From Erythrobasidium yunnanense (Eukaryota; Basidiomycota; Cystobasidiomycetes; Erythrobasidiales; Erythrobasidiaceae), in assembly GCA_001600175.1 (NCBI GenBank), contig BCJC01000009.1, positions 186,001 through 250,000 of the forward strand: DNA of 64,000 bases. The letters are read 5' to 3'. The notes below the pieces were generated by a model, which saw only the letters and a program-made list of their open reading frames with translations, was not told where the DNA came from and made no database searches. Position numbers and translations under genes: made by a program. Below, piece after piece: positions 1-64,000 of this stretch. Position 1 is the first letter of the stretch, and every line of letters begins with the position of its first letter.

Positions 1-1214
1 TCTCTGTCGCCATCTGCTCAACGTTGTAGTCTATACGATCCAGCAGAGTCCCTTGATCGATAACGAGGTTGGATAGATCCTTGAACAGGTCCGCAAGCTC
101 CGTGATGCTTTCTGCGATCGTGGTAATCTCGCGATCTCGTTGCGTGATGGCTTCGAGAGACAGGCCGGCATCCGTCCTCTGAACTTGGGCTTGCAGGGAG
201 ACTGAAGATGTCGCGAGGGTGTCTTGCGACTGAAAGCTGATCATCAGCCTCAGGTTGCCCAATAAAGCTAGCTGGTAATGCTTACCAATTCTACATCGTC
301 TCTGACGGACGCATACGAGTCCTTCGCAGGTGCCGCACCGGACGCAGCCAGTATGTCTGCATTTCGCAGTTCGTAGCCTCGCAGTTCTAGAAGGAAGCGA
401 TCATTAGTAGCTCCGTTCGAGCATGGCCAACGTCCACTCACGCTTAAGGTAATTACTCTGCTTTTTGCGGAAGATAGTACTTATATCCTGCACCTTTGTA
501 GCCAGAGCCGTCTGTACGTTTTGTATCATGACCCTATCTTCCCTAGATGTTGTACTCAAAGGCAAGTTCCGCGCCATATGAACGATCTTGGAGATAATAG
601 ACTGGCATTTCCGCAAATCGCGTGTAATGGCAGCTGTAAGTGCTGCTATTTCGCGCTCTTCTGCTGACTTGTCGCCAAAAGATGGGAGGATGTGCTTCGA
701 GTGCAGCTTGTCCAGCTGGGCGACTGGGATCGCGACAAGCTTTTTAGTATACGGATGAGCAGACGAGTATATGAGCATACGCACGCTTGACTTTGATCTG
801 CTCTAGCACGCTATCGACCTTGTCGCCCTCGTCGACCCTGGACGACACCCTTCAGTCATGAATTACGCGGTCGCAAGCAGGTCGCACACACCATTTGGGA
901 GGAAGAGTATTCATATGGATGACAGAATGCTGAGCATGGCCATTTCCCATGGGATTCCGCGAATCTTCAGCAGTTCCAGCGAGCAACCCGGAGCTCTCTT
1001 CTTCATCGTCGCCCTCATCGTACTTTGCGCGTCCTTTTCCTTTGTTTGAAGCAGGGGGATAGCTGCTGCTGCTGCTCGTCGTTGTCGTCGGCCGGATCAC
1101 GGTATCTCTATACGATAGGAAAAGGCCAGTTCTTGAGCGAGTAATGCATCCAGTACTGCTGCTCGTTGACGCATAGCCAGCGTACGAGCTTGACCAGGCA
1201 TAGGCCATACAATG
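1..1214 (-). CDS. TLG2: Tlg2-type syntaxin (t-SNARE), 3' end cut by window edge
   Basis: Tlg2 (syntaxin-16 family) is the Qa-SNARE for fusion of endosome-derived vesicles with the trans-Golgi. The N-terminal exon (about 852-1214) holds the motif SRTGLFLSYRD followed by a Ser/Thr and acidic linker and the PPKW motif typical of the family. After a short intron the Habc region reads LDKLHSKHILPSFGD, EEREIAALTAAITRDLRKCQ. Near the window start the SNARE helix is visible, with LFKDLSNLVIDQGTLLDRID containing the zero-layer Gln. The C-terminal membrane anchor lies beyond base 1. The start used is the ATG at 1214; a downstream ATG is possible. The gene is divergent from ERG8 with about 120 bases between the starts. 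At least three introns are needed. Confidence 0.9.
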
Positions 1215-1332
1215 AATGCGAACCGAAACTTGCAAAGTAGCAAGGAAACACAAAAACGTACGAGAGAAAGGTCAACAAAGCTCAACACGCCTTGTCTTTT
1301 CGCGACATCATAATACATATTCTGACCGTCTG

Positions 1333-3281
1333 ATGCCTGCTACCGTCGTTTCTGCGCCTGGAAAAGTCCTGTTTGCTGGCGGCTACATCGTCCTCGACCC
1401 ACGCTATCCTGCCCTTATTGTCGGATCTGCCTCGCGCTTCTATACTGCTGTCCAGGATCAGGAAGAAGACGCAAAACATAGTGGTTCCAATGGCTATCAT
1501 CGCGAAGATCATGTGTACATTACGGTGAAGAGCCCTCAGTTCACAGACCCAGAATGGATCTATGCAGTGAAGTATTCCGACACGACCTGTCAAGTCTCGC
1601 AAGTAGATAATGGGTAGATTCGCACATATCTTCTTTGAATCTACTCTTCTCTCTAACTCCGCCCTACTCTCTTCACTTAGCGCACGCCAGAATCCATTTG
1701 TGCAATATGCGCTCGAAGCCTCTCTGAAGATCAGCTTCGCATCAGGGAAGAAGCTACACCATGATCTAGAAGTCAATATCGTCGGAGACAACGACTTTTA
1801 CTCGCAGAAGCGGCCAGTAAGTCGGTAGAACGAGCTCCTCAACGGAGAGAAGCTGATGTCAGATACTTTAGGAAAGTAACGGTACAGCCCACACAAACGG
1901 CAAAGCGCAAGCGCATCATGAAGAAGAGCCCTTCGCCTTTCTCGATGTTTCCCTCAAGAACGTACATAAAACCGGTCTTGGCTCTTCCGCTGCGATGGTG
2001 ACCTCGCTCGCAGCGGCGATTCTTGTACACCTCCAAGCAGCCTCGCTCGATTCACCTTCAGACCATGACCTCCGTCTTATCCACAACGTAGCGCAGTATG
2101 CGCATTCGCAAGCCCAGGGCAAAGTGGGCAGCGGTTTCGACGTTTCTTCCGCGATATGGGGAAGCCATTCATACACGCGTTTCTCTGCCGAGTACCTAGA
2201 CACTATCATCAATACTTCTCATGTGGGCAACTCTTTTATCGATGTCCTCACGGCATTGTTTAACAACTAGAACTAGACAATGCCTTCGGCACTTCTTGAA
2301 GGGCTATCGCCTACTTCGCCAGCTTGGCAGCCTGAAGCATCTACCTCAGGCTCAGTCGGGCCGTTCTCTCTTCCTCCTTTGACGACCCTGCTGCTGGCGG
2401 ATGTCGATGCCGGCAGCAATACGCCAAGCATGGTCAGTAAAGTGCTCAAATGGCGGAAGGCACAGCCTGTGGAAGGTGAGATATGACTAACATTGATATG
2501 TGAGAAAGCTCTTCTGATGCACAATGCGTAGCGGAAGACTTTTGGCAAAATATCGCCAGCCTGAACACCCAGCTGAATGGGCAATTCCAGCAACTACGGA
2601 AGGCATGTCAGAAAGACCCTAAAGAATATGAGGCTGCGATAAGAGCGCTGTCTACTGTCCGCTCGTCAAAGGTACCTTGATCCTTTCTCCCTTCATTACG
2701 CTCAGCCTGATCGACTGCTTCTGTTCACACAGTGGTCAGCCGTAAATAATTCGTCATGTATAACGTCAGTCCTGCAAGAAGCGCGGCGCACCATCATGGT
2801 ACGCAAATACTATCGACAGGTCGGGGGGTTGCGCTGATTTTGCTGTTGGCCCAGTCTATCCGCAAGAGCATGAAGAGCATGGGAGAGAACGCAGATGTGC
2901 CGATTGAGCCTGACGAGCAGACGCGCCTCATCGACGCATGCACGGAGCAATGTGTTGGTGTCTTAGGAGGCGGCGTACCTGGAGGTGGGTTGTTGCGACA
3001 GTCGTAGTACGGTGCTCGCTTTAATAACTGTGTTTGCAAAAGCTGGAGGCTACGATGCCCTGTGGATCTTGGTCTTATCTCCCGATCAAGCGCAATCGCC
3101 TGCAGAGGAGCAAGTCCGCTCACTATTCCACGGCTGGAAGGAAATGTCTGTCCAGCCACTATCGCACAAAGCATGCCTCTATACGCCCGCTACCCATGCC
3201 AATCAGCAGCAACAGCAAGGTCTTGCCCAACATCAGCTTGAAGAGGTCGACGGTCTTGCTGCAGCTATCAGCAGGCGGTGA
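1333..3281 (+). CDS. ERG8: Phosphomevalonate kinase (GHMP kinase)
   Basis: Erg8 phosphorylates mevalonate-5-phosphate to the diphosphate in the cytosolic isoprenoid and ergosterol pathway. The N-terminus MPATVVSAPGKVLFAGGYIV is the GHMP substrate-binding start with the family's typical GGY(I/L)VL. The ATP-binding motif GLGSSAAMVTSL is at about 1976-2009, followed by a helix (VGSGFDVSSAIWGSH) that is diagnostic for phosphomevalonate kinase. The last exon (about 2985-3281) ends the C-terminal lobe with AGGYDALWILVLSP. Several short introns interrupt the gene, for example near 1610-1640, 1815-1880 and 2480-2530. The start ATG at 1333 is the one directly before the conserved N-terminus; an upstream frame that opens earlier is only leader. 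No defect was noticed. Confidence 0.92.
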
Positions 3282-3502
3282 TAATACTACTTAATAATTG
3301 CATTGAATACTCTAGTAATACGCATGGTTGACTCGTTGTAAAAGCTACAAAACGGATGTGAGTCGCTCGTGTATGCTAATGCTACACGAAGAATTCCGGA
3401 TTCCCCTATCTAACGATGCTCTATGATGCTAATATTGGTTTACCGATGACTTGAGTACGAACGAATGGATGCAAGGATATAAAGTGGTTAGAACGCATAA
3501 GT

Positions 3503-6500
3503 TCACTTCTTCTTTCCGAATCTCCCGAACAGGTTTTTAACGGCGCCTGCAGAGCGACTGGTACTGTTTGATCTCTGCGATGTTAAATCCGTGCTCTGGC
3601 GAGTGAGGTAGCCGTCGAGCATCTCATCGATCGGCTCTGCGGAGGGGGGTCGAGGGTATCGAGTAAGGGATGGCGAGACCGACTCCTTAGGTCGAGCTGG
3701 ACGTTTCGGAGCCCCGAACATGCTCGACATGTTCGAGATGACTGTAGAAGCTGAACGAGGCTGCTTGGCTGTCTCGCCTGATGTGCCGAAGACGGTGCCT
3801 ACCCCGGTCATAGACCCTGAAGCTCTCGCAGGGTCTGCTTGTCGGAAGTCTGCTTGTGTCCTTTCGGAAGCTCGGCCGGCAGTTTGCACACCAGACTGTC
3901 GAGCTTTCATGGCTGCGCGGGCTTTCGCCTTGGCCACCTCAGTGTCGATAGACAAGGGTGGAGGAGGTCGATGAGATGACATTCGATTGTGATCTGAATT
4001 CTGGCTGACCGAGAGTGAGCGAAGAGGAAGCTGCTGGTTGTGAGAAGATGGAAGAGCAGGCAGAGGAGCTGTCGAAGATCGAGATGGTCCACCAGTACTG
4101 CGGCTGTTGCGAGACGAAGGCATGACTGCAGCATGTGACTGCGGCTGCGCGAAGGGTGGCTTGGGCAAGCTCTGATTCGGTGCAGAGCGGGCTATCGACG
4201 AAGCGGTTGCAGACGATGTCTCCCAGCCGTCTCTCTCGATGCTTTTGACGCTGATCTCCGATCTTGAGGGTGTCATCGATATGAAGCTGCTCGGCATCGT
4301 CTGAGGAGCTGACATAGCGCCGACTACGCTATGAGAAGGCGACGGCTGGATGTGCCGAACGGCGTTGTGGTCGTGGCCTCTTTGAGGCGGAGAAAGAACA
4401 GATCTTGAAGACTGAAGGAATGCGCTACTTCCGCTGCCAATTTTTTGAGGCGGCATGCCGAGAGCGGATTGCGAAGATTGATTCATGAGGGCTACGTTGT
4501 TTGCTGAGAGCTTGTGTGCTGATGACATGCTCCCACTAGACGACTTGTGATGTAGACCGACAGCAGAAGCAGGCTTGGAGCCGCCAGACTGCGATCTCTT
4601 GTGGGTGAGCGAAACGTTGGAACCGCCTGAAGCAAGTATCTGCTGACGAGAAGCCGCTAGACCGCCAATGACAGAGGCAGGCGCACGGTGAGCGTTGTAA
4701 GATGGTGTGATTGCAGAAGCTGACGAGGAGTATGGGTTCATGCCTCTCTGGGGCATGCCAAACGGTGCGCCAATAGCTGAAGCTGACGATGCGGGAACAC
4801 CCGCCCTGTGTGAGATGCCGATCGCGGAAGCAGCATAACCAGCTGTAGGAGGCGAGAAGGCGCCTGTGCCAGCCGCTCGATGAGAAGGCAGAACAGCTGA
4901 TGCAGCGTATCCACCTCCGAAAGCAGGATGAGGTGGCAAAGGGCCAGTGGGAGCACCTTTGCCGCGACTGTTGCGCTTGGACTGGTCTCTTCCCTTGCCC
5001 TTGTCCTTCTTAGTGAAGGGTTTGGCAGGCTCGTCGTTCTCGAAGGACAACTCTCCTATCGAAGGTGTCGGAGCTTTGTTGCGCTTCTCTTCCTTGACCC
5101 GTCGCAAGGTTGACAGCAGAGATTCGTCCGCATCGATGGAGTTGCGCTTCTCTAAAGATCGCCGCTTCTCGATAGAATTGCGCTTGGCCTTCGCTGGATT
5201 GCCTGGATGTCGAAGTCAGCAAGGTGCACTTTGATGATGCAATAAGAGCGCCGTACCTTTCTGATGAGGCCCATGTATTGTGCGATAACCATGCCCATTC
5301 GCGAAGAACGGACTGGGTCGCCGAAATCGGGATCCTCTGTTGTTGATAATTTAGCGAGATTGCAACATCTGGCTGAAGAGCCGTCGCTTACCTGCTCATG
5401 TCTTTGATAGATGCGCCACCCACAGTAGCAATCGTCAAGCGACTTACGATGGAGCTCATCGATCCGCGGCGATAGAGGCCGTTCTCGACTCCTCCCTTGG
5501 ACCCGGCAGACCGCTTGGAATACTTGGAGCCGGTCTCCGCGACTTCGCCGCTGTCCTCGTCATCCGATGACTTGCTTTTGCCTATCATCGAAGCTCGCTT
5601 TAGAAAGTCCGCATAGTCGCCCTCGACATTGGCAGCCTGGCTCTGGATCCGTACGACACGCGTACGCGGCGTCGCAAGCTTCGAATTGCGTGACCAGGCA
5701 CGCTTGCTGATAGTTGAGGTGGACGATGAAGCAGAATCTCCCAGATTTGCTTCCGACTTTGCCCGCTTGAGGATAGAAACTAGATCGTTCGAAGAAGAGG
5801 ATGTGACCTTGGCAAGACTGGGAGGATCGGTCTCTGATCTTTTGAGGCCTTCTCTGTCAACCACACTATCAACAGCTGCGAAAGCCTTGTCCTTCTCGGG
5901 AGGTGTAGGACCTTCGCTAGAGCTCGCATCTCTGTTGGCATCCTCAGAGGAGGCTAGATCTTGCAGCAGAGACTCGACAATCTTTTCGGAAGTATGGGAC
6001 TTCGAGGTATCGACCAGCTCCAAGGGAACCGTGGAGCCTTGACTCAGCTTGGAATGTTTAGGAGATGATTTTGGACCAGCTATCTCCTGCGCCAATTCTG
6101 AGAACTGTTCAACAACCGCGCTCCATACTATTCCGCTTTGGCCAGAGTCCGTCGAACCATGTTTGATGTGCGCTTTGCTGCGGATAGACAGTGGCATAAC
6201 AGCCTCTGCATCGGAGGTGACTTTCTTATCTTGGAGCTTTGCGGCTTGTGTACTCTGCACGGCGATCTTGGGTATGGAAGCTCTCTTAACCTCAGTCTTG
6301 GTCATCTCTGGAAAGGGGAATCGTGGTGAACCGTGGGCTGCGTGCACAGCGGGCTTGGGAGAAGCAGCCTTTGTAGGTGCAGCAGATTCCGCTTGAGCTC
6401 GTTTAGCCTACATGACGGAAACGTAAGTAAGTTTCGCGAAAGTCCGTTGCATATCGTGCACTCACCTGAGCTTCTGCCTTCTGCCTTCCCTTCTCCTTCA

Positions 6501-7644
6501 TGCGCTTGATGACTTCCAGTTCCTTGACCGCATATGTCTTGGTCCCTTCAGTGTCAACTACAAGGGAAGGTCGGAAAGACCGCCGGCTAGCGATACTTTC
6601 TGCCATGCTGCTAGGTCGGCTGGCGAGATCCGAGGACAGGCGTTCGCTCGACGATGCGTATCCGAGACTAGTATATTCGCTGCCCAAAGATGACTGGATT
6701 CGTTCCATAGGTGAGGCACGTCCATCTAGAGATAGGGAAGGCGCCGGACTTGGCATCCGTTCAGCAGGTAAGGAGGGTGGAGACATAGACGGATGGTCTT
6801 CCAGCTTGGCCAAGGCAGCAGCGCCCTCGTCCATAGGTGTGGCTACCTCGCTTGTAGTGCTAAGTTTAGGCCAATCTGATAGCAATTGTGAGATACGATC
6901 CGTGTCTGGTCCCTCGTCTTTGCCTTGATAGTCGGACGAAGCATCTTCCTCCTCTTCCTCCTCCACATGTGGTATGCTTTCGAGCGAATGTCTAGCGGGT
7001 GCTTTGGCCGAAATGCCTGAAAGGCGAGACTTCACTATAGAAGGAGGTCTGAAGTCGGATCCGCTGTATGTCTTCATCTCCTTGGGGAACAACTCTTCGA
7101 GCATCTCCAGCTGATGATCTATGATAGCAATGTCTGATGGATCCTCCTTGAGGCTGGAGGAAGCGAGACCATGGGAAGCAGCGCTGGTCGCAACGCTGCC
7201 GAAGCCAGACGAGCTGCCTACGGAAGAAGCAGAAAAGTCCAGTTTGGGAGGGGAGATGGTAGCGGAAGATGAAGGCGAATTACCATCGTGTTTGCGCAGG
7301 GATGACAGGTCGAGCGAAAAGGTAGGCGAAACTCCGCCAGTCCTCGAGAAGAGAGGGGAGAAGGTGTGATTAGAGAGACGTGCGGACAAGCGAGCTAGAT
7401 TCGGCAGGGACGGCTTATGAGGTGTGGCTTCCATCAGAACGCCTTTGGGCTGATTGATGAAATCAGGAGAGGACATAACCTCAAAATTGAGGGGTGATTT
7501 ACGCTTGTCGATTCTGCGTGTAAGGGCTGAAGTGCGCCGGCTGGCTCGCTTGCCAGAGCGGCCTTCATCCTCATCCTTAATCATGCTAGGAGAGAATGCG
7601 AAACCGAAACCGCCGCTGGCTCGATTTTGCGCTTGGACAGCCAT
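3503..7644 (-). CDS. Long Ser-rich disordered protein, function unknown
   Basis: Three long reading frames on this strand join into one gene of roughly 1,300 residues. Exon 1 (7644-about 6466) ends at a GTGAGT donor and resumes at a TAG acceptor near 6408; exon 2 runs to about 5393 and splices on to a short exon at about 5256-5333; the last exon ends at 3503. The protein has no globular domain I recognise. It is rich in Ser, Pro and charged residues, with many basic-Ser motifs (KRNSIEKRRSLEKRNS) typical of AGC-kinase sites. A short helix-like region with KELEVIKRMKEKGRQKAEAQ sits at the end of exon 1. The C-terminal third carries a degenerate repeat built on ASA(I/V)G. The last residues are basic (GRFGKKK). 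A cytoskeletal or signalling scaffold is possible but not shown. Confidence 0.75.
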
Positions 7645-8133
7645 TGCGATGATAGTGCTGGTATCAAGCTGACATCAGATCGAATGCAGAGATGACCTGC
7701 CGTTAGAGGTTCGAAAAGCCCAATCAAAGCACAAAGGGCGGTAGAACCGGAAAGACGTCGAGGGAAGGCAGCCATAAGGTCCAAATGATTGTTCAACATG
7801 CAGTCCTGAAAGGCGATACTCTTGGCTGTTTGTCACCAGATCTGTGGCCTTGCGAAAAATGGTTAACATTGTTCCATGAGATGATACTTTGAGGGTGTGG
7901 TAGAGAGCAGGACCGATTGTATACTGGGTGGATGTATTGAGGAACAGACAATGCGGAGCCAGTACTGTATCTTCGTACAGCTTTCGCATTTGCGGCGCCT
8001 TGCGCCTTGCCCGAAATCTGACCAGGAGACAACTATGCGATGGCCTTCACGCGTTGACAGTTCGTGAATAAGGATCCAGCGACGATATCTCTGCCTGCTG
8101 TTCGTCCAGAAATCCCTGTTCTTCGAGAATTTG
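7645..8133. promoter_or_regulatory. Divergent intergenic region, 489 bases
   Basis: This stretch separates the start of the long disordered protein (minus strand) from the start of the TBC gene (plus strand) and must hold both promoters and leaders. I see no coding sequence, no repeat and no clear TATA box in it. Confidence 0.4.
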
Positions 8134-10845
8134 ATGGCTCAGCCCGCCAATGCGCGCAGAACTCCCAGCGAGATCAGGTTCGCATGCCATGTCAAGACGG
8201 TCAGCTCGCGGTGTTGAGTGTGCAGCATCTTCAGGGAGAGCTTCAGGCGTTTCGTCAAAGATCCGACCTTATCGGCAAGACATCTACGAAAGGTCGCGCA
8301 GGATCCAGACGATACAGCACTGCGGTCTCTGAAATGGCGCGTAAGCCGACGTTCCTCATGCATATTGAAGCTCTGAACAGCTCAAATACTCGTTACGTCC
8401 TTCCCAGATCTATCTTAGCCTTTTGCCGGCGTCAACAGAGGTCTGGCCGGAAAGCGTAAGAAGACACCGTAGACAATGGAATGATCTATCACACGACTAT
8501 CTTAGAGCTCCTGATGGCACTTGGCTTGACGGTGCCGGCCCTCATTCACAAGGTCATGCTCCAACTTCGAGCAGCGGTAGTAGCAGTACCGGTACCGTCT
8601 TCGATCCCCTTGGTAGCGAGCGAGAAGTGCGTTAGCATTTGTTCTCTATCCTTTGTATGTGCTAACGAAGCGAACAGAACCCTTGGCCGGCCTGGTACAA
8701 GGATCTCGACTTGCGGAAAGTAATCAGACAAGATGTCGAGCGTACTTTCCCAGACAACGACTTCTTTCGACTCTCGCACATCCAAGATAGTATGACGAAC
8801 GTAAGTGAATATCGTCCTGCACTTTCTGCAGCTTATTCTCTGCTCTCATAGATCCTGTTCGTCTTTGCGAAATTACATATCGATGTCGGATACCGGCAAG
8901 GAATGCACGAAGTACTTGCCATCATCCTCTGGTGCATAGATCAAGACTCCCTGGCGGATGCAACTACGAGATCGCCTAAAGACGATCTCGATCTCTTGGC
9001 AAATACCGTACTCTCGTATGACTATGTGGAGCACGATGCATACGCAGTCTACAACATTTTGATGACGCACATGCTGAGCTGGTACGACCCGGCACAGACT
9101 GTGGCTCTACCGTCTAGCGATGGCGTACAGCCAACCCTCGCGCAGCCTATTGTGCTGAAGTGTATGAGGATACATGACATGCTGCGGAAGGTCGATGCAG
9201 ATCTGTGGAAGCGGATGGAAGAGCTGCAGATAGAACCGCAAATATACGGGCTACGCTGGTTGAGGCTCCTATTCTCGCGAGAGTTTCCTCTGTCAGACAC
9301 GTGAGCTGCGAAGGCACCGCGCTGTTTATGCTTCTGAGCTGATCTCCTCGCTTCGGGCAGACTTTTGATCTGGGACGCCCTACTGTGCGATGATACCAAT
9401 TCCACTCTTCATCTCGTCGACTATATCTGCCTAGCAATGCTTTTACGTATACGTGAAAGCCTGTTAGACTCTGACTGTACGTCGGCGCTTTGCAATCGTA
9501 AGGTCGATCTGACATAATCTATTGCTGCAGATACTACCTTCCTGCAAGGTTTACTGCGGTATCCAACTCCGCTTGACGGACGACATCGAGTAGATCTCCT
9601 TATCCAGCAAGCGCAATATCTTCGCAACAATACTACAAACTATGGTGGCGCCTATGTGCGGCGGCAGAACCAACAGTCTGGCTCAGAGGCGGGCGTCAAG
9701 ACTGGCAGTCGCGCTGAGGAAGAGCAGTGGCAGCGACGAGCATCTACACCTACAGGCTCTACTATCAAATCACCCGGCATCAACGGTGCTAATGCACTAT
9801 ACGACCAGGGAAAGAACATTGCGGAAGGATTATATGGCAGAGCGGAGGCACTGGGTATCAACAAGGCAGTATTCTCTACATTGGGAGAATTACGGGTGCG
9901 CCGTATATCCTCCGACGCACTCATGCTGGCTCTGACATTTCGGATTGACTGACAGAAAAGCGTCGCTGCGTATCAGCAGCAACAGTCGCAATCAGTGCCC
10001 ACGGTGTCTGAGATCCCTTCCAAGCCTGTTTGGGAGACTGCTCCCGCCAAGAACTTCGCCATCGATCTGAAGAGGCTCAAGGCAGAGAATCTAGCCAGTA
10101 AGCAGCGTAACACTTGGACGAGGCTTTTGCTGACTATATCCAAGTGGGCAATGCTTTAGCAACTAGCTTACAGATCCTAGAGAGCAAAGCCAATATCGAC
10201 GATCCTGCTGCTAAAACTGCGCTGCACACTATGTCGCACATCAAGGATGTACTCATGGGCCTTACATCCAATTTCAATCCAACAACTGTAGCACCCTTGA
10301 TCAACTTCAGCGAAGCTGCAGCCTCGACTTCGCTATCGGCAAGCCAGTCCCAGCTGCCGCCGAGGCAGACGAACCTGCTCGACGAGCACTCGCCTACGAT
10401 GGCCTCCTCTCCCTCCTTCCCTGGCACAGACTACCCACAGGCTCCCCTTCAGCCGTCTACTTCCACCGCCCGGCAGCTACGGCAGCCAGCAAAGCAGACA
10501 GCTCCTCCTCTTTTACCCAACAATACAGTCAACTATCCTCCGCCTCCTGAAGTACCGAAGAAGACTTTGCATTCGCATCAGAGGTCAAGCTCGAACGCAT
10601 CTGTCCAAGATATCCCAAACATGCATCGCGCCCCGCAATCGTCGTCTGAACTTCAACAGCTAGGTGGAGTCAGCTATCCTCGAGCGCCTCCTCCCTCCTT
10701 CGTGGTCACGCCAAAGGACCAAGTGCGACCTCTTCCCAACATACCTTCCCCTTTGATGAGCTATGGGGAATGGCGGTCTCCGAACTCAACTCTCGTAAAG
10801 CAGCAAAGCAGCAAGGGCAATGATCCTCTCGGTGCACTAATATAA
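8134..10845 (+). CDS. TBC-domain Rab GTPase-activating protein, TBC1D5-like
   Basis: The product should accelerate GTP hydrolysis by a Rab (Rab7 for TBC1D5, in retromer and autophagy trafficking). The start ATG at 8134 gives MAQPANARRTPSEI, spliced over a short intron (about 8180-8228) into FRESFRRF; a second intron (about 8340-8410) joins ALRSLKWR to IYLSLLPAS, matching the TBC1D5 arrangement. Both catalytic signatures are present: the Arg finger in VIRQDVERTFPD and the Gln finger in YRQGMHEVLA. The conserved EHDAYAVYNILM and QIYGLRWLRLLFSREFPL follow. After the TBC domain come a helical region and a long Pro/Ser/Gln-rich tail to about residue 800, ending in LGALI. At least six short introns. 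Assignment to the TBC1D5 branch rests on the motif order and spacing. Confidence 0.9.
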
Positions 10846-11209
10846 GTATTTTGTCGCATCAGTCAATAGTTTAACGATTGTAGCATACTTTGAAACCTTG
10901 GCCAAACAAGCGATCAGGCCGTTGAGGTATCGTGTGAATCGCGCACAAGTCGGCAATGATCAGCTGAATACTGTTTGTGGAGAGAAAAGATAGTGCCAAA
11001 GATACATGGCCAAACTGAAAATCTTCGTTACATCCGGCAGAGGCTCCCTGCCGAGCGGAACTTCTAGGACACTCGCGACAGCACAAAGGCTACCGCAAGC
11101 AAGTGCATATGATAGTGGCAGCTCATTTAATGCGCTATGCGTGCGATCACTGCATCTTTCACGACTATCACCCTAAAAACCGCACGGGCTAGCAGATCCT
11201 CAGACAAAA
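10846..11209. other. Intergenic region, 364 bases
   Basis: This region lies between the TBC gene end and the F-box gene start, which are on the same strand. It holds the 3' end of one and the promoter of the other. No coding signal or repeat was seen. Confidence 0.4.
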
Positions 11210-12910
11210 ATGGCCAACATGCTATGTCAAGAACTCCTAGCTCTCATCTTTGAAAAGTGCTTGGAATCAGAAGCACCCTCTTCACCCGCAGATTCCCCTC
11301 TGATTCATCCCAAACGTATTGCATCCCCTCACGGCACACTGTGCTCAGCTGCTCGAGTCTGCAAATCTTGGTGCGAGCCTGCCACAAGAGTACTTTATAA
11401 TGATCCTGGCGCATCTATCAGTCGATACGAAGGCCTGTACCTCCCTCACCTACTCACTTCCTTACGGACACATGCTTTTTTACGGGACGCGGTGCGATCG
11501 ATGACCATTACAGCATCTTTGGAAGCAGGCCTCTGGGTTTCAGACTATGCATGTGAAGGAGACTTGTTCTGCGAGCTAATCGAGCTGTGTCCTCGTCTCA
11601 AAGGTATGTTGGCGTGATATCATTCTGGAGCTATACTGATAGTGGGTGCCTACAGCCGTCACCATACCCTCCTTCGAGGTCGCATGTCGTGAAAGAATAG
11701 TGAATGCTTTACAAGGTGAGCAGGCAGCGTCTGTGTACACTTACTTGCAGCTGAGCTCCAACCATAGGCTGCTCAGCCATGGAGGCCTTTAATATCCGAG
11801 TATACTTGGAAAGCTCTCGCCGGGATCCCCGATTCGCGAAGCTTATACCGTATGTAGCCATATATTGGATGCGCCTTCTCCCGACTGACGATGCCTCAGC
11901 TACGACTCATGGAGCCTTCAAATAGTTACGAACTTGCTGACATACTGGCCAAGACTGAAGCAATTCACGGTCAGACATTTGTAAGCCTTTTATGTTCCTG
12001 CGGTATCCGAACTACGCTAATACAAAGTTACTTGCAGACCGGACAACGTGTGTATACAATGCGCCAGCCCAAGCAGCAAGTCTGACCTGCTTTATTCGCA
12101 GAGCTATCATCTCATCCCGGACATCTGCCTGAAGCCGCCTCGCCGTCAACCGTATACTCTGCCCACCCATTCAGCCCAACTGACTACTCTTTCTCTGCGT
12201 GAAACCTTCATTGATGACCAAGGTCTCTTCCACCTCTTGCAAAACTCAGCACTCACGTCTCTATGCATCATGAGCTGTCAAGGCATCACCTCATCCGCCA
12301 TTACCCGAACTGGGCTGCTAGAAGCCGTCAAGCAATGTGGCAGCGGACTTGAAGAACTCCGATTGATGGTACCTTGGCTACCTCATTCAGCAAAATCTGG
12401 CGAGCCACATATGGTACTCGATCAAGCCGTGGCTTTCTGTCCGAAACTCAAGACACTCTGCGTTGCCGGCTATGACGTTTCGAATGCCTTCATCAGAGCC
12501 CTACCGAACCCTCAAATGCTAGAGACACTAGAGATCATGGACTTTGAGCTAGTCACACCTCAAGTCATATTCGAAATCGCTTCTTCAAGACAAGATGCCA
12601 AATTTACTAATCTGAAGAAGCTGGCGGTCTGGCAGAGAAACGCAGGTGTGGGAAGAGCACGAGTCAGTAATGGATGGTTCAAAGCTATGTTTTCGAAAGA
12701 AAGGAGTGCCGCTGTTTCAGCGTTGGAGAAACGCGGTATCTTGCTGGCAACTGGCTGGGAAAGCAAGCTTATTTCGGGCAGTCCTATAGGTGAGTTATCA
12801 GACACGCCTGAGACCGAAAGAGAAGCTGATGCTCCCTTTTTACAGAGTACTGTCCAGCAAGTCGAGCCGCTGCTGTATTCGAAGAACTCGATAAGCTGTC
12901 ACCTGTCTGA
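11210..12910 (+). CDS. F-box-like, leucine-rich repeat protein
   Basis: F-box proteins recruit substrates to SCF ubiquitin ligases. The first 70 residues fit a divergent F-box: LCQELLALIFEKCL, then CSAARVCKSWCEPATRVLYND. The rest is a run of leucine-rich segments (LTTLSLRETFIDDQGLFHLL, SLCIMSCQGITSSA, LETLEIMDFELVTPQVIFEI) typical of substrate-binding LRR solenoids. Four or five introns occur, in 11600-12070 and at about 12789-12846. With the last intron removed the frame runs EYCPASRAAAVFEELDKL and stops at 12910. The substrate is unknown. The F-box call is by pattern, not by search. Confidence 0.65.
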
Positions 12911-13056
12911 TCGCGCATCACTTAACATAAATCAACGAAACCATTGTAAATATATCAATCAGACGCATTCCAGCATGGCAAGGGACATTCATATGAACAA
13001 CAACATCTTGGAAAATTGGAACGACGACCTGAAGCACCGATGGAGTACCGCTCATT

Positions 13057-13860
13057 CTAATGACGAGAGTCAGTTGAGCACTCTTCATGTTGGTCCTGAT
13101 CTCCAGTCAGCTCTCCTTCCGCGCTGAACACAGCCAGTCCGCTGATTGCGTATGGTCGAAAGAGTGCGTCTGCCAAGAGAGCGAGATCTAGAAGCTTCGT
13201 AGGCTGTCCATCGCATAGCAGCGTGTATTTGGACGCGTCCGAAGGCTTCTCAGCTACCGCATGCTTAGCTATTCGTATGCAGCCGAATCTATCTGAGTAG
13301 CGCGAGTCTCGACGAAAGACGGCCAAAGATTGCAGTCCTTCGGAGACGTCCGATCTAGTAAAGAGCTGGCAGTGGGAAATGTTTCAGCAACTTGTTGTTG
13401 GGATCGGAGACTGGTCTCTCACCTCCACTTCCTTTCCTAGACTCGTGCTTCTGAGTACGTACTCTCGGCCATTGCATAGGAAAGTGTCACGCCTGCTTAG
13501 GAAACCGAAGCATGAGCTGAGATGACAAAAGAAACGCGTTTAGGACACATACCGCGCCAGAAATGGTGAGCCTGGCTGTCTATACAGGAACTCGGGGGCG
13601 GAATAAAGTGATGCAGGGGTGTTGGCGTGCTCTACGAGGTCTATCCGTTTGCCGTGAATGACCGCATACGGTTCGGTGTCTTTCCCTTTGCCGGACTGAG
13701 CATCCGTCCGATGAATGCTGGTCATCGCTGGTGTGCAGAAGCTCCCTTTGACGTGTCTGAGGAGGTACAGAGGGTTCTCAGGATCGCTGAATATTGCTAT
13801 TGTTCCCTTGGCCGTCACTCGCAAGTCGAGCAGGATTGCAGCCTCAGAATGGCCGACCAT
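13057..13860 (-). CDS. DUF6593-like (LURP-one/tubby-type barrel) protein
   Basis: Three exons are joined by GT-AG introns at about 13365-13428 and 13493-13553. The start is taken at ATG 13860 (MVGHSEAAILLDLRV), because a stop lies just upstream in the same frame; a further 5' exon cannot be ruled out. The layout matches the basidiomycete-enriched DUF6593 pattern: an N-terminal strand pair with LYLLRHVKGSF and TSIHR, then AVIHGKRIDLVEH, then a FLCNGREYVLRS segment standing in for the family's DGREY-W core, then LAVFRRD and a C-terminal LLDLALLADALF. Function in this family is unknown. The protein is about 235 residues, soluble, with no signal peptide. The family call is from memory of the pattern and should be read as tentative. 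Confidence 0.45.
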
Positions 13861-15009
13861 GACACGCAGACCGCGCAAAGCTCTTCAGACACAGGCAGGC
13901 AGGGTCCGAAAAGGTAGGAATAGGGACAATCTGCGATAGAAGGCATGGTAATGCCGCAAGAGCAGTGGTGTTTTCGGGCGACATCGCCTGTTTCGTCTAG
14001 CTTGGAAATCAAACATCAAACATTTGGCCATGATGCACCGTGCGGTCGACGCAGAACAGAAGGCATAGCTTGCATGCTTGATGCTGCACTTCTGACATTA
14101 TTGAAGGTTGTGTTGGCTGAGCTGATGAAAACGGCGAAGGCCGACAACTTCGATAGCTTTGGAGCCTCAACTCGAATGGCTTCGCTACAAGAAGAGCGTT
14201 CGCAAAGGAAACGTCTTGTTACACGCAATTACTCTTGACCTCCAGCTGCAGTACGCGCGCTGGTGTGAAGACGGGACGCGTCTACAGGTCCATCACAACA
14301 AAGCTCGAAAGCTCGAAGAAGGGGACGCGCAAACGACACAACGTGGCAACTGCTTACAAGATGAGCTGTGATTGTGACAAGTATGATTTAAGAGTTCATC
14401 TCTACACGTCTTCCTCGCCTGTTTGAATAATTTCCACCACGGAGGCACGCGTCTCGGCCTCGACCTGACAGGTGCAGGCCCAGGTCTAAGGGAACTGCGG
14501 GGGACAACATGCCAGACAGGCCGACCCGCAAGCGTGCGCTAACCTGAGTTTCACTTTAGAGCTGGTGCTTACCGAACACTAGTCTGCCGGGCGAAAACAT
14601 ACTTGAAGGGTTGAAGGCTCCCGTCCCACGTTTGCGGCATAGGGCTTACGGTGAAGATTGGTTCGGGAGTGTGAAGGGTGTAGCTGCTTTGCTACAACTG
14701 ATCTGAAGTGCGCCCAAGGTCAGCAAGCAAGCAAGACCTGGCGGGTGTTTCGTAACTCCCGGGTTCAGATCGATTAGAAGATAGGAAAGCAGCTTTTCGG
14801 CAGGCCAGGGATCACTACCACACCACACTCTTTCTATCTTTCACTGTCTCTACTGCATCTATCTCCTCTGCATCTCAACCTACTTCCCCGCCTGAACGAC
14901 ATCAAGAAGCTTCATCCAAATCAACAGTAACAGCAGCCAGCTCATAAAGAGCAAGCTTTCCACCGCCTCTTAGATCACTACACAAATACTATTCCATCCG
15001 ACTATCGCT
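13861..15009. other. Gene-poor region of 1,149 bases with pyrimidine-rich leader
   Basis: Only short overlapping frames on both strands are present and none matches a family I know. The part at about 14815-15009, just before the next start, is strongly C/T-rich (TCTTTCTATCTTTCACTGTCT and similar) and looks like the core promoter and 5' leader of the downstream gene. The middle could hold a small or non-coding gene, but the sequence does not show it. Confidence 0.4.
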
Positions 15010-15814
15010 ATGGACTCCTTCTCTACCGAAAGCTTTCAACTAGAAGACGGCTTCGAGCAATCCCCCGCTTACAGCAAATGCCTCTCCCGCTTCTCCACCT
15101 GGTCAACACACTGTAGTGAAGTCGATACCGATGAGGAAGTCGACTCGATGGACCTCGACCTAGATGAGGAGCAGGATGAGGGAGTCACGACCCCCGCATT
15201 GAGCGAGAGTGGGCGATCTGAAAACTCTGGAAGGTGTGCATGACAGTAAAGCTTCTCCTCGATATGTATACTGACTGTGATGGTATCTCTGCAGCGGTGA
15301 TGACACCCCGCAAGCTACTCCCAGAGCCCAAGATTCGCAGGAGGCAGAACAGACACATCGGTTCTTCCCAAGAATCCATACACCGGACGCAGTAGAGGAA
15401 GAGTGTGTAGGCACGACTGCTCCTCTACGCATCCAGCGGCCCAACCTCAAACGCTATGGAAAATACATCCCCGTGGCTTCAGCTCCCTTCACTCCTCCAG
15501 AAGACACCGCAACCTTCGAGCCATACTTCCAGAGCCCCTCCTCCTCAGATGCTTTCGATATCGTTTCATGGAAGCTACAGGCTCTGACGGTCGCGCAGCC
15601 TAAACTGGCCCTTACTCCTCCTACACCTTTCAACGAGCGTGCTTCTTGGGGCTCGACCACGCCGACGCGGCGAGAGACGCCATCACCAAAAGCAGAAGAA
15701 GTAGAGGAGAAGAGATGGAGACGAGCACTGTATTTCGCCTCCGACAATTCACAAGTCAACTCGTCAGCTGGTCTGCGGGTTCTCTTGCAGAGCATGGAGG
15801 AACTGCAGTCATAG
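15010..15814 (+). CDS. Small acidic, Ser/Thr-Pro rich protein, unknown
   Basis: Two exons, joined over an intron at about 15235-15297 (ends CTGCAG), give a protein of about 247 residues starting MDSFSTESFQLED. The N-terminal quarter is very acidic (DTDEEVDSMDLDLDEEQDEG). The middle has the basic stretch LRIQRPNLKRYGKYIPV. The C-terminal part has dense Thr-Pro and Ser-Pro sites (LTPPTP, TTPTRRETPSPK) that fit proline-directed kinase targets, and ends LRVLLQSMEELQS. No known domain was recognised. It lies upstream of the eIF2 alpha gene on the same strand, with no sign of functional linkage. Confidence 0.7.
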
Positions 15815-16066
15815 ATTATCAGGAGACCCTGAATCACAGCATATAGATACCCTGCTTTGCCTTGGGCAGTCTGTACCCATCTTCATCAGTTCCCCCAGTT
15901 TCGTTATTCAGTGCATAGGGTAGCTCTTCGTTCTCAGTCGTTTACCACTGTTTATAGCACATCAGATAGTACATCTACTTAGTAATTTCAGCCTTCGCAA
16001 TGCAACCCTTTTTCAACCCTTGAAAGCACTTTGCGGCCAGTCAACCCAAAAAACCATTCGCCAAAG

Positions 16067-17229
16067 ATGCGGTACTACAGGCCAAAGTAGGCGGCAGCGA
16101 TGGCTATCGACGAGATCATCGAGATGTCATGCTGATTCTTACATCGCTTCGCTGTTCAGATACCCCGAGGTCGACAGCCTGGTAATGGTCCAGGTCAAGC
16201 AGATCCAGGAAATGGGCGCCTATGTCAAGCTGGTGCGCCGCCTTTCAGACGATATAGCAAAGCAGCAAGATCTGATACCTATGGACGTGTCCTTGTTGCA
16301 GCTCGAATACGACAACGTCGAGGGAATGATCCTGCTTTCCGAACTGTCGAGGCGTCGTATTCGGTCCATCCAGAAGCTCATCAGAGTCGGCAGGAATGAA
16401 GTAGTCGTAGTGATGCGAGTAGATAAAGAGAAGGGTAAGCTCGCCCACTCCCTACCTTCACCTTGGGCGGTACGAGCTGACTCCATTGCCAATTTTCCAG
16501 GGTACATTGATCTGTCAAAACGAAGAGTCTCGGCAGAAGATGTCGTCAAGTGCGAAGAGAGATACAACAAGTCGAAAGCAGTACACTCCATCATGCGTCA
16601 CGTCGCCGAAAAGACGGAAAAGGACCTCGAGGAAATCAACGACATGATTGCATGGCCTTTATACGACAAATACGGGCACGCATACGAGGCCTTCAAGCTG
16701 TCCATTACGTGGGTCTACATCGAGCTGAGCCGAAAGCCGGCGTTCCGCTGACCGTGCATTCTGGTATCCCAGCGACCCATCTGTCTTTGACGGTCTCAAC
16801 ATCCCTGAACCCATTCTTGCCGAGCTACGAGGCAATATTGCACGAAGACTTACGCCTCAGCCCGTCAAGATTCGCGCAGATCTCGAAGTAACATGTTTCA
16901 GCTATTCGGGCATAGACGCCATCAAGCGGGCACTGAAAGCAGGAGAAGCAGTAGGAACTGAAACTATCCCAATCAAGATCAAGCTCGTCGCACCACCGCT
17001 TTACGTTATGCTCTCGAACGCGACAGACAAGAACGGGGCCATTGAAACGCTCGAAAAAGCAATTACGGTCATTGAGAAATCGCTGAAGAGGGATAAGGGA
17101 GAATTGAACGTCAAGCTGCGTCCGAAGGCTGTCTCAGAAACGGATGATCTGGAACTCAATGCGCTGATGGAGCGGGTCGCGCGTGAGAACAAGGAAGTGT
17201 CGGGAGATGAGGACTCCGAGGAAGAGTAG
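16067..17229 (+). CDS. SUI2: Translation initiation factor eIF2 subunit alpha
   Basis: eIF2 alpha is part of the ternary complex that brings initiator tRNA to the 40S subunit. It is the target of Gcn2-type kinases. The start is ATG 16067: MRYYRPK splices over an intron with a GTAGGC donor directly into [15 protein letters not shown], the known N-terminus of the family. The S1 domain continues [10 protein letters not shown], then an in-frame intron, then [23 protein letters not shown]. The regulatory Ser (Ser51 equivalent) is in SELSRRR. The helical and alpha-beta domains follow ([31 protein letters not shown]). The C-terminus is acidic, GDEDSEEE. Four introns; the length of about 310 residues is normal. 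Confidence 0.95.
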
Positions 17230-17359
17230 AAGATATGTAACATCTCAAGCTCGTTTTGGACAGGTCAGTATGCCCTAGAACTCCCGTTAGAACGAATGCT
17301 CGAAGTACATCGTTATTACAACACAAAAAGACCAGACCTATCATAGACTGGTGTCACTC

Positions 17360-19240
17360 TCACTCTGCCTTCTGCTTCTCTTTTGCTGCACTCCTCCGCT
17401 TCTTCCACTCCTTAATCTCCCTATTCAGCGCTACTAGGAGCGGTACGGCTAGAACGTCCATGAGTCAGTCCTCAAGCCTTACTGACTGCGACAATGTTTG
17501 AATGCCTACCTATTGGGCCGAAGAGAGGCGTATATACCGCCCATTTGTGCTCATCGGGAAAGTATAGCAAAGCAAGCATTTCGTGGTTGAAGCTTGCTCG
17601 TTTCGCATGTGTCAGAGCTGTTGAGGATTGGTTCATTGCCTTAGTAGTGTCTATGTCCTGTACCTGGAGGTCGGCGACGAGATCAGCAGCATTTGGTATC
17701 TTAAACTCCAGCTCCGCCTACCTTAGCTAATGCATCAAGCGAGGTCTGCACATCCTGCTGTACAGCCAGCGGTATGCGCATGTTTTGGATCTCATTGACC
17801 TGTCTGGCAATAGCACCAAGTCTTTCCGTAGCTTCTTTTGCAGCCTGAAGAGTTCTATCGCGCTTCAGAGCTTCGACAGCCCAGCTTGCAGCCGCCTCGC
17901 CTCCGCCCGCAAGGCTGGGAATGCCGAGAAGGGTTTGGAGCTGTGATGCGAAGACTGTGAAGGGCTCTACTAGGGCGCTAGCAGATAGGGAGGACGTGTC
18001 GGGATTGGCGATGTATACACCTCCCCACTGCGGAGTTAGGAAGGCAGTGAGGGGCTCGATGTCGCCTGGAGTTGGGGAGGTCGTTAAGTTCAGCCGTAAG
18101 TGATAGCTTGGACGTGCTTACCATTTCCTCGCCGAACAAGCAGAGGACGCTTATGGCCAGCCGGGACATAGAGGATGAAGTGCAGGACAGGGTCGATGGA
18201 TACAGACGACGCTGCACGCAAGCGATTTCAGCAGTGTACTCCTTCGAGAGACATGCACCTACCTAGATTCCAGTCTGCCGAGTTTACGAAAGCCTTAACT
18301 TGGTCTTCTTCGATTATTGCCCCTTCATTCGTCAATGTCCGCTCGATAGCTAGGGGTGCATAGTATTGTATCTGCGTCTCCACATCGAAGTGATGTATGT
18401 CTTTGAGCGAACGCACAAGAGGGAAGATATGGCCTATAGACTGCAGGATCAGACTCTGGTCTCGCTATATGTCCCTGTCGCGCGACTTACCTTGCAAAGC
18501 TGAAGCAGCATCCCAATCGTGCACCCCTGCTTGTGATATATCTTCATTGAGAAGACTGAAGACTAGCTTGTATTTCGCTGAATAGTGGGCCGTGCGATAA
18601 TCCTGCGCAGTGGGTGCGAAGGCATCAAGTATGTCGTTGACTGGGGACCTCGCATCTAAATTGTTGTATTCAGTGAAATGCTCCGCAGCATGCGCGGTCA
18701 CTTACTCTTGTGTGGGATCCTGACGGTCTTAGGATCGGCATAGCGGGACGCTGCGCCGTCCGAAGCCAGTTCAATATGATAGCTGTGTTCGGAGCCTTGG
18801 TCTGCGATAACCTTCAGCGATATACAAGTTCGAAAGCTCGGACATACACACCTCCTATCCGAAAGTCGAGGCAGCGATCTTGCGCTTTCGGTGAGCGGTT
18901 CAGGTCATCTATGACTTGCTGAGCATCCGCGTTGTGGGATTGGAAGTTGAGAAGGATTGGCAGACGAATAGGACAGGACTAGACGCGGGATTGGAAATCG
19001 GTCAATACGCGTTAAGGTCGTGCAGCAGAGCAACCCAAGTGGACATACGCCAAGGTTCTGCCATGCTGCGATGCTGTTCAGCGGGATATTATGCCTCTCT
19101 ATAGTCGTCGAGATCCACCAGTATGGGATGCATAGGATGATGACGGCCCAATAGCTGAGAGTGATGTACCGCCGCGTTGCAGCAGATTGGAATGAAGTAG
19201 GATCATCGTCTTGGAGTGTCAGCTCATCCTCATCAGCCAT
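17360..19240 (-). CDS. GPI17: GPI transamidase subunit PIG-S / Gpi17
   Basis: PIG-S is a subunit of the ER GPI-transamidase that attaches GPI anchors to proteins. The start ATG at 19240 gives MADEDELTLQDDD, then the first membrane helix YITLSYWAVIILCIPYWWIS followed by TTIERHNIPL, the classic PIG-S N-terminus. Lumenal exons include HFILYVPGHKRPL, FLTPQWGGVYIANPD and LLYFPDEHKWAVYTPLFGPI. A C-terminal membrane helix precedes a basic cytosolic tail (NREIKEWKKRRSAAKEKQK). The gene has about seven short introns. It is convergent with eIF2 alpha (130 bases between stops) and divergent from TSR3 with only about 60 bases between starts, so the two probably share a very short promoter. Confidence 0.88.
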
Positions 19241-19301
19241 AATATTCCCAGATATCAGCCCTTGATCAAGCACCACTCTTTCAGATTCAGATTCAAGACC
19301 A

Positions 19302-20683
19302 ATGCCTTATAATCCCAAAGCTGCAGCTCGAGGACGTGGAAGTAAAGCCAAAGGGCGTAGAAATGGCAAGGACAGGACAATCTACGCAGACTCGAAAGAT
19401 CATGGACGCCCAATATCGACAATCCGGGATAACGATGATGAAGAGAGTGGCTCGCAGGAAGACAACGAAGAAGACGATAGCCATGATGATGACGAGCTCG
19501 TAGCCTCCTGTACGCTGGTCCGATAGCCTGGCGACGTTTCCTGCCTCTGACTCTGTTGCCTTGCTATGACGATGTCTGCGAAAAGCTTCAACGTCAAAAA
19601 CGCCAATGAAGCGTCTTCCCGTAGCGATGTGGGCAAGTCTACCATCCACTCTCATCCTTCACTCATCACTTACCGCTGTCTCTTACAGGACTTCGACCAC
19701 TGCGACCCGAAACGCTGTAGCGGCAAGAAGCTTGCTCGTCTGAACTTGATGTCCGAGCTACGCGTAGGACAACGGTTCAGAGGCATCGTGCTATCGCCAA
19801 AGGGTACACAAGTCGTCTCGCCGGCCGACTCTGATCTGGTACAAGAAGCTGGAACGGCAGTTGTAGAGTGTTCTTGGGCAAGACTGGATGAACTACCTTG
19901 GGCAAAAATACGTTCACCGAACGAGAGGATATGTGCGTCATTTTCTGCTTCTGCTTGTTATGTATCACTGATTCGAATGTCTGTAGTACCCTACCTCATT
20001 GCGGCCAATCCGATAAACTACGGGAAGCCATACAAGCTCACATGTGTAGAAGCTGTAGCAGCAGCTATGTATATATGCGGCTTCGACGAGCAGGCGTCCG
20101 AGATGCTCGATAAATTCGCTTGGGGCCATTCCTTCTGGGAGATGAATGGGTAAGTCCCGCTTTAGACTGAGTCGAGGAAGTCAAAGACTGATAAATCCCC
20201 TTTGTAGGCCACTAATTGAGAGATACAAGACGTGTGCGGACGCGGATGCGATCATAGCGGAACAGAAAGCGATTCAGCAAGAGATCGAGCAAGAAGTGCT
20301 AGATAGACGTGAGCTGTTTCTTCCTTTTCTTCTTTATAGACGAGTCTGACTCGGTCTTGATATCCCTAGGCGAACAGCAAGACTCGCATGAGGATGATCT
20401 GCTTTTCAGGAATCCGAATCATCAAGCTGGAGCATGGCGGCCTTTGCGGAAGGGTCGAGGAGGCGATGACGACGCAGAATCAGACGAAGATGATGGAGAG
20501 CCTGATGATGAAGAGGAGGACGAAGACAGTCAGGACGGACTAGAGGAGGAGGAGGAAGTGGAGCTGGACGCTTTCGGGAATACGAAAGTCAAGGCTAAGA
20601 AGGAGGAAGTGCCTAAAAATGGATATACAGAGGAGGAGAGCGTAGAGACGCTGACTACAAAAGCATCTAGTTTGACAACATAG
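19302..20683 (+). CDS. TSR3: 18S rRNA aminocarboxypropyltransferase Tsr3
   Basis: Tsr3 transfers the 3-amino-3-carboxypropyl group from SAM to the hypermodified pseudouridine of 18S rRNA. Exon 1 (MPYNPKAAARGRGSKAKGRR) is basic then acidic. Exon 2 gives PMKRLPVAMW, which must join DFDHCDPKRCSGKKLARLNL to form the family signature; that join uses a GC-AG intron at 19633-19688. The catalytic core continues WARLDELPWAKIRS, LIAANPINYGKPYKLTCVEA and FAWGHSFWEMNG. The C-terminal tail from about 20370 is extremely acidic (long Glu/Asp runs), as in other fungal Tsr3. Six or so exons. It is convergent with VPS24, with 116 bases between the stops. Confidence 0.93.
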
Positions 20684-20799
20684 CCCCGTACGAACTCCAT
20701 ATATAAACCGCATGCCTGTCGCCGAGAGGGTGAAGGCCAGTGATACAGCATATTTTCTCATCTACAACAATATGAGAGGCAGCATGAATTGAGAGTCCG

Positions 20800-21633
20800 T
20801 CAATCTTGCAATAGCGCATCCAGCTGCCGCCGCATCGCTTCTGGATCCTCCTCTTCTTCCTGAGCTTGGTTTGCCGTCTGCTCGCACACAGTAATATTTA
20901 GCGTTCTGTACACATGAATAGTATAGACGATATACGCACTGGAATGTTGCCCACTTTCCCGACGGGTTCACCGAGCTTGCCATTCGTGATATCGAACAGC
21001 ACCTTCTCTACTTCTTGATCTGCTTCCTCATCTAGATCTTCTGCGTCTGCGTCCAGGGATTCCATAGTCTCGTCTATCATTTCAGACATGATACCGGCCT
21101 GCGGGAGTGTGTGAGGTAATCATAAGATAGCGGGAGGGGAGGGGCGAGCGAAGTGCGAGATATACCTTTGTCATCTCCATACTCATGTTGCGCATGGTCA
21201 CTTGTAGCTGTGGTAGCTTGACTAGCTGATTGCTGAGCTTCATGATCTCGGTCGACTTCTGCAGCGTCCCTGTGATCTTGACGGTAGCTGTGCATAACAC
21301 ACTGAATATACTGTCATGATTGAGGACTGTTAACTGACCCAGCTGATGTTGCAGCTGCATGTTTACGCTGTTCATCATGGCTTTCGACGTGTTCAATCTG
21401 TCCTTCTGCTTGTTACTCCTGACCACTTCCCTCGCTAACGTTTTCGCATTCTTGACATCTCCCTTATTCGCAAGCTGCTTGAGCTGCGTCCTCGTCTTAG
21501 CAAGCGCAGAGTCCAGCTGCCGGATCTCGCGGTCAAGCATCCGCGTCTCCTTCTTCAGCTGCGTCTGCCACGCCTTCACTCGCTCTTCGGGTGTTGGGCC
21601 ATAGATCAACTTGCTGATACTTGCAAAGGCCAT
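20800..21633 (-). CDS. VPS24: ESCRT-III subunit Vps24 / CHMP3
   Basis: Vps24 is a core ESCRT-III protein in multivesicular body formation. The start ATG at 21633 gives MAFASISKLIYGPTPEERVK, the Vps24/CHMP3-type N-terminus, rather than the Vps2 one. Helix 1-2 contains LDREIRQLDSALAKTRTQLK and AREVVRSNKQKDRL. After an intron at about 21296-21335 comes the signature LQKSTEIMKLSNQLVKLPQL. The acidic region ESLDADAEDLDEEADQEVE follows. The last exon ends EAMRRQLDALLQD, a MIT-interacting motif expected to bind Vps4. Four exons, about 225 residues, normal for the family. Confidence 0.92.
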
Positions 21634-22624
21634 CCTCGTTCGAAGATGGAAGCTGAGCGAAAACAAGCGAGTTTCACAAAAGCGCTGTGGTCAACTTCCA
21701 CGTTACAACTCGTACAGCAAGATCAAGACCTCTTCTGAAGGATGAGCTGTTTATCTGAGTGGCTCAATGAGGTTAAGCGTCTCCACACTTCAATGCCCCT
21801 TGTCCCTAATCCCTTACGTAGTCGGACCTTTGTGTGTCTGTGAGACATAGCTTCAATGCCTCTTCCGCACGCTCTTACTGTTCACATCACCCCAGTCGCC
21901 CTGCCCCTGGTTTTAGCAGCCCGAAATGCCGGAAGCCTCCTTATGAGCAAATGCGACACCCGCCATGGCGCGCTCTCTCAGCGGCGGCAGCTAGATTATC
22001 CAATTGTTCAAGAACCACGTCCAACACCAACACCAAGGCTAATGACAATGACAAGTCGACAGCCCTAGTGCCACTCTATGCCCAGTCTTGTCGCTGGACT
22101 CTACGCGTTCCATGCAGCAAGACTTGTATAGGAGGTAGGCGTGCGACAAAAGGTAGCTGCCTCCCCTCTGCTTGGTGTATACAAGGACCTTGCTGATCGC
22201 TCGTGCGTAGGGTCAAGCTGTAAGCTGACCTGCTGGAGCGCTCTGCGGAGACCGCTCGCGGCTATCGAACTTTGCTTCCGGCGAGACACTACGTCAGACC
22301 ACGAGTCATATGCGTTGCATTCGAAATGCAGCAATGCTGTCAGTGGCTGCCTGAGCCTCCTTGCTGCAGTAGGCCTTTCCGCGACTTCATGCTCGCTCCT
22401 TTCCCCTTTGCCAGCAACGCTGTTGAACAATCTGACATCCTTTGGGTTCAACGTCCTACACGAGGCATCGCCCAACGACTCCCTCGCTGCGATAAAAGCC
22501 AGAGAAATCCCTCCTGCTCTCTCTCTTTCTTTCCTCCATCTCCATCACTTCTCCATCACTGACTCCAAGTACTCTCTCCAAGACTCCCATTCCATCATTA
22601 CACTTGGTCAGATCATAACGGACA
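21634..22624. other. Intergenic region of 991 bases
   Basis: This region lies between VPS24 and the first small Cys/His gene, which point away from each other. Reading frames of 100-170 codons exist on both strands but overlap one another and resemble nothing. The last 140 bases before 22625 are rich in CT tracts (CTCTCTCTTTCTTTCCTCC), which fits a core promoter and leader. Confidence 0.4.
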
Positions 22625-22924
22625 ATGCCACGCCGGAACAACACAGACTCTTCAACGACCTGTAACCACGATATGGGTTGGTACGACAATGGCTACTTTT
22701 CGAGCCATGGCAGATACGTCCAGCGATGCAAACTTTGTCGTCTTACCTATTGCGTAAACCACAAGCTACGAAGAACAAATGCAGCTGCTGACGACAGGGG
22801 TCGATGGACCTACGAGTGCGACAACTGCGGAGCACAAGTACTGAAAAAGGTACGGAGAGATCTGTACTGTGCAAGTAGCATTTCGGCTCACTCTTACCTC
22901 CGCACTCTCCTCCCTATCCAGTAA
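22625..22924 (+). CDS. Small Cys/His (zinc-ribbon-like) protein, member A
   Basis: This 75-99 residue protein is not recognised from any named family. Starting at ATG 22625 it shows ordered metal-ligand pairs: CNHDMGW, then QRCKLC, then YCVNH, then YECDNC. That is a CxH / CxxC / CxxH / CxxC order that could hold two zinc ions. A phase-0 intron (22850-22921, GTACGG...TATCCAG) sits directly before the stop codon. It is 72 bases long and has no in-frame stop, so splicing gives ...AQVLKK while retention adds 24 residues and uses the same TAA. No signal peptide or membrane segment. Its motif order is shared with the reading frames at 23557, 24806 and 27509, suggesting a local family. Nucleic-acid or protein binding is a guess. 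Confidence 0.55.
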   Translation: MPRRNNTDSSTTCNHDMGWYDNGYFSSHGRYVQRCKLCRLTYCVNHKLRRTNAAADDRGRWTYECDNCGAQVLKKVRRDLYCASSISAHSYLRTLLPIQ

Positions 22925-23556
22925 CCGAAGAACCGCGGGTTCCGTAAACTCGATCTTCTGCCACCTCTCGCGCAAGATCTACTCCCACCTGTATTCCGTA
23001 CCCCCTTATCGCACCTACCTTTCCAAAAGAAACAATGCCCGATGTTTCCCCTTTTGTCACTTTGAGGAGTCTGCAAACATTTCTGATCCCTGACGCCTGT
23101 TTGCGTGCTTGATAGTGTGCAGCAACCCTGCTTATTTGCTCTATGATCAACAGTTCTCCATGTTTGCGCTGCCAGAATGCTCGTGTTTCGTCTAGTCGAT
23201 TTCTAGTGAACAAAGTCAGGCATTTCTGCATCGCCCTCTCTTGTGCCAAGTAGTTCATCGCTTGCTGACGCTCTCCAAGCCAGGACCAGCAACGATAGCC
23301 TCAATCGAGTAAGCCATCTCGAGAGATACTAATCCGCGTTTTCCGCTTCACATCACCCCCAGCAATCTTCAGCACCTTTCTTGTACTTGTGAGGTCAGCG
23401 TACTACCCAAGACATCGCCCTTCGCTCTCCGCGGGGGTATAGAATCCAGCGCAAGCTGGTCACCTCTCTCTCTTTCTTCCCTCACACAGTTTCCAATCGC
23501 TCAAAAAGCCTCCAGCTGCTCATCTACTATTATATATCACAACGCAGAACCTGATA

Positions 23557-23762
23557 ATGCCTGGAACAAGACACCCACCCAAACGCTCATCGATGAAGAA
23601 TCAGCCGATGTGTACAGGCCCTCATGATATGCAATACGTCATTCAGGGCTACGTGGTCCAGTGCTCAAGATGTCCTTCAGATACTGCGTAAATCACGACT
23701 TACGACCAATTCCCAACAGCAGAGGCCAGTACTGTCACAACTGCCGCGCCATCTTCGAATGA
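23557..23762 (+). pseudogene. Frameshifted small Cys/His gene, member B
   Basis: From ATG 23557 the frame reads MPGTRHPPKRSSMKNQ, then CTGPHDM and VQCSRC, and hits a stop a few codons later. In the next frame the sequence continues FRYCVNHDLRPIPNSRGQYC and HNC, ending at TGA 23762. Compared with member A the two halves align with identical spacing (QRCKLCRLTYCVNH against QCSRCP-FRYCVNH) if one base is missing near 23693-23695. No usable intron bridges the gap, because the only candidate would be 28 bases and would delete the CxxC pair. It is either a young pseudogene or a one-base sequence error. A TATA-like run (TATTATATATC) lies about 20-30 bases before the ATG. Confidence 0.5.
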
Positions 23763-24805
23763 ACCACAACCCAAGTCAAATCACGGTTTGACAACCAAGC
23801 TACCCTTGTTAAACCCGATCCAACCCAAACCTGTCGACTATCGCGTACTCCGCTCTCGAAAAACGCCTTCTTACACTAGCCGACCCTTTGTTCTCTTATT
23901 TACTACCCATCTCCTGTTACCTGTTCCTCTGAATATTCTTACTTTCGGAAGCCCTCATTCATGCATCTATCTCGCTCAGGCAAGCCTGTCACGGAACCCT
24001 ATTGCTGAACTGATATGCATCGAGCTTCCAGGGCGAAGGCCACCACCACTAAGCTTATATCTGAAGCAGTTGACATGCTGATCAAACGACGGGCATTATT
24101 ATGCACCCTCTACATAATCTTACTGTCAATACCGAGTCAGTGACAAAAACATAATAAAACGACATCTGTTACCGTAGTAAGCTATCCTCGCTCTCACCTC
24201 AAGCACTGACTCCTGCACATCAATACTAGGTCGCCAACGCGCTACGTTTTTCTCGATCGACCTCCCGAATTCCCTTATGATAGGCTGCTGGTCACAAGCC
24301 TGGTCGTGATGTCGATGTCATGCAAAGTGCCAACAATTCTCACGCTATATTTGCGCAGCTCGCAGCTCAATCAACAGTAATCGCAGCGTTCAGATCGTTC
24401 GCGTTGAAACAATAGCAAGGGAACATCAATTATCTCAGGACTCTTTTATGTCCAGGCTCCGTTTAAGCTGCTCCATATGTTAGACCTCTCATATCCGAGG
24501 AAGGTACCAGGCGTCAATATCCGTCGGTGATCATTGCCGTTGAGTCAAGGCTCGCGCGAGAGTCGAGTCAGTTGTCCTACCTCAGGCATCGCCTCGCCCA
24601 CCTAAAAATTACAGCTAGAACGTCACACCCCTCTCCCCGTCTCTTTCTCTCTCTGTCCTGCTCCTACTGCCTCTCCACAAGCACCCTCGCACCTCCTGAC
24701 GTCAAAAAGCTACAATAGTAAGATCACATCGAGCGGCCAGCTTCGGGGAGAGGACCCTATAACGCCTTGCAATTGCCCGTGACTGAGCTCAGACAACCGT
24801 ACGAG
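23763..24805. other. Intergenic region of 1,043 bases
   Basis: No convincing gene lies between members B and C of the small Cys/His group. The part before 24700 ends in CT-rich tracts (CCCCGTCTCTTTCTCTCTC), much like the leaders of member A. The region is AT-richer than the gene-dense parts of the window. Confidence 0.35.
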
Positions 24806-25090
24806 ATGCCTCAAAGCCAGCAGCAGTCTAGCTCTTCCGACCGACGACATGCGGGGCGCTCGAAACGCAACAAGAAGTGCGCAGACGATAAGCATTCATG
24901 GCGCAAAGCCAAAAATACATATCCAGACAGCATGGGCAACGTCCTGTATACGTGCCGAAACTGTCCAGCCACGGCATGGTTTGGCTTTGGAGTGAGTGTG
25001 GTATTGCAGATAGCTTTTCGCAGTAGCGAGTCCTCCAAAGGCCAAAGCAGCTGACCTTCTCCTTTCTCTCGCTTCAAGAATAATGCTTGA
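24806..25090 (+). CDS. Small Cys/His protein, member C
   Basis: From ATG 24806 the protein begins with a Gln/Ser and basic stretch (MPQSQQQSSSSDRRHAGRSK) and then shows CADDKHSW and, after a spacer, YTCRNCPATAW. This resembles the first ligand pair (C-x3-H-x-W) and the last pair (Y-x-C-x2-C) of member A, with the middle pairs missing. A likely intron at 24992-25078 (GTGAGT donor, CTGAC branch-like site, pyrimidine tract, CAAG acceptor) leaves only NNA and the stop on the last exon. That intron is phase 0 and lies eight residues after the last Cys, close to the position in member A. Without splicing the frame stops at 25054. Predicted size about 66 residues. Function unknown. Confidence 0.45.
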
Positions 25091-25431
25091 AGTCATCCTG
25101 AGCGACTCCTCTTGCTGTTTTCAGGATCGACGTCTACAATCTTCCATCAAATTCCCCTTGTCGTAACCCAAGATCGTCGTGTAATGTTTCCCTCTAGCAT
25201 TCGAAGCCTTCGTTGTCATGCCCCTGCAGCATCCCGGAAATCTATGATTTCTTCTTGATGCTTGTAGCTCGACCGTACCTCCAATATACATGCGACTCTG
25301 GCGCTGTGACTTCGGCCCTGTCTCAACCGTCGCGCATGTCATGCCTACGACATCGAAAGACGCTGACGAAATAGATTATGAGTATTTGATGATGACAACG
25401 ACACGGACAAGGAAAATGAACACGAAGGCTT

Positions 25432-26777
25432 TCACGATATCCTCGCAAGCACCTCCAACACCAGCTCTTGCAAATCATTGCTAGGCCGCCAGCGTGCTAC
25501 GATATCTTCGATCGTGATGCTCGAGTCCAGCAGCTGTCGTCACGAAATGGTCAGGCTATGCTCTGACAAGCCAAAGATCGTTTCTTACCTTAGCACCTGT
25601 CACCCTCCTCCGCTCAACATCTGAGTAGATGGCAAGCGTAGCCGTCTTTCCCTCACTCAGATTATATAGAATACGTAGCTCTCCATTCGGCATGGGCTGG
25701 ATTTGCTTGATGCCCAATGTAGATTGCAGAAGAGCGCTCCTGTCCGCCAGTCTGTACATTGTATCGTTAGATGAATCCCTTGCCAGTTATAATGGGAACT
25801 ACGCACTGTCTGCACGACTCCTCAATCCTCCTGTCCTTGTTCTTGATGGCATTCCTTGCTTCAGCCTCTACTTTGTCCATTGAACTCCTCTCATGCATCA
25901 ATCGCTCTACTTCCTTCTGCTTGACGGTCAGATCCGTCTTGCTCTTCACGATGGAAGCCCTTGATTCAGATAGCGTCTGCTGCAGATTCTGCAGTGCGAC
26001 AATCTGATGATACTCACCTTATCAGGATTACGTCAGGCGATAGCACGAGATGCGAGACCGACCTGATCATCCAACGTCTGATTCGCTTCTTCTACTGTCA
26101 TCCGCTCTGCTTCTGGCCGCGAATTGCGCAGCATGGCTAGCTCTATTTCCATGTCTTGAATCTCGCGTGTCAGTGAGCGCGCCTCTTCGATAGAGGGTGT
26201 AAGGTGTTGATTAAGGTCTGCACGTGACGGTTTCAGCGCGTTTGTTGTGCAAGTACCTCCAAACGAGTTGAGCATTACCTGTGTCTATCTCCTTTGTGAT
26301 CTGTCTGATTGCATCCCTGAGCTGCTCTGCATTTGCCTTCTTCTCCTTGAGCTGAGCTTTCTTTACGACTCTCTGTTCTTCGGCGCGTTCGCAATCGCTC
26401 TGCATGACCAGTCCCTGTATGCCATCCTGATCCAGCTGTTCGCTATCTTCCAATTGTCCTAGTAGCTTCTGCAGGAATTTGCGCTTGACGTTGCTCTCCA
26501 TCCACTGAAACTTGACTTGGCCGAAGTACTGCTTGTACTGATTCAGATCTTCGGATAGCCGATGCAGGTCTGTAGGATCAACGCTGTATGTGTCGCTCAG
26601 GTTTGTGTAGCTCGTCATGTTCTCCGTCGTCGATTTGGCCAGTGAAGACTGCTGCTGCTCTTCGCGCTCGACACGCGCTTGAAGCTCATTGCGCAGAGCT
26701 ATCACATTCAGGTGGTGACTTGTAAAGCCTTCAAGGATCTCTGTCGTCGTCATCGTGCTCGCTGCAGAAATGGCCAT
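25432..26777 (-). CDS. SOS7: Sos7/Kre28 (Zwint-type) kinetochore protein, probable
   Basis: This is a coiled-coil protein with a small C-terminal globular domain. The start ATG at 26777 gives MAISAASTMTTTEI. The segment VKFQWMESNVKRKFLQKLL resembles the Sos7 family signature (a KFSYLEQ..KEKFLRAI-like block). Long heptad-rich stretches follow (EEQRVVKKAQLKEKKANAEQ, KQKEVERLMHERSSMDKVEA). The C-terminal exons read LGIKQIQPMPNGELRILYNL and LDSSITIEDIVARWRPSND, a short RWD-like layout as in kinetochore linker proteins. Sos7/Kre28 partners with Spc7/KNL1 at the outer kinetochore. The last intron (about 25520-25587) is needed to reach the stop at 25432. Other coiled-coil kinetochore subunits are an alternative. 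Confidence 0.55.
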
Positions 26778-26899
26778 GTTTTGTCGTGTCGGTTTTCGGT
26801 AAACAAACATCAAACAGTTCCGTCTCGTTCCCCCCGACTGATTCGCAAGTGACCTTGTTCTAGAGTAGCAAAAGCAAATCCACGAATAGCATTTCCCTT

Positions 26900-27217
26900 T
26901 TGCTTCTGACTCTCTCAAGCTCGAGCTTCTGGCCCTCCGTCAGCCGATTCAGCAGGCGATCACAGCATAACATACTTCCTACTGCCCTCGCACCACAGGC
27001 AAGCCAACTGCAAACGCAGGCGGTAAGCGGTGGCAGCGTGACTGGCCGGTCAACGTATCTCCACACTCTGGACCATGCTCAGGTTCTCTTGTCGCATCCA
27101 TCCTCCCCTACAGAACTGCAAGAGCTGAAAAATGCGATCGAACAGATTAAGAACGCGAATCTTAGCTATGATAGTCAAACCAAGCGTCGAGGCCTGCCTC
27201 TGGCCTCTGGCCTTTGA
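26900..27217 (+). CDS. Doubtful coding region, possible mitochondrial-type N-terminus
   Basis: An open frame without an internal ATG begins with Ser/Arg-rich residues (SVSRFSRRSQHN) and ends with a helix-like segment, TELQELKNAIEQIKNANLSY, that looks more coding than chance. An ATG at about 26770 (MAMFCRVGFR) could be spliced to it with a GTAAAC donor and a TTCTAG acceptor, but that exon overlaps the start of the SOS7-like gene on the other strand. I do not recognise the product, and it may not be a gene. Confidence 0.2.
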   Translation: MLLTLSSSSFWPSVSRFSRRSQHNILPTALAPQASQLQTQAVSGGSVTGRSTYLHTLDHAQVLLSHPSSPTELQELKNAIEQIKNANLSYDSQTKRRGLPLASGL

Positions 27218-27508
27218 TGATTCGAAGCTATGCAAGGCGAGCTTCGGGGTCGGAACGCTCAATCGCCTGCCTACATTATGCCAATTCGCGGCTATAGAAC
27301 ACTCTTATTCACCTGCGCTAGCATATTATCCCTCGAGCGTGTCTGACGATCAGCATTGCCCCATACGGTGCGTGCACTCCATGCTACAAAAGCCGACTCA
27401 AACCTCGTCACATCTGCTCACTCCTGCCCTCACACGCTTTCGACTAGTCGCCTTTCTGGTCCTTGTCCCGCACTTCGCTTCTAAATCTCTCCACCGTTCT
27501 CGCTCGCA

Positions 27509-27739
27509 ATGCCTTGCTCTCCCCGCCAGCACACTTGGATCGAGCACTCTCTCCCGATGCGATACTGGGTATGCTCAACATGTCACATCAATACGACCAT
27601 CTACTGCAACGCACATGGCCATTACCTGATTCCAGATGGACAAGGATGGTGGGAGAACGGACATTGGACTTGGCGTGTCAAATGCCGAAACGACCCGTGT
27701 ACCTACACCGCGGTACACCGTAGCCAAGTTACAGCATGA
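27509..27739 (+). CDS. Small Cys/His protein, member D
   Basis: ATG 27509 opens a 76-residue frame with the same ligand order as member A: CSPRQHTW, then WVCSTC, then IYCNAHG, a Gly/Trp-rich spacer (DGQGWWENGHW), and finally TWRVKCRNDPC. The C-x3/4-H-x-W start matches member C, and the YC-x2-H pair matches members A and B. The frame stops at 27739 if unspliced. A GT donor at 27713, five residues after the last Cys and in phase 0, could splice to CAG at 27825 and end VS-stop at 27834, which would put a near-stop intron here too. No signal peptide. The SOS7-like gene lies between it and member C. Confidence 0.5.
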   Translation: MPCSPRQHTWIEHSLPMRYWVCSTCHINTTIYCNAHGHYLIPDGQGWWENGHWTWRVKCRNDPCTYTAVHRSQVTA

Positions 27740-27834
27740 ATGCGGCCAGAAGCGGTCCCTTTGGGCCTCAAGTCGCTCACGGCTCCCAATCGAGGCACGC
27801 TATGACTTGAGGCTCTATGTTTCAGGTATCTTGA

Positions 27835-28334
27835 GTTCACCTGCTCTGTTCTTGTCAGACTTCTTTCCGCCACGTATAACGTCCTTGGATTGTTTGGCGG
27901 TATGAGCCACTCCTTCATGATCAAGCTATAACAACTTGACAGTACTGCCTTGCCTGACCAGCACCATCAAAGGGGTAGACGTACCTGCCTTGACCTTGCT
28001 GACTGCAGTCGATCGTGCTCTGTAATGCTTTGTTTCCACACTGTCTCCTACAACTTCCAGAGCAAAGCAAGACATGCTAGCGCGTAAAGGCGGTGACAGG
28101 TGATAGCAGCACCATATAGTCTGCTCTACTGAAACGGTGGCCATGATTAGCCGGCCCTCTCAAAGACTGCTCGGTCTGCTGATTACCGTTTAGTCTTTGA
28201 CCATAGCGCATACAGAGCAGCGAAACTTCCACACAAATGGCTCGTCTTTTAGAATCTTCTACATCAACTGTGACTTGCCCATTTAGCAGGTCAACAGAAG
28301 CACAATATCTGACTTTCTTTCCCCCATCCCACGT
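27835..28334. other. Intergenic region of about 500 bases
   Basis: This is the shared 3' region between member D and the convergent ammonium transporter gene. No coding or RNA-gene signal was found. Confidence 0.35.
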
Positions 28335-30440
28335 CTATACAGCACTTGAAACAACAGGCTGAACTCGACTGCCGCCCCCGTATGACTTCTCCTTACTTTC
28401 CTCGCCAGCATCAGGCGAGCTTGGCGTGCTAATCTTCTGCTCCAGATCGTCGAGGAAGGGGCTTTGCTCGTGTTCATCCGCCCACTGTCTTTCATCCATG
28501 TATTCACCGTTGCAGGCGGCGTCGATGCCTTGGTAGATCTCGTCATCGGTTGCGAGTACCTAAGAGAAAAGTCAGGCATGAACTTCGAAATTTGCGAGAA
28601 TGGCCTTACCTCGAAGCCAGGAATGCAATCTACCAGTGCGACAAGGACGTATGTGACTATGAAAGCGTATGAAGTCGTCGCTAGACAGTCTGCGACTGTT
28701 CACCGAGTCAGAAAACGTCAGACTCGCTAGAACGGCGGGAACCTTACTCTGATAGCCAATTTGTACAAAGTAACCGTCGAGCCACCCGCCAGCGATCTCA
28801 GAGATACCGTCTGTCGCTGCGATGCTCTTCTGAGCGAATATTCCCGTCAAGATGTTACCGGTGATACCGCCCGTAAGATGGCATGACGTATCGACGGGGT
28901 CCACCAAGCCTATCTTCTTCGCGATACGAGTATGCTTGAACCTGCTCGCCCAGAAGCACACGGTCCCGCCTGCCACGCCGAAGAGTAGGGAAGCTGGAAG
29001 GCCGACAAATCCGCATCCTGGGGTAATGCAAACGAGACCGCTGATAGCTCCAGAGACTACAGCGCTAACGGACCATTTGCGCGTCAGGCAGAAGTATTCC
29101 CAAAGAGACCAAGTGATGGCGCCCATACAGCCCGAGATCTGGGTCGTGGACAAAGCTACAGCGCTTCTCAAATTCAGTGAAAGCGTCGAGGCTCCATCGA
29201 ACGCTAACCATCCTGCATCACAGTAAGCATCAGGATTGATCCGAATCGTTTTGGGCTTCTTGCGAGCTTTGCTAAACGCGTTCCGCCCCAAGTCTGACTT
29301 ACCATTCCAGATTAGCACCAGAGCCAAGAAGAGCTGGAAGACGTTGTGCGGACGATGTTCTGTCATGACCCTCAGAGATCGGTGGGTGGATTTTCTAGAT
29401 CGAGCGAGCGGCTTTGACAGGTACATCCCCATAGCTATGGATCCGGCTCCGGAAGCTATATGCACCGGTGATCCGCCTGCAAAGTCGTACGCGCCAAGAG
29501 TGTACAGCCATCCTGACGATCATAGGCTTCAGTGCGGGACGACCCCAAAATCAAAAAAAGCCGAAGACTCACCAGAGCTTGACCATGTCCAGTGCGCGAC
29601 AGGGCTATGGATTAGTAGGTGCATGTACAATTAGTGAGGTCTGACACAGCGACGCATCTGCAGTGCGTACCTATTTGAAGGGAGCGCGAGTCAAGGCGAC
29701 CTTTCAGCAAAACTCACTTCATATAGATGGCCAAGGCTTGGCTTACCTGTAAACAATCAATGGCCAGATGAAGGTGATTGGAATAAGGGCTGTAAGTCGA
29801 GCTCTTTCGGCACTTCCGCCCAAGAAGATCGCCAGCGTAGCCACACTGAATACGAGCTGGAAAACACTGTAGAGTAGCGCTGGAAGTGTTCCCACTGCCT
29901 CTTCGAGAACGTCTTTGTGGCCGATATGCGAGAAGTCACCGATGAAAGAGCTTCCCTCTCCATAGGTCAGGGTAAAGCCGAAGAGCATCCAAGAGATCGA
30001 GCCGACTGTCATAGCTAGTAAGCTGACCCAAATTGGCGACAAATTGTTCCTTCTGTTCGTGTAGCCAGAGTAGAGGAGACCAATTCCGGGAATGATGGCC
30101 CAGCAGACTGGAACGGTATCTCATTAAGTACGTAAGGTGACAAATGCTGATTAGCTGATACATACAGATCGTTGCGACCTGTAGGAGATCTGGCTATCAG
30201 TATAGTTAGCATACCTGAAGATGCAGACTCACGATAATCCAGGCTGTCAAACGTAATAGTTAGATTGGCTCCAAAGCACATTTGGTCGCCGGACTTACCC
30301 ATCTGCGATGAGAATAGACAGCTCAGTATGAAAGCGACTTACAGGCTCTGCAGACTTTCACTCACATCGGCTTTATCATAGTCGGCAGCTCCAGCAGTGA
30401 AGCGGGCGATGTCTGAGGACACAGGCTCTGCATCTGCCAT
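28335..30440 (-). CDS. Ammonium transporter (Mep/Amt family)
   Basis: Mep/Amt proteins import ammonium across the plasma membrane. The start ATG at 30440 gives MADAEPVSSDIARFTAGAAD. The first membrane helix is rebuilt from three tiny exons (4, 11 and 13 bases) into DMAWIIVATIFCWAIIPGIG followed by LLYSGYTNRRNNLSPIWVSL. The pore signatures are present: AYDFAGGSPVHIASGAGS with the first pore His (about 29461) and DPVDTSCHLTGGITGN with the second (about 28880). The middle has SLWEYFCLTRKWS and TPGCGFVG. The hydrophilic C-tail from about 28570 (DERQWADEHEQSP) carries Ser/Pro-rich sites. About ten exons. Its promoter region is shared with the divergent asparaginase and is full of GATA sites, suggesting nitrogen catabolite control. 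Confidence 0.93.
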
Positions 30441-30539
30441 ATTTGCAGATGGAAGGATAAAAAATACTGAGTAGCGAAGAATAGGCACGAAAGAGTTAGG
30501 AATGGCACTTCTTCATGGACATCTCGCCGGAAATCCCCT

Positions 30540-31093
30540 CGATAAGACTTTCCATGAGAGTGGGGATAAAGCGTGGAGGTCCCTGTATGCCAAGCCTCTA
30601 AGTCTCTAAGAGCTGTCAGAGATAAAGTGCTTGACCTATCAGCCTTATCAGTTGATCGAGATCAGCTCTTATCGTGAATGCCCTGACTATCAGTCTGACA
30701 GGGACACGGCATCTGCTCGCTTATATACAGTAAGCCAGTTCTTGACGTGGACCACTAGCATTGACTATTCTCTCGCTCGAATCGCAATCGGCGACTGGCC
30801 TGTCTTGTACTCCTCGCTGGCTGAACAGACGGTGAAAGTGGATGCGCGATGTAAGTATCATGTACGTATTGGGCCTATAGATCGCAAGACTCCACATGCG
30901 ACTCAGCTCGTTATGGTCGAATACCGGCAGAGGAGGCACCGGAAAGCTTTATTGCCCTGTTCGGCGTTCCTTATCAGCGAGTACATTGAAAGTGATATAC
31001 AGAAGAAGACAATGCACTCCCTGCGCCGCCCAGACTTCTGAAGACCGTGAAGAGCTGCGCAGATCAACGAAACCAAGCAGGACTTGCTGATAA
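30540..31093. promoter_or_regulatory. Cluster of GATA-factor sites between two nitrogen genes
   Basis: The 978-base region between the ammonium transporter and the asparaginase holds at least eight HGATAR-type motifs on either strand: about 30540, 30620, 30636, 30645, 30669, 30687, 30971 and 31088. Extra GATAA cores lie at 30456 and 30565. Six of the eight sites fall in the 155 bases 30540-30692. Fungal GATA activators (Gln3/AreA/Nit2 type) bind this motif to induce nitrogen-scavenging genes. Binding itself is inferred from motif density and the identity of the flanking genes. The rest of 30441-31418 holds no gene I can support. Confidence 0.55.
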
Positions 31094-31320
31094 GGAGAAG
31101 TCCGTATGATAATTGAGTGAATGGCCAGAGAAGCGTGATGTGCACCAGTAAAGTAGGCATTTTTGATGCGCTCGTATCACTGCCTGTCCGGGCTGTTTGA
31201 ATAACGAGGCTTTCCAGAGCACAACTTCGCATCTTCCAAGCATCGCTGGGCGGTCGCTCTACCTCCCTGAATGTTCTGTGACGCAGCTGCCTTTTCAGTT
31301 CTTCCAGCACTCGACTCCAC

Positions 31321-31344
31321 CGCTGGTCGAGTCGCTGGTCGAGT
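31321..31344. repeat. Two tandem copies of a 12-base unit
   Basis: The unit cgctggtcgagt occurs twice in tandem about 75-100 bases before the asparaginase start, flanked by related gtcgac/gtcgag words. It lies in the likely leader or core promoter. It may be only a chance local duplication. Confidence 0.4.
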
Positions 31345-31418
31345 CGACCGCTGAAGTCGACCAAATGAGACCGGGCTCGCACACTTCTTCCCTGCTCCAA
31401 TCGCAACTCTAGAAAGCC

Positions 31419-32492
31419 ATGAACCGCGCCTGTGTCGTTACTGACAGAAACGGCATCATTGAAAACACCCATATCGTCCATGCAGCCGTTGTCGATTCGA
31501 CTGGAAGACTGCTCTTCTCCCTCGGCAATCCTGACCGCCTCACCCTAATCAGATCCGCCGCAAAACCTATACAAGCATTGGCTGTAGTGGAGACAGGAGC
31601 GTTCGAAGCCTATGGGCTCGACGAAGCCGACCTGGCTTTGGCGATCGGGTCTCACAGCAGCGAAGACAGTCATATAGCACACGCGCGAGCTATGCTCGAC
31701 AAGGTTGGAGCCCCTGAATTAAGCCTCCGCTGCGGTCCACATCATCCTGTCTCGGAAGACGTCTACAAGAGCTGGGTTCGCAAGGACTTCAAGCCAACTC
31801 CGATAACGAGTAATTGCTCAGGAAAGCATGTTGCGATGCTCGCTGCTGCAAAGCTGCTGGGTACAGACGAAGAGTACCACCTACCGGAACATGCGCTGCA
31901 ATTGCGCGTAAAGAAGACTTTCGAAGATATGTGCGGTGCCGATGGAAGGAAGGTGCGATGGGGATGCGATGGATGCAATCTGCCGTCTCCTGCATGCACG
32001 GTCACTACGCTGGCGAACATATTCATGCAATTTGCGGAAACAGTGGACGCTCTTGACCGGGGCGACTCAGCCGCAACGAGCGCACCAAGATCACAAGCTA
32101 TCGCTCGCGTATACAACGCCATGGTCAATCATCCGTTCGAAATAGCAGGCAAGGATCGATTCGACACCCTCTTGATGTCGCATTTTGGCAAGCAAGTCAT
32201 TGGGAAGATCGGTGCTGAAGCTGGATATGGGCTGGGCGTTCGGGCATCAGAAGATACAAGGCGTCTGGGAGCTGTGGGAGCTATTGGGATAGGTGTCAAG
32301 GTTGAGGATGGCAACCTGGAGATAGTATACGCGGTCGTAGCAGAGATACTGGAGCAACTTAAGATTGGGGCGCAGGAGGATCGAGACTCTTTGGCCCGCT
32401 TTCATCACTTGAGGAAGATCAATACGGTCGGAATTGAAACTGGGAAGGTGTCATTTGCTTTCGATATTCGGAATAGTCCTGGAGGTGCATAG
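31419..32492 (+). CDS. L-asparaginase II family (bacterial thermolabile type)
   Basis: This enzyme should hydrolyse asparagine to aspartate and ammonia. The 357-residue protein is a single uninterrupted exon. Family hallmarks are visible in order: RSAAKPIQALAVVETGAFEA near the N-terminus, GSHSSEDSHI, LRCGPHHP, the SNCSGKHVAML block, WGCDGCNLPSPA, and the C-terminal GKIGAEAGYGLGV. These match the Rhizobium-type AsnA/asparaginase II family (COG4448), not the yeast Asp1/Asp3 type or the plant type. The ATG used is the first one in frame (MNRACVVTDRNG). It has no introns while nearly all neighbours have several. It faces the ammonium transporter across a GATA-rich region, so it probably belongs to the nitrogen regulon. 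Confidence 0.92.
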   Translation: MNRACVVTDRNGIIENTHIVHAAVVDSTGRLLFSLGNPDRLTLIRSAAKPIQALAVVETGAFEAYGLDEADLALAIGSHSSEDSHIAHARAMLDKVGAPELSLRCGPHHPVSEDVYKSWVRKDFKPTPITSNCSGKHVAMLAAAKLLGTDEEYHLPEHALQLRVKKTFEDMCGADGRKVRWGCDGCNLPSPACTVTTLANIFMQFAETVDALDRGDSAATSAPRSQAIARVYNAMVNHPFEIAGKDRFDTLLMSHFGKQVIGKIGAEAGYGLGVRASEDTRRLGAVGAIGIGVKVEDGNLEIVYAVVAEILEQLKIGAQEDRDSLARFHHLRKINTVGIETGKVSFAFDIRNSPGGA

Positions 32493-32614
32493 CGATATAG
32501 ACAATGAGTTAGACTCCAGCACGCACGGCATAGCATAGCATACATATGTCGTTACATGTAGAAGCACCTAGAAGCGCAATTCTAGTGATAACATCTTGGG
32601 TTGACCGGAGCTCA

Positions 32615-34836
32615 ATGGGCAAGCTCAAATCCAAGAAGAGCGCCAACAAAGCTGAACAGAAAGCCCAGAAGAAAGCCAAAGCGACTGCAAAAGCTGAGAA
32701 ACGCGAAGTCAAAGCGAGTGCAGGAAAGACAAAGAAGGGCAAAGGCAAAGCATCTGCAGATGACATAGACGAGGAAGACCTTATCAAGACTCTCGAAGAG
32801 TACAGACAGAAGTGGGAGGATGGTCAGTCACGTACCGACTTGCAAGATATCGAAGCCTGACGAAATGCAATCTCGACAGACCACAAAATCTCCGAAGAAA
32901 CTGCAGATATACCCAGCCGGCGAGCTAATGCTACACTTACTGCTTCTCCTGTCAATATAAACGAGCTCTTCCTTTATGGCGGCGAATACTTTGATGGCAC
33001 AAGCTGCTATTTCTACCCGGAGCTCTATCGATACGTTATAGACAAGCAAGAATGGCGGAAGCTGACTTCCCCTACGCAACCATCTCCTCGAAGTGCACAT
33101 CAAATAGTAGCTTCGCCGGCCGGAGGAGGGAAACTCTGGCTCTTCGGCGGCGAGTGCGTAATTTCGTTGGTATCCTCTTCGCATTGTGCTGAGTCTGTCC
33201 TTTAGATACGCATCCCTGAATCAAACATCATTCCATCACTATCGCGACCTTTGGGCCTTCGATATCGCTACGCGAAGCTGGGAGAGATACGATACCAAAC
33301 TCAAGCCTTCAGCCCGGAGTGGTCATCGAATGGCCCTGTGGAAGCACTATATCATCCTCTTCGGCGGCTTCCACGATGTTGGTGTGCGAACGAATTACCT
33401 TTCCGATCTATGGCTTTGGGACACTATGGAGTATCGGTGGCACGAGGTAGTCATTCGGGATACAGATAGAAAGCCGAGCGCAAGGAGTGGATTCTCTTTT
33501 CTGCCATGCGCCGAAGGTGTGATTCTGCATGGCGGGTACTGCAAAGAATACCAAGGAAAGCAAGTAAAAGGCGTGGCTTTGGAAGATACTTGGCTGCTCA
33601 GGATGGACACAGATACAAGCAAGCTGAAGTGGGAGCGGCGGAAGAAGACGGGCTACCCTCCGAGCGCCAGATCAGGAGTGCAGATGACACATTGGGCGGC
33701 GAAAGGCATGGGCGTATGCTTTGGCGGAGTCTTCGACAATTACGAAGCGGAGGAGGAGGATTTGGTGTCGACCTTCTATAACGACATGTTCGGTTACCAG
33801 ACAGCTGGCAACGGACGATGGATCAGTCTGATGCTGAAACGGCCGAAGAAGAAAGGTGGTGCCAAGAAGGCGAAACGGAAACAAGTGGCTGCGGTCACCA
33901 GAGAAAGCGATGATGAGCAGGAGAACGGTGAAGCTGGCAGCGAAGGCGAAGAAGGCCATGATCCAGCCAACGAAAATGAGCGGAAGGGCCAGGAAGCTCC
34001 CGCTGAGGCGGCGTCAGCGATAGAGCCAGAAGCAGACGAAGATGATCCAGAGGATCCGATCAAAACCATACCGAGAGCAAGGTATAACGCAATGCTGGCC
34101 GTGCAGAAGAATTCGCTATATATCTACGGAGGTATCCTGGAATCGCAGAATCGCGAGTTCACGTTGGACGACTTCTACTCTCTTGTAAGTCGCCGAAATT
34201 AGTACGCGGCAGAGCGAGATTAATGACGTATATTGCCAGCAACTGGACAAGCTTGACAAGTTCGTCTGCCACAAAGAGTGCAACATTGCCGAGCTGGAGT
34301 GGAAGGAGTCGGACAGCGAGGATGACAGTGATTCCGACAGCGGTAGCGAGAGCGGAAGTGGCAGCGATAGCGAAGATGTCGAGGAGAAAGGCGATCAGCA
34401 TCCTCCCGACAACACAAGGCACCGGACTGAAGAGGAGGAAGCTGCAGATACCGAGGCACTTGAAGCTGCCGCAGCAGAGGCTGAAGCTACCGAGCTGCGC
34501 AAGCAGGCTACAGCTTTCATGGGTGTCGCCAAGGCCACAGACCGATCTCCAGAGGATCTGCTATCCACCCCACTGCCTGGTGAGACTCTTAAAACCTTCT
34601 ATGACCGTACTCGCGAGTACTGGACCGTCAAAGCCCACGAACATTCCGACAACCGAGGAAAGAGTCTTCGCAGAGATGGCTTCCAGCTCGCAGAGGAGAA
34701 GTACGAGACTTATAAGCCTATCTTGGAGGAGATCGAGAAGATCCAGGCTGAAGCTGGGCTTGAAGACGATGATGCGGTAGCGGGTGGCCAGGCTAAGGCT
34801 TCGGGCCTGGGCGTAGAATCGCGGAACCGGCGGTGA
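32615..34836 (+). CDS. Kelch-repeat protein, KLHDC4 / Kel-type
   Basis: The start ATG at 32615 gives a Lys/Ala-rich basic head (MGKLKSKKSANKAEQKAQKK), the typical N-terminus of the KLHDC4 family. After an intron at about 32822-32880 come at least five Kelch blades: NELFLYGGEYFDG, GKLWLFGGEY, YIILFGGFHDVGV, GVILHGGYCKEYQGK, GVCFGGVFDNY and a last blade SLYIYGGILE near 34120. A long acidic insert with poly-Glu/Asp lies between blades 5 and 6. The C-terminal part contains the conserved LPGETLKTFYDRTREYWTVK motif and ends at 34836. The molecular role of KLHDC4 in fungi is not established; ribosome biogenesis has been suggested. Three introns. Confidence 0.85.
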
Positions 34837-34958
34837 TGTAAGTATACCCTTCGTTTCATACATCTTTGTAGTCGTTAGAAGCCGTTGCTGTCCATCCAGT
34901 CTTTAACTCGGCTGCATTTACCAATTTAGCAAAAATATCGGGAGAGAAAGAAGATGGC

Positions 34959-35586
34959 TCACTCAAAGCCATCATCGCTGATAGCAGATTCTTGCGTTGT
35001 GACTAGTAAATTGACATCCTCGCTATAGTCCTGCCGCAGACGATGTATCTCTAGCTCCGCTGCCCTAGCTCGAGAAGTCAGGAGCGCGACAGGAAAGAAC
35101 GGCTCGTAGTCGAATTCTTCTTGGGGTAATGGGAGATCCGGCCTGGTCTTTGCTACTTGCGCGATGTTCAGAGGCGGATCAACAAGAACGAGGCCGCTAA
35201 GTGGATGCGATGAAACGTATTTCTCGCTTATTAGCGTGTCGAGGGAGCTAGAGAATAGGAGAGGAGGAAAAGGGGATTGTGATTGCCGTATCTGAGCTGC
35301 CAGTTCGCTTTCAAGCTCGTCCAGCGTCGCGAGATTTGGATCAAGCTCGAGAGCCTGACATGCGTAGCCATGTCCGTTCGCATTCTCGATCCAAGGCTTC
35401 CATATACTGTTGCAGAAAATTAGATGCTGATAATGGTCTATTCACGTAATCCGCGACTGACGAGCTGTTGCACCGCGACCATCTTTGCGAGGTCAGGAAG
35501 ACCACAGGCAAAGCTAGTTCTCGAGAGGCAGTCGAAGCGTGATATGTCATTGTTGATGCACAGCGTCTTGCGAGCAGGCGTTGCAT
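34959..35586 (-). CDS. Degenerate alpha/beta-hydrolase-like protein
   Basis: ATG 35586 opens MQRLLARRCASTMTYHASTA, a basic, Ser-rich head that fits a mitochondrial presequence. A short intron with a GTCAGT donor (about 35402-35456) joins QRWSRCNS to SIWKPWIENANGHGYACQAL. Later comes SSHPLSGLVLVDPPLNIAQV, the strand that follows the nucleophile elbow in alpha/beta-hydrolases. The elbow itself reads LLFSSSLDTLIS with no G-x-S-x-G, so catalysis is doubtful. The stop is at 34959. About 190 residues, short for the fold. It starts only 31 bases after the stop of NTA1 on the same strand and is convergent with the Kelch gene. The family call is by pattern only. Confidence 0.5.
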
Positions 35587-35617
35587 GGTTCGATAAGTAA
35601 GAGCACAACAAGCGATG

Positions 35618-36554
35618 TCACGAGATCTGGATAGTTGTCCTGACTAGTCTCGTCTCTGCTTTACCAGCATACGCCAGCACAGCTGGACGATTCGCCAGAC
35701 GCATAACGCAGCTACTGCCTGTGAATGTAGTTTCCCTCTCTGTGCCGATCCGATTACAAGCCAGAAATATGGCGTCTTTGCCTATGAGAGGTTTCATTCG
35801 AGTCGCCCAGTAAGATAGAGTGTCTGATACATCAGACCATGCATCGTCCGAGCCGTCTAAGCCTTCACTTGGCGGCTCGGAAGCAAGCCAATTCATCGCG
35901 CATAGGACGAGCTTGACATTGTTCGATGCGCAAAAGCTGGCATATTCGAACTTGTCGAAGGCAGCTACGAAGTCTTGAGGGTTCTGGTATGTTTTTCAGC
36001 TGCTCAGTATTCAACATCACGACCGATTGGCTCACGAGGTCCATGCAAATCGAAGGGCTGGAGACAATACTTCCGCGGCCATCAGGCAGAGTAAGTGAGA
36101 AAGTAGTGAAGCCCGAGCCTGCAGCGGCCCAGGTCTTGTCGGTGTCGTATAGAAAGTGTTTCCGGTAGATCAACTGTCTTTTCATGGTCAGATGAGTTGA
36201 CGAGTCCTTAGCATTCAGGCTCACACTTAGCTGTCCAGTCCAGCTGACGACAGCTAGCGAATTGAAGCGCTGTCCCGTCTCACGACACCTTTCTGGAAAG
36301 CCTAACGCGACGTGGCTCTTCAGGCGGGTTGCTGTAGACTTCGCCCAGGCTATGGATGATCCAGTCTCATCTTCAAGGAAAGGATCGACTTCATCTCCGA
36401 CGAACATGTAGCCTGTAAAGGCCATCTCGGGGAGTAGCAGGATATCGACATCGCCGGGTCTTAGGTCTGCCAGCATGCCATCGACCGTGCGGACATTGCG
36501 TTCGCGGTGTTGGAAGATAGGATCATATTGGACAAGAGCAATCTTCAGGTCCAT
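35618..36554 (-). CDS. NTA1: Protein N-terminal amidase (nitrilase family)
   Basis: Nta1 deamidates N-terminal Asn and Gln, feeding proteins into the Arg/N-degron pathway. ATG 36554 gives MDLKIALVQYDPIFQHRERN. The nitrilase triad is visible: Glu in LLPEMAFTGYMF, Lys in LIYRKHFLYDTDKTW and Cys in SICMDL. The DKTWAAAG and GFTTFSL segments are typical of fungal Nta1. One intron at about 35985-36032 follows SICMDL and continues NPQDFVAAFDKFEYASFCA. The C-terminal exon keeps DAIFLACNRIGTERETTFTG and stops at 35618. Length about 295 residues, somewhat shorter than the yeast protein. Confidence 0.9.
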
Positions 36555-36711
36555 GCAGAAGCAGGAATCCGCATGAAGTCAGAAGCCATGCGAAAAGCTG
36601 ATCTGAAGAACGTCTAAAGAGCATGAAAGTGAATGTGATGTGAATTATATGCGATGTATGCTAATAAAGGGGCGGTACAACAATGCTGGAGGGTCAGAAG
36701 AGCTAGCTGGC

Positions 36712-37468
36712 CTAATTGGCCTGAACCTGACGGTGTCGCTTGCCCAATCGGAGCGGTGCAGCCGTTGTAGTAGCAATTGGATCTACAGCAATAGGGAACG
36801 GCGCGGCGGTGGCATTCATCATAGCCACTCCGCCGGCTGGTCCACCGCTTACAATTGTCTGTACAGATTGCGCTTAGCGTTGTCCTCTCCGATTCAGATT
36901 AATCATACTTACGGTTGTCGAGGCTACGGAGAAGCCAGTACCTTGTGGATTGGCGGTGTCTGATTCGGAGACGTTGAAGAAACCGCCTTGCGAGAACTGC
37001 GAGAGAAGAAGTATGAGCGACACCCTGACTGACGTATCCCGGGTCACCCACAATGTTGGAGCTGTTGTTAATGTCCACCATCAAGACGATATAGCCATGT
37101 GCGACTGGAAGAGAGATGTTTTCCATCGAGAATTCCGTAACATTGGAAAAGATGTTGAGGGCAAGGGGAGTAGGGTAGTTAGGAAGAAGTGACTGGTTGT
37201 AGGCACTGTAATATAAGAGTTTAGTTGATTTCCAGTCCCCCTAACTTGTCCATACTAACTTGACGATAAGTAGCGAGATGTTCTGAGGATCCTGCTCTCT
37301 GGGTGCATTCCATCTGATCGTCTCGTTCTGGCTGTACATCCAGGTGGATCCAGAGATAGGGTTAGTGAATACTAGCGGAGCCGATTCATTGGTCGCTGGC
37401 GAGACTACAGGCAGTTGAGCGTAGGCAGTAGAAGCCAAGAGGGCAGCGGCGATGGTGGTTCTGAGCAT
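36712..37468 (-). CDS. Secreted Kre9/Knh1-type wall protein
   Basis: ATG 37468 opens MLRTTIAAALLASTAYAQLP, a clear signal peptide with cleavage after AYA. The mature part begins with the Ser/Thr membrane-anchored N-terminal domain found in Kre9/Knh1 and many fungal wall proteins: FTNPISGSTWMYSQNETIRW, then ISLLIVK, NIFSNVTEFSM, ISLPVAHGYIVLMVDINNSS and GDPGY. Several N-glycosylation sequons occur. Three introns join four exons (donors near 37256, 37044 and 36912). The C-terminus (TTTAAPLRLGKRHRQVQAN) has neither the usual long Ser-rich stalk nor a hydrophobic GPI signal, so it looks soluble or wall-trapped. About 175 residues. Confidence 0.75.
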
Positions 37469-38031
37469 GTTGTGTAGGTGTACGTGTCTGTGTAGTGTAG
37501 TGTTCTCGCAAGAGTGTGGATATTTGACTGTTCTGCTGGTGTGGATTGCTGAATGGGATGCAAAAGAAAGAGAACAGAAGCGTGCTCAAATAGCTACCAC
37601 CAGCTCAACGAGAGCGAATAAGAAAATCTCGTTATGGAAGCTGCTGTCATTTTGCTTCGGCCTGACCAGGCCAGAAGTCGTGATGGCTTCCGGAGTAGGA
37701 AGGTCGGAGTCTGATTGTCGCAGAAGTTAGCTAGACATGCTCATATATGGACATTGCAATGCAAGGCGATATGTGCATAGCGGTGAGCCAGTGCGAAAGT
37801 CTTGCAAGTTTGAGGTTTCAAGTCGATGGAAGAGCAACCAGCGTGCTGAGTCTGGGATGCTTGAAGCCCATTGGCAAGGCAAGATAGTATGCTTGTGTCA
37901 GATGTGTGAATGTATGTACAGATAGCTTTTGCGCTTCGAGCGTGCAATCTGCTTTCGAGCTGAGTGCGTCTGGACGCCTTGAAGGGTAGGCGTGAGACAA
38001 CAACAGGTACGTATGATTATATGTAACTCAA
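37469..38031. promoter_or_regulatory. Intergenic region of 563 bases
   Basis: This is the upstream region of the secreted wall protein and the 3' region of AFI1, both on the minus strand. A GT-rich run (gtgtaggtgtacgtgtctgt) lies directly before the start at 37469-37500, so the leader is C/A-rich on the sense strand. No gene was seen. Confidence 0.35.
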
Positions 38032-40827
38032 TCAGGCACTTGTCGGAATGCTAGCCGGTTCCCTCGAGTCCCAGCTCGATCCATTCGTATTAGCTGATGC
38101 TTGTCTCCTGTGAGAACCGCGAGCTTCCGCTCTCTCCCTGTTCAGGCGCGTATATGCCAGTCGATGGAAAGCATTGAGGTTCGAGAGGAACTTGGCACCA
38201 GTAGGATGAGCGCTAAGCGTGTTGAGGAAGACGATCGTGCTCTCCCGCGCTAGTGCAGAAGGGTGGAACAGGCCAAATGCGAGTGGAAGCAGTCCTCCTA
38301 GATGTGAAGGCAAGAGAGCCAGAAGCTGCAAGCAAAGAAAGGTTAATATACACTTTACCTGAGTTGACATGTTCGCTGAACATACCTCGATGACCTGCTC
38401 GTCTGTCTGTATGCAGTCGCGCAGCTTCCAGTAGATAGCCTCCACTTCCTCTACAGACAGTTTCTTCCCGAATCTAAGCCTTGAGACCTGATGCTGCAGA
38501 TCGAAACCCTTTATACTTCTGCCCTCATTCTGCTGGCTCGCCGTCCATTGCTCTTTGTAAACATCATACGATCTGGTCCGCCGCCAGCCTTCGATGCGCC
38601 CAGCATTTGCTGCCAGTTCGCGCTTGATCTCGTCTGTCGAGAGACCTGGGAAGACTAGACCAGAGCCTAGACGACCGGAACTGTTATAGATTTGCGAAGG
38701 ATGGTCTATACTGGATACCCCATACGTCTCTTCTTCCCAGCGTGATGCAAGGCGGACAAAGCGCCGCGTGTAGTCGATAAACCTGCCTCGTATGACCGCT
38801 TCGCCATAGTGCGACTGTATCGCGAGCGAGATCTACCAAGTCCATGTTAGCAGATGTAGATCTAAACTGCATACCCTTAAAGGCCTACCTCATCCATGAA
38901 TGTGTTCTCACTGGAATCCAGCCGGCCTTCTATCCTGACCTTTCCATGTGAAATATCGGAATGCAGCTGCGAGCCGGTATCTCCATTCTGCGAGCTAGAC
39001 AAGCTCTGTATCCCTTGTCCATACTGTCCAAACGGCATTGTACCAGAAATAGCAGAAGCCGGCTCCGGACTCTGACTCTGTCGCTCTAGCGTTTCTTGCT
39101 GAGTCGAGGACGAGGACACAGAAACTGAGGAAGCATTGCTTGACGTAGGGAAACTCGATTGAAGTGTGTTGCCTTGCTGTATATCTTTCGATATCGTAAT
39201 TCTGCCAGACTCGATATTGCACAGTACATCCCATGTATTGGTCAGATCTTCGAATCGAGGATTCGAGACTCCAGCGATGTAGCCTTTCACCTCGAGAACG
39301 TTGTCGAGATTGGTAAGATTGGAATATGGAAATGCTCTCTCCTTGATCGTAGAGCCGAAGAAGAGCCCACAGCCGGAACCAAGAGCGCATGCTGAAAGGA
39401 CGAAGTTCGAAACGTGGCCGGCTGGCGACCCTGCGCCTCCTAGGAAGAGGACTCGCTTGTATGTAAGGAGGGCGTTGTATAGCACAATAATAGGCGGCGT
39501 GAGAGAGCCGTTCGTGTGTAGATGAGGGTGAAGAGGCCCAATGGTGCCGGTAAAATTTGAGAAGGTCTGGATGAGGGTGATGAGAGAGTACTACAATAGA
39601 GGATTAGCTGATTTACATTGCAAAGATTGCAGAGATCGCTTACATCGCCAACTTCCGATGCGAAAGTACCTAGAGGGATGCGGATAGGGAGTGTAAGGCT
39701 ATTGTAAGAGACTGAGGCTTCATAGAAGTGAGTATCACGCAGACTTCTGCTTCTGGCTGTAACTGTCGAAGTAGCGCTTCCTTGCCTTTGCATTCCGAGA
39801 GCAGTAAAGGTGTTGCCATTTTGCGACATGGTTGAAGCGATACTATGCGCCGACGTGTCCGATGCTACTCGTGTACGCGGGGCGAAGTTTGCGCCGGATG
39901 GTATGTTAAGGTGTAGCTTGCTCTTCGTTTCGCCAGCTAGGGCATCGTCCTGCTGCGACGTATTCTCATCGCCATTCGCATGTGTAGACGCAGTCGGAGT
40001 CGCTGATCGTCTAGTAATGAGACTATTCGCGTCGTCGGAAGTCGCTGAAAGAGGCGTATCTTCTGGAAAGGCAAACTTCTCTTCAAACAGATCTTTGCGC
40101 TCGCTTTGGCGGAGGATCAGACGCTCGTTGATAGAAAGCTTGGGTGCTGATGCCAGATCAATGGCATTGATGCTATCGTATAGGCGCTTCAAAACGGTGG
40201 GTGTGGGCTCGTTGAAGTAGTCTTCCAGCGCTAGGAGTAGCACCGGCTGTGAACAGAGCAGAGCTTAGCCTGAGTTGTAGTGTATAGGTTTGTCTACCCA
40301 CCTTGAAAATCTGAATATAGGGCAAGGGACTACATACTGCCAACGCTTTGACAAGTGCGCCTCTGTGGTACAATTGATATGTCAGTCGCAAGGCCACAAG
40401 GGCTCCACTCTTCACTTCACCCACCTCTTGTATGCTGCGCCATGCTTTGTGCGAACCAGGCTCATCACATGCAGTAGCTCTTGCTTAGGGGTTGCACTTG
40501 AGCCGGCCGTGCTCGTCGATTCCTCCTGAGAGTAGTCGCCGTTCTTCGCAACATCATTGAACGTAGCTGTTGTTGTGGCCTTCGTCTGATTCAGATAGAA
40601 GACGGTCCAATCCTCTGTCCGGAGGTGTGCACCGTCAGGCAGCATAAGTTCGGCCAGCAGACTGGGGGTGACTTTCCATGTCAGACTCTTATTTCCGCAT
40701 TCTAAAACCTGTATATGCAAGCTCACTGGCCATCGCAGCCTGTAGGGACCGGATACTCATGTCGCAGAACCGAGCCCTCGTCGATGTCGAACTCGGCCAG
40801 CAGGATGTAGTGACAGAGGGGCATGGC
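38032..40827 (-). CDS. AFI1: Afi1-like polarity protein (Afi1 + SPA/DENN-type domains)
   Basis: Afi1 docks the small GTPase Arf3 and helps to fix the polarity axis in yeast. ATG 40827 gives MPLCHYILLAEFDIDEGSVL followed by RHEYP, then LLAELMLPDGAHLRTEDWTV: the Afi1 N-terminal docking domain, which is the upstream DENN-type module. Exons continue with a Ser/Thr-rich insert (about 39750-40000) and then the SPA domain: YKRVLFLGGAGSPAGHVSNF, IKERAFPYSNL, VKGYIAGVSNPRFE and WDVLCNIESGRI. The end of the protein is a helical region and a Ser-rich tail stopping at 38032. About ten introns. It is divergent from separase with only 135 bases between the starts. Confidence 0.88.
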
Positions 40828-40962
40828 ATAGGCATCAATAGGTTATAGCATTCTTGATGGTTTCTTGTCATTCAAGACTTTCTTTTGCGACTTTTGAGTA
40901 TCTTCAAGTCCGAGAATGGCCAAGGCCTTGTCTCGTCCTGACTGACTACAAATGCTCCAAGA

Positions 40963-43900
40963 ATGCCAGCGCCAGCAGCTCCTCGCAAGAAAGGAACCCT
41001 GACACAGCAAACAGCGACGACAACAACGAGTAGCAGAAGCAGAACGAAAGCTGCCAGTAACGATGAAGCTGAGCTTACTCGCAAGCTGGAGCGCGTAACT
41101 TTGGGCGAAAACAGTACGGTCGCAGCGAAGAATGCAGTACCGTCAACATCCAGAACAACAGCGAGAGCTTCTGCGAACAAGCAGCCTGTCCCAGCTGCTC
41201 CTGCGACACCGCAGCAGCAAATCGCAGCCGCGTCTGCCAAAGTAAACAACATTCTCAAGTCATTTGGCGGAGCGCGTCAAGGGGCTTCCAACAGCTTGAA
41301 GGCACTGTATAGTGATGCCAGTAGTGCGCTGGACGTACTGCGAAAGCATAAAGAGCATGTCGAGCCCAAGAAGCGTATGGAGATTGAGAAAGCAGCCTTG
41401 GTGCTGGTCGGACATTGCCTTGATCACGGTCTGGTAGGCTATAGACGCAAGTGTTTCCAAAGATAGTGTACTGACAAATGACTGCCAGAACGAAGCCGCT
41501 CTCGAACAGCTTAAAGCGACAAAGTCGGCTCTCTCCGGCCTATATACTATCTCCCCAGGGCAAGACGAGAGCAAGCTATGCGATCAATTGCAAGACTTAT
41601 CTCTAAAGGCCGTCAAAACACCGAGCCAGCAAGCCAAAGTTTCAGCCGCCTTGCGGAATGTTCATGACGCTGTCGACCTCTTCAAGCTACCTCTACCTTT
41701 CTCGAGCGAAGAAGTCAGTCTCGGAGAGGTCGAGCTACAAGATGTCGTATCTACGTTGGCGATCCTTGGTCATCATGTCATCTCGTACATCCTCAAGCTC
41801 CGCTTCGCAAATGCAACGGAAAGCCGCGAGCGCATCACCATACTAGCAAACATCCTGCATACTTCGAATCTAGGAGCGCATCCTTTGGCTGTTTCAAGAG
41901 GCGCTAGGCAAGCTGGAGCAGAAGACCTGAAGAAGACCGACTCAACGCTCTCAGCTGTCGATACTATGTTGATCAAGGCATTATCGGAGGAAGAGATAGT
42001 CAGCAATGGCGACATATACGGCGTACTCCGTCTGAGATGCTACGCGATCGAGTGTCTTCTGGAAAACAAAAGCTACTTCGCCAAGAGTCAGCAGCAAGCC
42101 GACAATGGTCCCGATAAAGCTGTACAGCTCCTTCTGTCGCAGATACATCGAGCTACTACTCAGTATTGCAAGAGTGCGACACAAGATCTAGGTATCAGCG
42201 AAGCAGACCTCGCAAGCAAGATCAGCCAACCCATCGTCTCTGTTCTCGGTGCTATGCAAACTACGATCGGCAAAGAAAGCTTGCAGAAGTGTCCTCTCTA
42301 CTCTGAGGTCTTCGATCTGGTTTCCAAGATAGCTGCGAAAGGCTCTAATGATGCGCTGTCGGGCGCTGTCAGCGGAATGCTAGCTGGGCCAGAGCGGACC
42401 GGGGAATCGGAAGAGATAGCACTTTCGCCCGAGGACTTGCGCAGCAGGGTGCTCGATGCATGCGCCCAAGCTGTTGCGCAGACGGCTAAGCTGGACAAGT
42501 GGATAAAAAGCGGTAAGCAGCCCTGTTCTTCCCGTTGCTCATCGCTAAGATCATTGGACAGATTTCCAGCCAACTACGTATAGTATCCAGGGTGTACAAG
42601 CTGCCGTAACGCAACTGTGTGCCCTGCTGAACAAGCATATCACCGAAGACTGTCCATCCGAGCTAGTCAGCAAGATAGGTAATACTCTGGAGCGTGCGCA
42701 GTTCTACCCGATTCGCGCTCTGCGGGCATCTTCTCCGCACATGTCGCAAGCTACAGCGGAGGATTTCACCACTCTAGCAGCGAAAACTCTCGAGGCAGCA
42801 GAAGCGGCGCCCTGGCTTTCGAAAGATCTCAACTTGGCTTCTGTCGACGCTCTCCTACTCCTTGCTCGACGAGCGTTCAAGCTTGATGACGTCTCCTCGT
42901 ATCGACCGGCTTTCCTGTTCATATCGCGTGCTGCAGCCTTGTCAGCAAGCGTTTCCGACGAGAAAACAGGCGAGGCATACAAATGCACAAGCTCGGCTGC
43001 ATACCGCATAGGCAGCATGCTCTACGATGGCGATAAAGCTGCCAATGCCATACCCTTCCTGCAACTGGCTTGCGAGACTTCGAGCACAGGCTTGGAGAAG
43101 GCGGTTCCGGATAGTCATACGAGAGACTTATTACATGCATCTCCTCAGCGATATGAGCTGCTTGGCTTGGCGCATGCTAGCATTAAGGAGAAGACCGAAG
43201 CGCTTACAGCATATCAGCTTGCGATCGAAGCAGGCGTCCGAAATAACATTGCCGCCCATTCAAGATTGGCAGACGATACAAGTCTGTTCAAGGTCATATC
43301 AAGATACACCAGAATGGCCGTATTGGACATGTTCATCAAGCCGGAGGATAGCGCGTTACATACTGCGATGTCGAAGCGGGGCTTTGTATTAGGTGATGAA
43401 GAACAAGGAGCACTTCTCAAATTGCAGATCAAGGCATTGGACAGTTTCAAGAGCAAACAGGAAGCGGTGGATGCTATCACTGTCTGGCTTGACCAAGCCA
43501 AAGAGGCTTATGAAAGAGCCGGAAACGCTGTGCAGGTGTCTAGGTGCGTAATGATATGCCTACAGCCTTCCGTCAGCTTGATGCTAACACGAGAAACAGG
43601 TTGCTATTGCAGCAGATGGAACTGTCTGTGATAGTCACGGGCTCTTTGGATCCGACTCAGCTGGCTGCGCATGCCGACCTGATAGTGCAGTCTATCAAAC
43701 AGGCCACATGTACCAATCAAGCTTCAACCCATCTTGCGAATGAATCCCAAGCCCTCTCACAGATCTTCGTAGCGTTCGATGCAGTTAGGCGAAACGACCC
43801 GACTGCAAGTCGCATTGTAGCCGCGCAAGCGAAAGAAGCGATGGCTCTACTACGGAGCATCGTACAAGCCCCATCATCTCAAGTAGTAAATGCCGCAACA

Positions 43901-46900
43901 TCACCCGAAGGCAAAGCTGGCATCAAGAGCCAGGCCGCTGCGCGCACGGCGTCTACTGTTCGCACTTTGAAGCGAAGTACCACTTCTGCTGCAGCACCTG
44001 GTACAGGAGCGAGTGCCAAGCTTCGCCAGACAAGTAATCGGGCTGTCGCAATAGCGGTACCAGCGGCTTCCTTGCGTAAACCGCTTTCCCCGAAAAGCGC
44101 TAGCACGTCCACCGCAAATAGCAAGCTAAACGTAACGCCGCCTCGAAAGTCCCAAAGATCAGGTCTCATATCAGATGCAGTCACGAAATCAGCATCTTCT
44201 CTCGTCACGCCCAACGTACTTCACCTGTTTGTCGAGCCCGAGATGACCCTGAATGCTCTTGGTAAGCTTGCACCGCCCTTCGATGCATCCCTACTCTTTA
44301 CTGAGGGTTCCCTACAGCGGTCCTGGCGAGCCTTCTAGCTATCTTTGAACATACTTTCCTTCGCCTGGGATGCTTACGTCTGCTCCGTCGGCTACAGGAG
44401 GGGCACAACGATGATGGTGAGTGGGTATAACCATCATCCGGCCTGTTTACTAAATCCATTGGATACAGACTACATCAAAACATCGTCAGAATTGGTTCAT
44501 GAATATACACAGCTTGGTAAATATGACCGCGCAGCCATGATAGTTGACCAAACGCAAAGCGTGGTAGACAAAGCGACTACGGCGCCGGCAGCCAAGGTCA
44601 TCTTCTTCCTTCGAAAAGCAATATATTTGACCATTTGCGGGACGTGCGAAGAAAGGTAATCGAGATCCTAGGTCGAGGGACCTGGCTTACGAATGACTTA
44701 ATACAGCGACGCGCTATATCAAACCGCCTCGGCCATCGAGTCCCAAGGCTCAGAGGAGACCACGGATAGCTCGTCCACCAAGCGGATCATCGCAAGAACT
44801 GAGCTGCTACATCGCTCGGCTCTGGCAGCTCATACATTCTCGCAGCTGCAATTCTCCAATGTAAGCGTTACTCACGGATGGATTGCACGGTTTGCTAAGC
44901 GCTATCTACCAGGGCAAGGCAACATGGGCAATGGATGCTGCTTTGCAATCTCTTCGCTTAGCCAATCGTGCCTTGTCCAACCTATCCCGGATCACTCGAC
45001 AATTGAACACCCGACAGAGTTTTGAACGTGATCCTCCAGCTGGCGAGGAATGCGACATGCCTGTCATAAGGTCTGGAACAAGCATACACAGTCACAACGC
45101 AGGCACTTTGGGCTGGAATGTGACGTCGCATCTGGTGTCCACAATGCTGTGGCTCTCGCACCTCTACAGCATAAGGGGCTCACTCAAACCAGCGGTCTAC
45201 TTCCTCCATCAGGCGGCAGACTTGGCTCAGACGATGAACGCTCCTCGCTTGCACGCAAAGGTCATAGCCCGACACATCGATCTAGATGCTGCTGCTGGAA
45301 GGCACGAGGGCGCAAACGAGAAACTTGTCCAGCTGGTTCAGATGTCAAAGGCTGTAGGTTGGGATACACTTGTGAGTCGAAGCGGCGCTGACATGGCTGG
45401 CTCAGGACGGTGGCCTCAGTGCTATCGATGTTATGCTTGTCAATGCCAATGCGGCGGCTGGGTCCGGCTATCACGAAGCTGCCCAAGAGCGCTTTGCAGC
45501 CGCTACGAAAGCACTGGCGAAGCTCGACAAAGGATACATCGATACTGAGCTGCAGCTGCAGAGTCCCGTTCGTCCATCCAAGATTTCACGAAGCAAATGT
45601 TCCGACGTGGGCGTACTCCCTGCTCTCCAAGGCCGGATTCTGCGTTCGCAGAGTACGTCAGACAGTTCTGAAAATATACGCACAGTAGCTGATGGTCATC
45701 AAGTCGCGCTCATGAGTTTAGAGGCCGACATCGAGACTCTGAAGCCCCTCTTAACGAAACTATCTGATCTGGCCCATCATCACTTCCATAGAGCAGACAC
45801 CTCATTACTGCAAGCCAAGATTCACTTGGCAAGCATTCTCGCGAAAATGAGAATGGACCCCCTGATGGGCTTGCTGCCCGAATCAAGTAAGTGCTCGTGC
45901 AGTGTGACAGACTCTTCAAAGTGTCTGACATGATACTTGAACAGTCTTGTCAATACCTTCGCTCGGCCACATCGAAAACAGCAGCCATACATCCCAAGTA
46001 GAAGAGGCATTTCGGCTCCTGAAGGACGTGGAAGACAGTCTATCACAGACAAGCCTCTATCAACCGCAGACCTCATCTGTCAATCATGCCAAGGACGCAT
46101 TCTCCGCTCTCGCAGCTATCCGACTACTGCAGGCCACCCTGACAGCTGTCTACGAGACACACGCTCCTGGTATCACCGCTGCGCTACAGGCTGGAGTGGG
46201 CTTAGCTTTGAGGCGGGAAATGCTCGATAGCATGAGCAACAAACTTCGTAGCGGAATCATCCAAGATGATCTGCGCTGGCCTGCTGCAGTGACAGCTGTC
46301 ACCGCCTCCGAAAACTCGTTACAGAAGAGACATAATCGGTACATGACGGAGCTGACCTCGTCAGCAAATGGACACCCGCAGACCGCTCCGCTTCTGCCAG
46401 CTGGATGGTCTGTGGTCTCACTGCATCTCAGCCAGGATTGCCGAAGTATTCTGGCTGTACGGTACGGCGATGCACGGTCACCGGTCATCTATCAAATACC
46501 CTTGGACCGTTTGGGCCGGCGGGAATCGGATGAGAACCTCCTGACTTTCGAGGTCGCCAATGCCGAACTGGTCGACATCGTCAGACAAAGCAATGAGAGC
46601 GCGCAAGCCGCAAAAGACATGAAGACATCTGAGGATAGGAAGGCTTGGTGGAAGCTGCGGAAAGAGCTCGAAGCTCGTCTTCACGACCTTCTCATCAATA
46701 TCGAAGATAGATGGTTTGGTATGCTCCGAGTAAGTACATTCCAGATATTCCACGAACCCAAGTCTCACGTTTTTCGTAGCATGCTCTGTTTCGTCCCGTA
46801 ACGCTAGCTGACGAAGCTGGCGTCAAATTTCTCGCACAACTGGAACAAATACTGCACAAGGCGATCCTGACAACCAAGGACAACAGATCGACGAAATTTG

Positions 46901-47999
46901 AGACTAATGTGCAAGCGTTAGAGAGCTTCCTCAGTCTGAAGAAGTCAGCTTCCGATGAGGATCTGGAAGACCTTCTCCACTTCGTTGTCGACTCTTACCA
47001 GTTTGCAGGGGTAAATGTCGCGTGCGACGAGATAGATGTCGATCAAGTGAGCAACGACATCGGCAATTGGTCTTCGCTAGAGTCGTCTGATCCTTATTGT
47101 AGGTCGTCGTGGATCTCCGATCCGCCCTCGATGACTATCACGCCAACCAACACGAGCAATCGCCTTCCATCGACGAGCACTTGTTCATTATCCTCGACAA
47201 GTCCCTGCATCTCTTCCCTTGGGAGTCCTTACCCTGCTTAGCCGGTCGATCAATTAGTCGTCTTCCCGCTCTGTCTTTCCTGCAAGATCGAATAGAGATG
47301 CAAGACTCCTGCACCAAGAGCGATAAAGTGCCTCATCCATATCCCGGCATGCTCATAAATCGTTCCAACGTCTATTATACACTCAATCCCGGTGGAGACC
47401 TGAAGCATACTCAGAATGAGTTCGAGACATGGCTAAGCACGCAAGGGTGGCAGGGTACTAGCGGGAGAGCTCCTCTGGAAGAAGAACTCAAGCGAGCTCT
47501 AATCAAACATGATCTCTACCTGTAAGTCATTTCCTCAGTTCGGGTTTGAGCGGGACTAAGCAACACCGTAGATACTTCGGTCACGGGGGAGGAGAGCAAT
47601 ACATCCGGCCTCGCATTATCAGAGATCTGCCTCGATGCGCAACGGCCCTTCTGTGGGGTTGTTCATCCGGTCATATAGCTGAGCAAGGTGATTTCGAAGG
47701 TACTGGCACGCCTTGGACGTACATGATGGCCGGGTCGTAGGTCAAGCAGAATCGATGTTGCCGTTTAACTGCTGATTAGTGCATGCAGACCTGCTGTCGT
47801 TGCGAACCTGTGGGACGTTACGGACAAGGATATCGATCGCTTCACTAAAGCCACGTTTGGACATTTCGGACTCACTTCAGAAGGTAGCACGCCGCTCTCG
47901 CTACCGGCAGCTATCGCAAGAGCTAGATCTGCTTGCAGTCTACAGTATCTCAATGGTGCTGCTCCGGTCGTTTGGGGCATCCCAGTAAGACTGGTCTGA
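40963..47999 (+). CDS. ESP1: Separase (peptidase C50)
   Basis: Separase cleaves cohesin Scc1 to trigger anaphase. The gene spans about 7 kb with a dozen or more short introns and encodes about 2,100 residues. ATG 40963 gives MPAPAAPRKKGTLTQQTATT, a Ser/Thr/Ala-rich basic head. A very long helical, TPR-like region follows (for example 41588-43530 and 44880-46730). The C-terminal protease domain is complete: SIDEHLFIILDKSLHLFPWE, MLINRSNVYYTLNPGGDL, then YFGHGGGEQYI with the catalytic His at about 47582 and TALLWGCSSGHIAEQGDFEG with the catalytic Cys at about 47660, then MAGSPAVVANLWDVTDKDID. It ends VVWGIPVRLV. Ser-rich stretches near 43920-44200 may be regulatory phosphosite regions. Confidence 0.95.
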
Positions 48000-48146
48000 A
48001 GTCAGCCGTAATGCTATCGGAGGTGTTGTTGTAGTTGTGGAATTCTGCGTGTTTATAGCATTGTTCATAGAGTAACGCTACAGAGAGTATCGACTATCTA
48101 CAATCACGACTGCTGACCTGCTGACCTATCTACGTACTTGGACTAT

Positions 48147-51100
48147 CTACAGCAACGGAGTACTACAGGTTGGACATCGACTATGGGCAGACAGGTATGA
48201 TCTAGTGCATGGTTCCGCGTGAAAGACGTGAAGACACTGTTCGCAAGAAAATCAGTACAGATCACCGTGATGCTGTTAGCGTCGACTTACTAATGGGAGA
48301 ACGCACTACTCGAGATCGATCAGCATGTCGCGAGGATATTTACAGCAGATGCACTTACAGCTAGTTCGTCCTCCTTGAATTGCAACAAGCAGATCTCGCA
48401 TCGATTACAGTTGATGCCTACACAGGAGAGCTTCTGCTTGGTCTTGCCTGTCCTGTCCGTCCGCTTGCGTTCGAGTTCCACTCGCCCGACTGGCAAGGAT
48501 TCGATCTCCTCGCCGGTAGCTGGTCTTGCAGCAGACATGTCAGCTTGGCGAAACTACGCAACGTGCATAACTGGTCAGCGATTTCGTCCTCGACATAAGA
48601 GCGTACGCTCTGCACTTACACCCCTTTCCCCGGCCGTCGAGCTATTGACACTGAGAGCGGCCGGAAAGGCTCTGGTGCCTGCTGCGTCATGACTGGGATG
48701 GAATCCATGTAATGTATTTCCAGAGCCGTAGTAACGGCTCGGCATTGCTGAAGTCGTCGGCTCTTGTTCATCGACAGGTGGACGAGGCAGAGGCCGGCGT
48801 GGTCGTGGAGGCGGCGCATGAGGCAGCGACGGCGAAGATAGCGAAGCAGAAGGTACAGAAGATGAGTATACGTGGCGAGGTCTAGCTTTCAGATTCGCGC
48901 GTGTAGCACCTGAAGGAGGGTTGGGTGAATCGGGCGGTCCTGATTGATCTTCTAGACTACTTCGGCGCGAAGATGGCCTGCCCTGGAATGAAAGAGGCCT
49001 TCGTGTTGCTGATGACCGTTGTAGACTCGAAGGCGGTAAGGGTGTAGCCTTCTCAACTTGAGTTTGAACATGCCCTTCTCGGTATATGTGCTGTTCCGGT
49101 ACAGCTAAGTCGTGCTCAAGTCCTTCTCTCACAGATCGCAGACCGGCCGGGGGGTGAGGTAACCCGGACAGGGGGAGAATGGGCTGTCCCGACGTTAAAT
49201 AGCCTGGTTCATACTGAAAACTGGGATGCGTGTCTTGATTGTCTTCGCTCGGATAGACATCCTCCAGCAAGGGCGGTGGCGGGGGCGGGAGTCTTCTGGG
49301 TCTGGGAGGACTGACGTGAAGAGCTTGTCTTTCCGGCATATCACGGCCCACCACTTGCCAAGCATGAGCCGGAGGATCTCTGAAGCTCACATCGTCCTCT
49401 CTGCCAACAGTCTCCCAAGTTGCATCCTCTTCTTGTACTCCAGACAAGCGGGAAGGGCCTGCTCTCAGAGTCCGACTGATCTCGGTTGCACCCTCCACAA
49501 CTTCTTCCAGGACTCGCTGACCTTGCGTCAGGACCTCTCTTACGGTGTCTCTGTCCCAGATCCCGCCCCATCGTTTTGGCGGAACGGGAGGAGGTTTTCG
49601 CTTGATGCTCAAGGGTCTGCTCAGAATAGCGGAAGCTCGTCGACCATCTTCAGAGCGCCGCCACGAAGCCGCGGCTACTTCCCGCTCAGAAGTACTGTCG
49701 AATCGGCTACCGCTCACGGATGGTGGCAGCGAGCCAGCGGTGTACGACAGCAAGGAAGAAGCTGGCGGTCGAGCTGTCGATTCACCGTCGGCCGAATCAC
49801 TGTCGGACGAATCGCTGGCGATTGGAGACAGGGAGAGATCGCCTTCATTGGAGGATGACGAGGAGGCGGATCGAGCAGAATGCAGGCTTGGAGCTTTCGG
49901 TGGGTGGCGAGATAGTCTTCGGAGATTGTCAGCTGACAAGGGATCAGTGGTCACTCGCGGTGGAGCCCGGGGCAATGTAAGGACTGGTAGACGATCGATG
50001 TCTTCGGAAGGACTTTTGACCACGATTTCGTTGCGAGTGGTTGGATTCTTCCTTGCAGACGGTTCTCCTTGCCTTGTTACTGGTCGCTGTACTTTAGCTA
50101 CAGTACCTACCTTTCGCGGTACCGATGCAGAGCCTGTCTGCTCTACCCGTGCAATTGGGAGATTGGCTGTCGGTTGAGGCTCAGCGGGTGTGGCACGAAG
50201 CATTTGGCTCTGCAGCTCTGCTGCAAGTCGGGCGTCCTCTGCTACTTGCTGCTGAATCCGCGCTTGCTCCTCGCTCGCCTCTAGCTGCGCGAGCGCATCG
50301 ATGGCCTCCTGAGCTTCGGCCTGCAATTCCGTCACCTCAGAATGTTGCTGATGATGTAGCTGTGGAGGCGTAGACAGTGACATCCTAGTAACAACCTCAT
50401 CTGAATCTATTCCTGCACGTTTTGACGGTCCATCTAGGTCTACGGATGGGGCATGACTGTCGCTTAAGGTATCGCTCACGGCGCTGAAGGTCTGTGAAGC
50501 ATCCCTTATCGTCCGCCCCGGGCTGTCGCTTCTGCGCGCCTCGATCTGGTCGGAGAGGATCTGGGCGATGCCTGATGTCCGTCTCTTCGAACTGGATTCG
50601 GAGCCCCCAGGTCCAGGGGATTCCTCTAGTACTGGTTCTGACGAGGTCGTAGACGTTGGAGGCATATACGAGGATTGTGATGGTGTCTCTTCCGGCTTGG
50701 GTTTCGGACTTGACGGTCCTTGCTGATCCCCGGCGGCGCGCACTGGCTCTTGTGAAGACATCGACTCTGCCCTCATGTCGCTGAACTCAATGGGCAACGT
50801 TGGAGAGGAGATTGACTGAGCGGCTGGCCGCGAGGCAGGATCGCTTGTTGCGCTCGTCCGCTTCGATCCACGCCGTAACAGAGCTTCGAGACGATCAAGA
50901 CCGGACGTGATACTTTCTCGCCGATCCTTCACCTCCTCCTCAGTTATCGACGATCTGGCTTTCCCTGCTGATTCTGCGTTCCTAAAGCTGTCACTACTAG
51001 GCGTCACTGGCACTGGCGGACTACTTGTTCGCGCATCGGCTTCGATGACACTTGTCAAATTCTTGGACTCTTTACGCTGCTCCTCGAAGCGCTTCAGGCG

Positions 51101-53102
51101 CGCCCGCCTCACTGAGCCAATAGATGGGAAACGGGAGGTTCCCTGCGCCAATTTGCCTTGTAAGCGAGATGCCAGCTGAGTAGGGCTCGGGGCCTGATGT
51201 TGCGGTGCAGATGAAGTTACCGGTTCTCGGGAAGTCTCCTCAGGCTCGATAGAGGCGTGTGTTGGATAGGGCGACGATAACACAACGGGCGCTATGCTAG
51301 TGTCTGCTTCGCTGTGCGCATGTGACGGGAGCTGCGTACTTGCGGACGAACCAGCACTCGCTGCCTGTTCCGCTAGTGGAAGGAGCGTACTTTCGTTCGT
51401 CGGCAAAGCCTGAGCAGGTTGTTCCAGGATCTCGCGTGAGTTCTGCTCAACGGCTTTGTACTTTCCCTTCGCTTCCATGCGCTTCAGTCGCTCGTCCAGC
51501 TGCAAGCCCGCCCTTCTCCAAGCCTCCCACTGTCTTGCATCCCAATAGTGGGCTGTGATTGCGTCGTTCCCGTCGGCAAATTTATTTGGAGCCACTCTGG
51601 CTCTGCCTAGGTCGTCCATGAGCTCCAAGGAGGTCTCAGACGAGTTGTAACCACGCTCATATAGTGTGAGCACGTCTGCATCTACATCTGGCCATTCGAT
51701 CTGCTCTTCTGGAGTCGGTGAAGGTGTTCGAGAGCGAAAAGCTGGTGGAGGCGAATTTGGAATCGGCGGTTGCTGCCTGGCAGCTGGAGAAGGATGCGAT
51801 TCAGGTCCGACTAGTCTCGAAGTATTAGGTGAAAGAGGTGAAGAAGGTTCTGGATCGAACTCGGCAAGGTAGGCATGCATAGGCGTGAAAGCAAGAGTAA
51901 TAGTAGATAGCGGCGCCGACCATGGCGGTGGAGGAGGCTCAGCTCCAACTTCATTCGCAGGCGCAATACGAGTAGAAGATGTTTGGCGCGGTTGCACACT
52001 TGTCGAAAAATTATTTTGCGCTTGAGATGGCAAGTTTGTAGCTGTAGTTGGATTATCATGCTCGAGGTCGGGAAGGTGATCAGAGGCCGCAGCTTGACCA
52101 TTCACGCTTGCGGCCTGGGATCGTAGGGATGTATTCGACGGCGTGACTGGCCTGAGTGTCCGCAGTTGTGTCTCAGCAGTGATCGCTGGCCGGGAGGTGG
52201 GCGGTCGCGATCTTGTCCCTGCAGTCCTAGCATGATCCTGAGCGGGCAGCACAGTGACTGTGACTCCAGCGGCTCCACTGATAGGCTGTGCAGCTGGCGC
52301 CTGGCTAGCGGATTCCTTCTTCTTCTTCTTCTTCTTTGCTGATTTTTGGCTGTCGTTGTCTGCTCGCGGCCGCGAAGATGTTGAAGCAACGGTTCCAGCG
52401 AGACTTGATGTACTGGCACTGGCAGCTGTATTGGCCGACACGGTCCGTGACAGATCCTGGCTGGCACTTCCACCTCTCCTGTCCTGCGTTGTCAATATCG
52501 CGGTATTGCTCGCCGGCATTGCCAAAAGATTCGAGTCCGATCTATTCCTAGTGTTTGTTGCTGCTTTGCTTGGGATAATGAATGAGACAGGTGCAGCAGG
52601 GGTCCCAGTGAGCCCGGCATTACGCACGGCATCTGCTATATCTCGCCGGTGTGATCCAGCTATGGTTGTATAGGTCGGTGTAGCCTTCTTCTTTCCCTTC
52701 CTATCGCCTGCAGATTCGCTCGAGCGCTTCTTCGAAGCATCTTCTCCTTTCGGAAGCGTGATCTGACTATGATGTCGCGGCTCATTTGCAGAAAAGGAGT
52801 TTGCAGATTGACTCCTGAAGCTGCTCGCAGGGTTCTGTAAGCTATCGGTACTCGTTGAAGCTGAAGCTGATCCAGCCAGAGGGACTGCTAAAGGCGAATA
52901 GACCGGAGCTGCAAGGGCCATAAAGCGTTAATCCAGCAGACCGTACGCTAAAGGCATATTCGCAAGCTTTACCAGTCCGTGCTAGATCTACACCTTTGCT
53001 GTTCGCAGCAGAACCTTCGCTTTTCTTGACCTTGCGAACCTTGGGCTTGCCTTCGCTATCATTTGTATTCGCATTACGACTTTGTTCAGGCGGTCTGGCC
53101 AT
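48147..53102 (-). CDS. RING-H2 ubiquitin ligase with very long disordered N-region
   Basis: The start is ATG 53102 (MARPPEQSRNANTNDSEGKP); an intron at about 52922-52979 leads into the main exon of over 4.3 kb. Almost 1,450 residues are Ser/Pro/Thr-rich and unstructured, with a Lys run (coded by a CTT microsatellite at about 52318-52340) and one predicted coiled coil (ELQAEAQEAIDALAQLEASE). The last three exons build a RING-H2 finger: CEICLLQFKEDELA, then a 15-base exon CVLPL, then CLHVFHAEPC and CPTC. All eight ligands are present (C-x2-C...C-x-H-x2-H-x2-C...C-x2-C). The stop at 48147 falls a few residues after CPTC. The E3 activity is inferred from the finger; the substrate is unknown. Confidence 0.8.
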
Positions 53103-53566
53103 GACGGAATCTTCAAGGCGATGGTATTGTAAGAGTATCGAGCCCGCAGACACTCATTGCCGGCCAGCAAGATTTGGTGACATTATGGTAAGTCGGCAAG
53201 CATAGCCATGTTCCGAATGGAGAGGTAACTTGGCTGCTTTCATCTTACGAGACAAAGAAGTACATAGATACAGTATACGTACATCACAGACCCCAGCTCA
53301 CCCACTGAGGAGAGGCATGGAGAAGGAATAAGGGAGAGAATTACATGCAGGAAAGGAAAAGAAACCAGAGTTACCCACTAAGTCTAGACATCTGCATTTA
53401 CCCCACAGTGCCGCGGTATAGTAGAAGCCCGATCTACTGTCTTGCAGCCTCTCTTGCGAGGCTGGACAGACGAAACGAGTGGATGTACTGATTGAACAAG
53501 GAATCGACGGATGTATACAAGAAGGATAAGATGAGATGGAATGGAGTACACCGGCAAACGGTTGCT
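53103..53566. other. Intergenic region of 464 bases
   Basis: This region lies between the RING gene start and the CCR4 end, both on the minus strand. It must hold the RING gene promoter and leader and the CCR4 3' end. No coding signal was seen. Confidence 0.35.
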
Positions 53567-56211
53567 CTACCGATGTGGATGTTGCAATGGCTTGAAATGC
53601 CTGGGAGGCGGCCCACCATCATTGTATTGTGGTTTGATCCGCAGCTCAGCCAGAATGGAGATGTGGTCTGACGGGAAGTGTGCATTCGGGAAGCCGACAA
53701 CCTTGTTGAGGTAGCTTTGGTCGATTTCTCCCAGTAAACCAGTGACGCTGAGAGCGGCCGAGTTGTACCAGATATAATCGATGACGCCTCGGAAGCCAGG
53801 GACGTAGTTGGTCAAATTCAAGCCGCCTGTGTGCTTCTCTGGTGATGACTCCAGGTGTGAATATGCCGACTTGAGAGAGAACTTGTGTGCAATACCGTCC
53901 GATGTATAGTGGCCGTAGATATGCTTCATAAAGTCTTCGTGATCGCCAGGTACTGAGCTGTTCGCCAAGAACTGGTAGACTCCGCTGTCTGTGACTGAGT
54001 TGAAGTCTCCGCAGATGATTGTTGGGATTTGACGGCCTTCGTTGTAATGAGGTGCCTTCTCGTACCCTTTACCCAAGTTGAGCTTTGGTGGGAGGCGTGC
54101 GAAGTGATCTGCCGTCTTTGTGATCTCGTCCATCATCATAGCTACCTGGACAAGCTTCACGTCACGGTACTCTGGATCCCAGTAGATGTGGACATCCGCA
54201 ACGATAAGCCGTGCGCCAGACTCCTTGTGCTCCAACAGAGCAAGGACTGCAATGTCATCACGTCGCATGACTCGGTTGAACATGTCCTCCGTCTTCTTGA
54301 AGTCCGGCCGGCGCATTGCAACCTGATTGAACTCGACCACTTGCTGCTCCACAAGCGAGAAACTACAAGCGGGATTGTCAGTCAAGAGTTACAATATCAA
54401 GCGAGTCACTCACGTCTCTTCTTTGTAAAAGATGGCGCATCCGTCGACGCTCCTTTTCTCATCCTGCGACATAGTACGCGCTCGAGATTTGGGGAAGTAG
54501 ACACCATCGTAGCCTTGCTCTGACAGATGATGCAGGAAGAACTCTTCGTATTGTGCGCCGTCGACTTCCTGCGAGCGTTTCAACCGTCAGCAACAAGAAG
54601 GCTTGATACAGGACTCTGACTTACTTGTAGGCACAGTATATCTGCACCATAGCCAATAATCTCTTGCAAGATGAGCTCTTTGCGGTAGTCCCATGACAGA
54701 GCCCAAGATGGGGTGTAGCCATACATGTTTGGGTTGGCATACTTCTCGCAGAGCACATTGAAGCTGAGTACTGAAAACGTTTCTGGCTCCGGTTGATTCG
54801 CATCTGCGACTGAGGGCAAGACGTCCGTGTCGACTGTGATCCATTCTCTGTCTGGCGGCGGTAGCGGAACAGGACAGGAATCGCGCAGGTAGCCGATAAG
54901 GCCTGTCGTGCCTTCTTTCTCCATCAGAGACCGGATATTATCGGAAAGAGGATTGCCCTCTATACCCAACATGTCCAGCTGATGAAGCGTTCCAAGTTCC
55001 GCAGGTAGAGTTGCCAGCTGATTGTCGAAGAGCAGCAATTCCCGCAGATTCGTGAGCATGCCTAGCTCTCCTGGGACAGAAGATAACTTGTTGCCCGAAG
55101 CGTCCAACAGAACCAAGTGAGAAAGAGAAGAGATGGCTGCAGGAAGGGTGGTGAGGTTGTTGTGCGGGACATAGAGGGTTGTAAGGAAGGCGTAGCGGAA
55201 GATCTCTGCTGACAGGTTGCGCAAGTGCATACCGCCCATGTCGAGCGTGCTCCATGGCTCTCCAAGCTTTTCGCGCTCAGCTTCGATGATCGCAGCTGTG
55301 TTGAGCTCCTTTGCAGTTGGCGAGGCATTCGTGTCTGCGCCAGGCGCAGCTGTCTTGCGTATATTGCTGACTGACGTTGTCCGCATACCGACAATCTCGC
55401 TGTCGCTTCGTTTGTGAATGCCGTTTGCGACAGCCTCTTTATCCTTGCCTTCCTTCCGCCCAATTGACATGCTGGGGTGCCGTGTTGGATCGCCTATGGG
55501 CACATTACCAGATGTCGTCATGCCACGCTGTTGTAAGTGCGCTGCTCGAGCATGGTGATGCGGAGATGTAGATGCCCTAGACATGGTCGCATACTGCATC
55601 TGCTGCCGTGCAAAGGAGGATTCCGAGTTTGCGAATGTCGGAACAGTCTGATTGGTCGATTGATTTGAAGCTGCGCCGTTGAGATGCGCATGCTGAGATG
55701 CTACCGCCATGCCGTGTTGTTGTGAATGGTGACCGGCATGCTGGCCGTTGGCTTGATGGCCTGCATGATGTGACTGTGGAGGTTGCTGTTGTTGCTGATG
55801 CTGGTGCGACTGCGACTGTGGGCCTAGATGCTGTTGTGGTGCAAATGGGTGAGGTGAAGCCCCAGGGCCTTGCGGTCCGCCAGCGCTGGGTGTCCCATGA
55901 TGACCAGGTGGCCCACCTCCTGGGGTAAGACCTGATCCATTGTGATGAAGACCTGGGCTCTGATGGCTTGCTGGTCCACCGAAACCTGGACCAGGCGGAG
56001 GGCCATGCGAACCTGGCCCGTATCCGGGATAACCAGCTGGCGATTGCGGCGGGCCAGAGTAGAATGGATGATGAGCATGGTTGGCGGGTCCAGGAGGTGT
56101 TGCGCCAGCTGCGCCTGCACCACTGCCTATAGGTCCGCTTCCAGATCCGCCATGGAGCTTCTGCATCAACTGCTGCTGATGCTGGTATCTTGCAGCTGCA
56201 GCACCTGACAT
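53567..56211 (-). CDS. CCR4: Ccr4 deadenylase (LRR + EEP nuclease)
   Basis: Ccr4 is the catalytic exonuclease of the Ccr4-Not complex that shortens mRNA poly(A) tails. ATG 56211 gives MSGAAAARYQHQQQLMQKLH; the first 180 residues are Gly/Pro/His/Gln-rich, as in fungal Ccr4. The LRR region (about residues 330-440) reads LVLLDASGNKLSSVPGELGM and LRELLLFDNQLATLPAEL and would bind Caf1/Pop2. The nuclease domain starts SVLSFNVLCEKYANPNMYGY and contains the Mg-binding Glu after ILCLQ, then VDGCAIFYK, the IICGDFNS motif and the final SDHISI His. Three short introns in 54364-54640. Length about 800 residues, normal. Confidence 0.95.
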
Positions 56212-57000
56212 GACAGATAGAAGTGTGCTTTGATGATCGGCTTGAGGATGTGATTGGTCGTCTCGAAGGGTGGTATCGCTACTTCAGCTGAGGGGAAGAA
56301 CTGATAGTGAAGAAGGTGTCGGTGTGCGTCGCGGGTTTCAGAGACAAGATTGGGTAGTGTTTAAGATATGCAGCTTCTGGCTGTATGGAATCGCTGGCCA
56401 ATCTTTAGGTAATCAGACGTCTTCTATCCCTGCTTCAAGCCTGAAGTCGAATGCTCAGCCTGAGATCCGGTCGAAGAGATATTCATCCTGTAGCAATGTA
56501 TGTTCTCACCTTGTAACGCAAGCAGTCGAAGCGCTGTCGATAGCTGCGACGGGAAATGCCAGGGTTTCAGCGCTCGCTGCCAGCCAAACGGGCCTAGCTG
56601 GCTAGCTGAAGCTGGCTGACCTGGCCTATCCTGACGAGTTCGCTGTATACGTTGATTCCAGATGCTTCTGCTATCTCTTTGCGTAGATGTATGGTACCGG
56701 GGTCGTGGATGGATGTGCGGGCAGCTCTGCGCATCGCTCGAAGTTTGGGCAGCCTGCGTAGGTCGATGTATCGTTCGTTCTGCACTCTACTTTGACGCTG
56801 GCAAGCTCATTGTAGCGGCGCAAATCGCAGCCGTTTTTTGGCGGGTCTAGGGTGTCGGGCTCTGCGCAAGCTGTCGTCGTCTTCCTTCGGACAAAGGATG
56901 CTTTAACCTTTCAAGCCAGAGCTTAACACTGGATGTTAGGCAATCTATAACACTTCTTAAGACGATATATAACACTCCTGCAATATCCTAAAAGGCAAAC
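56212..57000. promoter_or_regulatory. Divergent intergenic region, 789 bases
   Basis: This region separates the CCR4 and SHG1-like starts, which point away from each other. No supported gene. A run of related tagctggctagctgaagctggctgac words is at about 56590-56620. The region may hold a long CCR4 leader, as such leaders are common for this gene. Confidence 0.35.
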
Positions 57001-57611
57001 ATGTCGAGGCTGGATGAACGAGAAGCTCCAATAATGTCGGCCCAGGAACTCGTCGAGCGATACAAGAGAAGCGGCCAATTCGATGCATTGCGTAAACAGC
57101 TATTGACCGAATTCATGAGAAGCGTAAGCTGCTTTCCTGAGCTTCCTTAAGATTCAGCTCAAGAGCCACGTCTGACAGCCGTCCGGGGACGACTTTCTGA
57201 GGCGGATCGACGGAATTGTTGGCTCTTTCCCTTCTGACGTATGACATATCCTACTATGAAGCTCACTACTTCATCTGCCTGCCTGTCAAATGCCAGATCA
57301 AGCTTAAACTTGCGGATTCGAGCACGCGTAACCAGACTATCGTAAACACCGGCAGCGATGACATGCCTCCCGCTGGGCCTTCGCATACTGCTGCACAGCT
57401 TCAGAAGTCCCCTACGAGCAAGTCAAAGGCCGACTTTATGGACCAAGTAAAGCAAGAGCTTACAAGACAGACTGCATACTCAAGGGCGCAGGAAGATCTA
57501 AGGACCAACTTCCTCACCGGAACTAGAAAGAACAAAGTCGAGGACCAGCTCACACAGCTTTTGCAGGATGCACGGACCGACTCGCAAGGGAAGCAATCCG
57601 AGAAACGATGA
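57001..57611 (+). CDS. SHG1: Shg1-type COMPASS subunit (BOD1 family)
   Basis: Shg1 is a small subunit of the Set1/COMPASS histone H3K4 methyltransferase. ATG 57001 gives MSRLDEREAPIMSAQELVER, then YKRSGQFDALRKQLLTEFMR: the BOD1/SHG1 helix pattern (ELV..YK.SG.FD.LRK.LL..F). After an intron at about 57123-57179 the second exon continues SGDDFLRRIDGIVGSFPSD, which completes the domain. The C-terminal half is a charged helical tail with KSKADFMDQVKQELTRQTAY and ends KQSEKR. Two introns; the second (from about 57240) joins into a Ser/Pro linker. The symbol is given from family similarity only. Confidence 0.75.
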
Positions 57612-57701
57612 TTGCGGGCAACCTAGGCATGAAGTACTATTAGAACTCTATCAACTATCGTTGTACAACTCTCGCAATTATCGTGCAGCCTTCCAAACTT
57701 T

Positions 57702-60700
57702 CTACTTTGACTTCTTTCCCCCTGTCTTGGTGCCATTTTCTGTCTGAAGTCCAATGCCATAGGAGCTGAGAACACGGCCACATGAGAACCGCAGATGCTG
57801 TGCGCGCTCAGTATCCCACAAGCCCATCGATAGAAACGCTCTTCCGTAGTGCATGCATGCTTCGGAATGAAACTTGGTATATAGGCGGGACGAGATCGAA
57901 GACTGTGATGTCAAGCAGGATCAGTATACTTTCGCATGTTCGAGGAGTAGCAAGACGTACCTTTAACCTGTCGGCCTCGTTCTTCTTCTCCTTCTCCACC
58001 TTGTCTATGGATTCCAGCGTGAACGCCCATTCATCCGGGAGCACCCATAGCTTGGCTCCTTGGAGATACATCTGGAAAGTGCACACTGCACGGTTGTACT
58101 CGAAGCGTTCTGTACACCAAGGCTGTCTGTCCTTCCCTATGACCAAAGAAGGGGAGTAATGAAGATCGTACTCCGTAATCTCGTAATATGGTCGCTTATA
58201 GGGTTGCGGTACGTTCCTAGCGTCATCGAGCGACTGTCCAGTCGTGTCGTCTCTGTGGTAGCGGAACCAGCGGGCAAAGCTTGTAGGCCCCTTTCCTTGC
58301 TCCCAGCGGCTGTCATACAGAGCGAAAGCCCGTTCGCCTGACACAGCGCCGTCTTCTCCGCCTCCTTGCGATGTGGTGAGGCTTGCAACGAGATCCTTGG
58401 TGCTTGCCGGCCAGCTGTCCACAGCTACCGGCAGCGTGACCATGTGACTATCCAGATACGCCTCTGACAGGGTAGTGAAGTCTTCAGCGGCAACTCCGTC
58501 CGTGTCAGGAGATACAGCAGCGATTTCCCGAATTGTGGAGAGCAAGGGTAATCTGCCGCCTGGAGCTGCAGTTCTGGTTGCGCCGAAGAGGGGCACAACG
58601 ACAGCATGTGCTTGGTCCAGTACAAGTTTCCGGAGTTCTTCGTCGGTGTTCAGCTTGTTGTGCAGGCCTATCGACGGAAGGATCCGTGCATCCGAAACGA
58701 GCCAGGCCATGTCTGTCCTAGCGAAGAAGCGCGCCAGGTTGAGGTGGAAGTTTGTACCAACAGGTCTTGTGATAAGTCGCTCCCGTCGCCGGTTTGACTG
58801 AAGCTCAGACTGATGAGGCGCGTAGACGGCATGGAAATCGACCATTGACCGAATTAAGGGATCTTCCATGCGGAGGGCGTCGAGCTTCGTTACCAGTTCA
58901 GGTTTTGCAGATGTCTTGGAGTCGACTGTCTCATAGACCACGGAAATCGGTCCTTGCCAGCGCTTGACAAAGTCCGCAAGTTGAGGTAACCATGCATCGT
59001 TGATATAAAGACAGGCAGTAACATCACCGCCAAGTCCGGGTTCTTCAGCGCGAAAGAGGAATGGATCGATCTGGTCGTGGAGCGAGCTATCAAGCTTGGA
59101 GTGCAGCTTCGAAAACCGATATTTATGCGTGAAAGACTGAAGTGGACTGATTGCAGCAGAAGCGTCTGCTCAGAGCGATCGCAAGCATTAGTGACCGTTC
59201 GGATCGCTGCATGACGTTCTGGAACTGACCTGTACTCCGCCTGGCTATCTTCGGCAGCTTCTCTAATGCCAACTTGTTTGCAGCTCGACTCGATCCTTGC
59301 CTCTCACTCGCAAATTCCCCTCCTACTTCCGCAGAGCTTGCTATTCCTTTTAATCTTGCAGCAACATACGCGTCTGCGGCATGGTATACGCCAACAAACT
59401 GATGCTTCGCGTGTTGCCAGCGCGACGGATGAGTTGGTTCCTCCGCCTGTAGAGATGTCACAAGCGGATAGGTCGTTACAGACGGAGTCTTGCGCTGAAT
59501 CCGATTGAGAGGTGATATGCCGGTCAACCTTGCCGTAAGGTATAGAAGCGAGAAGCAGATGTACGCCATCCAGAGGACGCGAAGTAGTAACGAGCGTTTC
59601 CTCCGACTCGTTGGCGTGGATACAGAAGAGCTTCTCTTCCGCTTCTTGTCAGGGCTAGCATAGGGTCTTCGAGACTGTGAACCGTTGCGAGTAGGGATAT
59701 CAGGGAGGATCTGTGCTGATATGCTCTCGAGCGAGCTCAACAATGTACTATATGCGTCTAGGAGATAGTCGCTACTAAGACAGCGAATCAGTCTTCGATG
59801 CTTTGCTAGCGAGGAGCGCGAAGCTTACGTAGACATCTTGCCGGTCGCGCTAGCGGTCGAGCGCCCAGTAGATGGACCAGTATCATGAGCACGAAGTTTA
59901 CCAGCCTGCTTCGATGATAGAGGTCGCCTAGGACCAGCGGCACTAGACAAGCTTGAAGGGTAAGAAGAGCTTGCTGGAAAGCATGCTGATGACAGAGAAG
60001 GCTCTTTACGATGGAAAGCGCTCTGCTTTCCTCGCGCCGATGTCGATGCAAAGGATGCTACGTATTCTTGCGGCGGGGATGGTGTGACGGTCATGCGGAT
60101 ATCTGGACTGCTCAAAAGGCCAGGGGCATGCTCAAAAGCATGCGAAGTCCAGTACGGCGCGGCTATGGTGGACCGGCGAGGAAAGTGGAAGGGAGAAGAG
60201 GGAGAGTCGATGAATGGAGCTGAGGATGAGGGATCGGCTGGGGTCAAAGGGGACATGGGAGATGTTGGCGAGTATTCATCGTGATAGAGGCTCTGTCGCC
60301 GAACGGGCTGCAAAGTGTGAAGGTATCCTGGTTGCTCTTCCCTCGTATCTTGATCGAAGACTGTAGCCTTTGGTGTTTCTTCTAGCTCATAGATGTCGCC
60401 TGTTCGCAGATTGGGTGTCGATAGAGATGGCTGCTTCCAGCCTTCACTGTAGTCGACTGATGTATCTGCACTGTGGTAAGTGTTGTAATCTAGGGACTCT
60501 CGCCTGCGCGAGGAAGAAGCTGTCGAGGTAGACGAGCACGTCTCGTCATCTCTTTCGACTATTGTGCTACTCGTGTTGAATCCAAGACCAGCTAGAGAGG
60601 CTGAGCGATGAGGAAGAGCTAGAAGTCCAGGGTTGGAGTTTGATCTGGTTCGGCGCCTTACATGGCCTCCCCTCGCAGGCGACGCAGTCGTTGATGCGCT

Positions 60701-60724
60701 ACTGTAATCATCGTGGGCCGCCAT
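57702..60724 (-). CDS. LARGE-like type II membrane glycosyltransferase
   Basis: The start is taken at ATG 60724 (MAAHDDYSSASTTASPARGG), giving about 300 residues of Ser-rich cytosolic head. This first exon ends at GKMST with an apparent stop, but a GTAAGC donor at 59828 overlaps that stop and splices to TAG at about 59765, continuing SDYLLDAYSTLLSSLESI. A single membrane helix follows (LLLRVLWMAYICFSLLYLTA). The lumenal domain matches the GT49/LARGE-type family: GGDVTACLYINDAWLPQLAD, then ISVVYETVDSK, RPVGTNFHLNLARFFARTDM and SPSLVIGKDRQPWCTERFEY. The last exon ends FHSEACMHYGRAFLSMGLWD. The metal-binding motif reads SDARILPS. The natural acceptor is unknown; fungal wall or glycolipid glycosylation is likely. 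Confidence 0.8.
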
Positions 60725-61451
60725 TTGACTCCGCAACCAGATATACGGTAAGGAAAGAGGTTGCGAGCGACGCGACAAAGGGATTTCTGGAGCGCTTGCC
60801 GGCTAGAAGCTGGCGACCGCTACTCTTCGCTGGGATCGCTATACCAGGATGTGTGATAATGTCTCGTAGGGATAGATGTACGCTGATGACAGTCGGAGCT
60901 GAGTCCGCGTCCGCTCTGATGACAGCTGTTTGGTTGACAGGCGTCGTTGCAGACCGAATCAGCTGAACGGCCTGCGGGCTTGAGAGGTCGTCGCGCTTGA
61001 GTAGGTGTAAGAGTGCGAAAGAGCGGAGGCAAGAATGGGCGGACTGCCAGCAACAGAGCGACGTTCTTCAGGATTCACTCCTTTCTCTGGACCAGCCTGA
61101 GAATGCTTGCTCGAAGGCCAGGAAGTGGCTATCTTTAGGTGTCAACGCGAGCCAGGACTGTCTATAGAGGTGGATTGGCACTGATGAAGACGTGCCAGAC
61201 GTCGTTGCTGTTGGGATGAGCAAGTCCAAGGAGATTTGCGCCAAGTCGCATGAGAGAAAGCTGAGGCTACATTTCGCATCACAAATGGAGGGAATGACAA
61301 GTTACTGGTCTTGAGAAGATATATACAGCTATACACAGCTCCGCTCAATCGCTATAATTACGGATCACGGCACTCCGGGATATGCTGCGCGCTGTGATCA
61401 CTCGCAGCCAACACTGTTTACTTCGTAGTGCACTTCTCGTCGTGTGTGCCT
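60725..61451. other. Intergenic region of 727 bases
   Basis: This region lies between the glycosyltransferase start and the phosphatase end, both on the minus strand. Several 60-110 codon frames overlap here. One on the minus strand (61053-60820) reads like a presequence (LAVRPFLPPLFRTL) but has no ATG. I do not support a gene. Confidence 0.35.
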
Positions 61452-62471
61452 TTACCGCTTGCCGCGTCGCCGTTCTACGAAGACATTGCTTTGCTCGCCT
61501 GAACGAGCCTGTCTCCAGTCCTGTAAACCTTTCTCAAAGATACGTCTGTTGACGCCCTCGGGCACCAGCACGAAGGTCACGCCCAGCGATGCGACTTCAC
61601 GATTACGCGATTCACTGCAGATGCAATGTCAGACTCTGTTAGGTGCAGGCGAAGGTGAGGGAGCACTCACTCGTCATAGAAGACCATTTCTAGACGCGCA
61701 AGTTAGTATGCTGTTCGCACACATGTTCATAACCCTAGCGAGACTTTCTCACCTTCGTATGGTATGCCTGTCTTCTTGTGGATCTCCTTGAAATGCTTGA
61801 TTTTCGAGCCACTGAAAGAAGCATGTAAGGTTGGCGATAATTTCTGGGCGTTTGGCTCATATGCTCACGGATAGATCTCGCGCGTATCGAAGCACTCTAT
61901 CGCTCGCACGAGTGCAGGCTTCGCATCTTGTGCTTGCGCGTCATTGCCTGGTATCAATAGCTGATCCAACGCTTGGTCCGCCCTGGCTCCTTGTCATTAG
62001 CTCATGCAAGGTAGAGTTTTGCGGAGTAAGAGCTACACACGCTCTGGGCGCGCTCGTCCGGCTTGCGACCGCTACGTGAATGTCTTGATCTTCCTTCAGC
62101 TGTAGTAGAATTGCTGGTACATCCTCGTAGAAGCTCATGCGGCGGTTGTGTCGGTCATATACAGCATTAACATCGTCTGGCTTGCGTCGCTTTATCGGAG
62201 GATCAACATGCGTGTCCACCCTTCTTCAAGACGTCAATTCAGGTTGCGGTCTTCCAAAGCAGATCAGTAGACCGCGTACCAGAGCGGCCATAGAGTATAG
62301 TCTGCATATATGCATTAGATACGGCTCGAGCGCAAAGCGAGTTGCAGCGGAAATACCGAGGTCGAAGCAGATCAATCGAGGCATCTTGGGTTTGTCAGAT
62401 GAGATCGATGGTATTGCAGCTGATGCGCTAGGCTCTGAATCAGAGTCTCCCGAACTGCTGGAGTGTGGCAT
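61452..62471 (-). CDS. MDP-1 type HAD phosphatase
   Basis: Magnesium-dependent phosphatase-1 is a small HAD-superfamily enzyme acting on phosphotyrosine or fructosamine-phosphates. ATG 62471 gives a Ser-rich head MPHSSSSGDSDSEP; an inner ATG gives MPRLICFDL, which splices (intron at about 62293-62362) into DYTLWPLW, forming the FDLDYTLW nucleophile motif. After a second intron comes VDTHVDPPIKRRKP, then LKEDQDIHVAVASRTSAPRA with the motif II Ser/Thr, then YPGSKIKHFKEIHKKTGIPY and MVFYDDESRN with the acidic motif. It ends ERRRGKR at 61452. Six or seven exons. The head before MPRLICF may not be translated. Confidence 0.85.
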
Positions 62472-62676
62472 GGCTCGAAAACAGAGATGTGAGTCGGGCT
62501 CTGCTGAAGCGGCAGCGTTATGATACTTTGGACAGACCATGCAGATGTTACGAGAAAGTTCACATGCCGAGACTTTCTTTCAGTACATAAACACCACCAC
62601 AGCGCCTTTCATACTCCGCCTGCTAAGTAGCTCCTCCCTTTACCATCGCAATATAGCCTTGTGATCTGAGGACGGG

Positions 62677-63549
62677 CTACTTCCTCTTCTTCGGCGTCTG
62701 AGTCCCTCCTTTTGTAGCTGTTGAGGTCGGAGCAGGCTTCGAGACGCTAGCCTTCTCGGCACTCTCGATCTTCTTCAATTCTTTGCTGATTTCCTTCTGC
62801 AGCTGTCTTTCGCTGTAGTACTGCGCCCCTTGCAGGGCGACTACTCCAGTTAATGTCACTGCTATGATTGCATGCGCCGAGGCTATCTGGCTGATTGCAC
62901 CTAGAGCGGCTGGCGAGAGTGCAGGTGCTTTTCTCGGTAGCCCGGCCAGTACTTGCATACCTACGAGGGTCGCTATTTCAGTATGCATAGAGACCTTAGG
63001 TCTGAGGTAACCTACTAGTCTGTATGTTTTGGCTATGAATGAAGATGGCCGCGCTGAAGAGAACTAGTACGATTATTCAGCCAGACTTCTGCCTGGGCTG
63101 TAAGTCGGCTCACAAAGGGATCCTCCATCGAAGAGTATACTGCTTTGCGTCCCTTTTGTGAGCTTCAAGAGCAAGGCTCCCACTGCCAGCGTAGCTATTC
63201 CCGTCAGTACCGCATTCAGCCATTGCGGGCCTTCCAGGACATCGTGATAGTATGTGACTGCTTCTCGGATCGAAGCTTCTGTTGGAATCTGCCATATAAC
63301 TCGATGGTCGACTGCAGAGCCATGCGACCGTGACAGGTGGAGAGGGAAAGGTCATACGTCGGCATGAAGAATTCATAGTCGCATCAGGCTGAAAGATAGT
63401 CAGCTTACCAGCCCAATTGACGAAGAATGCGCCAGTCAGAAGCGACGAGCTTCCGAGGATAACCTGGAAACATAGCGTCAGTACGATGTGCCGACATCCG
63501 AGCCAGCGGGACAAGGCTTCACACTGGTCAGTGCTGGTGCAGTTGTCAT
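62677..63549 (-). CDS. SHR3: ER packaging chaperone Shr3
   Basis: Shr3 is an ER membrane chaperone that folds amino-acid permeases and helps them into COPII vesicles. Five exons join as follows. ATG 63549 gives MTTAPALTS, then VILGSSSLLTGAFFVNWA (membrane helix 1), then VDHRVIWQIPTEASIREAVT and YYHDVLEGPQWLNAV, helix 2 LTGIATLAVGALLLKL, then SSILFDGGSLFLFSAAIFIH (helix 3, with the family's FDG.SL), and from 62933 the last exon with SQIASAHAIIAVTLTGVVAL (helix 4). The cytosolic tail is helical and ends GGTQTPKKRK, a basic end typical of ER retrieval. The intron before the last exon has an ATG inside it that could mislead gene callers into a separate small protein. Confidence 0.88.
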
Positions 63550-63697
63550 CTTGAAGCTCTCAAGGTTGTGGAAAGCGATTCGAAAGACTATCAGACCGAA
63601 GTCAACAGAGCCGGATCTTTGATCACGTTCGCAACTTACCGATACCTCACAAGTTTACTGTTCTGACACCTACAGACACAAATCTGGCTGTCTGCTT

Positions 63698-64000
63698 ATG
63701 AGCAATCTGAGGCGCCAGTCTTCAGCTTCTCAAGCAGCCTCGCTATCGACCTTGCATGAATCCTCGTCTGGCCCGGATCTGGCGTCGCTTGCTGGAACGC
63801 AGTCGCAGTCGCAGTTAAAGCAATCTAGCAAGAGCACAAGTAGACACAGCCCTTCCTTATCGCATTCTATAGGCAGTAATGGCCGCCCAAGCTCTGCCTT
63901 TGCGAGTCGTCAACAAGCCCCGCGTCAGGTGTCGAATGAATACTTCAACTCGTATAAATCCAAAGAAGAAGATTCGAAGTCAGCAGGTCCTGCTGATCCC
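63698..64000 (+). CDS. Start of a Ser/Gln-rich protein, cut by right edge
   Basis: From ATG 63698 an open frame of 101 codons runs to the last base of the window without a stop. It reads MSNLRRQSSASQAASLSTLH, then a Ser/Gln-rich disordered head with many Ser pairs and basic residues, ending EDSKSAGPADP. Such heads are common on fungal transporters and signalling proteins, but no domain is visible yet. It is divergent from SHR3 with about 150 bases between the starts. Confidence 0.6.
   Translation, partial: MSNLRRQSSASQAASLSTLHESSSGPDLASLAGTQSQSQLKQSSKSTSRHSPSLSHSIGSNGRPSSAFASRQQAPRQVSNEYFNSYKSKEEDSKSAGPADP

Follow-up and report, generated by a model that had tools for sequence, protein, structure and literature searches.

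Three of the four short Cys/His-rich open frames that lie between positions 22625 and 27739 of the window (the whole 64,000-nucleotide stretch of Erythrobasidium yunnanense DNA analysed here) may best be read as old tandem duplicates of a single gene encoding a small, putatively zinc-binding protein, with the first copy (A) intact, the second (B) frameshifted and the third (C) reduced to one motif unit, while the fourth frame (D) is not supported as one of them; we give this reading a probability of roughly 45%. The frames are as follows:

22625..22849, + strand: member A, coding part, 75 aa, with all four Cys/His pairs (sequence and motif count)
23557..23691, + strand: member B, first piece, with the first two Cys/His pairs (shuffle test against A)
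23628..23762, + strand: member B, second piece, in another frame, with the last two pairs (shuffle test against A)
24806..24991, + strand: member C, 62 aa ahead of a candidate intron, one unit only (sequence and profiles)
27509..27739, + strand: frame D, 76 aa, with four Cys/His pairs (motif count; kinship to A–C unsupported)

The sequence-only reading had placed four open frames with starts at 22625, 23557, 24806 and 27509, all on the plus strand, and that is where they lie. A and D have all four Cys/His pairs in the order it described, and each of the four members closes its series of pairs with C-x(2-4)-C. Its description needs amending in places: the first C...H pair of A is present, but its spacing is C-x-H rather than C-x(2-4)-H, and the two pairs kept by C are one C...H pair plus one C-x2-C pair, C having no second pair. 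B is frameshifted as had been claimed, with pairs 1 and 2 in the open frame 23443–23691 and pairs 3 and 4 in the different frame 23628–23762; the second piece resembles A in its later part only (YC-x2-H, from 23682 on). The net charges of A, C and D are +6, +8 and +2, respectively.

A, B and C have DNA in common upstream of their start codons. In each of the comparisons A-B, A-C and B-C, none of 1000 shuffles reaches the observed score. When overlapping 300-base windows cut from the same sequence, 1213 in all, were used as controls, none reached the score of another A-B-C member with the upstream DNA of A or B as the query, and with that of C as the query two reached A's score and two reached B's. 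The control that comes highest for C lies at 14.8 kb and is a CT-rich leader. A possible fifth member at 14.7–15.1 kb, raised by its upstream score, was rejected as the CT-rich leader of another frame that has no motif. The A-B upstream alignment has a blastn E value of 9e-5 within a 7.3 kb region, and all three upstream regions contain a common box:

22448..22536, + strand: upstream DNA of A that aligns with 23395–23483 upstream of B (71% identity)
22453..22472, + strand: upstream box of A, pattern CTACNNNAGNCATCGCC
23400..23419, + strand: upstream box of B, pattern CTACNNNAGNCATCGCC
24574..24593, + strand: upstream box of C, pattern CTACNNNAGNCATCGCC

This pattern was built from the A, B and C sites themselves, and its exact matches in the window are three, only those upstream of A, B and C; when up to two mismatches are allowed there are six matches against 1.69 expected. 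A separate 33-base stretch is 73% alike between 24735–24767 (about 40 bases upstream of the start of C) and 27236–27268 (about 240 bases upstream of that of D), a two-copy match that may be due to chance.

The protein comparisons point the same way for A, B and C, with uneven strength. The score of A against the second piece of B was reached by none of 5000 shuffles, that of A against the first piece of B by two and that of A against C by nine, and for C against the two pieces of B the resemblance is weak, with 684 and 115 of 5000 shuffles scoring as well. Leave-one-out profiles, whose alignment was anchored by hand on the Cys/His pairs, were searched against the 1985 open frames of the window; C, the second piece of B and A each came top among the frames outside the training set, at weak E values of 0.033, 0.021 and 0.17, respectively, and a profile of A and B alone ranks C first (E 0.0077). 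Among the five profiles, the first piece of B ranks 49th and 545th in two that were trained with it and 95th in one made without B, and these ranks show that the first half of the protein is poorly modelled by the profiles. The upstream DNA, the box, the protein similarity and the duplication scar described below show A, B and C to be a local family related by common descent.

The clearest mark of segmental duplication at this locus, and one that the sequence-only reading had missed, is a decayed copy of part of a neighbouring gene. The stretch had been called gene-poor, which is not simply so, since a sos7-like gene on the minus strand occupies about 25435–26780 between C and D; a Sos7 kinetochore domain was found in the upstream part of this gene (Pfam, E 1.4e-9). 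The features concerned are these:

about 25435–26780, - strand: sos7-like gene, between C and D (Sos7 Pfam match in the upstream part; exons by eye)
25435..25536, - strand: last exon of the sos7-like gene, from which the scar derives (exon joins by eye)
24180..24260, - strand: decayed copy of the sos7-like last exon, between B and C (tblastn and blastn)

The copy at 24180–24260 and the last exon are 70% identical over 27 residues (tblastn, E 4e-8) and, as DNA, 75% identical over 77 nt. A tblastn search for the sos7 tail after A gave chance-level rows only (E 13 and 19). No transposon ends were found in 22000–28400, where there are only three imperfect inverted pairs of 18–19 nt. The simplest history would be one in which a segment made up of the small gene and the tail of its convergent sos7-like neighbour was copied, leaving B plus the tail on one side and C plus sos7 on the other.

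A and C may also share the position of an intron close to the end of the coding region:

22850..22924, + strand: candidate phase-0 intron of A at 22850–22921 (GTACGG...CAG, with a CTCAC branch-like site), with the stop codon directly after it
24992..25090, + strand: candidate phase-0 intron of C at 24992–25078 (GTGAGT...CTGAC...AG), followed by the last codons to the stop

These candidate introns are 72 (A) and 87 (C) bases long and lie 7 and 9 residues past the last Cys. The signals of the C intron fit a strict pattern that was found four times on both strands of the window; those of the A intron fit only a loose pattern with 153 occurrences on both strands, and because that pattern is so common the A intron is far from certain. 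By eye, D also has a possible GT...AG intron at 27713–27794, placed like those of A and C. Such introns, together with the Sos7 match, would be in keeping with a fungal source. The view that the frames are old tandem copies stands for A, B and C, given their upstream DNA, matching candidate introns and duplicated sos7 fragment, but is not supported for D.

The four pairs may be two successive units of the form C-x(1-4)-H ... [Y/W] ... C-x(2-4)-C, of which C would keep one, an arrangement that is weakly supported. Units 1 and 2 resemble each other in A, where 19 of 2000 free shuffles reach their score and 108 of 2000 do so if C and H stay fixed, but not in B (194 of 2000; 533 with C and H fixed) or in D (1202 of 2000; 1289 with C and H fixed). 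A predicted structure of A, built from an alignment in which the first piece of B is out of register, has a mean pLDDT of 56.7, which is low confidence, and places strands next to the Cys/His pairs; the model of D (mean pLDDT 42.7) is too poor to use. Foldseek returned 280 matches to the A model up to E 10, none of them at 0.001 or better, and SH3 domains (E 0.78) lead the best 50 of these 280.

The claim that these proteins belong to no named family agrees with our searches, in which nothing was above the curated cut-off in Pfam or NCBIfam and the PHROGs and PDB sequence matches were weak. The best PHROGs matches (A, E 0.056; D, E 0.08) are to families without known function; the best PDB sequence match of A (E 0.011) is to a flagellin-hook protein over 17 residues, with D at E 0.18 and the four-row alignment at E 0.42; and in NCBIfam a Csc2 model matches C and a deacylase model matches the first piece of B, both below threshold (12 bits against a cut-off of 38 and 11.6 bits against one of 252, respectively). 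The ESCO-type zinc finger (PF13878) overlaps the core of A by 15 residues, at 13.5 bits against a cut-off of 27 and with nothing listed for the B pieces, C or D. In A, C and D the ligand pairs are about 13–22 residues apart as in a zinc ribbon, and the low-confidence A model has strands, but the first pair is C...H, the spacing is variable and there was no significant profile or structure match. Fungal small secreted cysteine-rich proteins are small, Cys-rich, tandem and fast changing, and A–C are like them in these respects but have zinc-type Cys/His pairs and, by eye, no hydrophobic N-terminal leader; the N-termini look polar, which would make classical secretion unlikely. Pattern stretches in prokaryote genome contigs (83 for A) yielded none confirmed as a relative, and those in viral contigs (13 for A and 4 for D) yielded no relative. 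Matches to D in a Verrucomicrobia MAG and in Comamonas testosteroni cover 24 and 13 query residues (D 38–61 and 41–53), include no complete Cys/His pair and were taken as chance. Rfam (at gathering cut-offs) and ARAGORN gave no matches. The want of named relatives is a poor guide to how far the family may be distributed.

Frame D had been counted as a homologous fourth member, and its kinship to A–C is not supported by its profile ranks or its marginal upstream DNA. Profiles built without D miss it, placing it 371st of 1820 rows (E 130) with A+B+C and 71st of 1803 rows (E 20) with A+B, although the A+B+C profile also misses the first piece of B, one of its own training rows, so the silence on D is not a strong test. 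Shuffles put D against C (581 of 5000) and against the two B pieces (2541 and 660 of 5000) at or near chance, and the score of A against D, reached by 60 of 5000, comes from an alignment that is out of motif register; MAFFT alignment of A with D also leaves the pairs of D out of register, and a trimmed set moved the later pairs closer. Nonetheless, we would give somewhat less than even odds to the substantial possibility that all four frames form a single family marked by the ordered set of pairs, in which D, beyond the sos7-like gene, would be the most diverged copy. D has in common with A–C its strand, its ATGCC start and its order of pairs, all four of which it keeps; when its upstream scores against the three members are added up, 6 of the 1213 controls attain the sum, and its upstream match to B is reached by 4 of 1000 shuffles. 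Against this, the A-D and C-D upstream scores are reached by 279 and 170 of 1000 shuffles, and some control promoters score as high owing to CT-rich runs. In comparisons with B, A and C, D's upstream DNA is equalled or surpassed by 4, 101 and 53 of the 1213 overlapping controls, respectively. D would be either a copy of much greater age or a small frame rich in Cys and His that has no relation to A–C.

A different and tentative reading, credible although somewhat improbable, treats the locus as a graveyard in which A, B and C (and D) are relics of a once larger gene or family and encode no working protein now. B is frameshifted, C is minus half the motif and the sos7 copy is decayed, and codon use does not support coding: among the 360 open frames of 60–110 aa in the window, 277, 62 and 341 equal or exceed A, C and D, respectively, in codon score, and 97, 93 and 157 do so when only synonymous codon choice is scored, a measure by which the first piece of B alone stands out (9 of 360 as high). 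In five A-B blocks, selected for likeness, 11 of 29 codons are identical, 9 have synonymous differences and 9 have other differences, and two A-C blocks have 4 synonymous and 8 other differences; these values show neither constraint nor diversifying pressure. The diversifying pressure proposed by the sequence-only reading is not borne out, as relaxed constraint accounts no less well for one frameshifted copy and one halved copy, which would seem to point to it. On the other side, none of the eight ligands is missing from the open frames of A and D, and the box persists upstream of three copies. The ordinary codon scores of A, C and D would also suit a very improbable alternative, that these are chance frames in non-coding DNA with a coincidental Cys/His pattern. 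Open frames with a single unit do arise at random: the window has 8, including 4 unrelated ones, where random windows average 1.79 and have up to 7, and in 100 random windows there are 24 frames in which the unit starts at least twice, overlapping starts included. The whole order of pairs is another matter, since it occurs in two frames of 45 aa or more in the window (A and D, less than 5 kb apart) and once in 300 random windows generated by a first-order Markov model, a contrast that is flattering in that the expression was composed after the motif had been seen, and the residues common to A and B exceed chance. It is also rather unlikely that the protein is an AN1-like cross-braced zinc finger, in which pairs 1+3 and 2+4 would each hold a zinc. 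A has the core C-x2-C-x4-YC-x2-H, and its residues 33–49 match the core of the AN1 profile (PF01428; E 0.028). However, the match covers 17 residues and scores 15 bits against a cut-off of 27.9, and the profile lists no match for the B pieces, C or D. The AN1 pattern has eight ligands ending in H-x-C, where A has a last pair C-x(2-4)-C; the spacing on either side of the core exceeds that of AN1, and C is without the second pair.

In the reading that we prefer, with A, B and C as tandem copies and D apart, the ancestral small gene would have had a TATA-like box, a pyrimidine-rich leader, a short frame starting M-P and a candidate intron near its end (as in A and C). Segmental duplication enlarged the family, and in the B/C step, if in no other, the convergent sos7-like tail was copied along; A has stayed intact, B is frameshifted and C has shrunk to one unit. 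The duplication, the upstream DNA in common and the frameshift are seen directly, whereas zinc, fold, cell location and role are inferred. The product, with no hydrophobic leader, would be a small, basic, intracellular zinc-binding protein, most likely made of beta-hairpin units, one or two in number, of the pattern C-x(1-4)-H ... [Y/W] ... C-x(2-4)-C, which would hold one zinc each and may serve as a minimal binding surface for a nucleic acid or protein partner. A bolder version, which we regard as unlikely, would see here a minimal zinc-binding module of a new kind, about 20–32 residues long and repeatable, in which a hairpin lies between C-x(1-4)-H and C-x(2-4)-C. Singly or in pairs, such modules would make up a lineage-specific family of tiny fungal proteins of the nucleus or cytosol whose genes have a regulatory box in common and whose copies lose or keep entire units.

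A, B and C are likely a small zinc-binding family in birth-and-death turnover, and the locus looks like an ordinary case of local gene family birth and decay. If A is expressed and conserved, this would be a small orphan family caught in the middle of that process, with intact, frameshifted and halved copies side by side and a readable scar of the duplication; it would overturn nothing, and it would be a useful case of how tiny zinc-binding orphans arise.
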